From assembly GCA_037178675.1 (NCBI GenBank), contig JAYMGJ010000244.1, positions 1-64,000 of the forward strand: a stretch of 64,000 bases of DNA. The letters run 5' to 3'. Shown here one piece after another: positions 1 through 64,000 of the stretch. The DNA is from Scleroderma bovista (taxonomy: Eukaryota; Basidiomycota; Agaricomycetes; Boletales; Sclerodermataceae). The notes below the pieces were generated by a model. It had not been told where the DNA came from and made no database searches. It saw only the letters and a list, made by a program, of their open reading frames with translations. The position numbers were made by a program, and so were the translations under genes. Each line of letters begins with the position of its first letter. Position 1 is the stretch's first letter.

Positions 1-485
1 CAGTAGCACACATGTTCACGACTGTGCAGCCACTGGGAGGTTCTTCATCCTTTCATTGAATCTCCCAGGTGTGTATTAGACACAAAGTATTATAAGTAGT
101 AACTAATACATTGTTCTTTCCCTGTGTCTGCTGTGAGTTGGGTAATGGTCTGTATCACACTGAGAAGTAACTGTGACATGACTGCACAGTGGGGGACCTA
201 CCTGTGATGCTGTACTAAGCATATTCCCCACTGTTACAGGCCTGTATAGTTAGTTACTAAATTGTTGATGCTAGAGGGCCATATGGGTGAGATTCAGATA
301 AAATGGGACTAAATAACATGTACTAGAAGAGGATGTCACAACATAGACATGTAATGTAACAAATAGCAAATTCTTCAGACAAACAGAATTGATATGGTTA
401 GAGAAAACCTTCAAATATGATTAGGGTTACAGGAGCTTCTTTGCTGGCAGACATCATTAGACACTTTATGTAGTCCTGAAAAGGA
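1..485. other. gene-free left edge
   Basis: AT-rich sequence downstream of the stop codon of the minus-strand GTPase gene. I see no coding segment, repeat or RNA gene here; it probably holds the 3' untranslated region and terminator of the GTPase. Confidence 0.4.
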
Positions 486-3400
486 TCACTTACACATACA
501 GTTGTTTACAATGATATCAACAGTGACCTGCATTAATGCATCATAGTTATTATTGCTATGTTCCTTAATGGAATGCTGAAGAGCATTGAGAACAGTGGCT
601 TGGGTTCCAGAGGTTTGATATTCCTTCACAGCAAGATCAAGAGTGTTGCTAGCATCTCCATTTTGCTGCAGAAGAAAGTAGGAGTATTCAAAAATGAGAA
701 TGCATCCTTGGAATGATTTAGAGAGTACATGTGAGAAAGAAAGTTTCCTCACCAGCTCCATGAATGATTGACTTGTACATAGGGGAAACCATAAACAAAG
801 GATGCATTAAGGGTAATGCACCAGATGTAATATCAACATCAGAATCTTTCTGTTAAATCACAAAACACATCAGTTAAATTCTAATGAAAGAAATGGTGCC
901 TCACAAACTGAGGGACAGTCATATTGGTATATTAAAATGAATAGATATAAATAATATACCAAATTCTGGAAGAACATCATAGGAAACATGAATAACTGAC
1001 AAATTGAATGGCTTACATTCTAAGTGGTCAAAAGTTATGAAAGGTGCAAATAAATAAGTGTGAATGAGAACAAAAGAATGTGCTCACATCCTGAAGGCAT
1101 TTGTGTAAGGTTCATCACACTATATTTGCATCAGAGAGCTGCACTGATGGTAAACTTACTTGCTAATAACAAAAAAGATGGAAGTATGGCATGGAAATGT
1201 AATTAGAATTACATCAGGATTTAGAATAAAAATTACACACATTCTAGGAAGCCAACAGGACCAGAGTGGGGGAGAGCAGAGTGAGAAGGGACACAGCTGG
1301 ACCTGGCATGAAATCACTCACTTCCTGTCAAGCCAACAGCACCAGAGTAGGAGTGAGGTCAGTGAGAAGGGACCCAGCTGGACCTGGCATGAAATCACTC
1401 ACTGCCTGTCAAGCCAACAGCACCAGAGTGGGAGTGAGGTCAGTGAGAAGGGACCCAGCTGGACCTGGCATGAAATCACTCACCAACTGTGAGGCCAACA
1501 GCACCAGAGTGGTGAGGACAGTGAGAAGGGACCTAGCTGGACCTGGCATGAAATCACTCACATACTGTCAAGCCAACAGCACCAGAGGGGGAGTGAGGTC
1601 AGTGAGAAGGGACCCAGCTGGACCTGGCATGAAATCACTCACTGCCTGTCAAGCCAACAGCACCAGAGTGGGAGTGAGGTCAGTGAGAAGGGACCCAGCT
1701 GGACCTGGCATGAAATCACTCACATACTGTCAAGCCAACAGCACCAGAGGGGGAGTGAGGTCAGTGAGAAGGGACCCAGCTGGACCTGGCATGAAATCAC
1801 TCACATACTGTCAAGCCAACAGCACCAGAGTGGGAGTGAGGTCAGTGAGAAGGGACCCAGCTGGACCTGGCATGAAATCACTCACTGCCTGTCAAGCCAA
1901 CAGCACCAGAGTGGTGAGGACAGTGAGAAGGGACCTAGCTGGACCTGGCATGAAATCACTCACATACTGTCAAGCCAACAGCACCAGAGGGGGAGTGAGG
2001 TCAGTGAGAAGGGACCCAGCTGGACCTGGCATGAAATCACTCACTCCCTGTCAAGCCAGCAGCACCAGAGTGGGAGTGAGGTCGGTGAGAAGGGACCTAG
2101 CTGGACCTGGCATGAAATCACTCACATACTGTCAAGCCAACAGCACCAGAGTGGTGAGGACAGTGAGAAGGGACCTAGCTGGACCTGGCATGAAATCACT
2201 CACATACTGTCAAGCCAACAGCACCAGAGGGGGAGTGAGGTCAGTGAGAAGGGACCCAGCTGGACCTGGCATGAAATCACTCACTGCCTGTCAAGCCAAC
2301 AGCACCAGAGTGGGAGTGAGGTCAGTGAGAAGGGACCCAGCTGGACCTGGCATGAAATCACTCACTTGCTGTCAAGCCAACAGCACCAGAGTGGGAGTGA
2401 GGTCAGTGAGAAGGGACCCAGCTGGACCTGGCATGAAATCACTCACATACTGTCAAGCCAACAGCACCAGAGGGGGAGTGAGGTCAGTGAGAAGGGACCC
2501 AGCTGGACCTGGCATGAAATCACTCACTTCCTGTCAAGCCAACAGCACCAGAGTGGGAGTGAGGTCAGTGAGAAGGGACCCAGCTGGACTTGGCATGAAA
2601 TCACTCACTCGCTGTGCCAACAGCACCAGAGTGGGAGTGAGGTCAGTGAGAAGGGACCCAGCTGGACCTGGCATGAAATCACTCACTCCCTGTCAAGCCA
2701 ACAGCACCAGAGTGGGAGTGAGGTCAGTGAGAAGGGACCCAGCTGGACCTGGCATGAAATCACTCACATACTGTCAAGCCAACAGCACCAGAGTGGGAGT
2801 GAGGTCAGTGAGAAAGGACCCAGCTGGACCTGGCATGAAATCACTCACTCCCTGTCAAGCCAACAGCACCAGAGTGGGAGTGAGGTCAGTGAGAAGGGAC
2901 CCAGCTGGACCTGGCATGAAATCACTCACATACTGTCAAGCCAACAGCACCAGAGTGGGAGTGAGGTCAGTGAGAAAGGACCCAGCTGGACCTGGCATGA
3001 AATCACTCACTTGCTGTCAAGCCAACAGCACCAGAGTGGGAGTGAGGTCAGTGAGAAGGGACCCAGCTGGACCTGGCACAACATCACTCACATACTAGCA
3101 TCATGCCAACCCAACAATAATCATAGTTAGAGCTCATTCATTACTTCCATGAATTTGGAAACCTAATCACCTATTGCAACAATTTTATCATATCAAACAC
3201 AAGGTAAACATTTCCCCAACCTTAAATGGCATCCAGTTCATTATGCACATTTCCAAGGCCATCTTGTCAAATTTGTTGTCCACCACAAAGTATTTCAGTC
3301 CTCTGCCCAGTACTTGAGTGTCAGCACCAGATCATATACCAATGTCACTCTCCCACCTTTTAACTGAGTATTCAATGTTCAGAACAATGTTAGCTTGCTG

Positions 3401-4483
3401 GGTTGAAACTACCAGCTTTTGCAGTTCCACCTCATTAAGAGCCTCTATTGTGCATCTTAGGAGTGAACTACAATCTGCATCCTCTTGGTTCATTCCTACA
3501 TTTGTATGTCCACATTAGCATCACCATAACATTAATTCAATCCATAACTCACTGGCCACTGACAAATAGGCCTTTGGGGGATACTTGCAGCCACTCAACT
3601 GGCTCTCAATTTTTGCCCTCAGTGTGCTTAACATTTTTGCTTCAAACTCTCCAACCCTTGGCTTTACTTCTTTCATTGGTAAACCACTTTCTCGCATGAG
3701 TTGATTGAGAGCAGGCACCCTTAAAGTGTCAGCCTTTGTCAACACAGCAATTACAGGCACTCCCCAACAATCATATCAGAATCATAATGATACCACTCAG
3801 AATGAAGTACCTTACCATTTCCTGTATTGCATTCATCGAAGAACTTCTCTTCTGCAGCCAAAATTGGCCTCTCGTAATCAGCCATTGAGATGCAAAACCT
3901 AGGTCACCATCAAATTTATATGATATATCCCTCAACTGTAGTTGTGATCTTACCAGATGGCATGGATACGCCTTTCCAACTTCAATGTGCGTGCTCGATC
4001 AGTGACAAAGTCTTTCATCAGGTTCAGCTCCTTCACAGAGCCAGTCTCGAATCCTCGTGAGTCATGAAATATAAAACCTGGGTTGCTCCGAAAAATCAGT
4101 TCATCTTCAATGTTATGATACCCCCTCTGAATAGAGTTAGTCTAGTTCATGTCACCGAACAAGCTCTCGTCGTAGGCTGACTCGCCTCCAATGACCCCTG
4201 CACGATCGCAGGATCAATCTGCGAAATGCCATGCATCAGTTAGTCGAAGGGACATATGATACGGTAGCATGAGGTACTTGACCTTTTCGCCTTTGGCATT
4301 GAAGATCTCCGGGAGCTCTGTTGTGTTGCAAACACGCTGCAAGAGCGTCGTTTTACCTGCATTTGACCTGCCGAGGACGAGGATTCTGAAGTAACCAATA
4401 CGATCGAAGTGCTCTTTGACTTCCGCAGGATCCATCCTGAAAGTGTCTACCGCCATATCATTGAATAACGTACAAACAGTCAT
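486..4483 (-). CDS. P-loop GTPase with single-codon exon array
   Basis: A GTP-binding domain protein of a family expanded in Agaricomycetes; its cellular role is unknown. Conventional exons on the minus strand: 4483-4283, 4218-4186, 4126-3954, 3898-3816, 3759-3553, 3495-3357, 3302-3221; then very short exons between 3094 and 905; then 849-753 and 706-486 (stop). G1 is GRSNAGKT near residue 40, G3 is HDSRGFE, G4 is TKAD. The C-terminal exons (GCILIFEYSYFLLQQNG onwards) match the family's usual tail, so the gene really crosses the repeat array. Summed exons give 1326 nt: 441 codons plus stop with all micro-exons, 411 without. The start is the ATG at 4483. The first intron has a GTCAAG donor and the second a GC donor. 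The intron at 3220-3095 is the least certain part: it is long (126 nt) with a weak donor. Domain identity is from recognised motifs; splicing is inferred from consensus sites and phase. Confidence 0.85.
905..1243 (-). other. six further micro-exons in unique sequence
   Basis: Downstream of the array the same architecture continues in non-repetitive DNA. Exons on the minus strand: 1243-1241 AAT, 1162-1160 CAA, 1090-1088 GAT, 1019-1017 AAT, 965-960 AATTTG, 907-905 TTT. Each is preceded by a consensus acceptor (CTTCCTAG, TTATTAG, CTTCAG, CTTAG, CTTCCAG, CCTCAG) and followed by a donor (GTGTGT, GTAAGT, GTGAGC, GTAAGC, GTATAT, GTGAGG). The introns between them run 51-78 nt. All are phase 0 and lead into the 849-753 exon in the frame KDSDVD. 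The one closest to the array is preceded by a degenerate array unit (1262-1321). Confidence 0.75.
1244..3094 (-). repeat. 81-bp tandem array of intron plus one-codon exon
   Basis: Twenty-three units of 81 bp (some 78 bp through 3-bp deletions). On the gene strand each unit reads codon, GTGAGTGATTTC..., CTGAC about 35 nt before the end, then TTGGCTTGACAG, then the next codon. That is an intron of 75-78 nt followed by a 3-nt exon. The codon lies between plus-strand cactcac and ctgtcaag. In gene order the first codon is at 3094-3092 (TAT) and the last at 1324-1322 (GAA). Codon counts: TAT 10, GCA 4, GGA 3, CAA 2, GAA 2, CGA 1, TTG 1. The first ten decode to YQYGYGREYQ and the other thirteen to 5 Tyr, 4 Ala and one each of Gly, Leu and Glu plus one further Tyr-adjacent residue set consistent with the counts above. 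Each intron has an in-frame TGA just before its acceptor, so retention would stop translation. Some 78-bp units have CTGTC in place of CTGAC but keep CTCAC. Confidence 0.85.
4127..4185 (-). other. GC-AG intron in the GTPase gene
   Basis: The coding frame requires joining GAG at 4186 to AGG at 4126, giving the family sequence SLE-RGYHNIEDE. The 59-nt gap begins GCGAGT and ends TTCAG, a GC-AG intron. Reading through it meets an in-frame TAG. Confidence 0.75.
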
Positions 4484-4697
4484 GGTGACTAGACCTGGAA
4501 GTTACTACTCACTCGCTTCGTCGGACCCTGCAGCACGCTGCCCAGAGTTCCTGAATGACAAGGCCGACCGAAACTTGCTCAAGAGTCCAGAAGCCATTCT
4601 CGCAGAAATTCGTTTGCTGTGAAGTCGTATCACGGGAGAGTTGTGTAAAGAGGCGAACGGAGAGTGGTGGTCAAAGTACAAGCCGCAAGGCCAACAT

Positions 4698-6041
4698 GAG
4701 GCGCATTGATATCGGGGCGCTTATCGTGGGACTTTTAGAGGGCGTTGTGCTCGTAGCGCCGCCGCGAGCGGAGGCATCTCTTAAATCCCGATCATGCCAA
4801 TATACCGCTCCCCGTTTCCCCTCCTACGGGGCCTATACACAGGTCATCACCACCAGTTCCCTTGGTCCCGACAGTCCCAAACTCACCAGTCTTCTCAAAC
4901 CCAGACTTGATGCCATGGTACGGACAGGGTCGGAATTTTAACGTTTTGCACGATAGACAGTTTCCCGTTGGGTATGCTCCACCGAGCATAAGTGCGGGTA
5001 GCGCTCCCTCAGGGGGTCCACAGGATCCGGTGATCTACGCCCAGGTTCTCAGCGCTACTCGCCATACTATGCGCCTCGACAGTCGCAGCCTCATCCTGTC
5101 GCCGAACGTGAATGGAGAGGGTCATGGATAGGGATAGAGACAGGAGGAGCCAGCATGGCGAACGCCAGAAGGAACGATCCTCACGTGGGCGGAAGACGAG
5201 TCTTACATATCCAACATCACCAACACCCGCTGGCCTGATCTACCCTGCGCCGCCGATCTCTCGTGATCCCACTTTATGACCTTCAAGTCCCTCGCAGTCA
5301 ACGCTGGACGAGCGCCGCCGCAGTGCAGCGGGTATGACACCAGCAATGCGTACGCAAAACGCCAGTGGATCTCGCTTCCTCTACCCAGTGGTACAGTATT
5401 CCTCTCGAAGCTGTTGGCCACTGCGGGGTCGGCGAGTACGCGGTACAACACCCAGACTGAAGTGCCGGGTGCTGCTGGGTCTAACCCACGATACGGTGTG
5501 CCGGGACGCACATCGACGGCTTCGTCGCATGGGCCGAATCCGCGGTACAAGTGTGCCTGGCCGTACTTCGTCCCAGGACTCGCAATCGCGAGGTGGTGGT
5601 GGGTACGTTCGGTACGATCCGCAGGACAATGATCCAGCATGGATGTCGAGTCGGGAATCGCTCGATGCTGTTACGGACGCGAATACGGCTGCGAATGCGG
5701 GGGCGGGGCGGGGCGAGGAAGGATGCGCCGTGGATCTCCGGGTCATGGTCATGACAGGTTGCGTTGAACAGGAGAGCGTATGTGCGGCATTTACGCGTTG
5801 TGACTTCATCTTTACTAGGTTGAATCAGGCCTCGCCCGCTACGGAAGAAGCGCCGTTTGGTCGTCTGACTGTAGAAGAATCAATAACAGCTGTGATCGGC
5901 ACCCAGCTACCCATTCGTATCTCGCGTCCCCGCCGTCCGGGCGCAGTGACTGCCAGCGTTATCAGTGGAGATCTTGAAGCGCCGCCGTCTGAATCTACCA
6001 AGCAATTATCAGGACTCGTAAAAGCGCAGGAGAAATCATGA
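4698..6041 (+). CDS. unresolved hypothetical gene
   Basis: I do not recognise this gene. GC-rich DNA with codon-like texture lies divergent from the GTPase gene, and several stretches look coding in different frames, as in an intron-containing gene. One stretch is Pro/Ser-rich (from about 4860, containing NSPVFSNPDLMPWYGQGRN). A charged one lies at about 5120-5250 (RDRRSQHGERQKERSSRGRK). A Gly-rich one lies at about 5580-5710 (SRGGGGYVRYDPQDNDPAW). The end reads EEAPFGRLTVEESITAVIG and stops at 6041. A candidate start at 4698 is followed by a hydrophobic stretch. The RG and Gly-rich character would suit an RNA-binding or disordered protein. Exon borders and even the start are guesses. Confidence 0.3.
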
Positions 6042-6340
6042 AACCACCCCGGAGCAATCATCAACTAGTTGGTGCCACCAGGACATTGACATTGTGGTCC
6101 ACTTGAGAGTCAGAGAGCGGCGTCCGCTCCAAACCCAGTGGTGGGTGCAAGCATAACACTCCGGGGACGGCGCCCTTGCCCAATCGTCTTTTCTTTTGCC
6201 TACTTTGTGCTCGGGGGCCGTGAGCTCAGGTTCCTGGAGACAGTACTTACTTACAGCGAGGGTCTGAAGTCGAGTCATGACGTGGAAATAGTAGAGGGAA
6301 AAAACTATGCATGTAGTGGCAGCACATACGGTATTAGGTG
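6042..6340. other. short gap before the inverted-repeat element
   Basis: No gene or repeat is evident between the stop of the hypothetical gene and the outer end of the left inverted arm at 6341. Confidence 0.3.
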
Positions 6341-8100
6341 CACCACGGGTTTAACAAGTTTGTGACATAGGTTTATATACCCCTTATAATCGTCTCGAAT
6401 AACTGTAATTGGAATCATGCAAGGTGTGTTTAGGACGTGCCCGACATTAGAATATCATGGTAGGTCTATGTTAGGTATTCCCTCATAAAGATGCATTAGT
6501 CACAACACCATCTGATGGCAAATTCCCGAGCAGTAGTATCTTCCCGATTTTCCATTATATACTTTCCACAGATGCTGACGAGCTGACATATATTCAGTAC
6601 TCCAACAAATATGCTAAGTCGTGACAATCAAGGTCATCAATGTGGACCTTGCAGACTCCAGTTTGCATGATGTGACTTATTAATTCCTGAAATGATGATC
6701 ACTGTTCCTCATGGCATAGCTATCCATTGGAACAACTGTCTCGTAGATGTAGTTGGGAAATGAGCTAAATTTTGATTTTCATGCCTCCATAATCACTACA
6801 TAATAGCAGGTGGAAAACATCACACTGTTTTGGATATTCACAAATCTTGTGGCATTACATTCCAATTCAATACAGCTGTGTGGCATACAAGAACCATGTA
6901 CTATGTAAATGGACAAACAGACAGGAAAAGGGGATAAATAACAATAATAATGCAAGTAACCAGGAGTGGGGATGAATGCACAGAGGGCATGTGCCAGGGG
7001 TTTGTCATCGTTGATGACGCAGGTACAGTGGCAACAGTGGTGTTCGTTGTCGTGATCGGACAGTGGGAATTGGTGGTGGATATTGTCGTCGTCGCACTGG
7101 TCGAGATCGCAGTGGTTAGGCAAGAGTGTGGTCATCATTACTGGAGAGTGGCAATAGCGTTGGGGTGACAGTCGATCTTCTGCCGTCGTTAGCAGAGGAA
7201 GGTGGTGGTGGTCATCGGGAGGTGGTAGGTGTGGTTGGTTGCCGTCGTTCAGGGTGGTAGTTGGTTGCTGGGATTCGCAGTGGAGGGCACAGCACTACTA
7301 TCATTATCAAATGGTGGTCGTTATCATCGCCGTGCAGTGCGGTTGTTTTGTCATTGGGGCTGTTTGCAGTTAGTTGCTGTTGTTGTCGCTGTTTCTCGTG
7401 GTGGTGATGGTGGATGTTGGTGGTGGTGGTGGTGGCCATTACCATCATTTTGGATGGTGGTTGTTGTCGCCGTCATTCACGGTGGTGATGGTGGAGCAGT
7501 AATGGAGGAAGTAGTCACCGAGAAGGGACTCTGACTTATAAAGCATGTGTGATTATATCAGCAAGGTGAGCTTCCGAATGACTACCAAATACGATGAACT
7601 TATTTACTCACCGGGTGACCAATAGGAACCTTGAACTTTGACTGACGTGAGTAAACAACCCACGAGACCCAAAGGACACAAATCAGGTGTGCAAGCCCGA
7701 CCCCTTGGTCAGGGCTCCTTGTGATCAGCTGCTGTGAGCAAGCAGTGCCTAACCAAATGTGGAGACAATAAGGTGGGGGAGTCCATACTCAATGGGTCTA
7801 ACTCAGCTATCTGACGTGTGCCATAATGCGTGACAGGGGCCGTGGACCACTATCAGGGTACATGGCAGTGCAATCAACAGTATGTTCAGCGGTTATCAAT
7901 CTGACCCCCCTTAGTAACTGATCAACATTAACGGCTGAGCAGATTTTCTTGTCATGCACCGCCAGCCAAAACAAGACTCAATGACCATGACCGACATGAC
8001 CCTGATTTTTAGTTTGAACTTTGAAGGGAAGAGACAGAGGACGGGTTTGGGGGAGGAGTGTGGCCACAACCTCACCGCCAGGAGTGAGTGCATGGAACAC
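6341..8100 (+). repeat. left inverted arm
   Basis: Pairs with 11310-13076. Recognisable paired stretches include the outer 100 bp, the segment near 6790-6910 (mirrored at 12540-12640), the tggtggtggt-rich segment near 7200-7500 (mirrored near 11880-12250), and the segment at 7920-8100 (mirrored at 11310-11490). Confidence 0.7.
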
Positions 8101-8449
8101 GAGCGCAGATGGCCTGCTCTGCAAGGATTTCCGATTACATGCAGTGTCCAGGACTCCAGCCAGCCTATCAGGTTGAATTCAACCAATTACTTATGTAATC
8201 AAGCCTTTTCGACCATGACAACTATCCCAGCACCAGCACCAGCACCAGAGGCTAGACGACATTCGTCACCGCCTGACCATCTCCCTTTTGTATGCTTCCC
8301 ACGCCTGGATACCTTAACCCCAGCTGGTAAGCACTCGCATTTGATTCTGTCCTTGTCACATATGCTTTTGTTCCCCTTCTCTCTGTTTACTTTTGCTCTT
8401 CATTTCTCTTCTGCTTCATTTGCATACAGACTCGGCATTACATAATCAT

Positions 8450-8830
8450 ACAGCATTTGCACCTCGAAGGCGATGACAATGGGGATGCAACACGAGTGGC
8501 TAGTGCCACAGTGATACAACACGACGCATGACGAAGATGGCCAGTGCCATGGAGGCACAATGACGACGCGGGACTCCAGTGGCGATGTCGATGAGGTGAT
8601 ATAGGTGACCAGTGCCTCGGTGGCATTGCAATGGTGACGACAACAGTGACAGCGAAGAGGAACGATGGCGATGACAGCCATGGCAGCGACGACGAAGTGA
8701 TGCCTGTGGCTAGTGCCACTGCAGTATAACGATGAGAACAACAACAACGGCGGTAGCGGTGGCGACAACGATGACAGCAATGAAGCACGACAGCAACAGC
8801 AATGATGGCGGTGATGCACGACAGTGATGA
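8450..8830. repeat. GATGAC/GCCAGTGC triplet-rich tract
   Basis: Low-complexity DNA built from gatgac, gacgac and agtgcca motifs, open in several frames because of its triplet structure. A related tract lies at 10400-11060. No domain is visible. Confidence 0.5.
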
Positions 8831-8897
8831 CAGCAGTTACTCGCTTCCCCTGTATTTATCTACATCTTACTGCTGACTTGTGTAGTACTTATTTGAC

Positions 8898-9987
8898 TGG
8901 TGAATGAAATAGTAACAAAGTGCTACATGAACAAAAAGGTGGAAAGTTCGAAATAGGCTCAGTTACTATCATGTAGGTAATCTGCTACTGGAGTGTGATA
9001 TATGGTATGCATGATTGTCATGGTGAGATGAGTTACACAGTCATTTGTAAGGTAATGTCGAGACATCAGAATCTAGAGGATTACTCTACTATGAAGTCAC
9101 TATATGGCCTGATACCTGGAGTATCATTTTAGAGCTGATGGCCATTAGAACAAAAAATTACATTGATCTGATATGGCTAGAGAAGCTTATATGGAGTGAC
9201 TGTCAGTATTATAGATGTGCAATAACTATGTACATTTGTTGGTTGTTTGAACATAAATATAGTCTACTCGAATCCATCATAGTCAATTCTCGACTCATAC
9301 CATCAAGACAACTTTTGACTCAACACCATAATACATATCGGGCGCCTGTGGTTTCAGTGGTGTGTGTACATAGATTCATGACTGGTGAGAGTAAGTGTAC
9401 CACTCGAGAGATGTGAAATACTGCGCCAGTCATGAAGCTACATAGTGAGGCTCTTTGGGAGGGGGAACAAAATGAAACATTTCGCATTGTCATGCCGTGG
9501 GCCCGTTTACATAGCTAGTAGCACCACTGAAACCACAGGCGCCCGATATGTATTATGGTGTTGAGTCAAAAGTTGTCTTGATGGTATGAGTCGAGAATTG
9601 ACTATGATGGATTCGAGTAGACTATATTTATGTTCAAACAACCAACAAATGTACATAGTTATTGCACGTCTATAATACTGACAGTCACTCCATATAAGCT
9701 TCTCTAGCCATATCAGATCAATGTAATTTTTTGTTCTAATGGCCATCAGCTCTAAAATGATACTCCAAGTATCAGGCCATATATTCTTAGTAGAGTAATC
9801 CTCTAGATTCTGATGTCTCAACATTACCTTACAAATGACTGCATAATTCATTTCACCGTGATAATCATGTGTGCCATATATCATACTCCAGCAGCAAATT
9901 ACCTACATGATAACTGAGCTTATTTTGAACTTTTTTCCACCTTTTTGTTTGTGTAGCACTTTGTTACTATTTCATTCACCAATCAAA
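8898..9987. repeat. nested palindrome inside the element
   Basis: Left arm 8898-9362 and right arm 9532-9987 are near-identical inverted copies separated by about 169 nt. Both arms contain the same short open frame (MAIRTKNYIDLIWLEKLIWS onwards), which matches nothing I know. The palindrome is not concentric with the outer arms (centre about 9442 against 9708), so it is probably a separate insertion. Confidence 0.75.
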
Positions 9988-10399
9988 TAGGGAAGAGCAC
10001 GGGTATGGGGTACCTATGACGGGTCACTACCCATGGGTACAGGTCCAGGTCACGGTCTTAGTACCCATGGTCTATACCCGTGGCCTGTTTCCTGGAAGCA
10101 TAGTAAGTACTACATACCTGATACCGACACGACTTCCAAATCAGGCAACGACGCATCAGTACACCAAGTACTTGCCTATCTTCAACTCTTTGCATCTTCA
10201 ATATCCCTTCTGCGTTGACGCCTGGGTCCAACGACCCCACACAAGCAGGTTCATATTATTTTATTTATTTCATTGATTATGGCTTCTTACAGGACCTCTG
10301 CACGCACACCTTGCATGGTCACCTATGGCTGCACACATCAACCGCTTGCATAGCTCAATCATGTCCCAAGGTATGCTTTATTTTCTTTCGTTTGCGATG

Positions 10400-11060
10400 G
10401 CCTACCAGCACTATCGATGACGCAACCACGACCACGACAGCCTGCCACCTGGACGAACCGCCATCCACGCCAGTATGATGACAACACCACAACCACGATG
10501 AAGACAATGACGGCGAGGTGATGCAGTGCCATGGTGTGGCATCATGACGACAATGATGTCAACGATGCATGACACAACAAGATGTGGATGGCCAATGCCA
10601 CGATGACAGCGTGTCCACGGCAGCCCGACAAAGACCATGACAACAATGGCTGGCGAGAACGATGACAATGTGATGCAGATGGCCAATGTCATGGCGTCAC
10701 AACGACGACGGCAACGGCTGGCGAGAATGGCGACGATGGCGACGTGACATGTGGCCAATGCCACGGCGTCACAACGACGCATGATACATGACACCGCGAT
10801 GCATGACACTGCGATGCACAACATGACGACGATGCGACACAGATGGCGAGTGCCACAGCATCACAATGACGGCGCATGGCATGATGCATGACACACCGAT
10901 GGCGACGGCGACGGCTGGCGAGAATGGTGACGACGAAGTGACGTGGATGGCCAATGCCACAGCATCACGACGATGACGACGACGACGACGATGACACAAC
11001 ACACGACCCGGTGACACAATGCACGGTACGATGACGACGATGGCATGGCGCAGCGGGACC
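10400..11060. repeat. second GAC/GATGAC-rich tract
   Basis: Degenerate repeats of gatgacgac, ggccaatgccac and ggctggcgagaa motifs. It resembles the tract at 8450-8830 and is open by composition only. Confidence 0.5.
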
Positions 11061-11309
11061 GGCAATAATAATACAAGTAGTATGCATATTGTGTATGTAG
11101 TGCATTTAATATACTCCTGTAACTTACAAGGTCACCCGAGGGTATACCCGCATACCTGTCGATGGTACCCGTGACAAAAAGTATCCGCGGGTTGGCGGGT
11201 ACGGGTCAGCATTCTGATACCACCGCAGAAGCGCTGGATCTGTGTTATTTTTATAGAGTACTGTGCATGCCCTAGCTGAGCCTGCATGCAAGAAATGATA
11301 GTTCCATGC

Positions 11310-13076
11310 ACTCCGAGGTTCCTGGCGGTCAGGTTGTGGCTACACTCCTCCCCCAAACCTGTCCTCTGTCTATTCCCTTCAAACTAAAACTAAAAATCAG
11401 GGTCATGTCGGTTATGGTCATCGAGTTTTGTTTTGGCTGGTGGTGCATGACAAGAAAATTTACTCAGCCATTGATCAGTTAAGGGGGGTCAGATTGCTGA
11501 ACGTACTGTCGATTGCACTGCCATGTACCCCGATAGTGGTCCATGGCCCCTGTCACTCATTATGGCATATGTCAGATAGCTGAGTAGACCCATCGAGTAT
11601 GGACTCCCCACCTTCCCCACCTTATTGTCTCCACATTTGGTTAGGCACTGCTTGCTCACAGCAGCTGATCACAAGGAGCCCTGACTGAGGGGTCGGGCTT
11701 GCACACCTGATTTGTCTCGCAGCGAAGAAAGGGAAAGGTTGTTTACTCACATGTCAGCCAAAGTTCAAGGATCCTACTACTGGTCACCTGATGAGTAAAT
11801 AAGTGGTATTTGGTAGTCGTTCAGAAGCTGAGTCACCTTGCTGATATAATCACACGCTTTCAAAAAATTTATAAGTCCCTTCTCGGCGACTATTTCCTCC
11901 ATCACTGGCTCCACCATCACCACTAGTGCAAACGATGGTGACAACAACCACCATCCCAAACGACAGTAATGGCCACCACCACCAATGTCCATTGTCACCA
12001 CCGCAAGAGACAACAATGACAACAGCAACTAACTGTGAATGGCCCCAATGACGAAACAACCGCACTGCATGGCGATCACAATGACCACCATCTGATAGCG
12101 ATAGCACTGCCACGCCCTCTACTGCGAATCCCAGCAACCAACTACCGCCCTGAACAACAGCAACAAACCACACCAACCACCTCCCTGAACGATGGCAATA
12201 ACTACTACTGGCACCACCCTCTGCTAATGACGGCAAAAGGTCAACTGTCACCCCAACGCTGCCGCCGCCACTGTGAACGATGGTGATGGCCACCACCCTC
12301 CGGTAATGACGACCACAACTGCCACCTCACCACCGCAATCTTGACCAGTGTGATGATGACGATATCCACCACCACCAACTCCCACTGTCCGATCACGACA
12401 ATGAACCCCACCATTGCTACCATACCTGCACATCAATGATGATGAACTGTGCGTTTTTCCCCTCCTTGTTGCTTACATTATTACCCCCCCTTCATGTCTG
12501 TTTGTCCATTTGCGTAGTACACTGTTACTGTATGCTGCACGGCTGTATTAAATCAGAACATAATGTCACTAGATTTGCAAATATTCAAAAAAGTGTGACA
12601 TTTTCCACCTGCTATTATGTAGTGATTATGGAGGCATGAAGATCAAAATTTAACTCATTTCCCAACTACATCTACAAGACAGTCATTCCAATAGATAGCC
12701 ATGCCATGAAGAACAATAATCATCATTTCAGGGGTTAATAAGTTATGTCATGCATACTGGAGTCTGTCAGGTCTACATTGATGACCTTGGTTGTCACAAC
12801 TTAGCATATTTTTTGGAGTACTAAATATATGACAGCTTGTCACACCTGTAGAAAGTATATAATGGAAAATCAGGAAGATACTATTGCTTGGGAATTTGCC
12901 ATCAGATGGCATTGTGACTAATGCATCTTTATGAGAGAATACCTAACATAGACCTACCATGATATTCTAATATCAGACACGTCCTAAACACACCTTGCAT
13001 GATTCCAATTACAGTTATTCGAGACAATTATAAGGGGCATATAAACCTATGTCACAAACTTGTTAAACCTGTGGTG
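11310..13076 (-). repeat. right inverted arm
   Basis: Reverse-complement partner of 6341-8100, diverged by substitutions and small indels. It contains no credible coding sequence; the open frames in it are created by GGT/ACC-type triplets. Confidence 0.7.
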
Positions 13077-13621
13077 TCATATAAGGGCCACCGAGTACTA
13101 ATTGGGACTAGGTTGATTAGGAAAGGGGGTGAACAAGGTTTCAAAGTCCGATTAGTATCGGGCCCGACCCTTGCTGTGACTGGCATCCGCGGTTGCGCCA
13201 CCACGGTTGCCACGAATCCCCAGCATGGGCGATGCGACTTCCCCGAGCGAGGACGGCGTCGAGAGGTCCCCCACTGCACACATCCGCAGGGCTCTCGCGG
13301 GCTGCTGAGACGCGCCGCGGGAACATGTGTCGCGGCAGACGAAATGAACCAGAGGACCTTCCGGATATGGAACAGGAGTCGAGCGAGCGATGGCTTCCAG
13401 CGAGGACCAGCGGTGCTTGGAAAGACGTCCCATTTCCGATCTCGATGGGCCTCTGGCCCGTGCGCCCCTGCGACTCTATAAGCCCTGCGAGTCCCTCTCT
13501 GCTCGCTCTCATGTTCCCCCCCCTCGCCCGTCGCTGCGTCCTCTCCCCCCGCTGTGCCATCCCGGTCCTGTGTCTCTCTACCACCCGCGTGACTTAATTA
13601 TTGCACTTCTCCCCCCACCCA
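13077..13621 (+). promoter_or_regulatory. upstream region of the RRM gene
   Basis: GC-rich sequence between the right end of the inverted-repeat element and the ATG at 13622. Pyrimidine-rich runs (ctctctgctcgctctc, cccccctcgcccg) precede the start, as is common in fungal promoters. No specific factor site is claimed. Confidence 0.35.
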
Positions 13622-15689
13622 ATGTCTTCACCATCCAAGTCTCTAACACCAACAGAAACGTCTACTCAACCATCCACCCTACTCCGTGCACCCGCGTCTC
13701 CAGACCCGTTTGGCACACCGATGCCCTTTTTCCACTCTGATCATCAGCCTACATCGCGCTTCCACTGTACGTTTCGCCCCTCCTTCTTCCATGGCCGCTG
13801 ATCTTCACACGCCCCAGGGAATACAAACCACGCTTCCCTCCTAGACCAGTCTGGACCAAGAGCGGTCGACTCCGCTGCCGTCCACACACGTACAGCAGGC
13901 AGGTACTGTTCGCATGTGGATGATACCCATACCTATTCATTTGTTCTCAGCCTCCTACAGCTTGGAGGATGCAGAGAGTACGACATCCCCCCCTATCAGC
14001 GACTCAGATCAACCTACATCGACTCCCCCCGCTCCCAACATCTATATCAACGGCATGCCGCCACACTTTTCAGAGCAGGAGCTGTTTGCTCTCGCACGCC
14101 AGTTTGGCCAAGTCAAGAGCGTCAGAACATTCACCAGACACATTAGCGAAAAGCCCACGTGAGTAGTTTTACCGTTCGTGGTATTTCCTTTCTCACCGAC
14201 GGACCCCTTCAGTGGCTATGGTTTCGTTCTGTGAGCCCCGCCCGTTCCCCATCCAACGCCTGAATTTTGATCCACACCAGGTTCAACGATATCGAGTCCG
14301 CAGAGAAATGCATAGAAGGTCTTCGCAAGTATCGCAACCTTCACCCTTCCTTTTCCAAGGTGTGTGCATCCCGCTGTCAAGACACTGTTGGCGCACATTC
14401 ACCCCCCTCTTTTTAGCAAATACACCGTATACCGGGAACTATATATGCACAGCAAAGTATCGCACAGCCCACAGAGCAAGATCCTGCCTCCTTCAAGGCC
14501 AGAATGGAGAAACTAAAGGACGAGCACTCGACAAATCTATATATCGAAGGGTGAGGTTGAATGGCTTGCGTCTCGTGTGCGGTTGGCCTCACGCTCATCC
14601 CTTAGTCTTCCGCTTTCAATCGATGACGAGGTGATCCCATTACCGTCTTCGTTATCCGTCCGTTGGACTGACAGTCATCTAGAGCTTGGCTACGCTGGTC
14701 GCCCCGTATAAGATCAAAAGCAGCCGATTTTTCAAGACCAAACTGAGCGATCCCCCCCGCATAATCGCATTCGTCCGGTACGTCGCCTCGCGCACACGAG
14801 TCCCCTTTCCCTCACCGATATACCTAGTTTGGAAACACGCACCGCAGCAGAAGACACCATCGAGCGTCTGCATGGCCAGATGGTCAGGGGTTGGAACGAC
14901 CCCGGATGCCGCATCTCCGTGCGTTTCGCAGACAGCGCCGAACAGCGAGAGCTCCGAGTGCGTTGGATCTCCAGTCCTCTCGGATTCGCAATCCTAACGC
15001 TTCCACTCCCCCTCCCCCCCCAGCGCACCGAACGGATGTCAAAGGGAGAAGACCAGTCACCCTCGCGATTAACGATCGCACAGGCTGCCCTGCTCAACCT
15101 CCGTGGCCAGGACCTCCACGCTCACGCTGGCCCACCGCACAAAGCAGCATCCAGGCTCTCCTCCCAGCACGACGTCGATGTCCCTCTCGTCGGTAGTCGA
15201 CGAGGTGGCACGCCACTGTGTCAGACGTCGTCTCTTGATTATGTACCTGCATCGCGATCGCTGCCTGCCAATTTGGCCCACTGTGACCAGTACAGCTCAC
15301 CCGTCCAAGATCTACATACCAGTCCTGATATGGACGCTCTCATGCAGTCTATTAAAAGTGTCGGCATCGGCGGGGACGGCGGGATATTCGATAGTATCTT
15401 GGGTGAATATCACGCGGCGCCACGGACACGGACACTTGCCAATGCGAGGGTATTATCGGCGGGTGCGACACCTCAGGTCACTATGGAAAGCCGGACACAT
15501 CAGGAATTTGACAATACTTATTTAAACTTTTCGGGACAAATAAGCATAAAAAAAGTTCGCCATTGTCAAAGGAGAAAAAGCACAAAACAAGCTAACCCTT
15601 CCTCTTGTACCAACTTAATTTCCACTTTTTTTGCCCTTGCAAATTTTATTTCTTACTTTTGTCACCCTTGCACACAGTTCCAAAGTTGA
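13622..15689 (+). CDS. tandem-RRM RNA-binding protein
   Basis: Predicted RNA-binding regulator with two RRM domains, resembling fungal relatives of the RBMS/Scw1-like group. Exons by splice sites and phase: 13622-13766, 13818-13889, 13951-14158, 14213-14230, 14281-14359, 14417-14550, 14606-14630, 14683-14777, 14828-14957, 15024-15689. RRM1 has RNP2 NIYINGMP and RNP1-like GYGFVLFN; its tail reads EKCIEGLRKYRNLHPSFSK. RRM2 begins STNLYIEGLPLSIDDE and includes PPRIIAFVR. Conserved blocks FKARMEKLKDEHSTNLY and RLTIAQAALLNLRGQDL support the model. Exon 4 is only 18 nt and exon 7 only 25 nt. The last exon is open to 15689, but its final part (after about 15530) is A-rich and may be untranslated if there is another splice. 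The N-terminus is Ser/Pro-rich and likely disordered. Confidence 0.85.
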
Positions 15690-16640
15690 TGAATGCAACA
15701 GTTTATTAGTACCACATGAGTAGAAAAAAAGTAAAACAAGTATAATAAGCTAATCAGGTGGCAGATAAGTGTGTCAATGAGAACCAATAGGAGTAAATGA
15801 ATGCAAAAGTGACATGAAAGTTATGGATGAAACAAATGATGCAGGTGAAATGGCAGACAGCGATATGGACGAAACAGTGGTAAGCGACGAGTCCACGGAG
15901 CAGGTTCTATAAAGAACAATTAGATATGCCAAAGACAAGTAAATTTAAATAAAAAAGTAGCAGAAGACATGATAATTGAAATTCAAAAATGTTCTCACAA
16001 AGAAAGGAGTGTGGGTTGGGGGCACTGGGCTCATTCACATCAGCCTCACTATTCCCACTCTTTGTGCCTGTGGCCTTGAATGCTTGCATGGCGGTAAACG
16101 TAGCTTGTACAAATGCCTGTCCTCCTTTGTGGATCAACTCTTGGCATCAGGAAATCAATGAGAGTCTGCTCAACCTTTGTATAACTTACCATTTTTTCCA
16201 TGTGTATCCACATGCATCATTCTGATATACACTTAGGTCATGTCATATACTTTCTGGGAGTGTTTTGAGTGATGGACATCTTTATCAGTCTACTTGATTA
16301 TGATCAATTTAGACAGGTTGCTTCTTTTTATCATGCCAGATCACCAGTATACCTGCTGATATATATGACCAAAAACCCAACCCCTGCTAAATGTGTTCAA
16401 ATGTATATATAATTATACCTGCTGATGTAGATGCTCAGATATGTTTCATTCTGATGCTCCAGATCAGATTTATCAGAAAGTTATTACTGTCCCAGCTGTC
16501 CCAGAAGTACTCATACAAGCCAATAGTACCCATACCTTCATTGCCTGTACTTAATTTTCAACCACCTTAATTCATTCAATATTCATCTTAATCAATTTAT
16601 ATTCAATTTTGTACAGTACAAAAGAATAAATATTGTACAC
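15690..16640. other. gene-poor interval
   Basis: AT-rich DNA after the RRM gene. A 76-codon minus-strand frame at 15907-16137 (AFKATGTKSGNSEADVNEP within) might be a fragment of an old repeat gene, but I do not recognise it. Nothing else is visible. Confidence 0.3.
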
Positions 16641-16679
16641 TAATGGGGGCAGAACAGAGACTAAATATATTATATACAT

Positions 16680-17275
16680 TTGAGGTCATCGTTGTCGTCA
16701 TCGTCAATGGTCGTGATGTTAACGCAGGTGGTGGGGGTAGTGGTGGTGGCCACGTCAGGGTCGCCATTGTCATTGTTGGTGTTGTGTCAACAATGCAGGT
16801 GGGGGGTCGTTGTTGTTGTTGGTGCCTGGTGGTGGCCATGTTATCGACGTGGGTGGTGGTGGTCACGTCGCCGTCGTCCAGGTAGGGTGGTCGTCGACAT
16901 TGGGGGTCGTCGACGTGGGTGGTGGGTGGTCGCGTCATCGACAATGTGGATGGTGATGGTGGACGACGACACTCGTGTCGTCGTCAACGTTGGAGGTGGT
17001 GGTCACGGCATCGACAATGTTGGGGGTGGTCACGTCATCGTCGTTGAGGGTGGTCACATCATCGTTGTTGGTGGTGGTGGTGATGGTAGTCGTGTTGTTG
17101 TCGACATTGGGGGTGGTGGTGGTCGCGTCATTGACAACATTGGGGGTGGAGGTCGCTTCATCGTTGTCGTTGGGGGTGGTCATCATGTCGTCGACGATGT
17201 TGGTGGTGGTGGCTGCATCGTTGTTGACGCTGGTGATGGTGGTGGTCAACGCGTGGTGTGGTGGTAGAAGACAGA
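16680..17275. repeat. GGT/GTC triplet-rich low-complexity tract
   Basis: Degenerate ggtggt, gtcgtc, gacaatgttgggggtgg motifs repeated over 600 bp, with strong G/T strand bias. Both strands are open in long frames made almost only of Val, Gly and Ser (plus) or Thr, Asn and Asp (minus), as expected of composition. It resembles the tracts inside the 6.3-13 kb element. Confidence 0.6.
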
Positions 17276-17648
17276 GAGTGAGGAGAGAGAGAGAATTCTG
17301 AATTTGTATACCACCGCAAGCAAACAAACAGTGCTAAGACGCGGTGCCACAGGCCATAGGAGAGTAACATATATGAGGAAACTAAAGTAATATGTATAAC
17401 GAATATTTGTGGGTCATCACTGTATGTAATCTCATTGGGTATCCATGGGGGCACTCTGGTTGCATGTGATAAATTATTTGGTCTAGCAAATATGAGCATG
17501 TCCTGGAATAAAAGGAGGTCAGTATGGTGTCAACGTTGTGTTGGGGGTACTTTGGGTGGGGGGTTTTGTTGTTTTGGACGCGCTGGCGGTTCAGAGGAGG
17601 CTTGTGGGGGGGAGCATGTCCTAGAAGAGGGTGGGGGTCAGTGAAGTT

Positions 17649-18383
17649 TCATTGTTGCACTGGGGGTACTTCAGGTGGTGTGGGGGGGGTTTGCTTTTTG
17701 AATGCATTGGTGGCTTGGAGGAAGCTTATGAGAGCTTCTATGCCATCCTTGGTGCTGAGGATGTCTGATGTGATGAGGTCTTCTGACACTTTTTTGAGGA
17801 GCTGGTGTTGGTCGTTGTAAGTGGGGCAGCTGGTGAGGATGTGGTCGCACAATTGTAGGGGTTTGCCACACGGGCAAGACCGGTCTTCTGTAGGGACATG
17901 CTTGTTGTAGTATTCACCTATGAAGGCATGGCCAGTGCAGGCCTGGATGAGGCAGCCATATAGGTTGCGGGATGTGTGTGTGAAGTGTTCACGGGGTTTC
18001 AAGGCTGGCTCGAACCTGTTCGCCTGAAGAAACGTGCTTGGAGACTGGAGTTGTTTGTGCCAATCCATTGTCCAGGACGTGACAAGGTGATGGCAGGATT
18101 GGGCTTTCTCATGGGAAAGGGAGATGGGAGGGGCGTCTACCGCAATCTCTGTCGCTGTTTTTGCTAGGGCATCCGCTCGTTCATTGCCAATGATGTTTTT
18201 TTGTCCGGGTGCCCAGGCAATTTCGACATGGTGTTGGTCTGAGGATTCAAGGAAAGAGACAACAAGAGAGCGGGAGTGGAGGTTAATGTGTTGGGAGGAT
18301 CCCGGCACAACGTCAAATGCAGTTTGGATGGCAGCCTGGTTGTCGGCAAAGACATGTATGTGTGTGGCGTTGTGTTCCACCGC
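17649..18383 (-). mobile_element. non-LTR retrotransposon C-terminal fragment
   Basis: The minus-strand frame encodes the 3' end of a LINE ORF2: an RNase H domain (FADNQAAIQ, WAPGQKNIIGNERADALAK) followed by a Cys/His tail (CPCGKPLQLCDHILTSCPTY). The reverse transcriptase part is missing: the upstream side is cut at 18384 by the long LTR. No poly(A) tail is visible downstream; sequence near 17520-17645 is G-rich. This family differs from the two LINE copies at 48.4 and 54.5 kb. Confidence 0.8.
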
Positions 18384-20723
18384 TGTGCGCCTAAGTGAGG
18401 GAAGAGGTCAGAACAACCAACAACCAACACCAAATGACAGCAATATGCGAGTGGTGGTCTTCCTTTGCGTTTCTGGTATTTAATCTCCTCAGGGGGATGT
18501 GCTGCACGCCTTCAGGCAGGATGCAGGAGGGAAGGGAAGGGCTTCTGATGGGGAATAGATGCGACTGGGGATGGTATTGACTCCTCTTCAGCCTACCACA
18601 GTGGTTAGGAAGAGTCCTGGGATAGAAAAGCGATGATAGATTGATGACAGGGGTGTAACAGCAGTGATGGAGCAGAGGGGAAGCAAGGGGACAGTTCCTG
18701 CTTCAAGAATGCGATGGACAGTGATGGGATGGAGTGGACAGTGATGCTAGACTGCGCTTCAGCCTAGAGAAATGATCAGATACAAGATATATCTGATAAA
18801 CAGCAATATAGGAGCTTTAGGCCAGCACTGAGTGACCTACAAGTCCAAAGACAGAGATAGAGCTTATAGACAGTGAGGGAGAGTGAATGTGGTCGCTTTA
18901 TTGAGGGGGAAGCAGACACTTCCTTGCAGCCTTTGGCTGCTGCTTTATATACAGGAGGGGCTGTGGCCCTGTAAGCACAAATGACTAAGTGCTTGGTAAG
19001 AGATTGGTAAGAAATTGGTAAGCGATTGATAAGCAGTGTAATCAGGCTGAGTCATCGATGGGGAGAGCCTGAACAAGCTGCTGAGCCAAGGGAAAGAGCA
19101 AAAACATAGGTAAAAAGGGGTGTATAACCAAGAATATGGAAAGATCATTGCATGGGGCCCAAAAGAGAGGGGGGGAAAGCATGGGATGAGTAGATCGAAG
19201 CTAAATGAGCATATGCGATGACATAATGCATATGAATCATAGGGGCATGAGTCATGAATTGATAAGCAGCATGATAAGCATGATTTGAAGGATGATTGGT
19301 AAGTGATTGGTAAGGGGAGTAATGGGGATTAGTAACGCCAAGAGGGGATGAATAATGCGCAGCAGAGTGAGTCAAAGTGAGCCAGAGTGACTCTGTGTGA
19401 CTCAGAAAGAAGGGAAGCACAACCTATGATTTATTGAACTTTAGATCTGGAGATGAGCTTCTGAAGCAGTGCCACTGATGGGAGTGGCTGGGGGATAATA
19501 AAAGAATTGATCCGACCAGAAGAGCAGTGTCAGGGGGCCTGGAATGACAAGTAGAGTCACAGCTGGTCACAGAGTGTCACAAATCCCTTGGATTGAGCTT
19601 CTGTAGAGCAAAAACGCGAAATTTGGTGCTCCCGAAGTGCAGTCTTCCCTTGAGCAGTAAGGGGAAGGTTCTGTACTCTATTATGGCTCCTAAGAAGGGT
19701 TATAGAGCACTGTTTCATTCGTGTTTGTTGCGGGATAGCAGGGAAGTGAAACATGAATAGCGGATTCGATGTGTCCAGGGAAGCGAGATGAATGATAGAG
19801 GGAGATGGATGTGACAGGACTCTGGGATGAAAGGACCATATGCAGAGGACTCAGGAGACACAGAGACGACCAGGTATGAATTTTCAAGTCTAACCATAGA
19901 CTTGAGACGACCAAAGTATGTGCGCAACACAGGACTGACGAGGAGAACGCGCTGACCGAGAACGAGAGGGACTGAGGGAGAAGGCTGGGAAGATATGTAC
20001 CAGACAGTACACAGGAGCTCATGGAGAGGCTGTCCCAAGAGCAGGACATAGTTGAGGTCTGCTGCAATAGCGGAGAAACGTTCCAGAGAAAATGTGGACT
20101 CCATAGTGAGTGATGAAGTGGGTGTCTGGATTGCGGGTGGAATATCTCCGTGGGAAATAAACAGATTTACATCGGAACTTGACAGGCAGATAGACCACGG
20201 TCTAGGCTCCATGATGGTATAGTCACGTGATTGATAGCTTCAAAAATGGTGGAGCTATTCAAAATATCGGAATGCCGGCACTGGGCACCTAAATTTGACA
20301 TTTGGGCGCTAAAAATGATTCTTCCTTTTCTCCTTTATTTCTCTATTGTTTCTTCTGCTTCTTTGGTTGTTCTGGTATGGGAGTTGGACTGCAGTAGGTT
20401 GCATTCCTCTCTCATACTGAAATGATCGTCAATCCTTGGATTCTTCTGCTTCTTGGCAGTTCTTGTGCGATAGATGACTGTCAGCATTGGCATTCATCTC
20501 TTGCATCAGGATAGTCATTCTCGTGCGATAGATGGCTATGACAAGCTTGTATTCATTCTTTGCATAAGGATAGTCTTGACTTTGCGTGATATGGATAGCG
20601 AGGGCTGTCTGTATCCCTCAAGTCGGGACAATCTTTCAACAGATCTTGGGTGCATTCTTCACATTAGTTTCATCAGCTAACTTTCTCCATGTCCACAGTA
20701 CCAAACACGTTTGGTGCGTGACA
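18384..20723 (-). mobile_element. 2.34-kb long terminal repeat, copy A
   Basis: On the minus strand it begins TGTCACGCACCAAACG and ends TTAGGCGCACA, with TATATAAA and AATAAAG near 18890-18960 as promoter and poly(A) signals. The same sequence recurs in the other orientation at 45319-51995, which fixes both ends. It abuts a LINE on one side and the 3' side of the gypsy element on the other, so it may be that element's 3' LTR. There is no clear polypurine tract next to it, so the pairing is uncertain. The short open frames in it are not genes. Confidence 0.65.
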
Positions 20724-21016
20724 TCTACAGGCAACATGAAATACAATCGTCCCCGATTGTGAACATAGGGGGGGCTTCAAAAAAAAGATGGAAGGCATAG
20801 ATGGGGCAGGCATAGAAAAGGGGATGCATGGGGGGATGACCAGATGTGCACGTCATTGTGAGTCATCTGAGTCATATTGGATTTCTTCATTGTCTGAACT
20901 TTCTTCATCAGAGTTATCCATAGTAGTAGTTGGAGATGATGGGAGATGGCGGGCATAGTATGGGATGAGTCGGAAAGCAGCCACACCTTGAGCTGAGATG
21001 GTGCCATCCATTTCCT
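20724..21016 (-). other. 3' untranslated region of the gypsy element
   Basis: About 290 bp between the pol stop and the LTR start. It contains a T-rich run and a C7 run on the minus strand but no textbook polypurine tract. Confidence 0.4.
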
Positions 21017-24000
21017 TTAGAACATATGATCCTCCTTGGGTATGACGAACAACTGCATAAGGTATCGAGGCTTGGATTTCCGATCCAGCTCTTTCTCAAC
21101 CTGGCTGTTGCGTACAAGGACAAGGTCTCCAGGTTTATAGGATGTCTCCATGAGTCGCCTAGTATACTTCTTTTCAAATTGTGCTTTGGAACGTAGACGA
21201 GACTTGTACAATGTGTTGAATGCAGCATCAATATCATCGGGTCTTTTCTCCAGTTGGCGAATGCGCAAAGCAAGGAGATGCTGGGAAGTCATTCCTGAGT
21301 AGAAACCTTCCACAAGGTGGGTGGCTTCAAACAGATCAAATGGGAGAATGGGATTGAGTCCATGAAGGAGATAGAATGGGCTAAACCCAGTAGAGTGGTG
21401 GGTAATGACTTTGTCGGCAAAGAAGGCATGATGGACCTTGGTAGGCCAGAGGTTGATATCACCATCACAAAATTTGATGATGGCTTCACAAATGATGAAG
21501 TGTCCCCGCTCCACAACTCCATTGGCTTTGGAATTATAGGGGGAAATGTGAATATGGGGGATTGAATAGCGTTGCATGAGTTTCTCAAATGCACCCTTGA
21601 CTTCACTGCCATTGTCAGTGACAATCTGGGCAATGACTCCATAGCGGCAAATGATTTCTTCCCAAAAGAATTTGGCAAGGCTCTCTGCATTGGCATGTCT
21701 GAGAGCATGACCTTCAGCAGCAAGTGAGAGATCATCTCGAGCTGCCACAAGATAGCAGTATCCATGAGCCTTGGGCATGAGCATAACATCGACATAGATC
21801 TTCATGAAAAGATGTGGAAATGGGGAAACAGTGAGAGGGACTTCTGCCTTGCGAGTGCTACAAATCTGACACTCATGGCAAGAGCGAACGTGATGGGTGA
21901 CATCTTGGTACATCTGTGGCCAATAGAACCGTTGTCGAATGGCCTGAAAAACTCCATATACTCCACGATGACCAAGCTGCTCATGAGCTTGATTGAGGAT
22001 CTGAGCACGTAAGTCTGGATCAAAGATGACTTTGACAGGAGGTCGGGGTCCACGATGTTTGAATAGTTGACCTGAATGAATGAAAAACTGGAGAGAACGC
22101 CTAACAAAGTGTTTATGGGCAGTGTTGGAGGGGAATGCAGGGAGTTGAGTGGTTTCAAGAAAGTGGAGAATGTGGCGTAACATGGTATCTTGAGAGGTAT
22201 CGTCGGAAGAGAATGATGGGAGCATCATAGAGTCGTAAGGAAGGGGATGATCATGGGAAAAGAGCAGGATATCTTCAAGCCATTGATCTGCTTCATCGGC
22301 ATCTCTTTCACCTTCTTCTTCAGTTGGTTGACGTCTTGAAAGTGCATCGGGTCCTTGGTGACGAGTGGCTGGAACATGAATAAGTTTGAAGTCAAATAAA
22401 AGTATACCTTCGATCCAGCGGTTGATGGTAGCATTAGGTTGGAGATCTGGATCGTTAAGCATACCCTTAATGTACTTGGCATTGACTTCAACATGCAGGG
22501 TCTTGACTCCATAGAGAAAGAGACGGTAATGATGAAGTGCATGGAACAGACCATACAGCTCAAGTTTGGGCTGGCTGTAGTGAGATTCATGCTCGTTGAT
22601 TGGGAGAGAGCCATAACGAGCAGGTCGTTTGCGACCAGATTCATCATACTGAGACAGGATGAATCCAATAGCGATATAGCTAGTGTCGACTGAGAGAACG
22701 ACTGGGAGATCTGACAAGTAGTCAATGGGATGAAGGGAGGGAGCGGAAGTGATAGCAGTCTTCAAGGCATTGAAAGTGTCTTGCTGGGGGGTGTCCCAGA
22801 TGAAAGGAGTGTCTTTGTGATAGAGGTCGATGAGAGGACAAGCGAGAAGGGAGTAGTTTGCAATCCAGATGCGGACAGTACCACAGAGACCTAGAAAAGA
22901 ACGTACATCCTTTGGCGTTGCAAGGGGAGGCCAATCTAAGATCTTCTGGACCTTGCTATGGTCGGGAGAGCGACCATCAGGATGGCATTCTTGGCCAAGA
23001 ATCAAAACACGAGGTTGGCAGACCTGCGTCTTTGGACCAGAGAACGTTCCGCCTGCATGCGCAAAGCGATGCATAATCCGGTGCACATCTACAGCATGTT
23101 CCCAAATGAAGTGACAAATCCCTGGGTTGGCTGGCATGGTTTCGGCATTGCCATTGGCGTCGTCATAGCGTGTTGCAGGGCCTTTGATGGGAAGATCGTC
23201 GATGAATATGTTGGCAATATGGGGGACCTCATCTTGTAAGATGAAACTAGTACAGTTTTGGAATTTGGAAGGTGAATTGGTGTAGCCTTGTGGCATGGCG
23301 GTATGCCATAAGAGACCGAGGGGAGTCATGAATGAAGTGAGATCTCGGCTATCTGGATGCAGTTGGCAGGCATCAAATCCAGAAAAGAGATCAAAGACGG
23401 TGTAACATTGCCGACCAGCGAATGGTTTGACAAAGTCATCCAAAATTGGCAGAACTCCAGCATCTCTGATTGTGACCTTATTGAGAGGCTGCAGATCATG
23501 GACAATCTGGATCTTTCCATTCTTCTTCATAACACAGAACCACTTGGAGTGATATGATGATTGCGCAGGTTCATAGAGTCTGGCTGCGATCTTGTCTCTG
23601 AGCAGCTGGATAACACGTTCACGAATGCCAGGAGGGATGGGTATGTTGCAGTACTCCCGTGGTTCATGGGGCAGGACCAGGATGATGTAAGGGGAGAAGT
23701 AGTCTGAGTGAAAATTGCCGCGTTCTGATTCGTCGAACGCTAGCGCCACTTCATTAAGCTTCATGACATGTGCAAAAAGTTTTTCTTCTTCTGGCCAGAG
23801 GAAACCATCAGGGTTTAGTTTCATTAAAGCCAGGTGCTCCTTGGTAAGCTTCTTCATGGGAATGAAGTCGGGTGGCAGGGGAGTGAGTGGTGTGAGTGAG
23901 TCGAGGGGATTTTTGGGGAATTGACGATGAACACGGGTGTCTTCTGGATAGCGACTGGGAACCAGTTTGACTTTCCGATCCACATGTTTGTAAGCACCAA

Positions 24001-24319
24001 GGCACCATTGGCCTAGTTCATCATCGGAGTCCTCAGAGTTTACATAGAATACACATTTAAAGTGTAACATGTAACAAAAATCTTCAAGAGAGTAGTAGAG
24101 CTGGGGTATATTTGAGTCATCTCGGACTGGAATGGGATAGGGCGAGGTTGGGAGATTCAATGGAGAGGAAAGGGGCAAATTCTGTACATAGAGGACATCA
24201 GTAGACAAAAGTGGAGAAGTATCAGTCAGCATAGATGGTAGTACAGGCATTGTACTAGTAGACAAAATCTGGGGAGATAGGAGTTTTATGACTTCTCGGT
24301 CCAAGTGAGTAAACAACAC
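21017..24319 (-). CDS. pol: Ty3/gypsy pol polyprotein
   Basis: 1100-residue polyprotein of a Ty3/gypsy retrotransposon. In order: reverse transcriptase (roughly residues 230-420; YEPAQSSYHSKWFCV, FDLFSGFDACQLHP, catalytic FIDDLPIKG); RNase H (about 530-660; LSVDTSYIAIGFILSQ); integrase zinc domain (H-x-H and CHECQIC); integrase core with D in YVDVMLM, D in VTDNGSEVKG and E in VVERGH. The catalytic residues I looked for are present. The frame is uninterrupted and lies in a different frame from the upstream gag-protease, about 100 bp away, so expression would need frameshifting, re-initiation or splicing. Confidence 0.95.
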   Translation of the reverse strand: MLFTHLDREVIKLLSPQILSTSTMPVLPSMLTDTSPLLSTDVLYVQNLPLSSPLNLPTSPYPIPVRDDSNIPQLYYSLEDFCYMLHFKCVFYVNSEDSDDELGQWCLGAYKHVDRKVKLVPSRYPEDTRVHRQFPKNPLDSLTPLTPLPPDFIPMKKLTKEHLALMKLNPDGFLWPEEEKLFAHVMKLNEVALAFDESERGNFHSDYFSPYIILVLPHEPREYCNIPIPPGIRERVIQLLRDKIAARLYEPAQSSYHSKWFCVMKKNGKIQIVHDLQPLNKVTIRDAGVLPILDDFVKPFAGRQCYTVFDLFSGFDACQLHPDSRDLTSFMTPLGLLWHTAMPQGYTNSPSKFQNCTSFILQDEVPHIANIFIDDLPIKGPATRYDDANGNAETMPANPGICHFIWEHAVDVHRIMHRFAHAGGTFSGPKTQVCQPRVLILGQECHPDGRSPDHSKVQKILDWPPLATPKDVRSFLGLCGTVRIWIANYSLLACPLIDLYHKDTPFIWDTPQQDTFNALKTAITSAPSLHPIDYLSDLPVVLSVDTSYIAIGFILSQYDESGRKRPARYGSLPINEHESHYSQPKLELYGLFHALHHYRLFLYGVKTLHVEVNAKYIKGMLNDPDLQPNATINRWIEGILLFDFKLIHVPATRHQGPDALSRRQPTEEEGERDADEADQWLEDILLFSHDHPLPYDSMMLPSFSSDDTSQDTMLRHILHFLETTQLPAFPSNTAHKHFVRRSLQFFIHSGQLFKHRGPRPPVKVIFDPDLRAQILNQAHEQLGHRGVYGVFQAIRQRFYWPQMYQDVTHHVRSCHECQICSTRKAEVPLTVSPFPHLFMKIYVDVMLMPKAHGYCYLVAARDDLSLAAEGHALRHANAESLAKFFWEEIICRYGVIAQIVTDNGSEVKGAFEKLMQRYSIPHIHISPYNSKANGVVERGHFIICEAIIKFCDGDINLWPTKVHHAFFADKVITHHSTGFSPFYLLHGLNPILPFDLFEATHLVEGFYSGMTSQHLLALRIRQLEKRPDDIDAAFNTLYKSRLRSKAQFEKKYTRRLMETSYKPGDLVLVRNSQVEKELDRKSKPRYLMQLFVIPKEDHMF

Positions 24320-24420
24320 AGCAATAGAAGTACAGGAATAGCCAAGAAGAGCATAGACAAGATCAGAGGATAATCAGTAATACAAGCATTCACTCATCAG
24401 TTTAGTAGTGGAACATTTCC

Positions 24421-27400
24421 TCAGTAAGAGGAGGAAACCAAAAAATATGGCTGGGTCTGATTATCATCACCAGGATAGGTGAGATGCCCAGTGGAATAGG
24501 ACTGGGGATTCTGAAAGTCATACAGATTAGTGAAATCATCCAGGGTATGAGATGTGTCAGAGGTCCTGTTTGAGATGAAGCTCTCAGGATAGGTGACACT
24601 ATCAAATGGATAAGGGTGATTGGTGCCTTCAGCAAACTCGACAGCACTGGCAAGCAAAAGCAGATTGGATTGGGGAGAGTCATCTGAGAGCTCTGATGAA
24701 TCCTCAGACTCTGGGGATGCTGGAGGAGATGGGAGAGTGAGAGTTGAGGGTGGGTTCTCCTGGATCTCTGCTATCCATCCAGTAGGGGTCCTGAACATAA
24801 AAATATGCCCATGTGTAAATTCCATTACCATCCCCTGATCTTCCACAATCTCAGGGCCAGGTGCTGGTTCAAAAGCAGAGAGATCTGACTGCGGTGACAG
24901 AGATGGTGGTGGAGATGGATAGGCCAGCTCAGAATGATCATCTGTGTCATATAAGAATGACCCAGGAGAGTTCATGTTTGTGTCCTCTGAGGTCAGAAGA
25001 TAGGAGGGAGTCGAGTCTGGAAGACTCAGACAAGTCTCAACAGGTTCCTCAGAAGGGGAAGGAGAAGGGGGGCTAGGCGTTCCAAGCCAAGAGGAGCTAG
25101 GTATCGCAAGCCAAGATGGAGTGGGAGATCTGATATGATCAGAATCATCATATGGGTCAAAGGGGTAGCCAACAGGGACAGTAGGGCTGACAGCCTGATC
25201 CATTGGCATTCCATAGTGCCTAGTAGGGTTTCCTGGATAGGGATAGAAGTGTACATAGGCTGCTCCAGGATAAGAGGTATAGGACATCTGTGGGTTATCC
25301 TGCAAGGTCTCAGGGTGAGCTACAGTGAGCTCAGAGACAATACAAGAAAAGTCCTGGTACTGGTTTCCATGCACATCAATCCCTCTTTCTCCAGGAGTCG
25401 CATGCGCAGTGTCCACCATAATCTCTCGAAGGCTATGAGAGTATCCAGCTAAAGACTCAAGTGTCCCAAGAAGAGAGCGATGTGCATCAGCATATGCCTG
25501 AGCATAAGACTGAGAGTAATGAGGGGAAAGAGGAGAGCCTACAGGGCCTGCAGGCTCCATCCTAGAAGTGACTCCTCTAGTAACCCTTTCAAATCGAGTG
25601 CTAAGCCGCTGAATGGCAGGGTTGATGGCAGGACTAGTGTTGATAGGGGGTGGGAGGCGCAGTAGTGGGATCGTCTGAGTTGGTCTAAAGCCCTGGGATA
25701 GCTCAGAATGAGCAGAGGGTGTCTGTGGCCTGCTAAATTCCTCCACTGGGGGAGGAGGAGAAGATTGCTCTGTAATAAAATAAGAGGCTGAAGCGAAATT
25801 GTGTCCTTGTTCCTGACCTTCCCCTAGCCTCTCAAGGGCAGAATGAAGCCTATTCACATGGATGAGAGTGTCAGGGAAGGGGCTGAAGGCTGAAGTAGTG
25901 ATCCCCTCCATAGTGAGTGCAGGGGAGTGGATGGAAGAGCTGGACATGGAGGAAGAGACAGGAGGGCTTGTGGGCTGAGAGAGTGAACCAGAGGAGTGCC
26001 CTGCATCGCTTCCTGGCTCCTGAGTGACCAAGAAGCCTGCCTCAAAGGAGATTGCACCCTTTTGGACACACATCTCAAGAGGGATCTCTGGATCAGCACC
26101 AAAAATCAGATAGGTTCCAGAAGCCTTCTCTATGATGCTGATGGAATTTCCCTGCATCCAGGGACGTCCTAGAAGCAGCCCAAAGTCGGAGTCATTGTCT
26201 GGGGACACAAAGATATTTGCCCAAGTCTTTGCTGCACCACAGAAGAGGGGAACTTCACTGATCATTCCAGTGAGCTTGGCTAGTCCACCATTGGCATCCC
26301 TCATGTTTGTGGACATTCTCCTGTTAATTGGGAGCCTAATGATCGAGTTGGCAATGCTTTCCTTGACCACATTTAGTGTAGACCCAGAATCAATCACTGC
26401 ATTGATTAATTGACCATTGCAGTGCACATTAATTGTGATGAGAGGGCTAGAAGTCAGACACATCAAAGAAGCGTCATGGGGTGTTCCATAGAAGCTTCTG
26501 GTGAAGGGGGGAGGCTGCCTTCTGATCCTGATCAAATCTTGGAGCTGTTGGGTGACTTCTTTTGATGTACCAATAACCTCCCTCAAAGAAAGGGTGAGAG
26601 AGGTGTCCAAAATGCGATCCACAATGGCTTTAGGACTGATAGCCTGTGCTAGGGAGGATGCTAGAGGTCCTACAGGCTCAATCTTCCTCCCATCATTGGG
26701 CTCTTGGGTCGAAGGTTTAATGGTTTGATGGGAAACATCTTCCATGATGGCATCATTTGATGCATCAAATGAATAAGGATGGACCTCAATTTGGATTGGG
26801 GTAGGAACAGAGTTTGATTGGGGATTAGAAGCTCCTGTGGGCGCATTTTTTGGAGCTTGTTCTTTGATGGGAGACTTCTTGGGAGCTTGATTGAATGTTG
26901 GGGGTTCCTTGGGGGCTTGAAGCGAAGCAGGAGCTTGATTCCCCTTCCCCTTGGCCTCAGGACGAGTGGGGGTGACTATTCCTTCAAGTATTCCCTTCCT
27001 CTGGCCCCTAGTAGCCTTGGGGGTGTGCTCTACAGCTGCAACTAACTGTTCTTCCTTCATTTCCAATGTTTTGAGGTCTAAGTCTTCCTCATCCTCATGG
27101 GTGATGAAGCGAACTGAATTGGCTGTATTAGCTGCTATGAATTGCTCATAGGCTTGCTTGATAGTCTCCCCCCCAAGCCTGGCAAGTCTTTGACCATTTG
27201 GGAGAGTAATTCTGCGCATTTCATCTCTGGCAAGTGATCCTTTTGATACAAGATCATTGATGACTTCACATCTGTTGAGACCATGTCCCTCCACACCACA
27301 TCCATAGCAGGTGATGGGAGGACGAACAGGAGGACGAGTGGGATGAGTAGGAGTGATCACAGTAGTTGGTGTGGGAGTAGGGGCTTGGGTAGGAATGACA

Positions 27401-27807
27401 GGACGAGGGAAGACTTTGCTGATATCAGGGTCAAGCTTTATGGCACGGAAGTAGTAGATGGCATAGTTTGGATCAGAGAGGGTCATGCGGGACAGCTTGT
27501 GAACAAGTGTCTCAACATCATCTTTCTCCTTTGTGATTACTCTCTTCTGATCCAAAGCTCTGAGATTGGCCCTGGCATCTGGAGAAGAGAGTAGTGGATG
27601 AATGGGATCATCTCTGGGGTCATGGTGATCAGAGATAGATGCATTTTTCCAAGGTTCCAAGGGTGACTTCATTGCAAGAAACTCCTTTTCTTCCAGGTCA
27701 AACCTGTCACGGCAGAGGAGTTCTTCTGCTACCTTGCAGACATCTGCATAGGGATAGGGTACAGAAACATCCAGCTTGGGATCCTTGAGAAGAAGACGAG
27801 CATCCAC
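24421..27807 (-). CDS. Ty3/gypsy gag C-terminal and protease
   Basis: Continuation of the gag frame after a TGA. It has a CCHC zinc knuckle (CYGCGVEGHGLNRC, about residues 167-180), a long disordered linker, and an aspartic protease (AVIDSGSTLNVV near residue 478 and LLLGRPWM about 70 residues later). The C-terminal 450 residues are Ser/Pro-rich without recognised domains. The open frame starts at a GTG, so it is probably not an independent start but the remainder of the 28293 frame. Confidence 0.85.
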   Translation of the reverse strand: MDARLLLKDPKLDVSVPYPYADVCKVAEELLCRDRFDLEEKEFLAMKSPLEPWKNASISDHHDPRDDPIHPLLSSPDARANLRALDQKRVITKEKDDVETLVHKLSRMTLSDPNYAIYYFRAIKLDPDISKVFPRPVIPTQAPTPTPTTVITPTHPTRPPVRPPITCYGCGVEGHGLNRCEVINDLVSKGSLARDEMRRITLPNGQRLARLGGETIKQAYEQFIAANTANSVRFITHEDEEDLDLKTLEMKEEQLVAAVEHTPKATRGQRKGILEGIVTPTRPEAKGKGNQAPASLQAPKEPPTFNQAPKKSPIKEQAPKNAPTGASNPQSNSVPTPIQIEVHPYSFDASNDAIMEDVSHQTIKPSTQEPNDGRKIEPVGPLASSLAQAISPKAIVDRILDTSLTLSLREVIGTSKEVTQQLQDLIRIRRQPPPFTRSFYGTPHDASLMCLTSSPLITINVHCNGQLINAVIDSGSTLNVVKESIANSIIRLPINRRMSTNMRDANGGLAKLTGMISEVPLFCGAAKTWANIFVSPDNDSDFGLLLGRPWMQGNSISIIEKASGTYLIFGADPEIPLEMCVQKGAISFEAGFLVTQEPGSDAGHSSGSLSQPTSPPVSSSMSSSSIHSPALTMEGITTSAFSPFPDTLIHVNRLHSALERLGEGQEQGHNFASASYFITEQSSPPPPVEEFSRPQTPSAHSELSQGFRPTQTIPLLRLPPPINTSPAINPAIQRLSTRFERVTRGVTSRMEPAGPVGSPLSPHYSQSYAQAYADAHRSLLGTLESLAGYSHSLREIMVDTAHATPGERGIDVHGNQYQDFSCIVSELTVAHPETLQDNPQMSYTSYPGAAYVHFYPYPGNPTRHYGMPMDQAVSPTVPVGYPFDPYDDSDHIRSPTPSWLAIPSSSWLGTPSPPSPSPSEEPVETCLSLPDSTPSYLLTSEDTNMNSPGSFLYDTDDHSELAYPSPPPSLSPQSDLSAFEPAPGPEIVEDQGMVMEFTHGHIFMFRTPTGWIAEIQENPPSTLTLPSPPASPESEDSSELSDDSPQSNLLLLASAVEFAEGTNHPYPFDSVTYPESFISNRTSDTSHTLDDFTNLYDFQNPQSYSTGHLTYPGDDNQTQPYFLVSSSY

Positions 27808-27813
27808 ATCAGA

Positions 27814-28293
27814 TCAGAATGAGTGGGGTAGTCCAATCCAGAAATAGCGATTATAGTCTCCTTCTGATATCTTTCCTTTATTCATCAGCCATCCTCCAAT
27901 GCGAATGAAGTCTCTGTTGTATGCTCTGAAGTCATGAAGGGAGTTGATTGGAGTGTCCAAGGATTCAAGGACAAATCGCTTGAGATCTGTCTCTTGGAAG
28001 TGCTGATCAGAGAAATCAGCATCAAAGTGCTTCAAGAGATCCTTCTTGAAGGCATCCCAGTTGGGAGTATGGTAGTGTGGCATGCCTTGGATGATCTCTT
28101 GTACATGGATGGAACAGTATTGAAGGATAGATTGCACCTTCTCAGTGTCAGTGGTGACATGATGAAGAGCGCAAAGGCGTTCATAGTGGGTAATGAAGGG
28201 CTTGACATAAAAGTGCTCTCCAGTGAACTTCTCTGGGGCTGACTTAGTCCCAATGATTGGTAGAGTAAGCACAGAGGGTGTGACAGTAGCCAT
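27814..28293 (-). CDS. gag: Ty3/gypsy gag N-terminal
   Basis: 159 residues beginning MATVTPSVLTLPIIG with the retrotransposon gag fold (helical, PNWDAFKKDLLKHF, LHDFRAYNRDFIRIGGWL). It ends at a TGA (27816-27814) in the same frame as the downstream zinc knuckle-protease frame. This is either a leaky stop or an inactivating mutation. The element's 5' LTR is not found upstream: satellite DNA begins at about 28330. Confidence 0.85.
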   Translation of the reverse strand: MATVTPSVLTLPIIGTKSAPEKFTGEHFYVKPFITHYERLCALHHVTTDTEKVQSILQYCSIHVQEIIQGMPHYHTPNWDAFKKDLLKHFDADFSDQHFQETDLKRFVLESLDTPINSLHDFRAYNRDFIRIGGWLMNKGKISEGDYNRYFWIGLPHSF

Positions 28294-28329
28294 AGGTGAT
28301 GATATGTTGATAGCAATACAGGTGATTCA

Positions 28330-30005
28330 GTCACGGACCCTCGTAAAAGTGGGTCATCGGACGTGTACAAATGCCTGCAATGGTGGGTCTAGCCAGTGCC
28401 GGCCGGCGTACGCAGCATAGCAATGGCCGGCGAGATCAGACTATGCAAATACAGGTGCGGCCTGCATATCAAAATATGGAGCAAGATATTGTAAATATGG
28501 TACAGACTGAATGCATGGATGATTGTAGATGGAGGGTCGGCCGTGGACCTAAGAAAGCTGCACATGGAGTAAGGGCCGGTTGGATTGGCGATATCACACC
28601 TGACGTAGGTATGGTACCGGCCTACATATTGATGGATTGTATATGTAGTACAGGCCGGTTGAATGTCGGATGTGAGAGAAATGTGATTATGGGTTCAGCC
28701 GAGTGAATCAATATGGTAAATAAGGGAAGGGCCGCCTCATAATCAAAACCTCTGATGGATGTAGCCATCGCACCGGCCGAGGAAGTGGAAGGACGTAGAG
28801 ATGGTACAGGCCGTGAGAGGGGTAAGTACAATAGGTATTGTAGCTATTGGATCGGCCGGATACGACATCACGTGCAGGTATGGTATGGGCCGGGGGGAGG
28901 TAGATATTGTAAACTTGGGAGGGCCGTCTATGTGTAATCTTGATGGGAATATGATTATTGGTCTGGCCAAATGATAGTCACATGGTCAATATGGTACAGG
29001 CCGCCTCAGGCAAGAATGTTGCAACATATGAGATGATGAATCGGCCGGAGGAGGTAGATATTGTAAACATGGTAGGGGCCGCCAGTGTGAAAATCTACCA
29101 GGTAACATAGTTAAGGTACCGGCCGCGGATATGGAGAAGTGTAAATATGGTACAGGCCTGGCTTCCCAATGTTGAGAGTAATGGAGATATGGTATCGGCC
29201 GGCCCACGTGCTATTGCATACGTAGGCCACATAGGCAGAAATCTTTACAACAAATGTGGTTATGGGACCGGCCGGAGGAGGAAACTGCTGTAATCCTCGT
29301 AAAGGCCAGTGAGAATGAATTGATTTTGGGCCATGTAAGTGTAGGGCCGGCCAGTAGGAGGAATATTGTAAAGACGTTACCGGCCGCCTGAATTCACAAT
29401 TTTAAGAGCCATGTAGATATGGTATCGGCCGGGCCCAGGTGCTATTGCATATATGATGTACGCCGCTTTGGCGCACAATCTTCCAACCAACGTGAATGGT
29501 GGCCCGGCCGGTAGTGGAATATGCCGCAACCATGGTAAGGGCTGGGGAGGGTGAATTGAATGTTGGTCATGTAGATGTATGGCCGGCCAGCTTGAGGGAC
29601 ATTGTAAAGACGGTACAGGCCGCCTGACTTCACAATTTTGAGAGTCATGTAGGTAGGGTGTCGGCCGGGTCCAGGTGCTATTGCATATATAATGTAGGCC
29701 GCTTGGCCACAAGATCTTCCAACCAACATGGATGGTGGCCCGGCCGGCCGTGGAAGGTGCTGCAACCATGGTAAGGGCCGGGGAGGGTGAATTAACTGTT
29801 GGTCATGTAGAGATATGGGCGGCCGGCTTGAGGGACATTGTAAAGACGGTACAGGCCGCCTGACTTCACAATTTTGAGAGTCATGTAGGTAGGGTGTCAG
29901 CCGGGCCCAGGTGCTATCGCATATATAATGTAGGCCGCTTCAGCCCAAGATCTTCCAACTGACATGGATGGGGGCCCGGCCGGAGGTAGAAAGTGCTGCA
30001 CCAGG
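28330..30005. repeat. GGCCGG-rich satellite with ~240-bp higher-order repeat
   Basis: Short degenerate units containing (g)gtacaggccg, cggccgg and attgtaaa recur about every 50-60 bp. From about 29150 to 29995 they form a higher-order unit of about 240 bp (ggccgcctga...tcacaatttt...ggtgctattgca...cttccaac) present about 2.6-3 times. The block starts with the module ttcagtcacggaccctcg, which recurs at 30009 and, inverted, at the far end of the palindrome. Confidence 0.7.
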
Positions 30006-30119
30006 TAGTTCAGTCACAAACCCTCGCAAAAGTGGGTCATCGGACATGTACATTTGCCTGTAAAGGTGGGACTAGCCGACGCCGGCCGATGCTTGCAGAA
30101 CTGGGCCAGGCCGATGTTT

Positions 30120-31500
30120 TCTATTATTGCAAATCTAGTACAGGCCTGAGGGACATTAATCACTGCAAAACTGGGATGGGCTGATGTTTGATAAAAATTG
30201 CAGAACTGGGACTGGTGGGAGCATTGTAAAACTAGGTCAGGCCTGTTGAACAAAAAAATTGACAAGTGTTGCAAAGCTGGGACTGGCCGATGTTGTAGAT
30301 ACATTGCAAAACTGGGTCAGGCCTGTTGAGAAAAAAGTTGTCAATTACTGCAAAACTGGGTCAGGCTGACATGGCAGAATGGGGTCAGGCCTTTTGAGGA
30401 AAAAAAAATTGTCAAGCATTGCGAAACTGGGTCAGGCTGACATTGTATATACATTGCAGAACTGGATCAGGCCTGTTGAGAAAAAAAGTTGTCAAGCATT
30501 GCAAAACTGGGTCAGGCTGACATTGCAGAACTGGGTCAGGCCTGTTGAGGAAAAAGCAAAACTGGGTCAGGCTGACATTGCAGAACTGGGTCAGGCCTGT
30601 TGAGGAAAAAGTTGTCAAGCATTGCAAAACTGGGTCAGGCTGACATTGCAAAACTGGGCCAGGCTGACATTGCAGAACTGGGTCAGGCCTGTTGAGGAAA
30701 AAGTTGTCAAGCATTGCAAAACTGGGCCAGGCTGACATTGCAGAACTGGGTCAGGCCTGTTGAGGAAAAAGTTGTCAAGCATTGCAAAACTGGGCCAGGC
30801 TGACATTGCAGAACTGGGTCAGGCCTGTTGAGGAAATAGTTGTCAAGCATTGCAAAACTGGGTCAGGCTGACATTGCAGAACTGGGTCAGGCCTGTTGAG
30901 GAAAAAGTTGTCAAGCATTGCCTTGTATATACATTGCAGAACTGGATCAGGCCTGTTGAGAAAAAAAGTTGTCAAGCATTGCAAAACTGGGTCAGGCTGA
31001 CATTGCAGAACTGGGTCAGGCCTGTTGAGGAAAAAGTTGTCAAGCATTGCAAAACTGGGTCAGGCCTGTTGAGGAAAAAGTTGTCAAGCATTGCAAAACT
31101 GGGCCAGGCTGACATTGCAGAACTGGGTCAGGCCTGTTGAGGAAAAAGTTGTCAAGCATTGCAAAACTGGGCCAGGCTGACATTGCAGAACTGGGTCAGG
31201 CCTGTTGAGGAGAAAGTTGTCAAGCATTGCAAAACTGGGCCAGGCTGACATTGCAGAACTGGGTCAGGCCTGTTGAGGAAAAAGTTGTCAAGCATTGCAA
31301 AACTGGGCCAGGCTGACATTGCAGAACTGGGTCAGGCCTGTTGAGGAAATAGTTGTCAAGCATTGCAAAACTGGGTCAGGCTGACATTGCAGAACTGGGT
31401 CAGGCCTGTTGAGAAACAAAGTTGTCAAGTACTGCAAAACTGGGTCAGGCCTGTTGAGCAAAAAAGTTGTCAACCATTGCAAAACTGGGTCAGACCCAAA
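30120..31500. repeat. 68-bp satellite, left arm
   Basis: Tandem unit of about 68 bp: gttgtcaagcattgcaaaac, tgggycaggctgacattgca, gaactgggtcaggcctgttg, aggaaaaa. Each unit carries the half-repeat attgcaraactgggycagg twice. The mirror array is at 37300-38060. Confidence 0.85.
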
Positions 31501-31539
31501 ATTGATACACATTGCAGAATTAAATTACTGTGCTGACTA

Positions 31540-33480
31540 CCAAAAATGTGGACCATTGATTAGGCAATATTGTGTACTGTTGGTGTGATAGTGTTGACTA
31601 CCAAAGATGTGCAGCTTGGATTATCTAATGTTGTGTTCTATTGGTGTGGTAGTGCTGATTACCAAAAATGCGGACTATTGATTAGCCAATGTTGTGTAGT
31701 GTTGTTGTTGTAGTGTACTACCAAAAATGTGTAGTATTGATTACCTAATGTTGGGTACTCTTGGTGTGGTAGTGCTGATTACCAAAAATGCGGACTATTG
31801 ATTGGCCAATGTTGTGTAGTGTTGTTGTTGTAGTGTACTACCAAAAATGTGTAGTATTGATTACCTAATGTTGGGTACTCTTGGTGTGGTAGTGCTGATT
31901 ACCAAAAATGCGGACTATTGATCAACCAATATTGTGTGGTGTTGTTGTAGTGTACTACCAAAAAAAGTGTAGTACTGATTACCTAATGTTGTGTAGTATT
32001 GATGTGATAGTGTTCATTACCAAAAATGCGGACTGTTGATTAGCCAATGTTGTGTAGTGTTGTTGTTGTAGTGTACTACCAAAGATATGTAGTATTGATT
32101 ATCTAATGTTTTGTACTGTTGGTGTGGTAGTGTTGATTACCAAAAATGTGTAGCTTGGATTACCTAATGTTGTGTACTGTTGGTGTGGTAGTGCTGATTA
32201 CCAAAAATGCGAACCATTAGCCAATGTTGTGCAGTGTTGTTGTTGTAGTGTTGATTACCAAAAATGTGTAGCTTGGATTACCTAATGTTGTGTACTGTTG
32301 GTGTGGTAGTGCTGATTACCAAAAATGCGAACCATTAGCCAATATTGTGTAGTGTTGTTGTTGTAGTGTACTACCAGAAATGTGTAGTATTAATTACCTA
32401 ATGTTGTGTACTATTGATGTGGTAGTGTTGATTACCAAAAATGCGAACTATTGATCAACCAATGTTGTGTAGTGTCATTGTTGTAGTGTTGATTACCAAA
32501 AATGTGTAGCTTGGATTACCTAATGTTGTGTACTGTTGGTGTGGTAGTGTTGATTACCAAAAATGTGTAGTTTGGATTACCTAATGTTGTGTACTGTTGG
32601 TGTGGTAGTACTGATTATCAAAAATGCGGACTATTGATTAGTTGTTGTAGTGTACTAACAAAAATGTGTAGTATTGATTATCTAATGTTGTGTACTGTTG
32701 GTGTAGTAGTACTGATCATCAAAAATGTGGACTATTGATTAGTTGTTGTAGTGTACTACCAAAAATGTGTAGTTTGGATGACCTAATGTTGTGTACTGTT
32801 GGTGTGGTAGTGTTGATTATCAAAAGTGCGGACTATTGGTTAGTCAATATTGTGTAGTGTTAATTACCAAAAATGTGTAGTTTGGATTACCTAATGTTGT
32901 GTATTGTTGGTGTGGTAGTGTTGATTATCAAAAATGCGGACTATTGATTAGCCAATATTGTGTAGTTTGGATTACCTAATGTTGTGTACTGTTGGTGTAG
33001 TAGTGCTGATTATCAAAAATGCGGACTATTGATTAGCCAATATTGTGTAGTGTTGTTGTTGTAGTGTACTACCAAAAATGTGTAGTATTGATTACCTAAT
33101 GTTGGGTACTCTTGGTGTGGTAGTGCTGATTACCAAAAATGCGGACTATTGATCAACCAATATTGTGTGGTGTTGTTGTAGTGTACTACCAAAAATGTGT
33201 AGTACTGATTACCTAATGTTGTGTAGTGTTGATGTGATAGTGTTCATTACCAAAAATGCGGACTGTTGATTAGCCATTATTGTGTAGTATTGTTGTAGTG
33301 CACTACCCAAAATCTGTAGTGTTAATTACCCAATGTTGTGTAGTGTTGATTACCAAAAGTGCGGACTTCTGATTAGCCATTATTGTTTAGTGTTGATTAC
33401 CAAAAATGCGGACTATTGATTAGGAAATGTAGTGTAGTGTTTGTGTATTGGAGTTGATTACCAACATTGTGTAGTTTTCA
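31540..33480. repeat. 120-bp dimeric satellite, left arm
   Basis: Composite of two ~60-bp halves, one with gattaccaaaaatgcggacta and one with tactaccaaaaatgtgtagt. A 120-bp period is clear at 31680-31920, with degenerate and deleted units elsewhere. The mirror array is at 35320-37270. The same core motif is found at 49.4-51.1 kb. Confidence 0.8.
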
Positions 33481-34353
33481 TTAACTAAATTCAGTAGTGT
33501 CAACACTTGATTACATAAGCTCTCCAAGCGCCACTACTCCCAAAACATTACCATATTTGGTCAATAGTTGACTTCAAATATTCCCACCTTTGTTCTGGTA
33601 CTTTTCTTCCCCTTCTGTGCTTCATCCCTGGTCCAAATGTACTGTAAAAATGATTCTGTATCCCATATTACCCTATAGGATCACCATTGGACCCTCATCT
33701 AAATGTGCAAGGGGCTCTGTATCCCCAGAGAGTAGTGCAGGCTTAAAAACACCAAAAATGTTCGCATTTTTGATACATTCAACATATCAACTTAAAGAAT
33801 GCATCCCCATACAGGGGATATATGTACCTACAACATATTTACAGTCCACAGCATCGGATCCATGTCCTGGTGCGATGTTTTATGTTTTTCCTTTGCAAAC
33901 ATATCACCATGGCAGGCAATTACTAGGAGGTATGGTGGCTACTGGATGGTCTCCAGTGGTATTACTATGCTATACCAAAGTCCCAATACAATCTAGTGAG
34001 CAGCTGACCACTCCAAGAGGAGCAGCATAGAAAACAGCACTTTCATAACAATAGGTGCTGTATGATCCTCCAGATCAGGTATGCACAATATGACTATCTC
34101 AAAAGCTGGGGGATACCATACAGTAGTGGATACAATTTACTCAAGTCAATACCGCTTGATGTGGGGGAGGGAAGGGCACAATAACATACAGAAGGCGTGG
34201 GAAAATACCCCACAAAATGCGGAGATATGCAAAAACATTACATATCACACAACACATAACATCTACTGACCTAGAAATGCTACCAACAGCCTACTAATAT
34301 CACATAATGCTTATACTCAGCTGTTCCTGACATGCTTAGAGGCACAAATCATT
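33480..34353 (+). repeat. unique-sequence inner arm, left
   Basis: Non-satellite part of the left arm. It contains a 146-codon open frame (33590-34030) and a 62-codon frame (34081-34269), both duplicated identically in the other arm. Neither matches a family I know, so coding status is doubtful. Confidence 0.6.
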
Positions 34354-34449
34354 CAAGGTTTGAAAAATGCGGAAATGTGCTACATCATATCAGTACTGCA
34401 GGTGCAAAGCTGCAGTGTATATGGACAGTAACAACATGTTCTTGGTTCA
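34354..34449. other. 96-nt spacer at the palindrome centre
   Basis: The only unpaired sequence between arms. Inverted similarity stops at 34353 (aaatcatt) and resumes at 34450 (aatgattt). Confidence 0.8.
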
Positions 34450-35320
34450 AATGATTTGTGCCTCTAAGCATGTCAGGAACAGCTGAGTATAAGCATTATG
34501 TGATATTAGTAGGCTGTTGGTAGCATTTCTAGGTCAGTAGATGTTATGTGTTGTGTGATATGTAATGTTTTTGCATATCTCCGCATTTTGTGGGGTATTT
34601 TCCCACGCCTTCTGTATGTTATTGTGCCCTTCCCTCCCCCACATCAAGCGGTATTGACTTGAGTAAATTGTATCCACTACTGTATGGTATCCCCCAGCTT
34701 TTGAGATAGTCATATTGTGCATACCTGATCTGGAGGATCATACAGCACCTATTGTTATGAAAGTGCTGTTTTCTATGCTGCTCCTCTTGGAGTGGTCAGC
34801 TGCTCACTAGATTGTATTGGGACTTTGGTATAGCATAGTAATACCACTGGAGACCATCCAGTAGCCACCATACCTCCTAGTAATTGCCTGCCATGGTGAT
34901 ATGTTTGCAAAGGAAAAACATAAAACATCGCACCAGGACATGGATCCGATGCTGTGGACTGTAAATATGTTGTAGGTACATATATCCCCTGTATGGGGAT
35001 GCATTCTTTAAGTTGATATGTTGAATGTATCAAAAATGCGAACATTTTTGGTGTTTTTAAGCCTGCACTACTCTCTGGGGATACAGAGCCCCTTGCACAT
35101 TTAGATGAGGGTCCAATGGTGATCCTATAGGGTAATATGGGATACAGAATCATTTTTACAGTACATTTGGACCAGGGATGAAGCACAGAAGGGGAAGAAA
35201 AGTACCAGAACAAAGGTGGGAATATTTGAAGTCAACTATTGACCAAATATGGTAATGTTTTGGGAGTAGTGGCGCTTGGAGAGCTTATGTAATCAAGTGT
35301 TGACACTACTGAATTTAGTT
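34450..35320 (-). repeat. unique-sequence inner arm, right
   Basis: Exact-looking reverse complement of 33480-34353, including both open frames. Confidence 0.6.
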
Positions 35321-37270
35321 AATGAAAACTACACAATGTTGGTAATCAACTCCAATACACAAACACTACACTACATTTCCTAATCAATAGTCCGCATTTT
35401 TGGTAATCAACACTAAACAATAATGGCTAATCAGAAGTCCGCACTTTTGGTAATCAACACTACACAACATTGGGTAATTAACACTACAGATTTTGGGTAG
35501 TGCACTACAACAATACTACACAATAATGGCTAATCAACAGTCCGCATTTTTGGTAATGAACACTATCACATCAACACTACACAACATTAGGTAATCAGTA
35601 CTACACATTTTTGGTAGTACACTACAACAACACCACACAATATTGGTTGATCAATAGTCCGCATTTTTGGTAATCAGCACTACCACACCAAGAGTACCCA
35701 ACATTAGGTAATCAATACTACACATTTTTGGTAGTACACTACAACAACAACACTACACAATATTGGCTAATCAATAGTCCGCATTTTTGATAATCAGCAC
35801 TACTACACCAACAGTACACAACATTAGGTAATCCAAACTACACAATATTGGCTAATCAATAGTCCGCATTTTTGATAATCAACACTACCACACCAACAAT
35901 ACACAACATTAGGTAATCCAAACTACACATTTTTGGTAATTAACACTACACAATATTGACTAACCAATAGTCCGCACTTTTGATAATCAACACTACCACA
36001 CCAACAGTACACAACATTAGGTCATCCAAACTACACATTTTTGGTAGTACACTACAACAACTAATCAATAGTCCACATTTTTGATGATCAGTACTACTAC
36101 ACCAACAGTACACAACATTAGATAATCAATACTACACATTTTTGTTAGTACACTACAACAACTAATCAATAGTCCGCATTTTTGATAATCAGTACTACCA
36201 CACCAACAGTACACAACATTAGGTAATCCAAACTACACATTTTTGGTAATCAACACTACCACACCAACAGTACACAACATTAGGTAATCCAAGCTACACA
36301 TTTTTGGTAATCAACACTACAACAATGACACTACACAACATTGGTTGATCAATAGTTCGCATTTTTGGTAATCAACACTACCACATCAATAGTACACAAC
36401 ATTAGGTAATTAATACTACACATTTCTGGTAGTACACTACAACAACAACACTACACAATATTGGCTAATGGTTCGCATTTTTGGTAATCAGCACTACCAC
36501 ACCAACAGTACACAACATTAGGTAATCCAAGCTACACATTTTTGGTAATCAACACTACAACAACAACACTGCACAACATTGGCTAATGGTTCGCATTTTT
36601 GGTAATCAGCACTACCACACCAACAGTACACAACATTAGGTAATCCAAGCTACACATTTTTGGTAATCAACACTACCACACCAACAGTACAAAACATTAG
36701 ATAATCAATACTACATATCTTTGGTAGTACACTACAACAACAACACTACACAACATTGGCTAATCAACAGTCCGCATTTTTGGTAATGAACACTATCACA
36801 TCAATACTACACAACATTAGGTAATCAGTACTACACTTTTTTTGGTAGTACACTACAACAACACCACACAATATTGGTTGATCAATAGTCCGCATTTTTG
36901 GTAATCAGCACTACCACACCAAGAGTACCCAACATTAGGTAATCAATACTACACATTTTTGGTAGTACACTACAACAACAACACTACACAACATTGGCCA
37001 ATCAATAGTCCGCATTTTTGGTAATCAGCACTACCACACCAAGAGTACCCAACATTAGGTAATCAATACTACACATTTTTGGTAGTACACTACAACAACA
37101 ACACTACACAACATTGGCTAATCAATAGTCCGCATTTTTGGTAATCAGCACTACCACACCAATAGAACACAACATTAGATAATCCAAGCTGCACATCTTT
37201 GGTAGTCAACACTATCACACCAACAGTACACAATATTGCCTAATCAATGGTCCACATTTTTGGTAGTCAG
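35320..37270. repeat. 120-bp dimeric satellite, right arm
   Basis: Reverse complement of the 31540-33480 array, in the same register as the left arm to the base. Confidence 0.8.
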
Positions 37271-37299
37271 CACAGTAATTTAATTCTGCAATGTGTATC

Positions 37300-38060
37300 A
37301 ATTTTGGGTCTGACCCAGTTTTGCAATGGTTGACAACTTTTTTGCTCAACAGGCCTGACCCAGTTTTGCAGTACTTGACAACTTTGTTTCTCAACAGGCC
37401 TGACCCAGTTCTGCAATGTCAGCCTGACCCAGTTTTGCAATGCTTGACAACTATTTCCTCAACAGGCCTGACCCAGTTCTGCAATGTCAGCCTGGCCCAG
37501 TTTTGCAATGCTTGACAACTTTTTCCTCAACAGGCCTGACCCAGTTCTGCAATGTCAGCCTGGCCCAGTTTTGCAATGCTTGACAACTTTCTCCTCAACA
37601 GGCCTGACCCAGTTCTGCAATGTCAGCCTGGCCCAGTTTTGCAATGCTTGACAACTTTTTCCTCAACAGGCCTTTTGCAGGCCTGACCCATGCTTGCCCA
37701 CAACTTTTTCCTCAACAGGCCTGACCCAGTTCTGCAATGTCAGCCTGGCCCAGTTTTGCAATGCTTGACAACTTTTTCCTCAACAGGCCTGACCCAGTTT
37801 TGCAATGCTTGACAACTTTTTCCTCAACAGGCCTGACCCAGTTCTGCAATGTCAGCCTGACCCAGTTTTGCAATGCTTGACAACTTTTTTTCTCAACAGG
37901 CCTGATCCAGTTCTGCAATGTATATACAATGTCAGCCTGACCCAGTTTCGCAATGCTTGACAATTTTTTCCTCAAAAGGCCTGACCCCATTCTGCCATGT
38001 CAGCCTGACCCAGTTTTGCAGTAATTGACAACTTTTTTCTCAACAGGCCTGACCCAGTTT
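37300..38060. repeat. 68-bp satellite, right arm (contracted)
   Basis: Mirror of the left-arm array but about 430 bp shorter. At 37670-37710 the unit is scrambled (aggccttttgcaggcctgac, ccatgcttgcccacaac), unlike any unit in the left arm. Confidence 0.75.
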
Positions 38061-38348
38061 TGCAATGTATCTACAACATCGGCCAGTCCCAGCTTTGCAA
38101 CACTTGTCAATTTTTTTGTTCAACAGGCCTGACCTAGTTTTACAATGCTCCCACCAGTCCCAGTTCTGCAATTTTTATCAAACATCAGCCCATCCCAGTT
38201 TTGCAGTGATTAATGTCCCTCAGGCCTGTACTAGATTTGCAATAATAGAAAACATCGGCCTGGCCCAGTTCTGCAAGCATCGGCCGGCGTCGGCTAGTCC
38301 CACCTTTACAGGCAAATGTACATGTCCGATGACCCACTTTTGCGAGGG

Positions 38349-38438
38349 TCCATCGCATTCTTGAAGCAGGAACTGTCCCCTTGCTTCCCTGTTGCTCCAT
38401 CACTGCTGTTACACCCCTGACATCAATCTATCATCACT
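38349..38438 (+). mobile_element. 90-bp fragment of the long LTR
   Basis: Matches the LTR segment at 51662-51748 (ccatcgcattcttgaagcag onwards). It splits the right outer end of the palindrome: left arm gcgagggtttgtgactgaac (as complement) against gcgagggt, this fragment, then ttgtgactgaac. Confidence 0.7.
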
Positions 38439-38649
38439 CTTTGTGACTGAACTATGTGGTGAAAAATGCTCAAGTAAAAGAATGCCACTATGTTGTACGT
38501 TTTATTGTCTCCAACCAACCCTTGAACTTGGACCAAACAAGTTGACAGAGGTTCAACTCCATCCTCGCTAGTGTGAACTTTGTTTTTCTTCACCACGTCC
38601 AAAGTCCTCCCCAAAACTTTGGTCGATACATTCATGGACTGGCAATCCA

Positions 38650-41600
38650 ATGCACCCAGGACAAGATCTCCAGGCCTCAAAGTGCTATGCTTGTAAGAAA
38701 TGCAAGCAGTCATTTCAAAATAGGTCTGGCCTCACTCAACATACGCATGCCAAACATCCACACTTCTCGCCTCCGCCAGCTGCTTCAGATGTGCCAGACA
38801 ACCATGAACTAGATGGAGATTACTTGATGGACACTGAACCAGGTCCTTCAAATGTGCCATCAACTGCTCCAGATGTGCCAGGCAACTATGACATGGATCA
38901 TATCCATTCAGCCTTCATTGGACTGGGTGATGCTTTATTCCACAATTATCACCCTGGTTTAACAGGTTAGTACATTTGGACGGGTTTTCACCATAGAAGA
39001 ACTAATTTTACTACGTTTAGGTCAACTGTGCAATGCCAACAGTGACTTTCTGCCACATGGAACCCACCCAGAACCACGCCAACCAAAGCACCCTGACAAC
39101 TGGTCACCGTATGGTAGCCGTCTCGAATTCAAGCTTGCTGACTTCTTATATATGCACAATCAAATGTTGGCGGCACATATCAATACTCTTCTCGACCTAT
39201 GGGCAGCATCTCTACTCGAAGCCGGTGGGCACCCTTTGTTTTCCGACTACAAACAGATGTATGAAACAATTGATAACACTCAGCCTGGAGACGTTAAGTG
39301 GCAGTCCTTCACTGTCAAATATACTGGAGACCCAGGAGCTGGTCCTGCACCTTGGATGCACGACCATTATGAAGTTTGGTTTTGGGATCCCCATGAAGTT
39401 GCGCACAACATGTTGGCAAATCCCAACTTCGCTTGTGTAATGGACTACCAACCGTTCCGTGAGTATGACACAAAGACCTCAACACGACGGTGGCAGGACT
39501 TCATGTCAGGTGATTGGGCATGGCGTCAAGCTGTAAGTAGAGCTATATTCATCTACTTTGGCCATCTAACTTAAGGCTGTAGGATATAATTTCTCAAGAC
39601 CCGGACTGCCTTGGGTCAATGTTCATCCCAATTATTCTGGGATCAGACAAAACCACGGTGTCAGTGGCTACCGGGCAAAATGACTATTACCCACTGTACT
39701 GTAGGGGAAGGTGCGGGTTCGGGTGTTCGAGAGGACAAGAGAAGAGAGACGAGAGAGATTCAGAACTTTAGACGGTGAACGCTGTAGATATGATGGGAAA
39801 CTTGTGACTGCTTAGACTTGAGGATTCGGACGTGAGATACGGAACTGGGGGAATCGGATTGCTGCAGCTCGAGGCTGCTACAGGCGGCTTAAGTACAGTA
39901 CTAATGACGTCAAAGCGTGAGTGGCTCAACGTCCGAGCAGACAATGTATCTAAGGTACAAAGAATACATCAAAGCTAAAATACAAGGGGCGGCAAAGCAC
40001 TGAGAGGGCCGTGCCTCAGGACATAGGGCGCGGGATCTAACCTGGCCGCTTCGGTGCGTCGTAGATGACATACGTCCACCCTGCCCTTTGTGGGTCTTGC
40101 CGGTCGCAGGACGATCGATACCAGTTACCTGGTACCGACCATAACTCACCCGAGGTCCGCGGTAGGTGTCCTCACCAACGCCTGGGCCCTCTCAAGTGCT
40201 TCGTAGATCGGAAATATTTCGTAGTTGCGTAGCTAAGTCGTGTTAGTTCCTTACAGTACTTATCCGTTGGAAATGTTCGCAACAATGTTCACCGTGCACA
40301 TCGCAATGGCGTAGTATTGATTGGATTTCTTGCGATGCCAAAAAGTATGTCAATTCTAATCTGGAAAGACTGGTACCTGATGCATCATATAGCTACAAGA
40401 GAGCACACCAACAAAGCAAACTTTCGATGGTTTCGGTGACAACTCTTCCACTCATCACTTGGTCATATCCTCAAGACCTTCCAACCTGGTATGAGTAAGC
40501 CCGAGGTCACTCCGTTTGGAGATGGACATTACCGGCATGTTATCTATGGGCTAGGGCCATACATTGCTGATTACGAGGAACAAGCCCTTTTAACATGTAT
40601 AGTCTGCAATTGGTGTCCATGGTACGTTCGGTTTGTTCCACACAAGTATTTACAATTTGAATCTAACTTCCTGAGTTGGTAGATGCCTTGCATATCGCAA
40701 TGACCTGGACGAAGACAATGTGCTTCATCGTTGCCGTGAACACACCGAAGCATTGGTCAAGGAGTTTTCACTGGATGCGCTATGGCATGAATATGGCATT
40801 GTAGGGGAGTTAGTCCCATTTACAAACGATTTCCTCCAAGCAGATATTCACGAACTCATCGCACCTGACCTCCTTCATCAAATCATTAAGGGCACATTTA
40901 AGGACCACTTGATTGAATGGGTGGAAAAGTACCTTCATCGTACACATATGGATGCCCATGCAAATGAAATACTGGATGATATTGATCGGCAGTAAGCACT
41001 ATCCTCAATGACCAGTCATTCTTCAGAACTAACCCAAATACTCCCCAGTATTGCGGCAGTTGCATCATTCCCTGGTCTACGATGGTTTCCACAGGGCCAA
41101 CATTTCAAGCAGTGGACGGGCGATGACTCCAAAGCGCTTATGAAAGTAAGTCCATCTTGTTATATCAAATTCTTACTATCTTGATCCTGCCTTACAGGTA
41201 TACTTGCCAGCAATCAAGGGTCACGTCCCAGAAGATATCGTGCGCACACTGCGTGCTTTTTTGGAATTCTGCTACCTTGTACGGCGCAATGTGCTTACAG
41301 CAAAGGACTTGGACGACCTCGACGAAATACTTGCACAGTTTTATCAACACTGTGAGATCTTCAAGAAGGAGGGTGTGGTCACCACATTCTCTCTCCCTCA
41401 ACAACATGCCATGAAACACTATAAGCAATTAATCTGGTGGTTTGGGGTGCCAAATGGCCAAGAGTATCTCTTTCTTCTATTTTTTTACAATGTTTTGTCA
41501 TGGAACATTGAGAAATGCTTGCAGTGACATGCCTTTCAACAGTCATCGAGGTGCTTGGTAAGGTTTTGAATTAAATACACTGCTTGCACTCACGCCTCTT

Positions 41601-42506
41601 GACCTCTAGTGTCACACAACACGACTCGGCTGCAACTAGCTGTGGCTAATCCAACCAATGGCAACAAAAATCGAGTTGTGACCTGTGAAGATCTCCCAGC
41701 ATCAGCTAGCATTGAGGACAGTAATAGTGACTGCGAAGACGTTGAAGGACCAAGGGTTGAAGCACATGTGTGCCTTGCTCGAATGCGGCGTAAGCTCCTC
41801 TGTCTGGTACAGCCATGCAATTCAATAACTGGCTTTTTGTATAGAACATAAATGTGCAAGAACAGTGGCTGCACTTGCCGATGAGCTGAACATCCCCGAC
41901 CTCCCCAAACTTGTCCAAACATTTTTGTTTGGGCAACTATTTCCAGACGACGATCACAACCCTGCCGATGTTTCCCCCTTGGAGTGCCCAAAATACCAAG
42001 GGAAAATTTATGTTTATAGCTCGGCATCATCGACATTCTATGCTCCAAGCAATCTTAGTGGTATTGGAGGCATGCAGCATGAATATATTCATGCCACACC
42101 AACTTGGAGACAAGATGGTCCCCGCTATGACTGTGTATTCATTATTACTAACCCTGAGCTTGATGGAATGCATGGTATGGATGTTGCTCGCATCCTCTGT
42201 TTCTTCTCTTTCAGGACTCATAGAAAACTCCACCACTGTGCCATCGTCCATTGGTTTGATCGCATTGGAGATGCAGCAGATGAGGTCACCGGGATGTGGA
42301 TGGTTCGCCCCAGTTTTGCTTGGGGTGAACGGCCCAACACCGCTGTCATTCACATAGATGCCATTTTCCGTGCAGCGCATCTCATCCCAGTCTACAATAG
42401 AAATTTTGTGTCGCCAGAAATCAGACCTCACAATTCTTATGACTCGTTTCGTCATTTCTATGTTAATAAGTTTGCAGACCATCATTCGTTCGAAATTGTG
42501 TACTAG
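38650..42506 (+). CDS. Plavaka-type transposase, interrupted
   Basis: A C2H2 zinc finger (CKKCKQSFQNRSGLTQHTHAKH) at the N-terminus is followed by the Plavaka core: PYGSRLEFKLADFLYMHNQM, HYEVWFWDPHEVA, FMSGDWAWRQA, ILGSDKTTVSVATGQNDYYPL, then after a solo LTR LSVGNVRNNVHRAHRNGVVL, YGLGPYIADYEEQALL, DLLHQIIKGTFKDHLIEWVE and the C-terminal block to 42506. Several short introns are implied (for example near 38970-39020, 39532-39590, 40990-41050). The region around 41460-41600 lacks part of the usual core, suggesting an internal loss. Zinc finger and core are in the usual order. The copy is disrupted by the LTR at 39700-40255 and probably inactive. The start is assigned at 38650 but could lie in an earlier exon. 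Confidence 0.85.
39700..40255. mobile_element. 556-bp solo LTR inside Plavaka
   Basis: Begins TGTAGGGGAAGG and ends TTCCTTACA, flanked by the direct repeat GTAC (39696-39699 and 40256-40259). The transposase frame continues exactly across the gap (YYPLY then LSVGN), so the insertion and its duplication account for the whole break. Confidence 0.85.
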
Positions 42507-43209
42507 TAGTAGAGCCAACATTGTGTACTTGAACTACTTTTCCACCTTTTTGTGCTTGTTTGACTTTTGGGACTTTTCAACGAGTGAGCAAAAAGGCAGA
42601 AAAGCATCAGACAGTTGCTTTTGTGCTTGTCGCACTTTTCATACTTGTTGTGCTTAGCAAAGCTGGAAAAGCTTGCCAAGTAAGGAAAGTAATTTGACAC
42701 ATTTGCTGATGACCCAGTGTGCAGATCCACAAACCAAAAACAGGCCATTAAGAAGTGGCATGGACTTGTTTAGTGTCAACCATCAGCCTCAATTATCAGC
42801 GCACAAGGCTGCATCACCGGCCACAAATACAGGCGAAGCAATACCATTTTATCCTCCTCCGGGCACTACCAGTACCACTGCCATGGCAGGGATCCCCAAG
42901 CATCTAGTAACCACACATCCGTTAACCATGTTGGGCCATCTGCTCCAGGCTCCTTCCCATCTGCTACTTCGAGTGTGAGGCTACATCCTAGTACAGTAGT
43001 GGTGGAAAATTCCGAGTGGCTATGCACAAATTCAAACACAGCACAACCTTAAACATCCTCACACTCTCAGCAGCAGCTGGAGTAAAACATTTGTAAACAA
43101 TGTCAGGCTGACAGCGGACTACGAAATAAAATGGGCTTCAGGTCAATAAGTCCAATAGGATTATATAATAAAACATATTTTCAGAATCCCCGGACAATGA
43201 TATGGAGAT
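42507..43209. other. interval between Plavaka and helicase
   Basis: AT-rich after the Plavaka stop (tgtgcttgttt motifs). A 101-codon plus frame at 42673-42978 (Pro/Thr-rich) might be an upstream exon of a repeat gene, but I do not recognise it. Confidence 0.3.
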
Positions 43210-45318
43210 TTGCTATACATGGTACTACCTTCGCCGAGTCCATACCCTACATTGGCAACGATCTGCCAGCAAGCACAGCAAACCTTCACAGTACGCCCAT
43301 GTTTCTGGCAGCTTAAGGTATCAGAAGCACTCTTGAAGGGAGACAAGGATGTCATCTGTACAGCTGGAACTGGGATGGGGAAGACCCTCTGTTTTTGGCT
43401 GCCATTGCTCTTCCGCCCTAATGGCATACAGATAGTGGTTACTCCACTTAACCTGCTTGGAAAGCAGAATGCGGCCTCACTAACTAAGGCTGGAATCTCT
43501 GCAATTGCTATCAATTCTGAGATGGCAACCTTATCCAATTTTTCTGTGAGTGCCATTGAAAGCTCAAAGTGAATAAGCCATTCTAACCATTTCAATGTAC
43601 AGGCAGTTGATGCATTCAAATACCGGGCAATCATTGTCAGCCCAGAGCAGCTGATGAAACCAAGCGGGGAATTCAAGAAGCGGTTGAAAAATTGCCTGTT
43701 TACCACAAACATCATCAGCATAATTGTGGACAAAGCCCATTGTCTGACTGAGTGGGGAGAATTTCAGCCAGAGTACAAGGAGCTCCAACGGCTGCATTAC
43801 ATCCTACCTGATACAATCCCAATCATGATTACTTTTGCAACGCTCACACGCAATGCACTTACCAATGCGCTCAGACTGCTTCGCATGCATCCTGACAAAA
43901 CTATCACCATCCGATGGAGCAGTGACCATCCGAACATCAAGATTGGAGTCAGGAAAATCAAATATGCTCTGAGAAGTTATGCTGACCTCGCATTTTTGGT
44001 TCCTCTGGGATGGAAAGTTGGTGATCCACTGCTGCCGAAATTTCTGATCTTCTTCGACAATATCCAAGATGCAATCAATGCTGCTCAATACTTGCGTAGC
44101 TGCCTTCCTCCCAAAGCAAGGGACTTGATAAAGTGGTTCAATGCAGACATGAGCACAAACTTTAAGGATAAAGAGCTTGAGCGGCTCATTGTGGGTGACA
44201 GTAGGGGCTATGCTTTGACAGAATCTTTTGGTATGGTAAGATATAATCACACTTTAGTCATGAAGTTGTACTCACCTGTGAAAGGGCATGGACGTACCAG
44301 ACATTCAGTTTGTTGGCCAATGGCGTGCGACCTGCAAACTAGCTGTGCTATGGCAGTGTTTTGGTCACGCGGCACATAATAAGGCACTTACTGGAACAGC
44401 GATACTCTTTGCTGAGAAAGAATACTTTGACAACGAGTGAGCTGCAAAGGAAGCAAGGCGAAGACAGCGCGAGGAAACTCATAAACACAAAGCCAGCACA
44501 AAGAGTTCCACAGTGTCACTGCCACAAGCCAAACGAATTCGGCAAACAGAAACTGCTGTTCCATCAAGCAACACTTCGAAGGATCCATTGGCCAGTGATT
44601 GTCCAGGTTTACACAAGGGTGGTGAAAATGCGGAGGAAGATGAATCACATGGAGAGGAGTCTACTTATGAGGAGAACAACTTACCATCTACCGAACACCA
44701 TCTCTCTGGTTTGGCTGGTCTATGAAATGCCATGGCTGAAGCCATGTGCACAAGAAAGGAGTTCAATCAACCACAAAAAAGACGTAAACGTGAACTTGAG
44801 CCTGCAATGGATTATCTGATCAATGCCGAGAACCGCATGGGTATAGGGTGTCGCAGGAAGGTTTTCAATGTTTGTTTTGAGAACGACGCTGCTGGTGAGA
44901 AAGTTCTTTCTTTTGAACATCGTTACTGTTACTCAGTCACTCGCCTAGACACTGATCACTTACAGTGTAACGAAGATCAACCAATGGGCTGTGAATGGTG
45001 CCATGTTGGCTCTCCTGCCGTCTGTTGTGATATCCACAACCCATCAGAGTTTTCTAGCTTTGCCTCTGTTGTTGCAAAACAACCGTCAATCCCTCCTCAT
45101 TCACACATTGCCAAATACGAGAGAACACAAACGGACAACAACCTACGAGATGCTCTGGATCAATGGCGAGAGAAGACCACTGCCGCTGTCTTTGGCTGGG
45201 CTCACCTGAATGACATGGGTCCCTCAATTCTCATGTGCAGTGCTACTCTCAAGCGCATCGTTGATTGTGCTCACTACCACAAGATCAACTTGGTATTGGA
45301 CCTCAAACGAGAGACCAA
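43210..45318 (+). pseudogene. RecQ-like repeat-associated helicase, decayed
   Basis: Superfamily 2 helicase of the type widespread in basidiomycete repeats. Walker A is TAGTGMGKT. The motif II position reads VDKAHCLTEWG (DKAH, not DEAH) and motif III TFATLT instead of TSATLT. After an intron comes GMDVPDIQFVGQWRATCKLAVLWQ, and the motif VI position reads QCFGHAAHN where the family has QRFGRAARN. In-frame TGA codons occur at 44438-44440 and 44723-44725, both where CGA would fit. The frame resumes with a basic linker and a Cys-rich C-terminal domain (CEWCHVGSPAVCCDIH). It is cut at 45319 by the long LTR. Loss of the motif II Glu and three motif VI Arg residues predicts no ATPase activity. Confidence 0.8.
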
Positions 45319-46209
45319 TGTCATGCACCAAACGTGTTTGGTACTGTGGACATGGAGAAAGTTAGCCGATGAAACTAATGCGAAGAACACACACCCAAGA
45401 TCTGTTGAAAGATTGTCCCGACTTGAGGGATACAGACAGCCCTCGCTATCCATATCATGCAAAGTCAAGACTATCCTTATGCGAAGAATGAATACAAGCT
45501 CGTCATAGCCATCTATTGCACAAGAATGACTATCCTGGAGCAAGAGATGAATGCCATCGTCTGGCAGTCATCCCTCACACAAGAACCACCAAGAAGCAGA
45601 AGAATCCAAGGATTGATGATCATTTCAGTATGAGAGAGGAATGCAACCTACTGCAGTCCAACTCCCATACCAGAACAACCAAAGAAGCAGAAGAAACAAT
45701 AGAGAAATGAAGGAGAAAAGGAAGAATCATTTTTAGCGCCCAAATGTCAAATTTAGGCACCCAGTGCTGGCATTCCGATATTTTGAATAGCTCCACCATT
45801 TTTGAAGCTATCAATCATGTGACTATACCATCATGGAGCCTAGACCATGGTCTATCTGCCTGTCAAGTTCCGATGTATCATTTCCCACGGAGATATTCCA
45901 CCCACAATCCAGACACCCACTTCATCACTCACTATGGAGTCCGCATTTTCTCTGGAACGTTTCTCCGCTATTGCAGCAGACCTCAACTATGTCCTGCTCT
46001 TGGGACAGCCTCTCCCTGAGCTCCTGTGTACTGTCTGGTACATATCTTCCCAGCCTGCTCCCCCAGTCCCTCTCGTTCTCGGTCAGCGCATTCTCCTCAT
46101 CAGTCCTGCGTCGTGCACGTACTTTGGTCATCTCAAGTCTATCGTTAGACTTGAAAACTCATACCTGGTCGTCTTTGTGTCTCCTGAGTCCTCTGCATAT
46201 GGTCCTTTC

Positions 46210-46791
46210 TAATGGGAAGTACTGTCTGGAGATAGACAAGCACAGCAGGCCTAGACAAGAATGACAATAGAAGTTATCAACTCACTCTTGCTAGTTGGTT
46301 CAAACTTGGAGGGATTAACCGAAGGTGGTTAAGAGAGTTCTTGAATAGAACAGAGGATAAAATGTAGTGGGTAAAATCCTACTCTGCTACCAAGAAGCAT
46401 AAGGGTATTTATACGTCTGAGCTGCGCACAGACCATGTAAAGTAAGAAGTCTCTGTGAATCCATAAACGGATAGGTAGATAAGTACCTTCCTAACATAGT
46501 AGTCCTGTGGAATCTCGTAGAATCTCGTAGAAGGCCACAGTGAGTCATAAGTAAGATAAGAGATAAGAAACGGTCTAGATCGACCCATAGGAATGTTCCA
46601 GAAGGAACATTATCTCTCCTTATCTTAATATGTCATAGATAAGGGATATGACTCTGGTTAGTCGGTACTTTGTTAACTGGTCATGTGACTCAGAGAATCA
46701 CATGGAAAATGGCAAGTCCAGACACATCATGTGTCAAGGCTCTAGAGAGAAGTCACGTGCTAGTGATGACTAAGCACTTACTTTCTCAACA
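46210..46791 (-). mobile_element. 582-bp solo LTR nested in copy B
   Basis: Absent from copy A; flanked by CTTTC direct repeats (46205-46209 and 46792-46796). On the minus strand it starts TGTTGAGAAAG and ends ACTTCCCATTA, with a TATAAATACC promoter-like motif. Confidence 0.8.
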
Positions 46792-48112
46792 CTTTCATCC
46801 CAGAGTCCTGTCACATCCATCTCCCTCTATCATTCATCTCGCTTCCCTGGACACGTCGAATCTGCTACTTGCGATTCTCTTCCCTGCTATCCCACAACAA
46901 ACACAAATGAAACAGTGCTCTAGAACCCTTCTTAGGAGCCCTAATAGAGTACAGAACCTTCCCCTTACTGCTCAAGGGAAGACTGCACTTCGGGAGCACC
47001 AAATTTCGCATTTTTGCTCTACAGAAGCTCAATCCAAGGGATTTGTGACACTCTGTGACCAGCTGTGACTCTACTTGTCATTCCAGGCCCCCTGACACTG
47101 CTCTTCTGGTCGGATCAATTCTTTTATTATCCCCCAGCCACTCCCATCAGTGGCACTGCTTCAGAAGCTCATCTCCAGATCTAAAGTTCAATAAATCACA
47201 GGTTGTGCTTCCCTTCTGTCTGAGTCACACAGAGTCACTCTGGCTCACTCTGACTCACTCTGCTGTGCATTATTCATCCCCTCTTGGCATTACTAATCCC
47301 CATTACTCCCCTTACCAATCACTTACCAATCATCCTTCAAATCATGCTTATCATGCTGCTTATCAATTCATGACTCATGCCCCTATGATTCATATGCATT
47401 ATGTCATCGCATATGCTCATTTAGCTTCGATCTACTCATCCCATGCTTTCCCCCCCTCTCTTTTGGGCCCCATGCAATGATTTTTCCATATTCTTGGTTA
47501 TACACCCCTTTTTACCTATGTTTTTGCTCTTTCCCTTGGCTCAGCAGCTTGTTCAGGCTCTCCCCATCAATGACTCAGCCTTATTACACTGCTTATCAAT
47601 CGCTTACCAACATCAGCAAATCACTTTGTTCTGGACAGTTCTGGACAGTGCCACACAGAGCCACAGAGCCCCCAGCTTAGTCCATACTGGACAGCTCTGT
47701 CCAGATAGACATAGACTGTGGACTTCTATGGAAGTCTGTACAGCTCTCCCCAGTTCTCCCCAGATGTACAGAATCATTAGCAAAACTAGTACACACTTAC
47801 CCTTAGTACTCCTTTGCAACACCAATACTAGGCTTTGTCCAAAAGCCAATTCAAAGCTCTCATAGTAGTAATAACACTCATTCAGACTCTTATGGCACTC
47901 ATAGTAATTTGTATAGCACCAAATATATTATCAATTACTAACTACATACATGGTGTGTTGACTACTAGTACCAAAAACACTGCTCCAATGAAGCAATACT
48001 AAGGTTGAGTTAGTGACAAGCTAGATCAAGCTAAACAAAAAGAACTTACAGGGTGGTTGTCAATTTCCGGCAGGCTAATAGCCTCTAATCATGCTTGACC
48101 ATAGTCAAATAA

Positions 48113-48380
48113 CCTATTAGTACAATTGTTAGACAAGTTAATATGTAATGGTAGTGGGAAACTTACCATTAGCTCCGGCACTAGCATTTGTTGTGTAGTC
48201 AAATAGCCTATTTGTACCATTGTTAGACAAGTTAATATGGTAGTAGTGCCAGGAAACTTACCATTAGCTCCGGCACTAACATTTGTTGTGTAGTCAAATA
48301 GCCTAATAGTACCATTGTTAGACAAGTTAAAATGTAGTGGTAGTAGGAAACTTACCATTAGCTCCGGTACTAACATTTGT
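48113..48380 (-). repeat. three ~95-bp units with intron-like signals
   Basis: On the minus strand each unit reads GGAGCTAATG, GTAAGTTTCC, TTGTCTAACAATGG (branch-like CTAAC), ATTAG or AATAG, then GCTATTTGACTACACAAC. That is a 53-55 nt intron-like segment plus a 41-nt exon-like segment. Since 41 is not a multiple of three, the units do not form an in-frame exon series. It may be a duplicated exon-intron piece of a captured gene. Confidence 0.55.
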
Positions 48381-48452
48381 TGTGTTGAGCCCACTCCTAC
48401 ATAGTAGGAAAAGGCATTTGTTTGGTCTGGTTTGCCATGTTGCGCAAGAGGT

Positions 48453-49325
48453 TTTTTTTATTTTTTTTATTTTTTAAATCCAATTTATGGTCATATGGAG
48501 GGATGAGCCCTATGCTAGACCTTACATGCAGATGTGTGCTGAACTATAGTAGAGGTGAGTGTCTAAGTGTGTAATCTAAAACATCGTAAGCCTCGGGAGG
48601 GCCCGAGACAGGTGTGAGTAAGAGCTGCGCGGAAGATTAGTGAGAACAATGCGTGTGTATCGTAAGGAGTGTTCCATGTAGAGAGAAAGAAATATACAGT
48701 GGGGGCAGCTTTACTGGCGACGTTCGGGAGGGGAGAGGTTCCCGAAGGTTGGTGCCAGTCTCTTGGTGCTTTCGACGAATCTCAGAAGATGTCTGGTGTT
48801 GTTGGGATTGGCTAGGAGCCCTTTGGGGTTCATCTTGCGCGGGCCGACTTTAGCTCTTAACATGTGCCTTGACTCCTCGTAAGCAGGACACAGGAATAAG
48901 AGATGGTGGACAGTCTCGTAGGCTGCCTCGCAGTTGGGACAGGCGGGGGAAGGGATTTTGCCTATTCTGGCGAGGTGATGGTTTAGGGGGATGTGTCCCG
49001 TGCGTAGTTGCATGACGGCGCTGGCGTGGCGGCGTGGTAAGAGGTGAACCAGCGCTGAGAATTTGGCGGAAGGAAGGGATGGGTCGATCTGATGCATGCG
49101 TCTTCCCCTTTGGGAGGAGGCGAAAGTGTTTTTGGCTTTCTCCTTGACGAGGGCGTTGTGGTTCTGAATGAGTGCTGATTTATTGTGGGGCAGGGGGATG
49201 GGTCCATCTCTCCTCCGCAGCGTTTGCGGAAGCTGATCCTTGCAGCTGGTTTCTCCCTCCACGGCTTTCTTTGCCTCAGCGTCTACTGACTCATTTCCCG
49301 CTATGTTGGCGTGCCCTGGCACCCA
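48453..49325 (-). mobile_element. 5'-truncated LINE with 12-bp target duplication
   Basis: 873 bp flanked by TGCGCAAGAGGT at 48441-48452 and 49326-49337. A T-rich tail (48453-48475 on plus) is the poly(A) end of a minus-strand insertion. The coding part carries the end of RNase H (WVPGHANIAGNESVDAEAK) and the C-terminal Cys-His domain (CPNCEAAYETVHHLLFLCPAY). It belongs to the same family as the copy at 54521-55241. Confidence 0.9.
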
Positions 49326-49429
49326 TGCGCAAGAGGTGTGACAAACAGTGTCCACAATATCGCATTTTTCGCATTTTTGGGCACTTAGTCAAATTTTGGA
49401 TGCACAAGTGGCAGTGACAACTACCAACT

Positions 49430-51150
49430 GGTACTACACTTTTGCTACACAACATTTGTACTACGCATTTTTGGTAATCAGCACTACATTACAAACACTA
49501 CACAACACTTGCTAATTGATACTACGCATTTTTGGTAATCAACTCTACAACACAAACACAACACAACTACTCCGCATTTTTGGTAATTAACACTACACTA
49601 CAAACACTACACAACACATCCTAATTGATACTACACATTTTTGGTAATCAACTCTACAACACAAACACAACACAACTACTCCGCATTTTTGGTAATTAAC
49701 ACTACAACACAAGCACAACACAATTACTCCGCATTTTTGGTAATTAACACTACACCACAAACACAACACAACACTTCCTAATTGATACTACACATTTTTG
49801 GTAATCAACACTACAACACAAACACAACACTTCCTAATTGACACTACACTTTTTACTACACTTTGACTACACTTTTGGCACACTTTTACTATGCTTTACT
49901 ACGCTTTTTTGGTACACTTTTATTACACTTTTTACTACACTGTTTACTACACTGTTTACTACACTGTTTACTACACTTTTTTGGTACACTTTTATTACAC
50001 TTTTTACTACACTTTGACTACACTTTTGACTACACTTTATTACGCTTTTTTGGTACACTTTTAGTACACTTTGACTACACTTTTGGTACACTTTTACTAC
50101 ACTTTTACTACACTTTTGGTACACTTTTACTACACTTTTACTACGCTTTTTTGGTACACTTTTACTACACTTTTACTACACTTTTACTACACTTTTTTGG
50201 TACACTTTTTAGTACACTTTATTACGCTTTTTTGGTACACTTTTATTACACTTTTACTACACTTTTGGTACACTTTTACTACACTTTTTTTGGTACACTT
50301 TTATTACACCTTTTACTACACTTTTACTACACTTTTGGTACACTTTTCACTACACTTTTTTGGTACACTTTTATTACACTTTTATTACACTTTGACTACA
50401 CTTTTGACTACACTTTTACTACACCCTTTTGGTACACTTTTATTACACTTTTTACTATACTTTGACTACACTTTTGGTACACTTTTCACTACATTTTTGA
50501 GGTATGCTTTTTACTACACTTTTACCAATGAGGTATGCTCAAAAATGTAGTGAAAAGTGTACCAAAATCAAAGTATAGTAAAAAGTGTAATAAAAGTGTA
50601 CCAAAAGGGTGTAGTCAAAAGTGTAGTCAAAGTGTAATAAAAGTGTACCAAAAAAGTGTAGTGAAAAGTGTACCAAAAGTGTAGTCAAAGTGTCATAAAA
50701 AGTGTAATAAAAGTGTACCAAAAAAGTGTAGTAAAAGTGTAATAAAAGTGTACCAAAAAAGCATAGTAAAAGCATAGTAAAAGTGTGCCAAAAGTGTAGT
50801 CAAAGTGTAGTGTCAATTAGGAAGTGTTGTGTTGTGTTTGTGTTGTAGTGTTGATTACCAAAAATGTGTAGTATCAATTAGGAAGTGTTGTGTTGTGTTT
50901 GTGGTGTAGTGTTAATTACCAAAAATGCAGAGTAATTGTGTTGTGTTTGTGTTGTAATGTTAATTACCAAAAAGGTGTAGTAGTTGTGTTGTGCTTGTGT
51001 TGTAGTGTTAATTACCAAAAATGCGGAGTAGTTGTGTTGTGTTTGTGTTGTAGTGTTAATTACCAAAAATGTGTAGTATCAATTAGGATGTGTTGTGTTA
51101 TGTTTGTGTTGTAGTTGACTACCAAAATGTGTAGTACCAATTGTTTTGTA
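49430..51150. repeat. AT-rich palindrome of simple repeats
   Basis: Left arm to about 50500, spacer of about 36 nt, right arm from about 50538. The outer parts consist of gcatttttggtaatcaacac-type units with acaaacacaacac. The inner part consists of ttttactacacttttggtac units and their complement. The tactacgcatttttggtaat core is shared with the 31.5-37.3 kb satellite. Long open frames here (FGTLLLHFYYTF type) are compositional. Confidence 0.7.
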
Positions 51151-51560
51151 GTGCTGTGAGCGTAAATTGCTGGAGAACTGGGGCTTTCTGGGGCTTCTGG
51201 GATGCTGTAGTCTACTGTGGGAACATTACAAACTCTGTGGAAATCTGTCATACTCTGGCACATTTTTGTGGATTTGCTGATGAATTTCTTACCAATTTCT
51301 TACCAAGCACTTAGTCATTTGTGCTTACAGGGCCACAGCCCCTCCTGTATATAAACCAGCAGCCAAAGGCTGCAAGGAAGTGTCTGCTTCCCCCTCAATA
51401 AAGTGACCACAGTCACTCTCCCTCTCTGTCTATAAGCTCTATCTCTGTCTTTGGACTTGTAGGTCACTCAGTGCTGGCCTAAAGCTCCTATATTGTTGTT
51501 TATCAGATATATCTTGTATCTGATCATTTCTCTAGGCTCAAGCGCAGTCTAGCATCACTG

Positions 51561-51660
51561 TCCACTCCATCCCATCACTGTCCACTCCATCCCATCACTG
51601 TCCACTCCATCCCATCACTGTCCACTCCATCCCATCACTGTCCACTCCATCCCATCACTG
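51561..51660. repeat. 20-bp minisatellite, five units
   Basis: tccactccatcccatcactg repeated five times within LTR copy B; copy A has a single unit at the equivalent place (near 18710-18745). Confidence 0.9.
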
Positions 51661-51995
51661 TCCATCGCATTCTTGAAGCAGGAAGTGTCCCCTTGCTTCC
51701 CTGTTGCTCCATCACTGCTGTTACACCCCTGTCATCAATCTATCATCACTCCTCAATCCCAGGACTCTTCCTAACCACTGTGGTAGGCTGAAGAGGAGTC
51801 AATACCATCCCAAGTCGCATTCTATCCCCATCAGAAGCCCTTCCCTTCCCTCCTGCATCCTGCCTGAAGGCATGCAGCACATCCCCCTGAGGAGATTAAA
51901 TACCAGAAACGCAAAGGAAGACCACCACTCGCATTTTGCTGTCATTTGGTGTTGGTTGTTGGTTGTTCTGACCTCTTCCCTCACTTAGGCGCACA

Positions 51996-53353
51996 CCGGG
52001 GTGTAGCAACTCGCAGTGGTACATTTGATTATAGTATCCCAGTGTTCTCGTTTCCAAGCATAGCCCAGGGGGATTTGCAGACTTATCGCTATGGGAATTC
52101 CAACAATGTAGATAATATTTGGATCAGATTCTAGTGTGATTATGGTGTATGTGCACTGAGTTGCGTTGTATTCATGCCAATAGTCTCTGCATTCCAGCCA
52201 CGCTTTTCAGCATAGTAAGACCAGATTATATTCAGAATACTACGATCTGCTGCAGCGAATATTGCTTTGAAAATGGTTGCCCGCCCACCCACCCCCTGCA
52301 CGCCATCCATGCTCTCCTCCTCTGCTACAAGTACCTGGTACTAGTACTTGTTGGTATGTACTCCCAGAGACACCTGACCAGTAGCGCACAGCCTGGATTC
52401 TGGGCAGTGAGTCACCAAGGTGAAACACGTGTGGAAACACGCGGGTATCCTCACGTACCACAGACCCCACATGGTTTGGAATCCCAGAGACGTCTGTCCA
52501 GTAACGCGCAGCCTGGATCCCAGTCGATGAGTTGCGATGGTGAAATGCCACGTGGGTATCCCCACATACCACACACTCCACAAGGCCTCATACGCCCACC
52601 CACGTCGGGAAATGATGATCCTTTTGGATCTACGGCTGCTGGTCAACAAAGAGACCGCAGTGGTTCATCGGCCAGTACAAATTGGTTGTTGGTATCACTG
52701 TACTCACCTTGTCTCATCAATCTTGATGAATATTAGCTTTTTCCTGGGGTTTCCTTCCATAACAGGGAAGACCAACCAAGTCCTATGGATGGAGAAGGCT
52801 TGCACGAAGGCTATCCCTATCTAGGAGGGGGTCAATCCAATCAACCTCATAACTATATGTCATACCAAGAGAATGACCAGACACGTGAGTACACACCCTT
52901 CCCATACAGTGCGAGATCTTCCTGTGGACATTCCATTGGCCAAAGTCGTGATCAAACTCCAATGGAAGACTATCAGAATATAATCTACTCAGCATCTCGT
53001 TCTCAGAGTGCATCCCACTTTGGGGACCAACCTGGTTCTGGGTACAAGAGCGACACTCCTCAGAGTCTGCATGCTGAAAAGACAACAATGTGTTTGGGTG
53101 GCTACTACCTCAGATGAGGTGCATTCGACCCAGGGACTTCTGGAGGTCTGACAAGGCTCCCAAGGGCTAAGGAGACTAGGAAACTAGAGAGTGGAAGGCT
53201 GGTTCAGTCACTCCATGACTGAGCTCAAAGATGTACACTGAAGAGAAGGATATTGCTTAGTAAGCTAAGTACAAGCCTACATAGCTAAGGTAAGAGTCCA
53301 GTATCAGTACTACCAATCTACACACCCAGAGACAGGACTGTCTCTACAACGCT
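51996..53353 (+). CDS. possible disordered N-terminal exons
   Basis: Plus-strand open segments rich in Ser, Gly, Gln and Pro: about 52380-52680 (two copies of a block like YPH(V/I)P(Q/H)TP after a (N/S)AQPG motif) and 52785-53117 (YPYLGGGQSNQPHNYMSYQ). The two ~120-bp halves at 52360-52450 and 52480-52570 look like an internal duplication. They may be upstream exons of the gene starting at 53354. No domain recognised. Confidence 0.3.
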
Positions 53354-55502
53354 ATGGTTGCCCAGTTGACGAACGCTGTCAAAAACCTCAGTGACGCACA
53401 AACAAGATTCGAAGAAGAACTTAGTTCTATCAGGGAAGCGACTCAGTCCCTCACTGCGCGTTTCAATGCCAATGAGGGTGCCATTGAAGAACTCCATGAG
53501 AAACTTGAGGGTCAACAGAAAAAAACCTTGTCAAAAACAAGCTCCAATGATCACACTATTGTTAAAGTATGTATCAGCAATGAATCTGGATCAAAACCAC
53601 GACTCACAGATGACAGTAACAGGAACCAACGCATAGCAGCACTTGCTCTGATCAAGCCACTTGATGGCGAACAGCCCTTCGAGTTGACGGCTGAAGGCAC
53701 ATGTGTTTGGCACCCCGTCTGGCGCGGTCAAGTTGATGATGATATAAATGCCAGATTCATCAAGGAAGTGGCAGAACGTGCGTATAATAACGAAAAGGTG
53801 TCATCAAATATCTGTTGGCATGCAAATTTGAAGTGGGTGCTCACCTGTGAAACAATAGAGTCAAAGGGACGAGACCCAAACGAAAACAATCCCTGACAAG
53901 TCCTTCACCCTTGCGATAATTAAAGATTGCGCTAAGACGTACTTCTGAAGCATCCATAAGCATGCAAAAGAGCTTGACGAGGGTGCCCTCAAGCTCACAA
54001 TGAGGCTGGAACATAATCGCCAGCGAGGGCAGCATATCACAGTAAGCAACATACTTCTGTCAAACGAAGAAACCCCACCTAATGTGTCCTAGGTTGCTGC
54101 TGCTTGACGCAAGGCAGCCCAGCAATACAACAATGACTCGGGCCTCCCAGGTGCGGCAGCACTCATTGATACTGACCTTGGATCTGACATTCTCACCTGT
54201 AACGATGACGATGGTGCAGATATGTTGGCTCGAAGGCGAGATGCAGAAGTCGGCAAGACCGCAAACAAGGTTGTAGGCCATGCCTGGCGATCAATTGATG
54301 TGAGCCATTACTAATGGAAGATTTGCGTGGTGGAAGTAACTCACCAGAATATTCTTGCTTATTAGTATGTGGCATTTTTGCGTTGGCTCAGCTGGCAGGC
54401 GATGAACCAGCAGAAACAACCCAGCTCGAGCAACTGTGCGGATCAACAACCAACCTGCAAGCGCCCCAGGACTACCAAAACATCGCACAAGAAAGTCTTC
54501 AATGTCGCTCTGAAGTATTTTTTTTTTTTTTTTTTTTTTTAATTCCAAGTTTTGGGTCCTCAGGGCGTAGCCCTATGGTAGACCGTACATGCGTGGTATA
54601 TCGTGAGTGTATAAAAAGACTGGGGGTAAACTGAAATATCGTAGGTCGGGACGAAGCCCCGGACGTGAGAGGTTGCTAGGGAAGGCGGACAAGTAAGTGA
54701 CTAAATGTAGAGTGGCCGTTTGGTACATGACTGGGGGTCTGACATTGCGCAAGAGAGGGAGAGGAGGAAAAAAGAAGGGAAAAGCGGTTGCGGGCGTTTC
54801 TCCGAGGAGTTCCTTTGTCATTCTTGAGTGGGGGCGGAGAGGTTCTCTAATCTCCGTCTTCTTCCACTCTGGGAGGGTTTGGCTGGGCCCTGGTGGGCGG
54901 GGCGAGGCTGCCAAAAACCTGTTTTAGTCTTTTAGTGCTGTTCAAAAAGCGGAACAGGTGCGGAAGGGACTTGTCGTTGGTCAGTATATGTTCGAGGCGC
55001 ATGCGTTGTCGGCCAACATTTTGTTCTAGGAGGCGTCTTGCTGTTCTGTATGCTGGGCATACGAGAAGGAAGTGGTGAACAGTTTCGAATCTTGCGTCGC
55101 ATCTCTGGCAGGCTGGGGAGTTGACTTTCTTGATATGGGCAAGGTGGTGGTTAAGGGGGACGTGACCCGTTCTTAGTTGCACAAGTACGCTTGCGTGTCT
55201 TCTGGGGAGGTTGTTTATCAATGCAGCGAACTTTCCGGATTCTGAAGTATTTGAATCGTGGTCCTCCACCAAAAAAGGCCATGATCTTCACGGCAATGGC
55301 AGATGAGACATGGCGCAAAGAAAACCCAGAGGTGACCACTCTTGAGGGTGTTGCTTGGCTGGAAGGGTTCTATTGCTGCTTGAAGGAAGATGAACTCTGT
55401 GCAGCCGATGCTGAATACCTGAAGGAGTTGGATCAGTGGCTCAAGATATTAAAAATGACTTATGAAGATGGGGCATTCAATGACGAGGATGAAGACATGT
55501 GA
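53354..55502 (+). pseudogene. TE-associated gene of unknown function, split by LINE
   Basis: Begins MVAQLTNAVKNLSDAQTRFEEELSS, a coiled-coil-like start, followed by HPVWRGQVDDDINARFIKEVAERAYNNEK. Later exons carry ALIDTDLGSDILTCNDDDG and KVVGHAWRSIDV. The last coding part is KKVFNVALKY, then the LINE at 54521-55241, then LNRGPPPKKAMIFTAM to a stop at 55502. I recognise this as a protein found repeatedly next to transposon genes in Agaricomycetes, but its function is unknown. Introns are implied near 53890-53960, 54040-54090 and 54290-54370. The LINE insertion breaks the last exon. Confidence 0.6.
54521..55241 (-). mobile_element. 5'-truncated LINE with 11-bp target duplication
   Basis: 721 bp flanked by CTGAAGTATTT at 54510-54520 and 55242-55252, with a run of T (54518-54540) as its poly(A) tail. 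It encodes the C-terminal part of ORF2 (LVQLRTGHVPLNHHLAHI, CQRCDARFETVHHFLLVCPAY). It interrupts the last exon of the plus-strand gene precisely. Confidence 0.92.
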
Positions 55503-58389
55503 ATAGCCTTGGCTGGCTGTTCCTTTCCGTGGTAAGGCATGTTGGAGAGTTAGGAGCATTTTGTTGATGCATTAATCATCCCCTCACGCTTAATTTACCG
55601 CCAATACATTAATTTGTGAATGTCTCTACACACTTGAAGTCTTGTTACTGCTGTAATAAATGTTATATGATGTGTTGTAAACCAACAGCACTACATACCT
55701 TTGCCAGATCTATCGTTGCCCATACCTTCTGCTGACCCTCTCCAACTGATACGACTGTCAGTCCCAACAAGTTAGCTATCCAGTCCAAGTCCACAAAAAA
55801 AGGAAGTCGTGATTCTTGTGTTTGGTATTCCCCAATCTCCCATAAGTGGACGTTCAAAGCAGGACTTCAAGTCGTGGTCATCAGCAATCAAAGAGGATGT
55901 CAGGAAATACTCACAAATCATCCCAGATAGTCCTCTGGTCTCTGTTGTATGGAATAAACCATCGCATGCGTCCAAACCAAAAGCTATGTTTGCCGTCATG
56001 TAGGTGTTGATCGACCTGCAAAATCTCAAGGAGTTCTCCATATGCATCAGTGGGTGCTTGGCCTGGTATTCTGATGTGAACAAGAGAAGACCGGCATGTG
56101 CCGGTTGCTTTTGAGGCATGGAAGTGTGTCCCATTGATGACAACGTAGTCATAGAAAGTACCTCTGGGATTGAGCGGAATGCTGTGGGTGGTAGTTGGCC
56201 ATTCATGCTGGCAGTGAATGGGTGAACATGGGAAGTGGGTGTTAAGGGTACGAGTGAGTAAGTGATAGGTTTCGGAAGAGAAGGCGCTTTCATGGGACCG
56301 TGGACTCAGTGCATACACCAACCCTGCTACATGAAAACTAGTCAATACAATCCGCTAATCCTGTCATGAGACATGCTTACCATCCACACCGATGTCATCG
56401 AGTTCCTGCGACAAGGCTGCCATCCCAGCAACAGTGCCACGCTCCTGGTGCATGGCCTTCTGCATGATCCAGGCGGCCTCTGAGCTGAGAGACTTTACGG
56501 GATTGACACACAGAGCGTACACCTGGAGGTTGATAGTCAGTAAAATAGGTCTGGTGAAATCAATGATATATGTGAACTTACGACCCTGGAAGTCTCACAC
56601 ATATGGTGAAACTCCTTGAAAAATGTTGTCTCAAGTTCTCTGTTGGCGTGGTTGTTGGTCTTGAAAGACTTCAAGACCTTGTTGAGCTGCTCGAATAGGA
56701 ACATTCAAAAATCATGGAGAGGTCCAAAATTGGCACATTCACCAACATGAGTTGCGTAGTGGTGATTCGGCTTCATAACACCTGACCCATATAGCTGGAG
56801 ATGTGACCATAGCAAGGTATCTAGTTGTACATATCACAGGAGGTGACATACCTTGATTAGCTCTAGATTATATTCACGTAGTAACCAATCAGCCTCGTCA
56901 ATATCATAGTCGGTAATTGTTTGCTTGATGAGGATGTGAATGGCCATGGATAGCTTGAGGAAGTTTTCTGGATCATTAGGGTGAAGGCCAAGTTGGTCAT
57001 CATGATCTTTGGGCGCTCGTGGATTTTCTGTGGCCTTGCTTTGGGGGGGAGGTGGCCTGCGCAATTCACCTCCTGGCATGCCTTCAATGTTTTGCAATGC
57101 AGGCTTTCGTTTCTTGGATACCTGGCGTGAAAAGTGTCTGAAGTATGTAGATGTCCATAACAAACGACAAGCACGCACCTTTTTGGCTTCCGCTTGTCGG
57201 GCCTTCTCTGCTTGCTTCTCTGCTACTTGCTGGAGTTTTTGCTGCTTTCTGGCCTCGGTGATGGCCAAGTTCTCCTGTCCAATCCGGGCCTTCTCAGCTT
57301 CAAAGGCATCCTTTCCACGTTTCTTGGCTTCTGCAAGGGATGCCTTGTTGTTCGCCTTGCGCATGGCCTCCTGTTGTTTCTCGGTCTCAGCCTTCTCAAT
57401 TGTGGAGACACAACAACAGAGGGCCTCGTCTATGGCATTGTGTGGTAGATATGCAGTCCAGATCTGTGGTACCTACAGCCAGCATAAGTAACAACCAATA
57501 TGAAATGCAAAGAAAACTTATGATGATGGGCCTGTATATGGTTGCAAGGAGCAACCATTGATCGGCCATGAGAGAGCCACCAGCAGGGGTCCCAATGTCT
57601 GTTGGCAACTTCCCACAGGTGCCTGGGATGATGAACTAATAATTTAAATGGTTAGTTACAATGTCGTAATAAGAAGAGCATACATACATCTGCGAGCATA
57701 TTATGGAGCATAGACAGCTCGTGGTTTGGGCGTAAGATCTTGCTTTGAACCCAGATATTGTAAAAATGTGTCTTGACGAAACCTGAGAACAAAAAATAAG
57801 TGTCAGTACTTTCTGTAGGTCCATGCACTGAGAGTTACCTAGAAATAAGTTATGCATAGGATCTATCACGATCTGTTGGACCAAATTGAAGTATGGAAGG
57901 CGGGACAGTTGGGAAAATCACGTTGCAAACTCTTTGACAAAGTTCTTTTGGGCATTTGGGGTGGTGAGATTGTGATATTCATCACCTAAACAGTGCTGTT
58001 CTGCATCAGTTCATGGGGGATATGCTGATAGCACAATGAGTAGCAAGCCTGATATATAATCAAGTACTTACCTCCCCGCTCAAAGGCCTTTGGATGGCCC
58101 ATGTCCATTGATGGGATCCAACAATCTGTACAATAGTAAGTATGTGAGTGCGAACCAAATCCGCTGATCTTGTGTGCTGCAGGCTTGTCACACACGACTG
58201 CAACAAGAGCAATGCGGACAAGTCATCCTAAGATAGATGAGTAGGCATACATGTAAACAGTAGAGGCTTACCTTGTGGTTGGGATTCCGTGGGCACTTTG
58301 ATACCATATTTCCAGAGTCGCAATAAGTCAGAGATGATAGGTCGAAGGAAGTGTTGTACTTGGTCCGGCAACTGCTCTTTAGGGCCTGG

Positions 58390-58585
58390 TGTCAGAATAT
58401 ATGGCCGCTACGTGGCAAACTCACAAGACTATGATTTATAGTTATTAGTTTTGATATATTAACTGCTCTACCTACAAGATAAATAGCTCGTAGTTGTACC
58501 CTGTATACTCATCGCGTTTGGACCTGGTTCGCACCCATCCACCCATCGTGGTCACCCCGATCAACTCAGCGCGCGAATTCTAACA
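58390..58585 (+). repeat. 5' LTR of the gag-only element
   Basis: 196 bp; differs from the 3' LTR in the catc(g/a)cgtttgg stretch. Confidence 0.92.
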
Positions 58586-58837
58586 CAAACGCGATATCCT
58601 TCGTTGTTGTGCGTGTTGCTTTGCAGCTGTTGACCCCCTGTCGTTGACCGTTCTTGCCGTCGTATCGTTGTCGTACCGTCGTTCTCTTGCCGTCGTAACC
58701 GCCATTTGGGGCCGAAGCCAAATCGTTGTCGTCGTCTCTGCCGTACCGTTTCCCCTGTTGAACCCCCGCTGTTATCTGTTGCAGCCAAATCACCGCTGTC
58801 GTCACGTGTCACACGTCACAGCCACAGATCTCGCGCC

Positions 58838-59629
58838 ATGCCAGACTCATCGCTGCACTTCGCGAACCTGAATGAATCTAACTATGCGGAATGGTCGTTG
58901 TACATGCAATCTACCTTGATTAAGAAAGGTTTATGGAAAGTTGTTGAGGGATCAGAGACTTGCCCACTCGGCTCCCCCAATTCGAAAGCTGTCAAAGCAT
59001 TTGAGCGCCGCCAAGCCGAAGCTCATGCTGAGATCGTCCTCCGCCTCGAACCGTCGCAGCTGCCGCACGCACACTCCACCGACCCCCACGTCCTTTGGGA
59101 AGAGCTCCAGCGCATGCACCGTGCCCAGGGCTTCGCCACGTGCATGACCTTTCGTCGAAGGTTTAACATGATGACTAAGCATGCTGACCAATCGATGGGC
59201 AGTTGGATAGCTGATGTCCAGCAAGCCGTGTTCCGCTTAAAAGAAGTTGGATATATTGCTACGGATGAGGACAAGATACTCGTACTTACTCAAGGCCTCC
59301 CCCCATCCTATGATCCATTCATTATCTCCCTCGACGCCGCCATTGCTAATGGTACTACTGCTGACAATGCATCCATCTCACTTGAGGTAGTCAAGGCACG
59401 CTTACTAAATGAAGAATCACGTCAGCGGGCCGCCCAACCGGTAACGAGCCCTGACCCTGTCGCCCTTGCTGTCACCACTATTGCTCCGAAGCTGCGCTGC
59501 CCGCTCGAGCAGATCACCTGTTTCCACTGCGGAGAAAAAGGTCACTACCAGATCAATTGCCCGAAACGGAAAGTGGAAGAGAAGGGCACTGCTGCCGCCA
59601 TCTTCGAAGAAGATGAACAGTCTTGGTGA
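58838..59629 (+). CDS. gag: copia-type Gag
   Basis: 264 residues from the ATG at 58838 (MPDSSLHFANLNESNYAEW), a UBN2-type copia Gag. The start of the fold has LNESNYAEWSLYMQSTLIKKGLWKVVEG split over the usual positions. The middle has FRRRFNMMTKHADQSMGSWI and LTQGLPPSYDPFI. It ends with a CCHC zinc knuckle, CFHCGEKGHYQINC, and an acidic tail. The frame is intact. It would assemble capsid-like particles and bind the element's RNA. The upstream open frame back to 58706 is 5' leader and not needed. Confidence 0.93.
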   Translation: MPDSSLHFANLNESNYAEWSLYMQSTLIKKGLWKVVEGSETCPLGSPNSKAVKAFERRQAEAHAEIVLRLEPSQLPHAHSTDPHVLWEELQRMHRAQGFATCMTFRRRFNMMTKHADQSMGSWIADVQQAVFRLKEVGYIATDEDKILVLTQGLPPSYDPFIISLDAAIANGTTADNASISLEVVKARLLNEESRQRAAQPVTSPDPVALAVTTIAPKLRCPLEQITCFHCGEKGHYQINCPKRKVEEKGTAAAIFEEDEQSW

Positions 59630-59713
59630 AGTCGCAGGATATTTTCTCCTTTTTTTGTTCTCGTGTCTCCCTGTTTCTTTCGTACTTACTGTCTTGTTTC
59701 GTTTGCGGGAGAG

Positions 59714-59909
59714 TGTCAGAATATATGGCCGCTACGTGGCAAACTCACAAGACTATGATTTATAGTTATTAGTTTTGATATATTAACTGCTCTACCTACA
59801 AGATAAATAGCTCGTAGTTGTACCCTGTATACTCATCACGTTTGGACCTGGTTCGCACCCATCCACCCATCGTGGTCACCCCGATCAACTCAGCGCGCGA
59901 ATTCTAACA
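59714..59909 (+). repeat. 3' LTR of the gag-only element
   Basis: 196 bp, preceded by a purine-rich tract and followed by the CCTGG duplication. Confidence 0.92.
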
Positions 59910-61657
59910 CCTGGCATGATGCTCATACACATCAAGTTCGCGGTCCAATATCTGCAGGTGTGATTCAAGCTGCACATAAAAACATTAGTGTATCTAGAAT
60001 TACTTGTACTCGGGCGGCAGGTTACAAATCAAGAACGAGGTGGGAGCCAACAAATGAGATGGCACAATGTTACTCTGGATATATGAGAACCTGTAATGAT
60101 ATGCCTTGAGTTATAGTATAATTGAACAAAGCATACCAATCCACGCCAAGGTTCAGACCCAAGCAAAGCTCACCATTTGGACCACATCATTTGTTCGCAT
60201 TGTTTGAGAAGAATAGTCTGCCATCCAGCGCTTTGAGTTTCGTGCAGCAGATGTCTCCATCGAAGATGTCTGTATATGTGCCTGGTGTGCGTGGCTTCTC
60301 TCGCCACTCATCAAGAGTCGCTTCAATCCCAGGAATCTTGAGAATCGAGCTGATCTGTTCAGATAGTGGGAGGTAAGAATACTTGATAATCAGCATCTTT
60401 GTTCCACGTGTATTGCCTCGTGAAGTTTGGCCAGGAAGAAACAAATCAGCGTTACAGGATGTACAAGTGTCATGACATAGTGGTGATGTAGCCGGTGGGT
60501 ATACATCACAGCAGGTCGGGCAGACAGGCAAAGTATGAATTGGTTTATTGACACCAAGAAGGCGATTGCCAGATTTAAGAGTGGTGAATGGTGTAGGAGT
60601 GGTTGGGCTGAAAAACAGCAGGATTAAAGCAAATATTGCCAGCAACGTGTTGCAGGCAACGCGTGGAAGGTGGAACTGGAGATGCAACCATGATACCATT
60701 GCATGGATAACTCTAACATGTTCCGGGATATTAGCAAGGTCTATCGTATCGGACCGCACCTCGTCATCGAAGAAGAAGGGATCGGGGTTGTCTTCGTCAT
60801 TAATGCTTGGATGGAAAGTATCGTCAGGTAGCTCTACTTCATGAGGCTGGTCGACTTCATCAGGGTACATCCATGGCTCATCAGCATAGGATGGATTGTT
60901 GTTATCAGGTGCCGGGCCATCATCCACCAGGAGATCCTGCTCCTCATTGACCTGTTCCACAATTTGCTGGAGCTGGCACTGGATGGCACGTTGATCTGGA
61001 TCAGCAGGGAGATGGTGAGCTTCGAATGCGGTAAGAGGTTGTGCACCAGCGGAAGTTCTCGCATTATACTCCTGAAAGTAATCCACCGCTGAAGCGAGTG
61101 CTTCCGGGCTGTGGAAGTTGGGACCAAGATTCAGTAAAGCACTGCCAAATGTCAGAAGATCAATGTCCTCGCTAGTAAGAGTACCGTGATCAAGCATTTC
61201 TTGTTCAACGGCGCTGGTTGAAGTGCGTGGAGGGTCAAAAAACTCGACATGAGGGGAGAGAGGTGGTAAAGGTGTGCATATAGGATGCAGAAATGAGCGT
61301 GAGACAGGCCCAGCATCTTTATGGGCAGAGGGCATGAACCTGTGCCCTGCAACACACAGCTGTGATTGCGAGACCTTCGTCTGTTCACGTAAATCAGATC
61401 TTGAGTGGGCAGCGGCCACATGTGCTGGTACAAGAGCTCCACCGCATTCATGAGTCTTGCAATTGCATTTCCAAAACCCCATGGAGGTAGTATGCAGATG
61501 GGTAGCCGATGGGCCGTGTACTATGAGAAAAGCGGTGTGGTAGGAGGTGGGCAGGTTGAAGCTGATCGATAAGATCTTGCCTTAACGTGGTGCTATAGGT
61601 AATCACGTGAGCGGTCACATCACTTGTTAATTTTCTAACAAACTCTAGTATACACAT

Positions 61658-62663
61658 TCAAGAAACTGCTACTACCTGCGCCAACTTGAAAAAGTATGTA
61701 CTATTTGCGAGTGAGTTTAGACAGAGGGGTGGAGATGCTAGCTTCAGAGGGTACAGCAGGCTTGCGGTGCCTCTTGTTTTTTTCCTGCCCAGCGATGAGC
61801 TCTGCCTGGATGTGCGCCCACCTTTCCTATGTGAAAACATGAGTAAGATGAATATTTGATGACATGTAATCAAAGGGATGTACTGACACACATGATTTGT
61901 GTGCTCACATCGTCAAACATCTTGGACCCGGCAAAACTGTCTGGCGTGAAGCTATGCCCAAGGGGCAGACCAGACACCCAGGTTGGACAAACATCCACTG
62001 GTATATCCAAAGCTACAATCTATGCAATCAATACGATCAATATTTGAGGGAAGGAACGCTCACTGTGGCAACTTACCTTCATGGTAGGCATGCCCTCAGG
62101 TTGGCGATCATCAGATGGTACTGACGCGTGGCGATTGGCACTAAGGGGGACGGGGTGTGATCCAGCATGCAGCGCTTCAACTCCCTATGTGCCATTAGTT
62201 CACTGCAGAAATGAATTAAATGCGATGAACTTACCAGGATATCAGATAGTTTGGGTTCCTCAAACTCTTTCTTAATCATAATGTCATTGACGACAGGTCA
62301 TTGGGAGGTAGAACATGCAGGTTCTGGTAATGCTGGGGTCAAGGAGATCTCAACCATCTGGTGTATAAGGATGAGCAAAGATAGTAGATGTAAAGTGGGA
62401 AAAAAAAGCTTACAACGGGTCCTTGAGACTTTGGCTCAAAAGAGAGTGTGATATTTTCGAGACTGGTAACTTGAAGTCTAATGACGTGAGGGGCTCGAGC
62501 GGCAGTAGCGTTTGTGTACGAAGTGGACGCATCAGCAAGCTCAACTTCATCGGCTTGCGAGGTCAAAACTGCCTCAGTTGCATCAGTCTGCATTTGAAGT
62601 GACAGATTAGCAACGATACAACTCACTGCACAGGGTCAGACTCACCTGAAGAGCATTTTTCAT
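61658..62663 (-). pseudogene. small unrecognised multi-exon gene
   Basis: A possible gene upstream of and parallel to the transposase. First exon MKNALQ (about 62663-62646) with donor GTGAGT. Second exon has TDATEAVLTSQADEVELADAS and LQVTSLENITLSFEPKSQG (about 62590-62415). Third exon starts MVEISLTPALPEP after CAG, meets an in-frame TGA, then continues MIKKEFEEPKLSDIL. Later exons are unclear. The composition resembles accessory proteins of fungal transposons, but I cannot name a family. The TGA suggests decay or a wrong exon end. Confidence 0.35.
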
Positions 62664-62699
62664 GATGGAGATGGTGGACTTGTGGACTTAAAGAGAGTA

Positions 62700-64000
62700 C
62701 TTTCTAGTGATACACCATGGCGTATTCTGAGGGTCGGAAGATAGAAAGAGAGTGTTTTAGATGCATAACATGGTCGGATTACAGAAGATAAAGTCAAGCA
62801 TAGTTGGGGTTGAGCTAGACGTATTGTGTAGACCTGCTTTGGGTCCATTTACTATTGTTGTGCATAATCCAATGTTGTTTATGATGGGAATTTGGAGGCA
62901 ACAGTCGCAAATCGACAGGTCTGATTTTGCTTGGGTTATTGACTATTTTTTACAAAAAAAATCCAAGGTTAGATTATATAGGTCTCGAGCATCCGATTGT
63001 GCCCAGACTAAAAACTGGTTTCCGCAGTGAGTGTCACTTAGTATTGTTTTGACTCATCTCACAGTCGAAAGCATCTCACATCTTAATTGACACCAGTACA
63101 GTAAATATCTGGTTAGATTCTTGCACTCTAAACTTGGAACCCCACTGTCGGTAGTTGAATGTAACCTGCGTGACTCATGTGTTACTTTCCTGTGACATTT
63201 GTGACCATCCGACTCGGTGGGCCGTCCGAAGTCTTGGTAACCGAGTGTACTACCGGAGGATCACCCGTACTCAACTTACACTGAATAGCGTTGCCATGAT
63301 ACCTCGATTACTTTTCATCAAGTCAGGGCACCCCAGCATCAGGGGTGGCTTTGAGAAATGTTCATTAGAATTGATAACTTTATTCAAATCCTCATCTTTG
63401 CATGAAATACTTCCGTTACGACACATCGTCGATCGACCGATGCAGCTGAACACAATCTCAAAAAGCCAAATAACCGGAAGTAATGAACATATACCAGGTC
63501 ATATCATGTTTGCTTTGTGATGGATGGATAGCGAGTCAAAGTCGTGCGATGAGCATCGAATCACTGACCCCCAACAATCCGGGCCTTCTTCAAGTGCACA
63601 GTATTCGGTCTTCACACCACTGAGCTGTGTTGCGCTGAAGTTGTTCGCTCGGAGCTTCCAACGTGACCCATTTTCAACCCTACTGGGCGTATGAACGTCT
63701 TCCTCGGCTTCTGATGCTCAAGATCTATCTCATAATTCAAGCAAGCACGTAGTTATGATGGGCATTCGAGGTTGTTCTTGAACCTACTCGAATAATTTGA
63801 ACTTGGCATCATGCGAGTTTCTCACGTGGGCATGAATGATGGCCTCGGAGTGCATTAGAGCGCCTTCTATGCATCGGGACTACGTGGACAATCATGTGTT
63901 AGCCACGCCAATCGGTCATCATAGTGATGGTATCTACCAATCGAAACTCATGCCGCGGGCGTCTTGTAACCGCTTGGTCATCGAGTACGAATGAGGTTAG
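62700..64000. other. gene-free right edge
   Basis: No recognised coding segment, TIR or LTR. A stretch at 63545-63640 resembles a tRNA-derived sequence on the minus strand but does not fold convincingly. Confidence 0.35.

Follow-up and report, generated by a model that had tools for sequence, protein, structure and literature searches.

Single-codon exons predicted in tandem array recur across a GTPase gene family of Scleroderma bovista

The window analysed here is the first 64,000 nucleotides of contig JAYMGJ010000244.1 of Scleroderma bovista (GenBank assembly GCA_037178675.1; host genome of 51.8 Mb in 850 contigs), its base 1 being the contig end. A gene occupies the minus strand from 4597 to 500 and beyond (Table 1). 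Its first eight exons encode a predicted P-loop GTPase that scores 23.1 bits against PF01926 (MMR_HSR1), above the curated cut-off of 21.9; the protein used in the homolog, Pfam and C-terminal searches was written without the GSLE of exon 3. Among the matches listed, the named homologs of this protein were best scoring in Scleroderma and lower in Pisolithus and Astraeus. Exons 1 to 8 add up to 966 nt, a multiple of three (the 954 nt obtained with a 21-nt exon 3, 4218-4198, are likewise), so that all 29 micro-exons that follow fall in phase 0, as had been claimed. With 28 exons of 3 nt and a single 6-nt exon, the gene has several exons no longer than 51 nt, by which micro-exon genes are recognised. 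The original prediction had counted 23 tandem units followed by six micro-exons in unique DNA; the total of 29 stands, divided into 24 exons in the array and five unique ones. Neither the total length of 441 codons nor the stop codon that it had placed after them is supported, because the paralog alignment indicates coding through 706-500 and on to a GTATGT-type donor at 499, to which the predicted reading frame continues at least. A search with the C-terminal region gave one match, P0131, which reads like a raw open reading frame and was set aside.

Table 1. Predicted features of the array gene in the window
Feature	Position	Strand	Length or content	Basis or remark
Exon 1	4513..4597	-	85 nt, ATG at 4597	reading frame and splice sites
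Exon 2	4283..4446	-	164 nt, P-loop GRSNAGKTT	PF01926 match spans predicted-protein residues 49-184
Exon 3	4186..4218	-	33 nt, IDPAIVQGSLE, GC donor	GSLERG present in relatives too
Exon 4	3954..4126	-	173 nt	gene model
Exon 5	3816..3898	-	83 nt	gene model
Exon 6	3553..3759	-	207 nt, TKAD motif	gene model
Exon 7	3357..3495	-	139 nt	gene model
Exon 8	3221..3302	-	82 nt, end ..WMPFK, phase 0	gene model
Array	1241..3094	-	24 single-codon exons reading YQYGYGREYQAYYGYAYYAYLAEN and 23 introns of 78 or 75 nt	TRF, junction profile
Array exons 1-12, first bases	3094, 3013, 2932, 2851, 2770, 2689, 2611, 2530, 2449, 2368, 2287, 2206	-
Array exons 13-24, first bases	2128, 2047, 1966, 1888, 1807, 1726, 1645, 1564, 1486, 1405, 1324, 1243	-
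Unique micro-exon	1160..1162	-	CAA	AG-CAA-GT in 18/18 paralogs
Unique micro-exon	1088..1090	-	GAT	kept in 18/18 paralogs
Unique micro-exon	1017..1019	-	AAT, length fixed	codon differs between paralogs, 18/18
Unique two-codon exon	960..965	-	AATTTG, length fixed	sequence differs between paralogs, 18/18
Unique micro-exon	905..907	-	TTT, length fixed	codon differs between paralogs, 18/18
3' exon	753..849	-	97 nt, KDSDVDITSGALPLMHPLFMVSPMYKSIIHGA	paralog alignment
3' exon	500..706	-	207 nt, GCILIFEYSYFLLQQ.., then GTATGT donor at 499	paralog alignment

Elsewhere in the window, the tandem arrays at 30222-33441, with units of 68 bp and 61/120 bp, are matched by counterparts with reverse-complement-like units at 35362-38134, and 30222-38134 appears to be a large inverted arrangement. 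A smaller AT-rich array pair (48, 109, 157 bp and 11-bp units), also with an inverted look, lies at 49459-51142. On the minus strand at 48700-49300 a frame containing CPNCEAAYETVHHLLFLC (translated by eye) resembles what we take to be the end of a LINE-type reverse transcriptase. A 94-bp triplicate at 48102-48385 sits in no recognised gene and was set aside.

TRF reports the array as 23 copies of an 81-bp unit at 1249-3096 (93%). Of its 23 predicted introns 19 measure 78 nt and four 75 nt; all begin with the GTGAGT of the original prediction and 20 end in CTTGACAG. CTGAC, proposed at the same time as the branch-like motif, is not supported as a general branch point, being found in 18 of the 23 and in 146 of 641 introns of the family. 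The similar CTCAC is present in all 23 and in 587/641, at a median of 30 nt from the 3' end. Across six diverged arrays (192 units) per-base conservation was 1.00/1.00 at the AG and 1.0/.99/.95/.92/1.0/.95 along GTGAGT, against.31/.38/.52 in the triplet between them. This is partly built in, because the units behind the junction profile had been collected by fixed motifs for donor and acceptor (the triplet being in no motif), and the GATTT after the donor is nearly as well kept (.80-.97 overall with the G). Folding the RNA of roughly two units revealed nothing unusual (z -0.86).

The one-codon-exon arrangement recurs across a GTPase gene family, which, like the codon hypervariability described below, goes beyond the original prediction. 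Junction copies in the genome numbered 752 exact ones with a 3-nt exon, or 1222 with up to three mismatches, and the reversed control gave none; exact junctions enclosing 2 nt and 4 nt numbered four and three. Among the matches listed, all 14 contigs with junctions also carried GTPase exon matches. The DNA of the 3' exon matched 18 places (the window gene is locus L044), and TRF found an 81-bp array at 18/18, a figure subject to the choice of these loci by their 3' exon. GTPase exon matches were found on the same contig for 17 of them, and the contig of the other (L039, on C512) ends inside the array. Together with L045-L047 this makes 21 copies with arrays examined; further array loci (e.g. 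on C101, C111 and C271) lie outside these, and so do most of the 154 exon matches to the related protein P0013, found on many contigs, by which the GTPase family is large. Over the 18 loci the profile gave 672 forward hits, of which 665 span the junction and 659 of these, 10-77 per copy, have canonical AG..GT/GC borders (655 GT and four GC), that is, U2-type signals. Dropped were the seven that do not span the junction and six non-canonical ones: five AA acceptors and one TAA, the latter in L012, with no donor and 585 nt from the array. L045-L047 add 87 exons free of stops, 84 of 3 nt, two of 2 nt and one of 4 nt.

Outside the repeats, the five unique micro-exon sites keep their AG, their GT or GC and their length in 18/18 paralogs; two are invariant, three vary in codon and none in length, in a region where a group of four loci and a group of seven, out of the 18, share 61% identity. 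The broken units at the 18 loci are the five AA acceptors and two TGA codons. All five AA acceptors are in L039 and L040, and four in L039 share the codon TAT, which suggests copying of one broken unit. Exons of 2 nt, one or two each, occur in L009, L046 and L047, and exons of 4 nt in L037 and L047, because of which these four copies are out of frame as assembled. The four exact 2-nt exons genome-wide read CAG-GA or CAG-GG before the donor; a G could have dropped out of a run of Gs there, through assembly error or slippage. Over 2023 aligned columns the 3' parts of L035 (C298) and L036 (C127) differ by a single gap and by no mismatch. Yet 10 units remain in L036, and about 22 kb separate it from the matching GTPase part on C127; the array of one copy of this pair seems to have been split by an insertion.

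Exon length is nearly constant in these arrays: 653 of the 659 canonical exons measure 3 nt, and four of the six others differ by a non-multiple of three. In contrast, 111 of 631 introns differ from 78 nt, 75 of them by a non-multiple of three (intron counts cover gaps of 40-110 nt). The 653 codons include two stops, both TGA, against a mean of 94.5 when each codon position was shuffled within arrays; none of 2000 shuffles was as low, or even below 75. Counted by distinct type per array, stops were 2/163 versus 18.0 expected (0/2000 shuffles as low), and the exact junctions of the whole genome contain no TAA or TAG and two TGA. TAA, the clearest case, is missing where 55.5 were expected, even though CAA, GAA and AAA together number 212. 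Two other groups of triplets are rare, NTA (3 versus 63.7 expected) and NAG (CAG, AAG and GAG; 4 versus 24.2), as would be expected if the codon must not form a rival 3' splice site. Reading through in phase 0, 530 of the 631 introns give an in-frame stop and 58 more shift the frame, leaving 43 open, so the unit is not translated as a folded repeat.

The best-supported reading of the array is the one originally proposed, in which spliceosomal introns separate exons of a single codon. In our judgement the protein stretch between the P-loop GTPase domain and the C-terminal domain is very probably encoded one codon per exon, given the constant exon length, the missing stops, the splice-site bases kept and the unique sites conserved in 18/18 paralogs, to which the protein P0013 described below can be added. 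These same data make it highly improbable that the array is a minisatellite within one large intron, with triplets that are never exons and an incidental 81-bp period. Such an intron would suit models from relatives like P0001, which end shortly after WMPFK. On the other hand, it leaves without explanation the depletion of stops, the fixed 3-nt exons beside indel-rich introns, the splice-site bases kept even in diverged arrays, the rarity of NTA and NAG, and the fact that retention of a single intron would mostly stop or shift the frame.

P0013 (453 aa, from a 2346-base contig with the tag lgn, in another genome) was among the 120 listed of 438 homologs. It is 60% identical to the window protein, and 78-87% over residues 12-111 at its six best places in this genome. 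Its GTPase exons run unbroken to WMPY and are followed by 80 residues (K16 S14 E13 L12 W7 and others) and then by VSDFMAGPAGCPLLSSLPLWSCCLDRRI, which is the in-frame translation of an array intron; the tail VSDFMAGPAGC.. matches array introns with an E of 1e-9. The simplest reading would be an RNA in which many array codons had been joined and one intron kept, which makes P0013 indirect evidence of a transcript and a further point against a single large intron. Of the 80 residues, the initial LQ may still be part of the last pre-array exon, which is the case in L042 and L043. No contiguous counterpart of the 80 residues appeared in 19 loci of this genome (best E 8.4), and they could come from one ordinary exon in that relative. 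From the tag lgn we infer an assembly of public reads.

The 18 NCBI-named relative models were compared as protein sequence. P0001 and P0017 end soon after the pre-array exon, and others continue without a long string. Four proteins of Pisolithus or its kin (P0071, P0048, P0052 and P0065) have short low-complexity strings at the place of the array, e.g. FFLDFFLEEVFERRRRRC. Translated array introns matched 10 proteins (nine tagged ena, one lgn and ena) with exactly one residue between the WQ-like and VS-like flanks at the 31/31 places found with the pattern used. These proteins look like chance open frames through unspliced 81-bp units of other assemblies, so relatives of the array unit appear to exist there, which by itself does not demonstrate splicing. 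The viral collection and the prokaryote genomes contained no array and no relative of P0013.

The opposite strand also offers a protein, of 27-residue repeats with one variable residue each, in an open frame of 610 aa in the window and 1908 aa in L033. The triplets that would be stops on that strand (TTA, CTA and TCA) total 1/653 versus 52 expected, as coding there would require. Even so, we regard it as extremely improbable. In 520 introns of 78 nt the antisense frame shows 1428 nonsynonymous versus 335 synonymous changes (possible 113 versus 22), and 165/1928 changes (8.6%) create stops versus 6.3% of the possible ones; therefore there is no sign of coding constraint. Stops interrupt the antisense frame in 28/40 introns of L013 and 18/30 of L035, both diverged arrays. 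Furthermore, ATA and GTA are depleted as well (3 versus 27), which antisense stops do not explain, and antisense coding accounts neither for the depletion of sense stops nor for the phase-0 link to the flanking exons.

Within arrays the predicted codons are hypervariable. Identical 78-nt flanks are shared by 2140 unit pairs, of which 620 also share the codon and 499, 448 and 573 differ in it at one, two and three positions, so that homogenised units with hypervariable codons, as in PRDM9, are found here from within-array pairs. L046 (C127) and L047 (C298) occupy matching positions, each with another shared gene 16-17 kb away. Their identity is 97.6% in the upstream flanks, 90.7% in the downstream flanks and 99.6% in the introns, which comprise two distinct sequences among 28 in L046 (29 exons) and five among 36 in L047. 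Their codon strings, however, are no more alike than shuffled ones: the longest common subsequence is 11, against a shuffled mean of 10.3, and 398 of 1000 shuffles were as high. The two copies may be alleles or duplicates, neither being favoured, and may not be intact, because as assembled each contains an exon of 2 nt and L047 also one of 4 nt. Nine other close pairs were compared, of which five share codon order beyond shuffles (<=5/300 as high) and four do not, and therefore the strings seem to have been inherited and then scrambled; between the window gene and L009 the shared order was 16 versus 12.5 shuffled.

The segment predicted from the array is of low complexity, with E, Q, R, Y, F, L, A, W and G abundant. 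In 11 arrays tested against 500 shuffles there was no general helical periodicity of codon order, the exceptions being L039 (0/500 at 100 degrees), L037 (24/500) and L038 (5/500 at 160 degrees). The P0013 string was not unusually amphipathic (127/500 shuffles as high).

Near-identical introns beside freely differing codons, with L046 as the extreme case, could also have arisen by intron invasion, an introner-like burst into an old continuous exon that would make the codons old and the introns young. We consider this unlikely to a high degree, since codon choice in the array is unlike that of ordinary exons. No array codon ends in C (0/653 versus 93/419 in constitutive exons), the ratio GAG:GAA is 2:102 against 12:17, and one synonymous codon per amino acid is used in 135/144 array-by-amino-acid cases. 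In addition, a tandem duplication is visible inside the codon string of L038, and we know of no introner that inserts at every third base. No continuous-exon version of the array string was present in the fetched loci, which are copies from the same genome rather than orthologues of other species.

The absence of third-base C fits a loss of CpG before the G of the following GT. CpG numbers 21 in array introns against 3455 expected, and its observed/expected ratio is 0.014 in the window array and 0.025 in the 1.2 kb 3' of it, versus 0.55 in the GTPase exons and 0.77 upstream. Limited as it is to one half of the gene, the loss of CpG points to methylation or a RIP-like process.

We propose that each array unit would consist of a complete spliceosomal intron in phase 0 and a single codon, and that the introns would be removed and the codons joined into a variable protein segment. 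Removal would most likely proceed one intron after another, because U1 and U2AF can hardly both occupy a 3-nt exon. As each unit boundary is the edge of a phase-0 intron, units could be gained, lost, shuffled or skipped with the frame preserved. Concerted evolution (unequal exchange and gene conversion) would keep the introns near-identical and also change copy number, and the diversity of codons would be maintained by selection or generated by a targeted process. The product of each gene copy would thus be a hypervariable, low-complexity segment, and its residue richness and variability would perhaps suit a recognition surface.

Since the units resemble one another in donor, acceptor and phase, any donor might also join any later acceptor in frame, and frequent skipping would then give a population of in-frame variants. 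The five units with AA acceptors would be passed over harmlessly. We hold such skipping to be rather unlikely, although it is compatible with single-codon exons: the depletion of stops implies frequent inclusion of the codons, and the ~80 joined residues of P0013 are close in number to the units of the larger arrays (57-77 in L033, L038, L039, L042 and L043). The largest version of the proposal, of which we remain more doubtful than convinced, is that of a eukaryotic diversity generator. The GTPase would carry a recognition segment whose codons are rewritten, added, dropped or recombined by splicing in a frame-safe manner, far faster than the neighbouring intron bases, possibly via a process aimed at the codon or one re-homing the introns, to yield a hypervariable repertoire.

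If the one-codon-per-exon reading is right, exon and codon coincide in an architecture that makes protein variation frame-proof, and dozens of consecutive 3-nt exons would be a severe test of the spliceosome. The arrays would also offer a natural setting where codons diversify beside identical introns that do not. Such genes could go unnoticed, as annotation sees 3-nt exons poorly.

Schistosome micro-exon genes also have runs of very small exons of the same phase. In agreement with the original prediction, which knew of no array with one codon per exon, our literature search (thin on subscription journals and preprints) found no report of a run of one-codon exons. The bicycle and megacycle genes of aphids resemble the arrays in having many tiny exons of one phase in a row, more than 100 microexons in a megacycle gene, but the bicycle exons are mostly of phase 2 and do not consist of one codon, and near-identical tandem introns are not mentioned in the available part of that account (PMC9168663). 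Plants demonstrate that exons of one nucleotide can be spliced, those of APC11 and VPS55 having been confirmed by RNA-seq and RT-PCR; as far as the available text goes they are isolated and conserved, unlike the arrays of hypervariable exons described here (PMC8831610). Introner-like elements supply hundreds of near-identical spliceosomal introns per genome. According to the accessible portion of the source they lie in unrelated genes, whereas the arrays examined here belong to one GTPase family, with introns head to tail and one codon between (PMC4457414). Within what the available parts of these sources describe, none of the compared systems brings together exons of a single codon, identical introns in tandem and hypervariable codons.

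The zinc-finger arrays of PRDM9 and the repeats of TAL effectors are homogenised tandem units with few hypervariable specificity codons, and the arrays of Scleroderma bovista resemble them in their uniform units with hypervariable codons. They differ in that PRDM9 and TAL effectors translate the whole unit, whereas here 78 of the 81 bases would be intron and only the variable codon would be kept.
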